From assembly GCA_020722945.1 (NCBI GenBank), contig DYJV01000046.1, forward strand, positions 1 to 17,923: DNA of 17,923 nucleotides, given 5' to 3'. Below are positions 1 through 17,923 of the stretch, piece by piece; the stretch's first letter is position 1; each line of letters starts with the position of its first letter. The position numbers and the translations under genes are program-made. The stretch comes from Candidatus Methylomirabilis sp. Lineage in GTDB: Bacteria > DYJV01. Below the pieces are notes generated by a model. That model was given only the letters and a program-made list of their open reading frames with translations. It had not been told where the DNA came from and made no database searches.

Positions 1-46
1 ACCACCCCGTCCAGCTTCGCTGTCCACCCCTTGAGTAGAGGGGAAT
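1..46. repeat. Double-hairpin GC-rich repeat, cut by window edge
   Basis: This is an unusually GC-rich patch in an AT-rich window. It holds two adjacent small hairpins: CAGC/GCTG at 12-15 and 19-22 around TTC, and CCCCT/AGGGG at 27-31 and 39-43 around a 7-base loop. It resembles the dispersed intergenic palindromic repeats of the 'CACCCC...TTCG...CACCCC' type seen in many bacterial genomes. That likeness is from memory and there is only one copy here, so membership of a family is inferred. The remaining bases up to 171 are AT-rich, include TATAAT-like boxes at 100-105 and 126-131, and show no gene. Confidence 0.45.
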
Positions 47-171
47 AAAAGCACTTCTGAATACCCCCACGAGAATAGTATCTTTAAAGTTGTTGGGTTT
101 ATAATTACTTTTAACAAGCATATATTATAATAAATCTTGAAATTTAATCTCTTAGCTGGTATATATCTTGG

Positions 172-687
172 ATGGGTGTAAAGTTAAATTTAGGCTGTGG
201 AAATAAGAAAATATCAGATTTTATAGGAGTTGATAGGTTTAAATGTAGTGGTGCTGATGTAGTTGCTGATCTTATGAATCTTCCATTCAAACCTTCTATC
301 GCGGATGAGATAATACTTGATAATGTTGTTGAGCATATTCAAGATACAGTTTCTCTTATGAAAGAGATATACCGTGTATCTGAAAATAAAGCCCTTTGTA
401 AAATCAGGACACCCCATTTTACGAGTGAATCATCTTGGCGGGATCCTACGCATTATCATCATTGGTCGATATTTTCTATAGATTATTTTACTGACAGAGA
501 ACCCTCTAATCATTATGTTGATGTAAATTTCAAACTTATCGGTAAAAAAGTCTCATTTTCAGGATTTTTTGGAAATATTGGCAAATTAATATACTTTATC
601 AGCCCCAAAACTTATGAAAAAGTTTTTTGTTTTATATTTAGGGCAGGGACATTATCTTTTAAATTACAAACAATTAAGGAGGAGTAA
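172..687 (+). CDS. Small class I SAM-dependent methyltransferase-like protein
   Basis: The 171-residue protein opens with a clear SAM-binding motif I (LNLGCG, residues 5-10), followed by GVDRF with an acidic residue (D21) where class I methyltransferases bind the SAM ribose. A later DNVVEHIQD block matches the type 11 methyltransferase core, and the segment around SSWRDPTHYHHW is typical of a small methyltransferase group often annotated only as 'class I SAM-dependent methyltransferase'. The ATG at 172 is the only sensible start because motif I begins four residues later, although no strong ribosome site precedes it. It is the first gene of a tightly packed plus-strand run. Its stop overlaps the ribosome site of the next gene, so co-translation is likely. 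The substrate is unknown. Confidence 0.8.
   Translation: MGVKLNLGCGNKKISDFIGVDRFKCSGADVVADLMNLPFKPSIADEIILDNVVEHIQDTVSLMKEIYRVSENKALCKIRTPHFTSESSWRDPTHYHHWSIFSIDYFTDREPSNHYVDVNFKLIGKKVSFSGFFGNIGKLIYFISPKTYEKVFCFIFRAGTLSFKLQTIKEE
676..682 (+). promoter_or_regulatory. Strong ribosome binding site fixing a TTG start
   Basis: AAGGAGG lies 7 bases before a TTG at 690 and overlaps the end of the methyltransferase gene (stop at 685-687). No ATG is available nearby, so this site supports TTG as the true start of the MoxR-type gene. Confidence 0.75.
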
Positions 688-689
688 AA

Positions 690-1535
690 TTGAGCTTTAA
701 CCAATTTAACGGAACAGATTCTTATATTGCATCAGATGAGCTTCAAAATGCAGTCAATGTTGCAATCGCATTAGAGAAACCTTTGCTTATAAAGGGTGAG
801 CCGGGCACAGGCAAGACACTTTTAGCAAAAAATATAGCTGAATCTCTTAAAAAACCATTTTTTATCTGGAATATCAAATCTACTACCAAAGCACAAGAGG
901 GTCTTTATGTATATGATACTGTAAGCAGGCTCAATGATGCAAGGTTTAAAGATAAAGATATCTCCAATGTCAAACAGTATATAAAATTTGGACAGCTTGC
1001 CAAATCTTTCCTATCTGATGAAAAATCTGTTTTACTAATTGATGAGATCGATAAAGCAGATATAGAGTTTCCGAATGACCTTCTCAATGAACTTGATAAT
1101 ATGACTTTTTATATTTATGAGACAGATGAATTTGTATCTTCCAAACATCGACCTATAGTTATTATCACTAGCAATTCTGAAAAGGAGCTTCCAGATGCAT
1201 TTTTGAGAAGGTGCATCTTTCACTATATTGAGTTTCCTACACCAGAGCTTATGAAAGATATTGTTAATGTCCATTTTCCCAATATAGAGAATAAACTAAT
1301 GAATCATGCTCTTGAAATATTTTATAAATTGAGAGAGATTGACCAATTAAGAAAGAAGCCCTCTACCAGTGAATTGATAGATTGGATAGCCATTCTTTTG
1401 AAAACCAACAGCAGTTTATCCTTTGATAAACTTAGTGATATCCCATTCTTGGGCACACTTATAAAGAAAGAGGAGGATCTTGAGCTTTTTAAAAATAGCA
1501 GATTTGTAGACAAAAGAAAATTTGGGGTTCTTTAA
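690..1535 (+). CDS. MoxR-type AAA+ ATPase
   Basis: This 281-residue AAA+ ATPase has Walker A GEPGTGKT (36-43), Walker B LLIDEID (115-121), a sensor-1 TSN (160-162) and a paired arginine finger region LRR (172-174). The layout, the length just under 300 and the partner gene place it in the MoxR family. These ATPases act with VWA-domain proteins as chaperone-like complexes that mature or insert cofactors into target proteins. The start is TTG behind a perfect ribosome site. The gene stops 1 base before the ATG of the CoxE-like VWA gene, so the two are probably translationally coupled. The target is unknown; no dehydrogenase or oxidase genes lie beside it in this window. Confidence 0.9.
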   Translation: MSFNQFNGTDSYIASDELQNAVNVAIALEKPLLIKGEPGTGKTLLAKNIAESLKKPFFIWNIKSTTKAQEGLYVYDTVSRLNDARFKDKDISNVKQYIKFGQLAKSFLSDEKSVLLIDEIDKADIEFPNDLLNELDNMTFYIYETDEFVSSKHRPIVIITSNSEKELPDAFLRRCIFHYIEFPTPELMKDIVNVHFPNIENKLMNHALEIFYKLREIDQLRKKPSTSELIDWIAILLKTNSSLSFDKLSDIPFLGTLIKKEEDLELFKNSRFVDKRKFGVL

Positions 1536-1536
1536 A

Positions 1537-2712
1537 ATGTTTATTGATTTCTTTTATCATTTAAAAAGTTTTAAAATTCCAGTATCAATAACAGAGTGGT
1601 TGACCTTTATGAGTGCACTTGAAAATGGTTTTGGCAATAGCACCCTTACAGGTTTTTACTATCTTGGAAGGTCTATCCTTATTAAATCTGAGGTATTTTA
1701 TGATCAATATGATATTGCTTTTAAAACTTATTTTGAGAATATCAAGATAAATGAACTTGATTTTACTAATGTAATGGAGTGGCTTAAAAATGCTATTGCC
1801 AGAAGAGAACTATCAAAAGAGGATATGGAGAAGATAAAAACTTACACTTTTGATGAGTTAAAGAAACTTTTTGAGGAGAGGCTCAAGGAGCAGAAAGAGC
1901 AGCATAATGGTGGCAGTAAATGGATAGGCACAGGTGGGACATCACCTTTTGGTCACTCTGGGTATCACCCCGGCGGGATAAGGATAGGCGGTGATACTAA
2001 CAATAAATCTGCTGTTCAAATTGCTTCAGAGAGGAGATTTAAAAATTATAGAAATGATATAATGCTCGATATAAGACAGATGAAAGTTGCTCTCAAAAAG
2101 CTTAGAATACTCAAGAATATTGGTCTTGAAGATCAGCTTGATATAGATGAAACCATTGATAAAACATGTAAAAATTTTGGAGAGATAGAATTAATTTTTA
2201 AAAGATCCCGTAAAAACAATGCAAAACTCCTTCTTCTTATGGATACAGGTGGTTCTATGCTCCCATATGCTGAGCTTGTAGATAGGTTATTTTCTGCTGC
2301 CAACTCAGCAAATCACTTTAGAGATTTTCAGCATTTCTATTTTCACAACTGCGTTTATGACAATCTTTATATTGATTCTTACACCAATGAAACTTACCCA
2401 ACACCCCTCCTTCTCAAAAATTTTCCATCTGACTACAAAGTTATAATGGTAGGGGATGCAATGATGGCACCATCAGAGCTTTTTATGAAGGGTGGAGCGA
2501 TAGATTACTACTACTATAATGAAGTGACAGGTATAGAGTGGCTTAACAGACTTTACAATCACTTCTCCTCGATAGTATGGCTCAATCCTATAAAATCTCA
2601 CTACTGGAATCATCCTACTGTAAAAGCGATATACAAGCAGATACCGATGTTTGAGCTTACAGTCAAAGGTCTTGAGGAAGCGGTTGGTGAACTTGTAAGA
2701 AGAGTGGCATAA
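1537..2712 (+). CDS. CoxE-like VWA domain protein, partner of MoxR
   Basis: The protein is 391 residues from the ATG at 1537. The opening MFIDFFYHL...PVS..EWL is the usual N-terminus of CoxE-like VWA proteins, so this ATG is preferred over an in-frame TTG at 1522 that lies inside the upstream gene. A glycine-rich linker follows from about residue 125, then a C-terminal VWA domain with the metal-site motif DTGGS (236-240). This is the DxGxS form common in this family rather than the textbook DxSxS. No signal peptide or membrane segment is seen, so it is probably cytosolic. Immediate coupling to the MoxR ATPase indicates a MoxR/VWA complex. The next gene begins 3 bases after its stop. Confidence 0.87.
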   Translation: MFIDFFYHLKSFKIPVSITEWLTFMSALENGFGNSTLTGFYYLGRSILIKSEVFYDQYDIAFKTYFENIKINELDFTNVMEWLKNAIARRELSKEDMEKIKTYTFDELKKLFEERLKEQKEQHNGGSKWIGTGGTSPFGHSGYHPGGIRIGGDTNNKSAVQIASERRFKNYRNDIMLDIRQMKVALKKLRILKNIGLEDQLDIDETIDKTCKNFGEIELIFKRSRKNNAKLLLLMDTGGSMLPYAELVDRLFSAANSANHFRDFQHFYFHNCVYDNLYIDSYTNETYPTPLLLKNFPSDYKVIMVGDAMMAPSELFMKGGAIDYYYYNEVTGIEWLNRLYNHFSSIVWLNPIKSHYWNHPTVKAIYKQIPMFELTVKGLEEAVGELVRRVA

Positions 2713-2715
2713 TAA

Positions 2716-3474
2716 ATGGATGAGATAGAGAGTAAAGGGGGGAAAAATTCCACCACTGATACTAAGAAAAAAACAGAGATAGACAAGATTAACTTAGAAT
2801 TAGACAAAGTGGAACTTGATAAGCTCAATATTGACGAGCTTATAGAAGAGACAGAAACTCTTATCAAAGAGAAGCAGGAAGGGGAGAAAGCATCAGCTCC
2901 AAAAGAGGAGCCTCCTCCAACTATCCCTACCCAAGCACTATCAGAAGAACCTCCTAAAAAAAAGCTTCGATTTGATATTGTTATCCTGATATTTGTTACA
3001 TTTGTTATGCTTATATTTTTAATTTTATCTGTTTTGGAATATTTCAAGAAACCTATTATAAAAACTGATTTCCATAAAATAGATACAAGTATTTTCTGGA
3101 TTACACCTTCCAAAAAATTAGTGTCTGAGGAGCAGCAGAAAATTAAAAATTACGATTTTGATTTTAAATTTTCTTATCAGTTTCACAGTATTAAGGGGAG
3201 AAGGATTTTATATACCAATTTAGTTACCAAATTTAAATCAAAAGCTACTATCCCTATGGATAAACTTTACCAGAGTATTAGCGAATCTATTATTGATGAT
3301 TTTAAGAAGACATTCCAGAATAACTTTCTTGAAGATATAAAAAATTATCAAGATATCATATCTGAGATTATTCAAAACCGAGCAGTAGATATTATTAAGC
3401 AGAGTGCCTCTGATATTGATATAAATGAAGTTGTAAAGGGTATAAATTTTAAAGTATTTATAGTTTCTGAGTAA
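2716..3474 (+). CDS. Uncharacterised single-pass membrane protein, FliL-like layout
   Basis: I do not recognise a named family. The 252-residue protein has four parts. Residues 1-57 are charged and Lys/Glu-rich, with leucine/isoleucine spacing suggestive of a coiled coil. A proline-rich stretch follows (62-80). After the KKKLR positive cluster there is one transmembrane helix at about 88-107. The C-terminal domain of about 140 residues is predicted to lie outside the cytoplasm because the basic residues precede the helix. That domain ends in a helix-rich region and a terminal strand (VKGINFKVFIVSE), a layout reminiscent of FliL-type proteins; this is inference only. It starts 3 bases after the VWA stop, so it belongs to the same transcription unit. 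It may anchor or be served by the MoxR/VWA complex. Confidence 0.75.
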   Translation: MDEIESKGGKNSTTDTKKKTEIDKINLELDKVELDKLNIDELIEETETLIKEKQEGEKASAPKEEPPPTIPTQALSEEPPKKKLRFDIVILIFVTFVMLIFLILSVLEYFKKPIIKTDFHKIDTSIFWITPSKKLVSEEQQKIKNYDFDFKFSYQFHSIKGRRILYTNLVTKFKSKATIPMDKLYQSISESIIDDFKKTFQNNFLEDIKNYQDIISEIIQNRAVDIIKQSASDIDINEVVKGINFKVFIVSE

Positions 3475-3493
3475 AAGTTCAATATTTTTGCTC

Positions 3494-3521
3494 TTGTAAA
3501 GATATTTATTAAATTTACATT
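3494..3521 (+). promoter_or_regulatory. Possible promoter before mqnE
   Basis: In the 61-base gap before mqnE, TTGTAA (3494-3499) and TACATT (3516-3521) are 16 bases apart, a passable sigma70-type pair. Such AT-rich matches arise easily by chance, and read-through from the upstream genes is equally possible. Confidence 0.25.
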
Positions 3522-3535
3522 AAAATAAAGGTTAG

Positions 3536-4597
3536 ATGATGAAGAGATTAATTGAGAAGAAAATATTAAATAATCAGAGAATATCTGTTGAGGAGGGGGT
3601 ATTTCTATTTAAAAATTTTGATATAGTAGAATTAGGTAAGCTTGCCTCTCTCAAGATAGATAATAAAGTATATTTTAATATAAACAAGCATATCAATCCT
3701 ACTAATCTATGTGTCAATAGGTGCAAATTCTGTGCATTTTCAAGAAGTAAGGGGGAAGATGGAGGTTACGAATACTCTATAGATAAAATTCTTGATTATA
3801 CCAAAGATTCAGAATATCATGGGACAACAGAATTTCATATTGTTGGTGGACTTCACCCAGACAAACCATTTTCATACTATACTGATTTGATAAAAGCTCT
3901 CAAAAATAGACACCCTAATATCACAGTCAAAGCTTATACTGCTGTTGAGATAGATTATTATAGTAAAATCTCAAATATGCCTATTGAGGGTGTTTTTGAA
4001 AAATTATTAGCTGCAGGTCTTGATTTAATGCCGGGTGGTGGAGCTGAAATATTAAAAGAGAGTGTAAGGAGTAAAATTTGTCCTGAAAAGATATCTGCCC
4101 AAAGATGGCTTGATATTATAGAAACAGCACATAAATTTGGTATAAAAACCAACTGCACTATGCTTTATGGACATATAGAGAGTATTGAGGATAGGTTGTT
4201 TCACCTAAATAAGTTAAGAGAGCTTCAAGATAAAACAGGTGGTTTCCTTGCATTTATTCCTCTATCTTTTCACGCCAAAAATACTGATATAAAGAAATAT
4301 CCTTACACAACAGGTGTAGATGACCTTAAAACAATTGCTGTAAGCAGATTATTTCTTGACAATATCAAAAATATAAAAGCTTATTGGGTTATGCTTACCG
4401 AGAAAATAGCTCAAGTTGCTCTCTCTTTTGGAGCAAATGACCTTGATGGGACAGTTGTCAAAGAGAAAATTACCCACTTTGCAGAGGCATTATCAAAGGA
4501 GGGTTTGAGTATAGATGAAATAATTTATCTGATTAAAAAAGCTGATAAAATACCAGTAGAGAGGGATTCTTTTTACAATGAGCTCAAATATTATTAA
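3536..4597 (+). CDS. mqnE: Aminofutalosine synthase (radical SAM)
   Basis: MqnE joins 3-[(1-carboxyvinyl)oxy]benzoate to the SAM-derived 5'-deoxyadenosyl group, giving aminofutalosine in the futalosine route to menaquinone. The 353-residue protein carries the radical-SAM cluster motif CxxxCxxC (C59, C63, C66) in the family-typical context HINPTNLCVNRCKFCAF. It also has EFHIVGGLHPD and the MPGGGAEI motif shared with MqnC. Two adjacent ATGs (3536, 3539) are possible; AAAGG at 3527-3531 suits either. The last 20 bases overlap the start of mqnC, indicating a translationally coupled pair. Other mqn genes are not in this window. The family member most easily confused is MqnC, but the HINPTN and HIVGGLHP signatures favour MqnE. 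Confidence 0.93.
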   Translation: MMKRLIEKKILNNQRISVEEGVFLFKNFDIVELGKLASLKIDNKVYFNINKHINPTNLCVNRCKFCAFSRSKGEDGGYEYSIDKILDYTKDSEYHGTTEFHIVGGLHPDKPFSYYTDLIKALKNRHPNITVKAYTAVEIDYYSKISNMPIEGVFEKLLAAGLDLMPGGGAEILKESVRSKICPEKISAQRWLDIIETAHKFGIKTNCTMLYGHIESIEDRLFHLNKLRELQDKTGGFLAFIPLSFHAKNTDIKKYPYTTGVDDLKTIAVSRLFLDNIKNIKAYWVMLTEKIAQVALSFGANDLDGTVVKEKITHFAEALSKEGLSIDEIIYLIKKADKIPVERDSFYNELKYY

Positions 4598-5624
4598 TAG
4601 GAAAGAAGCTTTATCACTCCTTGAAAATGAAAGTTTGCTTACACTTGGTGAGATGGCAAATGATATCAAGAAGAAGATACACAATAACTCTAAACTAATT
4701 ACTTTTGTTATTGACAGAAATATCAATTACACAAATATATGTAAGTGTAAATGTAAGTTCTGTGCATTTTACAGAGAAGAGGATAGCAAAGATGCTTATC
4801 TTTTGGATAAGGAGCAGATTTTCCAGAAGATAGAGGAAACGATTGATCTTCAAGGGACTCAGATACTTATACAAGGGGGGCTGCACCCTTTACTAAAGAT
4901 TAATTACTTTACAGATCTTTTCTCCTCAATAAAGAATCGTTACAATATAAATATACATGGGCTTTCTGCCCCTGAAATATGGCATATTGCTCAAAATTCA
5001 GGAATATCAGTTGAAGATACATTAAAAAGATTAAAAGATAGTGGGCTTGGTTCTATCCCCGGTGGTGGTGCTGAAATACTTGTTGATAAAGTAAGAAGTC
5101 AGATCAGTCCCAACAAAATATCTTGGGATAAATGGGCATACGTTATCAAAACAGCCCACAAACTTGGTATCAGAACAAGTGCAACAATGATGTTTGGGAC
5201 AGTTGAAAATAGTGAAGATATTGTAGAACATTTGTTTAGGGTGAGGGAGATTCAGGAAGAGAGTGGTGGATTTACTGCATTTATATGTTGGAGTTTCCAA
5301 CCGTTAAATACAGAGTTGCATAAGAGTGTAAATTACTCATCAACAGGGGTTGATTTTCTTAAAATATTAGCATTAAGCAGGATAGTTCTTAATAATATCA
5401 AAAATATACAAACTTCTTGGGTTACTCAAGGCTCCAAAATTGCCCAAACTTCCCTCTTCTTTGGAGCTAACGATTTTGGAAGCACCATGATAGAGGAGAA
5501 TGTTGTTGCAGCAGCAGGTGTAAATTTTAGAATGTCGATTGATGATATAGTTTATCTGATAAAGGATGCCGGATTTGAGCCGGCACAGAGGGATACTTTC
5601 TATAATATAGTAAGAAAATTATAA
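4578..5624 (+). CDS. mqnC: Cyclic dehypoxanthinyl futalosine synthase (radical SAM)
   Basis: MqnC cyclises dehypoxanthine futalosine, a later step of the same futalosine pathway. The 348-residue protein has the radical-SAM cysteines C55, C59 and C62 in the signature NINYTNIC.CKCKFCAFYR, plus the motifs ILIQGGLHP and IPGGGAEI and a C-terminal AGFEPAQRDTFY that is characteristic of MqnC. An extra cysteine (C57) lies between the cluster ligands. The ATG at 4578 lies inside the end of mqnE. It is about one third identical in pattern to its neighbour, reflecting shared ancestry of the two enzymes. The gene ends 43 bases before the convergent mutS stop codon, and I see no clear terminator hairpin in that gap. 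Confidence 0.94.
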   Translation: MSSNIINRKEALSLLENESLLTLGEMANDIKKKIHNNSKLITFVIDRNINYTNICKCKCKFCAFYREEDSKDAYLLDKEQIFQKIEETIDLQGTQILIQGGLHPLLKINYFTDLFSSIKNRYNINIHGLSAPEIWHIAQNSGISVEDTLKRLKDSGLGSIPGGGAEILVDKVRSQISPNKISWDKWAYVIKTAHKLGIRTSATMMFGTVENSEDIVEHLFRVREIQEESGGFTAFICWSFQPLNTELHKSVNYSSTGVDFLKILALSRIVLNNIKNIQTSWVTQGSKIAQTSLFFGANDFGSTMIEENVVAAAGVNFRMSIDDIVYLIKDAGFEPAQRDTFYNIVRKL

Positions 5625-5667
5625 TATAAATGTTTGTAATCTTAACTTAAATCCGATCCTAACATCC

Positions 5668-8214
5668 TCAATCTGTCGTAGAGTTTAACTTATTTTTTAC
5701 CCTATCTATAAAATTAAGTGCATTAAGTGGTGTAGAGTTTTCAATATCAAAATTTTTTATCTCTTCGATAATTTTATCGGTTGTGTTTCTCTGCAATGCC
5801 TCAAATATAGAAACTTGCCTGAATTTACTCTTTATTTTTGGTGTTTCTCTATTTTCAAGTTTGTTTAGTATCTCTTTTGCTCTTGTTATGACTTTTTCAG
5901 GTAATTTTGCCAGATGTGCAACCTCTATCCCATAACTTTTGTCAGCAGGACCTTTTACGATCTGTCTTAAAAAGAGTAATCTATCATTTATCTCCATAAC
6001 ATTAACAGAGAAATTGGATATATTTGGAAAGTCAGACTCCAATGATGTTAATTCGTGATAGTGTGTTGCAAAGAGGGTAAAAATTTTTTTATTAATATTT
6101 GCAAGGAATTCAAGGATAGCCCATGCAATACTCATTCCATCGTAAGTGCTTGTCCCTCTTCCAAGTTCATCCAAGATTATAAAACTATTGTCAGTGATGT
6201 TGTTTAAAATATAACTTGTTTCATTCATCTCAACCATAAATGTGCTTTCACCTTCAATAATTTTATCTCTTGCCCCAATTCTTGAAAAAATTCTGTTAAA
6301 AATAGGGTAAATCATCTTGGATGCAGGAACAAAACACCCCATTTGTGCCATAATTATGATAAGTGCACACTGTCTCATATATGTAGATTTTCCTGCCATA
6401 TTAGGACCTGTGATAATGAAGATGTTGTTATCACTATCCATTGTAAGATTGTTAGGGATAAAATTTTCCTTAAGTATTTGAGATAGTATTGGATGTTTGC
6501 CATCGATTATCTGAAGTTGGTTTGAGTCTGTAATTTCAGGTTTGGAGTAATTGTTTTTCAATGAGACCTCAGTAAAAGAGATGAGTATATCTATCTCTGC
6601 AATGATTTCGGATGCTGATTTTATCCTTTTACAGAAAGTTTGGAGTTGCGATACGAGATCAAAATAAATTTCTTTTTCAATTTTCTCTATCTTCTCATCT
6701 GCCGAAAGTATCTTCTCTTCAAAATCTTTGAGCTGCTCTGTAATGTATCTTTCAGCATTTACAAGAGTCTGCTTCCTAATAAAATCTGAAGGGATGTTAT
6801 CTGTATTTCTTTTGGTAATTTCAATAAAATAGCCGAATACTTTGTTGTATTTTATCTTTATTGGGATATTGTGTAGTGATTTTATCTCATTTTCGTAGTT
6901 TAAAAGCCATTTTTTTGTGTTTAATCTTACTTCTCTCAGCTCATCAAGTTCGTGGTTTATACCTTTGTTTATATAGTTCCCCTCATTGAGATTATTTGAA
7001 GGATCAGGTAGGATATATTTTTCTATAATGTCAACAACTTCTCTTAAATATTCAATTTTACTGCTTAATGTATGTGCAAGTTGACTATCTGATTTTAATA
7101 GGGTTTCTTTTATATCAGGAAATTTCATTATATAATTTTTCAGTGTGATAAGATTTTGAGGTAAAATATTTTTTAAGGCAATTTTACTGTTTAATCTCTC
7201 AATGTCTCCAAGTGAGTTTAATATAGAGATTAGATTTTTTCTCAACTCACTTTTATCTATAAAATCCTCTATAAAATTATACCTCTCTTGCAATACAGAG
7301 GCGTCAGTAAGGGGGTAAGATATCCATTTTTTCAGAGTCCGACTCCCCATAGGAGTTTTTGTTTGGTTAATAAGTGAGTAAAGAGAAGCATTATCACGAC
7401 TGTTTGAAGAGGGTAAAAGTTCAAGATGGTTTAGGGTGTTCTCATTTATATTAAGGAATTTTTTAAGATTTATCTTTTGAGGTAGTTTAAGATTTTTGGG
7501 GATGAATTTGTTATTTTCGATTATATATTGTAAAGCTACTTTTATAATTTTTTCTGGAATGTCCTCATTTATCTGTGAGAGCCACTCCTCTATATCTTGA
7601 GAGTAATCGGTGCTATCATCTTCATCTATAAAATTTACAGAGAAGTTATAGTTAGATATATTTATCTGTTTTTTTAAGGAAGTAAAATCGTCCTTTGAAA
7701 TAAATATCTCTTTTGGTAAATACTTCTCTATCTCATCAATTAAATTGTAGAGTGTAACTTCTGTTTCATAGAAGAAATCACCATTTGTAAAATCTACCAG
7801 TGAGAGATTTTTATGATAATATACAAAGAGAAAATAGTTTTCAGTTGAAAAGAGGTTATCTATTTCACTGTTGATAGAGGGGGTGATTACTCTTGTTACT
7901 GCTCTTTCAACAACTCCTTTTGAAAGTTTGGGATCGCCAATTTGCTCACATATAGCTATTTTAAAACCGAGATCGACTATTTTTTGGGTATAGTTAGCAA
8001 GTGCATGATATGGGATGCCGCACATAGGTATCTGGCTCTCCTTGTGCCTGCTTGTAAGGGTGATGTTTAATATTTTTGAGGCTGTAACAGCATCTTCAAA
8101 AAACATCTCATAAAAGTCACCCATTCTGAAAAAAAGTATCTTGTCGGGGTGCTCTTTTTTGAAGGTAAGATACTGCTTTAATACAGGAGTAAGATTCTCT
8201 TGAAGGTTGTCCAT
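5668..8214 (-). CDS. mutS: DNA mismatch repair protein MutS
   Basis: MutS recognises base mismatches and small loops and recruits the repair machinery. The 848-residue protein has the mismatch-contacting FYE motif (34-36, in GDFYEMF), so it is the repair-type MutS1 rather than MutS2. The core and clamp regions follow. The C-terminal ATPase has Walker A GPNMAGKST (603-611), a Walker B with D682-E683 (ILDELGRGTST) and the downstream ATHYHEL motif. Length is normal for the family, and no mutL is nearby. It is the last gene of a minus-strand run, 22 bases after the second Gate-domain gene. It converges on mqnC. Confidence 0.97.
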   Translation of the reverse strand: MDNLQENLTPVLKQYLTFKKEHPDKILFFRMGDFYEMFFEDAVTASKILNITLTSRHKESQIPMCGIPYHALANYTQKIVDLGFKIAICEQIGDPKLSKGVVERAVTRVITPSINSEIDNLFSTENYFLFVYYHKNLSLVDFTNGDFFYETEVTLYNLIDEIEKYLPKEIFISKDDFTSLKKQINISNYNFSVNFIDEDDSTDYSQDIEEWLSQINEDIPEKIIKVALQYIIENNKFIPKNLKLPQKINLKKFLNINENTLNHLELLPSSNSRDNASLYSLINQTKTPMGSRTLKKWISYPLTDASVLQERYNFIEDFIDKSELRKNLISILNSLGDIERLNSKIALKNILPQNLITLKNYIMKFPDIKETLLKSDSQLAHTLSSKIEYLREVVDIIEKYILPDPSNNLNEGNYINKGINHELDELREVRLNTKKWLLNYENEIKSLHNIPIKIKYNKVFGYFIEITKRNTDNIPSDFIRKQTLVNAERYITEQLKDFEEKILSADEKIEKIEKEIYFDLVSQLQTFCKRIKSASEIIAEIDILISFTEVSLKNNYSKPEITDSNQLQIIDGKHPILSQILKENFIPNNLTMDSDNNIFIITGPNMAGKSTYMRQCALIIIMAQMGCFVPASKMIYPIFNRIFSRIGARDKIIEGESTFMVEMNETSYILNNITDNSFIILDELGRGTSTYDGMSIAWAILEFLANINKKIFTLFATHYHELTSLESDFPNISNFSVNVMEINDRLLFLRQIVKGPADKSYGIEVAHLAKLPEKVITRAKEILNKLENRETPKIKSKFRQVSIFEALQRNTTDKIIEEIKNFDIENSTPLNALNFIDRVKNKLNSTTD

Positions 8215-8236
8215 TGGAATTTCTCTGTGTAAATGT

Positions 8237-8677
8237 TTATAAAATTTTATTTTTTAAAAATTTACTTAACAACCCTATAATCAGTATTGCAAGTATTATA
8301 CGGGTAACGATTATCAGAAAGCCATTTGCTCCAACTGCCACAAATATCAGAGTATCTTCAAAAACTGCATGGCATAAAGATAAAAATAGTGATGAAAGAA
8401 GTATCTCTTTATATGTCATCTTACCGCTCAGAGAATCTTGTATTAATATTCCTGCTCCGTAGGCTATCCCAAGGATAAGACCAACCACCATAGTAACTGA
8501 TGATTTTTTGGTAAAACCTATATATTTTAAAGGAAAATTAATTATATCCTGCAATATAAGATAAAATTTAGATTCCTGAAATAACTGATAAAATAGCATA
8601 ACAAGAATAATAATTGCACTCATCTTGATGCTTAAAATAAAAGCTTTATTAAATGAAGTTATGAAATCAAATTCCAT
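8237..8677 (-). CDS. Nucleoside-recognition (Gate) domain membrane protein, second half
   Basis: This 146-residue, very hydrophobic protein has about four membrane segments. It carries the motif CHAVFEDT (H103, E107, D108) followed by LIFVAVGAN, which is typical of Gate/nucleoside-recognition proteins related to SpmA/SpmB and YjiH. The substrate is unknown despite the family name. Its start overlaps the end of the upstream Gate gene by 19 bases, so the two are probably made together and assemble as a two-subunit version of what is often one longer polypeptide. mutS follows in the same direction. Confidence 0.75.
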   Translation of the reverse strand: MEFDFITSFNKAFILSIKMSAIIILVMLFYQLFQESKFYLILQDIINFPLKYIGFTKKSSVTMVVGLILGIAYGAGILIQDSLSGKMTYKEILLSSLFLSLCHAVFEDTLIFVAVGANGFLIIVTRIILAILIIGLLSKFLKNKIL

Positions 8678-9081
8678 AATAAATTTACCCCTATCCCGGA
8701 TATAATCCCTATACTCAGCCTAAATAAGACAGTTATATAACTTTTAACCCCTGCTTTTGATAAAACTATAGATTCAATTATCAAATTGTGTGCAATTCCA
8801 AGAACAAGACCTATTATGGTAACCTCTTTTGTGGAGAGGTTCATAGGTGTCATTGCTCCTATTGCAGCATAAAGATTAATCATAAATCCAGAGAGTAAAA
8901 CTATTGATGCTTCAGGGGGTAGCCCCATCAGAAGCATTAATGGTTTGAAAAAATCTCCTATATTATAAAAAAAGGTTGTATTTTTGAAGTAATCAACAAA
9001 AATGTATGTTGGGATAATATAGGGAACTATTTTTAAGGTTACATTTAAGCCGTTTTTCAGACCATTTTTGATAAGTTCCAT
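8659..9081 (-). CDS. Nucleoside-recognition (Gate) domain membrane protein, first half
   Basis: The 140-residue protein has several predicted membrane helices. Its GIAHNLIIES block (H98, E103) mirrors the His-Glu motif of the following gene and matches the Gate domain of nucleoside-recognition/SpmA-SpmB-like membrane proteins. It is the first gene of the minus-strand run, reading divergently from ispE across an AT-rich gap of about 80 bases. The pair encodes complementary Gate halves, likely a heteromeric inner-membrane transporter. The cargo cannot be read from sequence. The ATG at 9081 is preceded only by a weak GAGAG. Confidence 0.75.
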   Translation of the reverse strand: MELIKNGLKNGLNVTLKIVPYIIPTYIFVDYFKNTTFFYNIGDFFKPLMLLMGLPPEASIVLLSGFMINLYAAIGAMTPMNLSTKEVTIIGLVLGIAHNLIIESIVLSKAGVKSYITVLFRLSIGIISGIGVNLLWNLIS

Positions 9082-9099
9082 CTCTCAATTTTTAACATT

Positions 9100-9147
9100 A
9101 ATAATTTTTTATTTCAATTAGAATTTAGATGAAATAATTTTTTATTT
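9100..9147. repeat. 15-bp direct repeat in divergent promoter region
   Basis: The same 15 bases (AATAATTTTTTATTT) occur at 9100-9114 and 9133-9147, 33 bases apart, which is close to three DNA helical turns. They sit between the divergent Gate/mutS and ispE transcription units. They could be paired protein-binding sites or UP-like elements, or a local duplication. Low complexity makes chance plausible. Confidence 0.5.
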
Positions 9148-9163
9148 ATTGTATGAAATTTTT

Positions 9164-10015
9164 ATGGATTATAATTGTTCTTATATATTGCTCTCACCCG
9201 CAAAGATAAATGTTTTTTTAAAAGTTGTCTCAAAAAGGAGTGATGGTTTTCATAATATAGAGAGCCTTGTCCAAAAAATATCACTATTTGATACAGTCTC
9301 CATTATGATCAAAAATGATGGTAGAGCTGAGACAACTGTTGATTTTTCAAATTCTCCCAACATAGACAAAAAGAGTAATACAGTCACAAAATCTATAAAT
9401 TTATTTAGAGAGCTTACAGGGAATAGAGATTCTTACCTCATAAAGATCGATAAGTTAATCCCTGTTGAAGCTGGACTTGGCGGTGGGAGTTCAAATGCGG
9501 GAGTGATACTTAGATTCATTAATTTATTTTACCGAGAACCTCTTAACTTTGATGAGCTTATTGAAAAATCAGCTTTAATAGGCTCTGATGTCCCACTTTT
9601 TATTTCAAAGCAAAATACACTTATAATAAAAAATAAGGGTGAAGCTCTTGAATCAGCTCAAAATCCATTCCAAAATCATTCAATTTTACTTATAAAACCA
9701 GATTTTTCAATATCTACAAAATGGGCATACAAAAATTTAAATTTTGAGTTGACAAAACCAAAAAAAAATATTAGTAACTTTCACCTCTTTAATGATTTAG
9801 AAGATGTTGTTATCAGGGAATACCCCATTATACAGCATATCAAAACATTAATGCTTGCAAGTGGAGCTGATTTATCTCTGATGAGTGGAAGTGGTTCTTC
9901 ACTCTTCGGTTACTTTCCAGAGCGAGAAAGGATATTTAGTTGCATAGAGAGTATCAACCGCACTATTAAAGTGGATTGTAATTTTATCTACTTTATTTGC
10001 AAAAATATAATATAG
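9164..10015 (+). CDS. ispE: 4-diphosphocytidyl-2-C-methyl-D-erythritol kinase
   Basis: IspE phosphorylates CDP-methylerythritol in the MEP pathway for isoprenoid precursors. From the ATG at 9164 the protein is 283 residues, normal for the family. It shows the N-terminal SPAKINVFL (11-19), including the conserved lysine, and the GHMP-kinase ATP loop PVEAGLGGGSSNAG (from 100). GSDVP carries the catalytic aspartate, and the C-terminal SGSGSS is the third GHMP motif. An in-frame TTG at 9149 would add five residues, but ATG gives the usual distance to SPAKIN. No strong ribosome site precedes either. It opens the ispE, tRNA-Gln, prs, rplY, pth cluster, a gene order also known from Geobacter-type genomes. 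Confidence 0.94.
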   Translation: MDYNCSYILLSPAKINVFLKVVSKRSDGFHNIESLVQKISLFDTVSIMIKNDGRAETTVDFSNSPNIDKKSNTVTKSINLFRELTGNRDSYLIKIDKLIPVEAGLGGGSSNAGVILRFINLFYREPLNFDELIEKSALIGSDVPLFISKQNTLIIKNKGEALESAQNPFQNHSILLIKPDFSISTKWAYKNLNFELTKPKKNISNFHLFNDLEDVVIREYPIIQHIKTLMLASGADLSLMSGSGSSLFGYFPERERIFSCIESINRTIKVDCNFIYFICKNII

Positions 10016-10025
10016 ATTTTTACGT

Positions 10026-10099
10026 TGGGGTGTAGCCAAGTTGGTAAGGCACGGGGTTTTGGTCCCCGCATTTCGTGGGTTCGAGTCCTACCACCCCAG
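10026..10099 (+). tRNA. tRNA-Gln (anticodon UUG)
   Basis: A full cloverleaf folds here. The acceptor TGGGGTG pairs with CACCCCA. The anticodon stem CGGGG/CCCCG encloses the loop TTTTGGT with anticodon TTG, which reads CAA glutamine codons. The T arm is GTGGG-TTCGAGT-CCTAC with one G-T pair. The discriminator base is G10099 and the CCA tail is not encoded. It lies between ispE and prs with short gaps, so it is probably cut from a longer transcript. Confidence 0.97.
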
Positions 10100-10130
10100 C
10101 TTTTTTTAATTTTATTTACATGAGGATATT

Positions 10131-11072
10131 ATGAATGTAAAGCTTTTTACAGGTAATTCGAATATTCAATTAGCAAAAGGGATATCAGATTCCATAGGTA
10201 TACCTATAAGCAGTGCTTCAGTCAAAAGATTCAGTGATGGCGAGATAAATGTTGAGATAAATGAAAGTGTCAGAGGAAAGAAAATCTTTGTCATCCAGTC
10301 AACATCCTTCCCAGCCAACGAAAATCTTATGGAACTTCTTATTATTGTAGATGCTCTAAAAAGAGCATCAGCAGCTTCAATAACAGCAGTGATTCCATAC
10401 TACTGTTATGCAAGGCAAGATAGAAAAGTTGCACCAAGAGCTCCAATTACTGCAAAGCTTGTTGCTGATCTTTTACAAACAGCAGGTATAGACAGATTGC
10501 TTACAGTTGATTTACATGCAGGTCAGATACAAGGTTTCTTTGATATACCTGTTGACCACCTATACTCACTTCCTGTTATGACCAATTATATCGAGAGCAA
10601 TATCTCATCAGATAAAAATGAAATAGTTGTTGTTTCCCCTGACGCAGGTGGAGTAGAGAGAGCAAGGCTCTTTGGCAAAAAATTAGAAGCAGGACTTGCA
10701 ATAATAGACAAAAGACGTGATAAACCAAATCAGAGTCAGGCTCTGCATGTTATAGGGGATGTTTCAAACAAGATTGCTGTAATTGTTGATGATATTGTTG
10801 ATACGGCTGGAACTTTATGTAACTCTGTAGATGCACTACTTGATAATGGAGCAGTTGCAGTATATGCTTGCATTACTCATCCTGTCCTTTCAGGGCAAGC
10901 TGTAGAGCGTCTCAATAACTCCAAAATCTCTAAACTAATAGTTACAGATACGATCCCTTGCAGAACAATTAAAGAGTGCAGTAAAATAGAAGTTTTATCT
11001 ATTGCAACTTTACTTGCAGAAGCAATTAAAAGAATACATCATGATGTTTCAGTAAGTTCATTATTTGATTAA
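10131..11072 (+). CDS. prs: Ribose-phosphate pyrophosphokinase (PRPP synthetase)
   Basis: Prs makes PRPP from ribose 5-phosphate and ATP, feeding nucleotide, histidine and tryptophan synthesis. The 313-residue protein is standard class I length. It has the flexible ATP loop YARQDRK, the metal-binding LTVDLHAGQIQGFF, SPDAGGVERAR, and the PRPP-binding loop DDIVDTAGT (220-228). The ATG at 10131 follows a GAGG ribosome site. It sits 31 bases after tRNA-Gln and 22 bases before rplY, within the ispE-prs-rplY-pth cluster. Confidence 0.97.
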   Translation: MNVKLFTGNSNIQLAKGISDSIGIPISSASVKRFSDGEINVEINESVRGKKIFVIQSTSFPANENLMELLIIVDALKRASAASITAVIPYYCYARQDRKVAPRAPITAKLVADLLQTAGIDRLLTVDLHAGQIQGFFDIPVDHLYSLPVMTNYIESNISSDKNEIVVVSPDAGGVERARLFGKKLEAGLAIIDKRRDKPNQSQALHVIGDVSNKIAVIVDDIVDTAGTLCNSVDALLDNGAVAVYACITHPVLSGQAVERLNNSKISKLIVTDTIPCRTIKECSKIEVLSIATLLAEAIKRIHHDVSVSSLFD

Positions 11073-11094
11073 TCATTTGGAGGCTTAAAAAGAA

Positions 11095-11715
11095 ATGGAA
11101 CAATTTACATTGACAGCTAAATTAAGAGAAACAGTATCCAAAAAAGATAGAAAAATATTTAAAAAAGATGGTATGATCCCAGCTATATTCTATGGTAAGC
11201 ATATAGAGAAGAATTTGCCTATATTTGTTGATTCTTTGGCTGTAAAAAAGATCATAAAAAAAGAGGGTGGCACCAATGCTTTTATAAAGCTCGAAATTGC
11301 AGCTGGAGTTAATAAATCAAATTATTTATCAATAATCAAGGATATTCAATTTGATTCAATTTATAGAATTCCTATTCATGTTGATTTTTACGCTGTTGAA
11401 GAGAAAGAGGAGCTTGAAGCAAATGTTCCGGTAGTTGCAAAAGGGACATCTATTGGTGTAAAAAATGGTGGGATACTTCAGATTTTAAGAAAAGAGCTGA
11501 CAGTAAGATGTTTGCCTCAGTATCTTCCTGAAAAGATAGAAATTGATGTTACCAATCTTGATTTTCACGATTCTGTTCATATAGAGGCTCTATCTCTACC
11601 AAATGTAAAATTTCTATTCGACTCTAATTTTACAGTTCTTACTATTGCATCTCCTACAAAGGAAACTGAGGCTAAAGTAGAGACTACAGAAGAGACTACA
11701 GGAGAGAATGCTTAA
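11095..11715 (+). CDS. rplY: Large ribosomal subunit protein bL25, CTC form
   Basis: The 206-residue protein is the long (CTC/TL5) form of bL25, which binds 5S rRNA. The N-terminal 5S-binding domain includes KDGMIPAIFYG and ends near residue 93 (PIHVDFYAV). A C-terminal beta domain of about 90 residues follows (VPVVAKGTSIGVKNGGIL... ), then an acidic Thr/Glu-rich tail. GGAG before the ATG at 11095 gives a good ribosome site. The stop codon directly abuts the GTG start of pth, so the two are co-translated. Confidence 0.95.
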   Translation: MEQFTLTAKLRETVSKKDRKIFKKDGMIPAIFYGKHIEKNLPIFVDSLAVKKIIKKEGGTNAFIKLEIAAGVNKSNYLSIIKDIQFDSIYRIPIHVDFYAVEEKEELEANVPVVAKGTSIGVKNGGILQILRKELTVRCLPQYLPEKIEIDVTNLDFHDSVHIEALSLPNVKFLFDSNFTVLTIASPTKETEAKVETTEETTGENA

Positions 11716-12317
11716 GTGGAGTTGGTTGATTATTCACTAATTGTAGGACTTGGAAATATTGGCAGCAGATATTCAGGAACAAGGCACAATGTTGGATTTT
11801 ATATTTTGGATAGTTTGACAGAGAGGTTTCAATTTCAATTTTCTAAAAAAAAAATTATAGGGTAGCTGAAAAGGTTTTTATACACAAAGATATCAAAAAA
11901 AAATTATATTTTCTCTACCCAGATACCTATATGAACCTCTCAGGTGAAGCAGTTGTTCAGTTTATAAAAGATTATAATTTAAATGATTTTTCAAATGAAA
12001 AGCTGATAGTAATTCACGACGATTTGGATTCAGATTTTGGAAAGATAAAAATTAAATTAAGCAGTGGTGACGGTGGGCACAATGGAATTAAATCCATGAT
12101 ATCTGCACTCAAATCTAATAATTTTTACAGATTAAAATTTGGTATTGGCAGACCTTTACTAAAAGAAGAAATTGTAAATTATGTTTTACAACCTTTCACT
12201 GTTCAAGAGCAGATTGTTCTTAAAAACCTTTCACACATAATAGAAAAGATAATTATTATTTTAGCGTTAACCAACAATATTAACATAGTTAGTAAATTTT
12301 TATGTTCTTCAAAATAA
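11716..12317 (+). pseudogene. pth: Peptidyl-tRNA hydrolase, frame broken at an A10 run
   Basis: Pth frees tRNA from prematurely released peptidyl-tRNA and is normally essential. The GTG at 11716 abuts the rplY stop, with AGGAGAG upstream. The first frame reads [18 protein letters not shown] (N14, catalytic H24), then runs into ten A residues at 11845-11854 and stops at 11863-11865. One extra A, or a -1 shift, joins it to the downstream frame [13 protein letters not shown]..., with HDD (about 101-103), GGHNG and the usual C-terminus. This gives about 200 residues, normal for Pth. All visible catalytic motifs are kept and there is no other damage, so decay is unlikely. A sequencing indel, or slippage on A10 restoring the frame, fits better. 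ATG 11931 alone would give a truncated 128-residue product. Confidence 0.88.
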
Positions 12318-12338
12318 TTTTATAATAGGAGGTTTCAT

Positions 12339-14336
12339 ATGGGCTTAGCGTCTATTTCGTGGCTTTTTGGTGGTTTAGGATTAGTTTTTGCTTTATACCT
12401 TTATAGGTATGTATCAAGTCAGCCTGCTGGTAATGAGAAGATGACAGAGATAGCTGATATGATACATGAAGGAGCATTAGCTTTTCTCAGAAAAGAGTAT
12501 CAGATTCTTGCAGGTTTTGTTGTAATTGTTACAATACTACTTGGTGTATTTATCAATATTCAGACAGCAATATCTTATTTTTTTGGTGCTGGAGCTTCCA
12601 TGTTTGCAGGGTTCTGTGGAATGACAGCAGCTACAAAAGCAAATGTAAGGACATCTCAGGCAGCTGCAACAGATGGCCAGTCAAAAGCACTCAATATAGC
12701 TTTCAATGGTGGTGCTGTTATGGGTATGGCTGTTGCAGGAATTGGTTTGTTGGGAGTAGGTTTTTTCTATATGATATGGGGTAAAGACCCTGTAACTGCT
12801 CAATACCTCAATGGTTTCGGTATGGGTGCAAGTTCGGTTGCTCTGTTTTCAAGAGTTGGTGGTGGTATATATACAAAAGCTGCTGATGTTGGAGCAGACC
12901 TTGTTGGAAAAGTAGAAGCAGGGATTCCTGAAGATGACCCACGTAACCCTGGTGTTATCGCTGATAATGTTGGTGATAATGTTGGTGATGTTGCTGGTTT
13001 GGGTGCAGATATATTTGAATCTTATGTAAACTCTATAATTGCTTCAATCGCTATTGCAGCTACTACTACTCTTCCTCTTCTTGCTGGCAATAGACTTGAA
13101 TATATGGCATACCCTTTGGTAATTGTTTTACTCGGAATAATTGCTTCAATGGCATCTATATATGCGATGAAAATATTTGAAAAAGGTGATCCTGCAGAGG
13201 CATTAAGATACAGCACATTTGCAGCAGCAGGAGTTTTCCTCGTTTTAGCTTTCTTTGCATGCTTATTTATGAAGCTAAATCTTGGAGCTTTCTGGTCTGT
13301 TCTTTTTGGGTGTATATCTGGTATCTTGATAGGTCTTATCACCGAATACTATACAGCAGCAGCTCCAGTCATGAGAATAGCTGAAGCAAGCAAAACAGGC
13401 CCTGCTACAACTGTAATTACAGGTATAGCTGTTGGTATGGAGAGTGTTGTTATACCTATAATTTTTATATGTATAGCAATTTTTGGCTCCTACAAATTAG
13501 TGGGTTTATACGGTATAGGTTTAGCAGCAGTTGGTATGCTTGCAACAGTTGGTGTTGTTATGTCAGTTGATGCTTACGGTCCTATTGCTGATAATGCAGG
13601 TGGAATATCAGAGATGGCAGGACTTGGGCATGAAGTTAGAGCTATTACAGACAAGCTTGATGCTCTTGGTAATACTACAGCTGCTATTGGAAAAGGTTTT
13701 GCTATCGGTTCTGCTGCACTTACAGCTTTGGCTCTCTTTTCTGCTTATGGATCAGCCGTAGGTATAACAAGTATAGATTTGATGAATCCTATGGTTGTTA
13801 TAGGACTCCTGCTTGGTGGTAGTATCCCATGTATTGTTGCGGCTTTTACTATGACATCAGTTGGTAAAGCTGCTTTTGCGATGATAGAAGAAATTAGGAG
13901 ACAATTCAGAGAAATCCCAGGTTTACTTGAAGGGACAGGCAAGCCTGATCCTGCAACTTGTGTTGCAATAAGCACAGCAGCAGCCCTCAGAGAGATGATT
14001 TTACCGGGACTTGTTGCAGTTATATTTCCTGTTGCAGTTGGTCTTGTTCTTGGAGCTGAAGCATTAGGTGGAGCTCTTGCAGGGGCTACTCTTTCAGGTG
14101 TTATCCTTGCTCTTTTTATGGCTAATGCTGGTGGTGCATGGGATAATGCTAAAAAAGCTATAGAAAAAGGTGATCTTGAAGGTGAGAAGAAAGGTTCAGA
14201 TGCTCACAAAGCTGCAGTAGTTGGAGATACAGTTGGTGATCCATTCAAAGATACCTCTGGTCCAGCTATGAATATCCTTATCAAATTGATGAGTATTGTG
14301 GCATTGGTTACTGCACCTCTTTTTGTTGTTTCTTAA
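12339..14336 (+). CDS. hppA: Membrane-bound ion-pumping pyrophosphatase, K+-dependent type
   Basis: This integral membrane enzyme hydrolyses pyrophosphate and pumps H+ or Na+ across the inner membrane. The 665-residue protein has many hydrophobic helices. It carries the family signature [20 protein letters not shown] (D183 region), [19 protein letters not shown] and the C-terminal [20 protein letters not shown]. The motif [10 protein letters not shown] (from G444) has Ala448 and Gly451, where K+-independent pumps have Lys and Thr, so this is the K+-dependent subfamily. Whether it moves Na+ or H+ cannot be decided here. A strong AGGAGG site (12327-12332) precedes the ATG. It follows pth by 21 bases and is closed by an intrinsic terminator. 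Confidence 0.96.
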
Positions 14337-14359
14337 TATTTAATATTAATTCAAAATAG

Positions 14360-14391
14360 AAAAGCCGAAGATTTTCTTCGGCTTTTTTTTT
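14360..14391 (+). terminator. Intrinsic terminator after hppA
   Basis: A 12-bp perfect stem (14360-14371 with 14375-14386, core AGCCGAAGA/TCTTCGGCT) has a 3-base TTT loop and runs straight into nine T residues (14383-14391). It lies 23 bases after the hppA stop. This is the clearest terminator in the window and ends the ispE-to-hppA cluster. Confidence 0.95.
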
Positions 14392-14827
14392 AACATCTAC
14401 TCTATTTTTAAATCCAAATTGTAAATTTCAATTTCTAATTGTGAGAGTTAAATTCTGTTAAAATTTGTGATATCTGAAGCACTTCTATAAGAATTTTGTC
14501 ATATCTATGGAAATACTCAAGCTTTGCCTATTGTATAGTGTCCCAAACAGATACAGGTATATTGATGAATGTGGGGTATCTACTTTTCTGCTTTAATTCT
14601 AAAATTTTTTTTAGACTCCTTTTGCCATCTTTGTTAAAATGACAGAGATAGTTTATCCTGAAATTTTCTCTTTTAAATAATAATGAAGAGGGGCAATACT
14701 CATTTTTTCTACAATATTGCTTTTTACAACAAAACAATAAAATTCTCCAAAGATTAAGTTTTATTATTATAATATATCTTTTAGAGCTTTTATTTGTGTA
14801 GATTTCTAAATCAGTTATAAAATTCTC
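14392..14827. other. Long intergenic stretch without a convincing gene
   Basis: These 436 AT-rich bases hold no gene I can support. A minus-strand frame at 14737-14528 would encode 69 residues from a TTG start. It is cysteine-rich near its N-terminus (CCKKQYC, then YCP) and ends in PVSVWDTIQ. It matches no family I know and has no ribosome site I can defend. It could be a gene remnant. No tRNA, strong hairpin or repeat is visible. Confidence 0.5.
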
Positions 14828-14851
14828 TTATTGCAAAAATATTTGCAATAA
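14828..14851. promoter_or_regulatory. Perfect 10-bp inverted repeat, likely operator of the receptor gene
   Basis: The half-site TTATTGCAAA (14828-14837) and its exact complement (14842-14851) surround the spacer AATA. It sits 3 bases upstream of TTGACA (14855-14860), a perfect -35 consensus, and 84 bases before the receptor ATG. Size, symmetry and place suit a dimeric regulator such as a Fur-superfamily (Fur/Zur) protein, and a Fur-family gene is nearby. The assignment to that regulator is inference. Confidence 0.65.
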
Positions 14852-14854
14852 TAA

Positions 14855-14860
14855 TTGACA
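14855..14860 (+). promoter_or_regulatory. -35 box (TTGACA) of the receptor promoter
   Basis: This is an exact -35 consensus just after the inverted repeat. No good -10 lies at the ideal distance; around 14877-14883 there are only weak matches (TTACTT/TACTTG) next to a small GTTAC/GTAAC hairpin at 14876-14889. A weak -10 would suit a regulated promoter. Confidence 0.4.
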
Positions 14861-14935
14861 GGTTTTATATTTTTTGTTACTTGTGTAACTCTATTTCTAA
14901 TATTCAATTTTCCAAATTTAAAATATGGGGAGAAA

Positions 14936-16987
14936 ATGAGATATATTCTAATATTAATAACTATTTTTTTATTTTATACTTTTTTATTTGCTGAAAAAGA
15001 GGGTATTGATAGTAATTTTAATAGAGATATATTTAATATAGAAACAATTGTTGTGCCGGGAAGTGCAATTAGTGGTGAGAAGGAGGAGATTGAAAGTTCT
15101 ACCCTCAAGCTTCATAAAGTGGTTGATTTATCTGAAATTCTTTCAGATGAGTTAGTTGAAATTCAGATGATACGTAAAAGTATGTATGGCAATGAGGTTT
15201 CGATACGTGGTTTTGGTCAGGAGAATATGAAAGTTTTTCTGGATGGTGGGGTTATCGAAGGAGCTTGTGGAAGTCGTAAGGATCCTTCACTTTCACATAT
15301 TAATCCTTTAATGGTTGAAAAAATAGTTGTTCAGGAGGGGCCTTTTGATGTTACAAAGTTAGGTTCTTTAGGGGGGTATATAGATATTACTACAAAAAAG
15401 CCTAATTCATCTTTTGAAGGGGAGATACTTGGAAAGGCTGGAAGTTACGGTTTTAATAGTAGTGGTTTTGTAATAGGTGGTGGAACTGAAAAAATCAAAG
15501 GTTCTTTAGGTTATAATTTTTCTGAGTCAGACCAGTATAAAGATGGAGCTGGTGAAAGAGTTTGGGAGAAAAGAGAAGGTCTTCAAGCTGCTTACAACAA
15601 GAGGGGTAAAGATTTAAAAGCATTCCAAAAAAGTGATATATGGGGGAAAGTAGAGATTTATCCCCTCCAAAATCACACAATGTCGTTGGAACATACCTAT
15701 GGTAAAGGTGAAGATATTCTCACTCCGAGAGCTCTATTTGATATAGATGAGGAGATAAGTAATTTAAGCAAAGTAAGCTGGGAGATAAAAAATCTTGGTG
15801 TTTTATCAGATAAAATTACTATTTCTATGTATCGCAATGATGTAGAGCATTTACCTTTTCAAAAATATAGAAATGTTTCTGCTCCAAAAAATAATAAAGC
15901 AGAGTCTATTATTAACGGTGGCACAATTCAAAATATTACTAAAACTGATTTTGCCAATTTTATATATGGATTTGATTTTTATTTTCGTGATTGGTGGGCA
16001 GATGTTTACAACACTCTAACAAATGTTAAAATAAATGACAACCTAATACCCTCTGTAGAATCTAAAAATTTTGGTGGATATTTTCAAATGAATAAAGTTT
16101 TTGATAAAATGGAGTTTGGGTTTGGCTTGAGATACGACCTATTTCAGCAACAAGCTGATGAAGAATTAATTTTTACAAAATTTATTACCAATGAAAATAG
16201 TCAAACTGATAATTTATTAGGTGGAAATATTTCATTTAAATACTTTTTTGATAAGGATACAATGTTTTTTGGAGGGATTGGTCGTAGTTACAGAACACCA
16301 ACATCCATTGAGCGATACATTCAGAGTAATTCTAAATTTTTTGGTAACCCATGTATAGAGCCTACAGCTAATACAGAATTTGACTTAGGATTCAAATGTA
16401 TCTATGGAAATTGGATGCTTCAAAGTAAAGTTTTCTACTCTTTTCTAAAAGATTACATATATCAGGAGAAAAATCTTTCTGGTTATAAAAGTTATACGAA
16501 TATTGATGCTCACATTTTTGGTGGAGATATTAAAGTTATTACTGAACTGGGGTATAGATTTTCTCTTGAAAGTGGTCTTGCTTATCAAGTAGGACGAAAA
16601 GATAGTTTCCCTGATAATAATATGGATAGAGATCTTGGGCAAATTGCTCCATTAAAAGGGAAATTAAGTTTAAACTATAACAAAAATGATTCAAATAGTA
16701 AAAGTGGAGCATTTGGAACTCTTGAATTAATACACTCTGAAGCAGCAGTGGATGTTGATACCGATGTAGGAGAGAAAAAACTTCCAGCATGGGATATTGT
16801 AAATTTACGTGTTGGCTACCAATTTAGAGCGTTTAATTTAAATATAGGTGTAGATAATATTTTTGATAAAGAGTATGCTGTGGCAAATTCTTATGAATGG
16901 GATGCATTGGGAGGAAGTGGAGCAAACCCATCAATTATTAATGAACCGGGGAGATTCATCTATCTTACAATTGGGTATAATTTTTAG
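14936..16987 (+). CDS. TonB-dependent outer-membrane receptor, OprC/NosA-like
   Basis: This 683-residue outer-membrane receptor takes up a bound ligand with TonB energy. The ATG at 14936 has GGGGAGA upstream and begins a clear signal peptide (MRYIL...FLFA, cut near A19). A longer frame from TTG 14855 would put the promoter box inside the gene. A TonB-box-like ETIVV (36-40) is followed by the plug domain ([31 protein letters not shown]) and a beta-barrel ending in ...YLTIGYNF. The plug motif ACGSRKDP (C111) resembles the CxxxM copper site of OprC/NosA, but Lys115 replaces Met. DVEHLP (H305) resembles the HxM site, but with Pro instead of Met. A metal ligand is likely; which metal is open. It faces a Fur-family gene across 356 bases. 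Confidence 0.85.
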
Positions 16988-17343
16988 TTACCCCAAGTTT
17001 CTTGAAAAAATAATTAATTACTGTTATTGATATTATTGAATGTCTAATTTTTGTTCTATGCTTTACATTTTAACTTGCTATTGGGAAAAGAATTAAAAAT
17101 TTTATTTACTCAAATTTTTCTACTTTTTTTGATCTGAAAGTTTTTGAAAATTTCATCTGAAAAATTTTTTGAATAAACTTGATGCAAAGGTTTTTTTAAA
17201 TTTTTGCTCAAAAGTAAAAATGGAAAAGGTTCTCCTCTGTTGAGTGTCAACCGAATTGTGAATAATTTTAAACTTTGTTTTAAAAGATTAAATTCCCTTG
17301 TCTGATGATTTACTTTTCAGGAAGAGATTCAATATTTTAATTT
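16988..17343. other. AT-rich gap between convergent receptor and Fur-family genes
   Basis: These 356 bases hold no supportable gene or RNA. Visible items are a small CAAG-TTT-CTTG hairpin just after the receptor stop and an imperfect repeat of about 23 bases (ATCTGAAA at 17132 and again at 17155). No strong intrinsic terminator is seen for either gene. Confidence 0.5.
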
Positions 17344-17748
17344 TTAGTGGGGGGTAACTTGTTGGCTATTGGAGTATTTTTTAAAACAAGATGGGCAAAT
17401 TCCAGATAAAAATATTTCGTGATCTTCAACAATAAAACCCTCTGGTGCGATATTATCCTCTTTTAATGCACAGCCTGGTAATTCAAAAGCCTTATTGCAT
17501 TTACGACAGTGGAAATGATGGTGATGAACTCTATTGGTTCTTTCATACAAATTTCCAAGAAAGGGGTGAGAAATTTTTCTTAGCCATCCAGCATCTATTA
17601 AAATTTTTAAGTTTCTATAAACTGTTGCTTGATTGAGTGATTTGACAAATTTCCGACCCTGCTGAAGAATCTCCTCCACTCCCAAAGGCCTTTCTTGCTG
17701 AATGAATATTTGTTCTAATGCAATTTTTTGGCTGGTTTTCCTTTTCAA
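17344..17748 (-). CDS. Fur-family metal-responsive transcriptional regulator, possibly Zur-like
   Basis: The 134-residue protein has an N-terminal winged helix with the recognition helix [16 protein letters not shown] (41-56) and a C-terminal metal-binding dimerisation domain. That domain has a histidine cluster HHHHFHC (75-81), CxxC pairs C81/C84 and C118/C121 for structural zinc, and further candidate ligands E69, C93 and H110. The RKTSQ...[10 protein letters not shown]-terminus and the His-rich HHHHFxC segment recall Zur-like members more than classical iron Fur, but the metal cannot be fixed. TTG at 17748 is the likely start, with GAGGAG about 10 bases upstream. The convergent TonB receptor preceded by a palindrome is a natural target. 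Confidence 0.88.
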
Positions 17749-17805
17749 AATATAAAATCTCCTCTTTCGTTTAAAGATTCAAACTTTGGTGTAAATAATT
17801 TTTGT

Positions 17806-17835
17806 ATTATAAAGTAAGCTTTGGTAGAAAAGCAA
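17806..17835 (-). promoter_or_regulatory. Predicted promoter of the Fur-family gene
   Basis: On the minus strand, TTGCTT (17835-17830) and TATAAT (17811-17806) are 18 bases apart, about 60 bases before the TTG start. The -10 is a perfect consensus. The promoter lies inside the large inverted repeat at 17809-17848, so a regulator binding the repeat would block it. Confidence 0.55.
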
Positions 17836-17848
17836 AAGCTTACTTTAT
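17809..17848. repeat. 14-bp perfect inverted repeat around the Fur-family promoter
   Basis: ATAAAGTAAGCTTT (17809-17822) and its exact complement (17835-17848) flank a 12-base loop. It follows, by 3 bases, the stop codon of a partial minus-strand gene, so it may be that gene's terminator hairpin. It also overlaps the -35/-10 region of the Fur-family gene, so it may be an operator. A long T-run after the stem is missing in the minus direction. Confidence 0.75.
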
Positions 17849-17851
17849 TTT

Positions 17852-17923
17852 CTAATTTTGTAATATATACTTCCACTCTGAGATATTTCTTGTTTGGCTA
17901 TCAAAGTTGATACCAACAAGGAA
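17852..17923 (-). CDS. C-terminal end of a gene running off the window, AAA/PD-(D/E)XK-like
   Basis: From the right edge the minus strand stays open for 23 codons and stops at 17852-17854. The reading includes VGINFDSQTRNISEW, which resembles the C-terminal tail (VGINFSxexRNIxEW) of proteins that join an AAA-ATPase-like domain to a PD-(D/E)XK nuclease domain (DUF1703 type). These are often multicopy in bacterial genomes. The tail likeness is from memory, and 23 open codons alone are weak evidence. The inverted repeat just downstream would suit its terminator. Confidence 0.5.
   Translation of the reverse strand, partial: FLVGINFDSQTRNISEWKYILQN

Follow-up and report, generated by a model that had tools for sequence, protein, structure and literature searches.

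Peptidyl-tRNA hydrolase (Pth) has been found encoded across a broken frame before. The genome paper of Blochmannia vafer describes four genes, pth being one of them, whose frames are broken within poly(A)/poly(T) tracts only in this species; these genes show no accelerated evolution, and transcriptional slippage was proposed as a possible correction (PMC3017870). A literature search for other published pth frameshifts gave only the Blochmannia case. Buchnera and Blochmannia likewise have constrained genes with a frameshift in a long A tract, corrected by slippage, and the corrected transcripts amount to 12–50% in endosymbiont genes (PMC5009743). Slippage of RNA polymerase is documented for the A9 run of dnaX in Thermus thermophilus (cited in PMC1088944), and a large share of bacterial genomes show evident selection against runs of A or T at nine nucleotides (PMC1088944). 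Programmed frameshifting is known for magnesium-chelatase and chlD genes (PMC3711429, PMC9227772), those of the chlD type being proven cases with up to 63% frameshifting in test constructs (PMC3711429).

The locus described here lies in the window, the whole 17,923-nucleotide stretch analysed, which is one contig (C78) of a 2.51-Mb assembly in 184 contigs, 98% complete with 5.8% contamination. The pth locus and its two neighbors are on the forward strand. The 5′ part of pth (nt 11716–11865) opens with a GTG immediately after the stop codon of rplY, holds the Asn and His motifs GLGN and RHNVGF, and in the zero frame reads ...FSKKKIIG before a TAG at nt 11863–11865, giving 49 amino acids. The 3′ part (nt 11847–12317) lies in the −1 frame, reads ...YPDTYMNLSGEAV...IHDDLD...GGHNG...SSK with the motifs YMNLSG, HDD and GGHNG, and stops at TAA, nt 12315–12317. 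By direct reading, ten consecutive A's (A10, nt 11845–11854) mark the place where the two frames overlap, and to pass from the 5′ to the 3′ part the reading must shift by −1 or gain one nucleotide. Inside this run the slippery heptamer A_AAA_AAA stands in the right frame at nt 11847–11853. As the first-pass annotation had noticed, a run of nine A's (nt 11895–11903) lies in frame within the 3′ part (DIKKKLY). Its claim that pth carries no other lesion also holds, since no stop or frame break besides A10 was found in the gene. Both neighbors are intact: rplY for ribosomal protein L25/CTC (nt 11095–11715), named from sequence and position, lies directly upstream, and the gene of a membrane-bound H+-pyrophosphatase (nt 12339–14336), named from sequence, directly downstream. 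Elsewhere in the window, at nt 3536–5624, two adjoining radical-SAM genes resemble, by eye, those of the futalosine menaquinone pathway (MqnE/MqnC type).

The identity of the split gene is clear from profile matches, which bear out the earlier reading of a pth interrupted at A10 with intact motifs on both sides. Pfam PF01195 (Pept_tRNA_hydro) matches the 5′ part over profile positions 1–39 (E 5e-13) and the 3′ part over positions 48–167 (E 3.5e-37). When the two are joined, the match extends over positions 1–167 of 183 (E 3e-54), with 184 bits against a curated cut-off of 27. The joined protein aligns with solved peptidyl-tRNA hydrolases over residues 7–170, and the catalytic Asn/His/Asn/Asp/Asn motifs GLGN, RHN, YMN, HDD and GGHNG, distributed over the two frames, match those of the solved enzymes. 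Judged by sequence, both halves together are one full-length Pth, and it is not plausible that two Pth halves would overlap exactly at A10 by chance.

One other genome of the phylum, belonging to the same order and a different family, served for comparison; the first-pass annotation had proposed comparing A-run length among close relatives, and the comparison was made with this one genome. Its pth is unbroken, stands in the same gene order (after rplY and before an apparent pyrophosphatase gene start), and has no A run at the junction, where it reads F-E-E-N-N-Y. Just past A10 the residues of the −1 frame (NYRVAEK...FI.K) already match the relative's Pth (NYKYSERYFISKG), while those of the zero frame (KKKIIG, stop) do not. 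The frame change is therefore placed in or right at A10. With one extra A read, the joined Pth aligns gaplessly across the junction with that of the relative, to which it is 48% identical; the nearest Pth in a search of contigs of other genomes is 47% identical. Since the relative's pth is unbroken and without the A run, the break belongs to this one genome or to its assembly, and a conserved programmed site in pth was rejected.

No second Pth-family gene was found in the assembly by profile or by DNA search, and a Pth match was present in 59 of the 60 other genomes searched. With a sole pth in an assembly that is 98% complete, the cell must make its Pth from the locus at nt 11716–12317. The first-pass annotation had allowed for true decay in case an intact pth existed elsewhere, and this provision falls with the search. 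Loss of pth with another enzyme taking over would accord with the frame being broken as read. Nevertheless, the lack of a second gene (the search being of the Pth family) makes simple decay unlikely, and the rest of pth is without lesion and retains the catalytic motifs on both sides of A10. We consider decay extremely improbable.

The most informative result of the analysis is an internal control provided by a second gene of the same genome. A chlD-like gene for a putative cobaltochelatase (L051:649–2597, contig C167, minus strand) is also split at a run of ten A's. Its upstream part covers positions 1–339 of TIGR02442 and ends ...FSEKKK followed by TAG; its downstream part covers positions 384–640 and starts inside A10. 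The counterpart in the comparison genome (L093:1462–3410) has exactly ten A's, both halves, and a shift in the same direction. As the A10 and the −1 relation are common to both genomes of the order, the chlD split is probably a conserved programmed frameshift, and it very probably represents real recoding. The lineage thus probably passes from frame 0 to frame −1 at A10, the very change that pth needs, which makes slippage at the A10 of pth credible. The RNA downstream of the chlD A10 runs folds weakly, and the greater part of the effect may thus lie with the run of A's itself. The likeness of chlD to pth extends to the equal length of the run and the direction of the shift. In contrast to pth, the chlD site is conserved in both genomes of the order, and chlD frameshifting is thought to yield two useful products, whereas the short product of pth is probably useless.

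The behavior of long A/T runs throughout the assembly bears on whether the A10 of pth has been counted correctly. A search of both strands for exact matches to ten A's yielded 20 overlapping matches at 15 places, against 119 runs of exactly nine. The rarity of runs of ten or longer suggests selection or bias against them. In selected stretches of the assembly, 86 distinct A/T runs of at least nine with enough flanking sequence were examined. Nearly half (42) lie deep in open reading frames, 37 of them A9 and 5 of ten or more. Only pth and the chlD-like gene are split at a run among the 86; a third candidate, L113, was rejected as an intergenic stretch. The 42 in-frame runs, together with the equal length of the chlD A10 in an independent genome, indicate that miscounts are not frequent. 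A general homopolymer error was not seen among the 86 runs, in which the A10 sample is a handful of sites.

Two explanations carry most of the weight, and they are the pair that the first-pass annotation had named, slippage or miscount. We lean, at a little below an even chance, to a real A10 frameshift in the single-copy pth with full-length Pth supplied by slippage, and we infer both the reality of the run and the supply. A recent, unprogrammed indel in the A tract would have left the run one base too short and placed the halves of pth in different frames, and full-length Pth would then come from a minority of expression events. This could happen by RNA polymerase adding one A while copying A10, or by the ribosome slipping back one base at A_AAA_AAA (nt 11847–11853). 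The remaining events would stop at the TAG at nt 11863, leaving a fragment of 49 residues that is probably useless. Alternatively, the ten A's may be a miscount of sequencing, assembly or population consensus, the real run being in frame and pth normal. This has a probability close to that of rescue, and we take the two as about equally likely, our weights being judgement and not computation. The gene is single-copy here and encodes an enzyme essential in well-studied bacteria, it has no lesion other than A10, and long A runs are the commonest places for miscounts, all of which favors a normal gene. Furthermore, the frameshift is a singleton, and the GeneTack study expects singleton frameshifts validated by similarity to be mostly sequencing errors (PMC3711429); this speaks for a miscount and against rescue. 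So does the nature of the assembly, which resembles a fragmented, slightly contaminated metagenome bin (184 contigs, 5.8% contamination and two overlapping identical contigs). The lack of conservation of the A run in the relative also weighs against rescue. Against a miscount stand the 42 other long runs deep in genes and in frame, although the A10 sample among them is small, and the chlD A10, which an independent genome shows at equal length.

A programmed, regulated frameshift, in which the slippery heptamer and a downstream stem tune the level of Pth, would find its elements in the in-frame A_AAA_AAA and in a possible weak stem that begins 6 nt later, a suitable spacing, GGGUAG/CUACCC (nt 11860–11865 with 11915–11920). 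The stem gives z −2.65 in a hand-picked 65-nt stretch and z −1.36 in a slightly wider one, and among all 65-nt stretches in the window, 18% give a fold as good or better. Its energy is thus not unusual for the window and its z depends on the stretch chosen; ribosomal stimulation is unproven and not relied on here, and a strong downstream stimulator is doubtful, since the best stem stood out only in the hand-picked stretch. No Shine-Dalgarno-like motif stands at the usual distance, a GAGG lying about 20 nt upstream, which is too far, and the relative lacks the A run. A programmed site in pth is thus very improbable. The first-pass annotation had gone on to suggest that slippage could couple peptidyl-tRNA recycling to transcription conditions; this finds no support, the relative having no A run and the downstream RNA structure being ordinary.

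If slippage rescue is real, the closest parallel is the pth of Blochmannia vafer, where a long A/T tract of the same gene holds one indel and the remainder is intact. One mark of slippage-rescued frameshifts of the endosymbiont type is an otherwise intact gene whose A/T tract of at least nine carries a single indel, and pth displays it. The setting differs, since Blochmannia vafer has the reduced genome of an insect endosymbiont with several such genes, whereas here the genome is of 2.5 Mb and the runs examined split no genes other than pth and chlD. In Buchnera and Blochmannia mixed transcripts were measured, while the present case was read from DNA. The dnaX of Thermus thermophilus shares the long A run and possibly the slipping RNA polymerase; however, its standard frame gives the full length and slippage the short form, while in pth it is the full-length product that would depend on slippage. 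A real frameshift in pth would extend slippage rescue, for an essential gene, from reduced endosymbiont genomes to a genome of normal size, with a warning against labelling such genes pseudogenes. We tentatively suggest that slippage at A10 is efficient enough here for a genome of normal size to tolerate an A10 frameshift even in an essential gene present in one copy, because A10 slippage has been kept in chlD across two families; this is possible but somewhat doubtful. Should the frameshift not be real, it serves as an instructive case of miscounting in an assembly. Real or miscounted, the pth case presents no new mechanism.

The two overlapping contigs of the assembly (C147 and C148; L047 and L048) are of near-equal length, identical over the 2670 bases compared, and oppositely oriented. 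Their rhomboid-like and endonuclease-like genes are of foreign appearance, Bacteroidota-like by eye, and the two are probably contamination and a duplicated contig.
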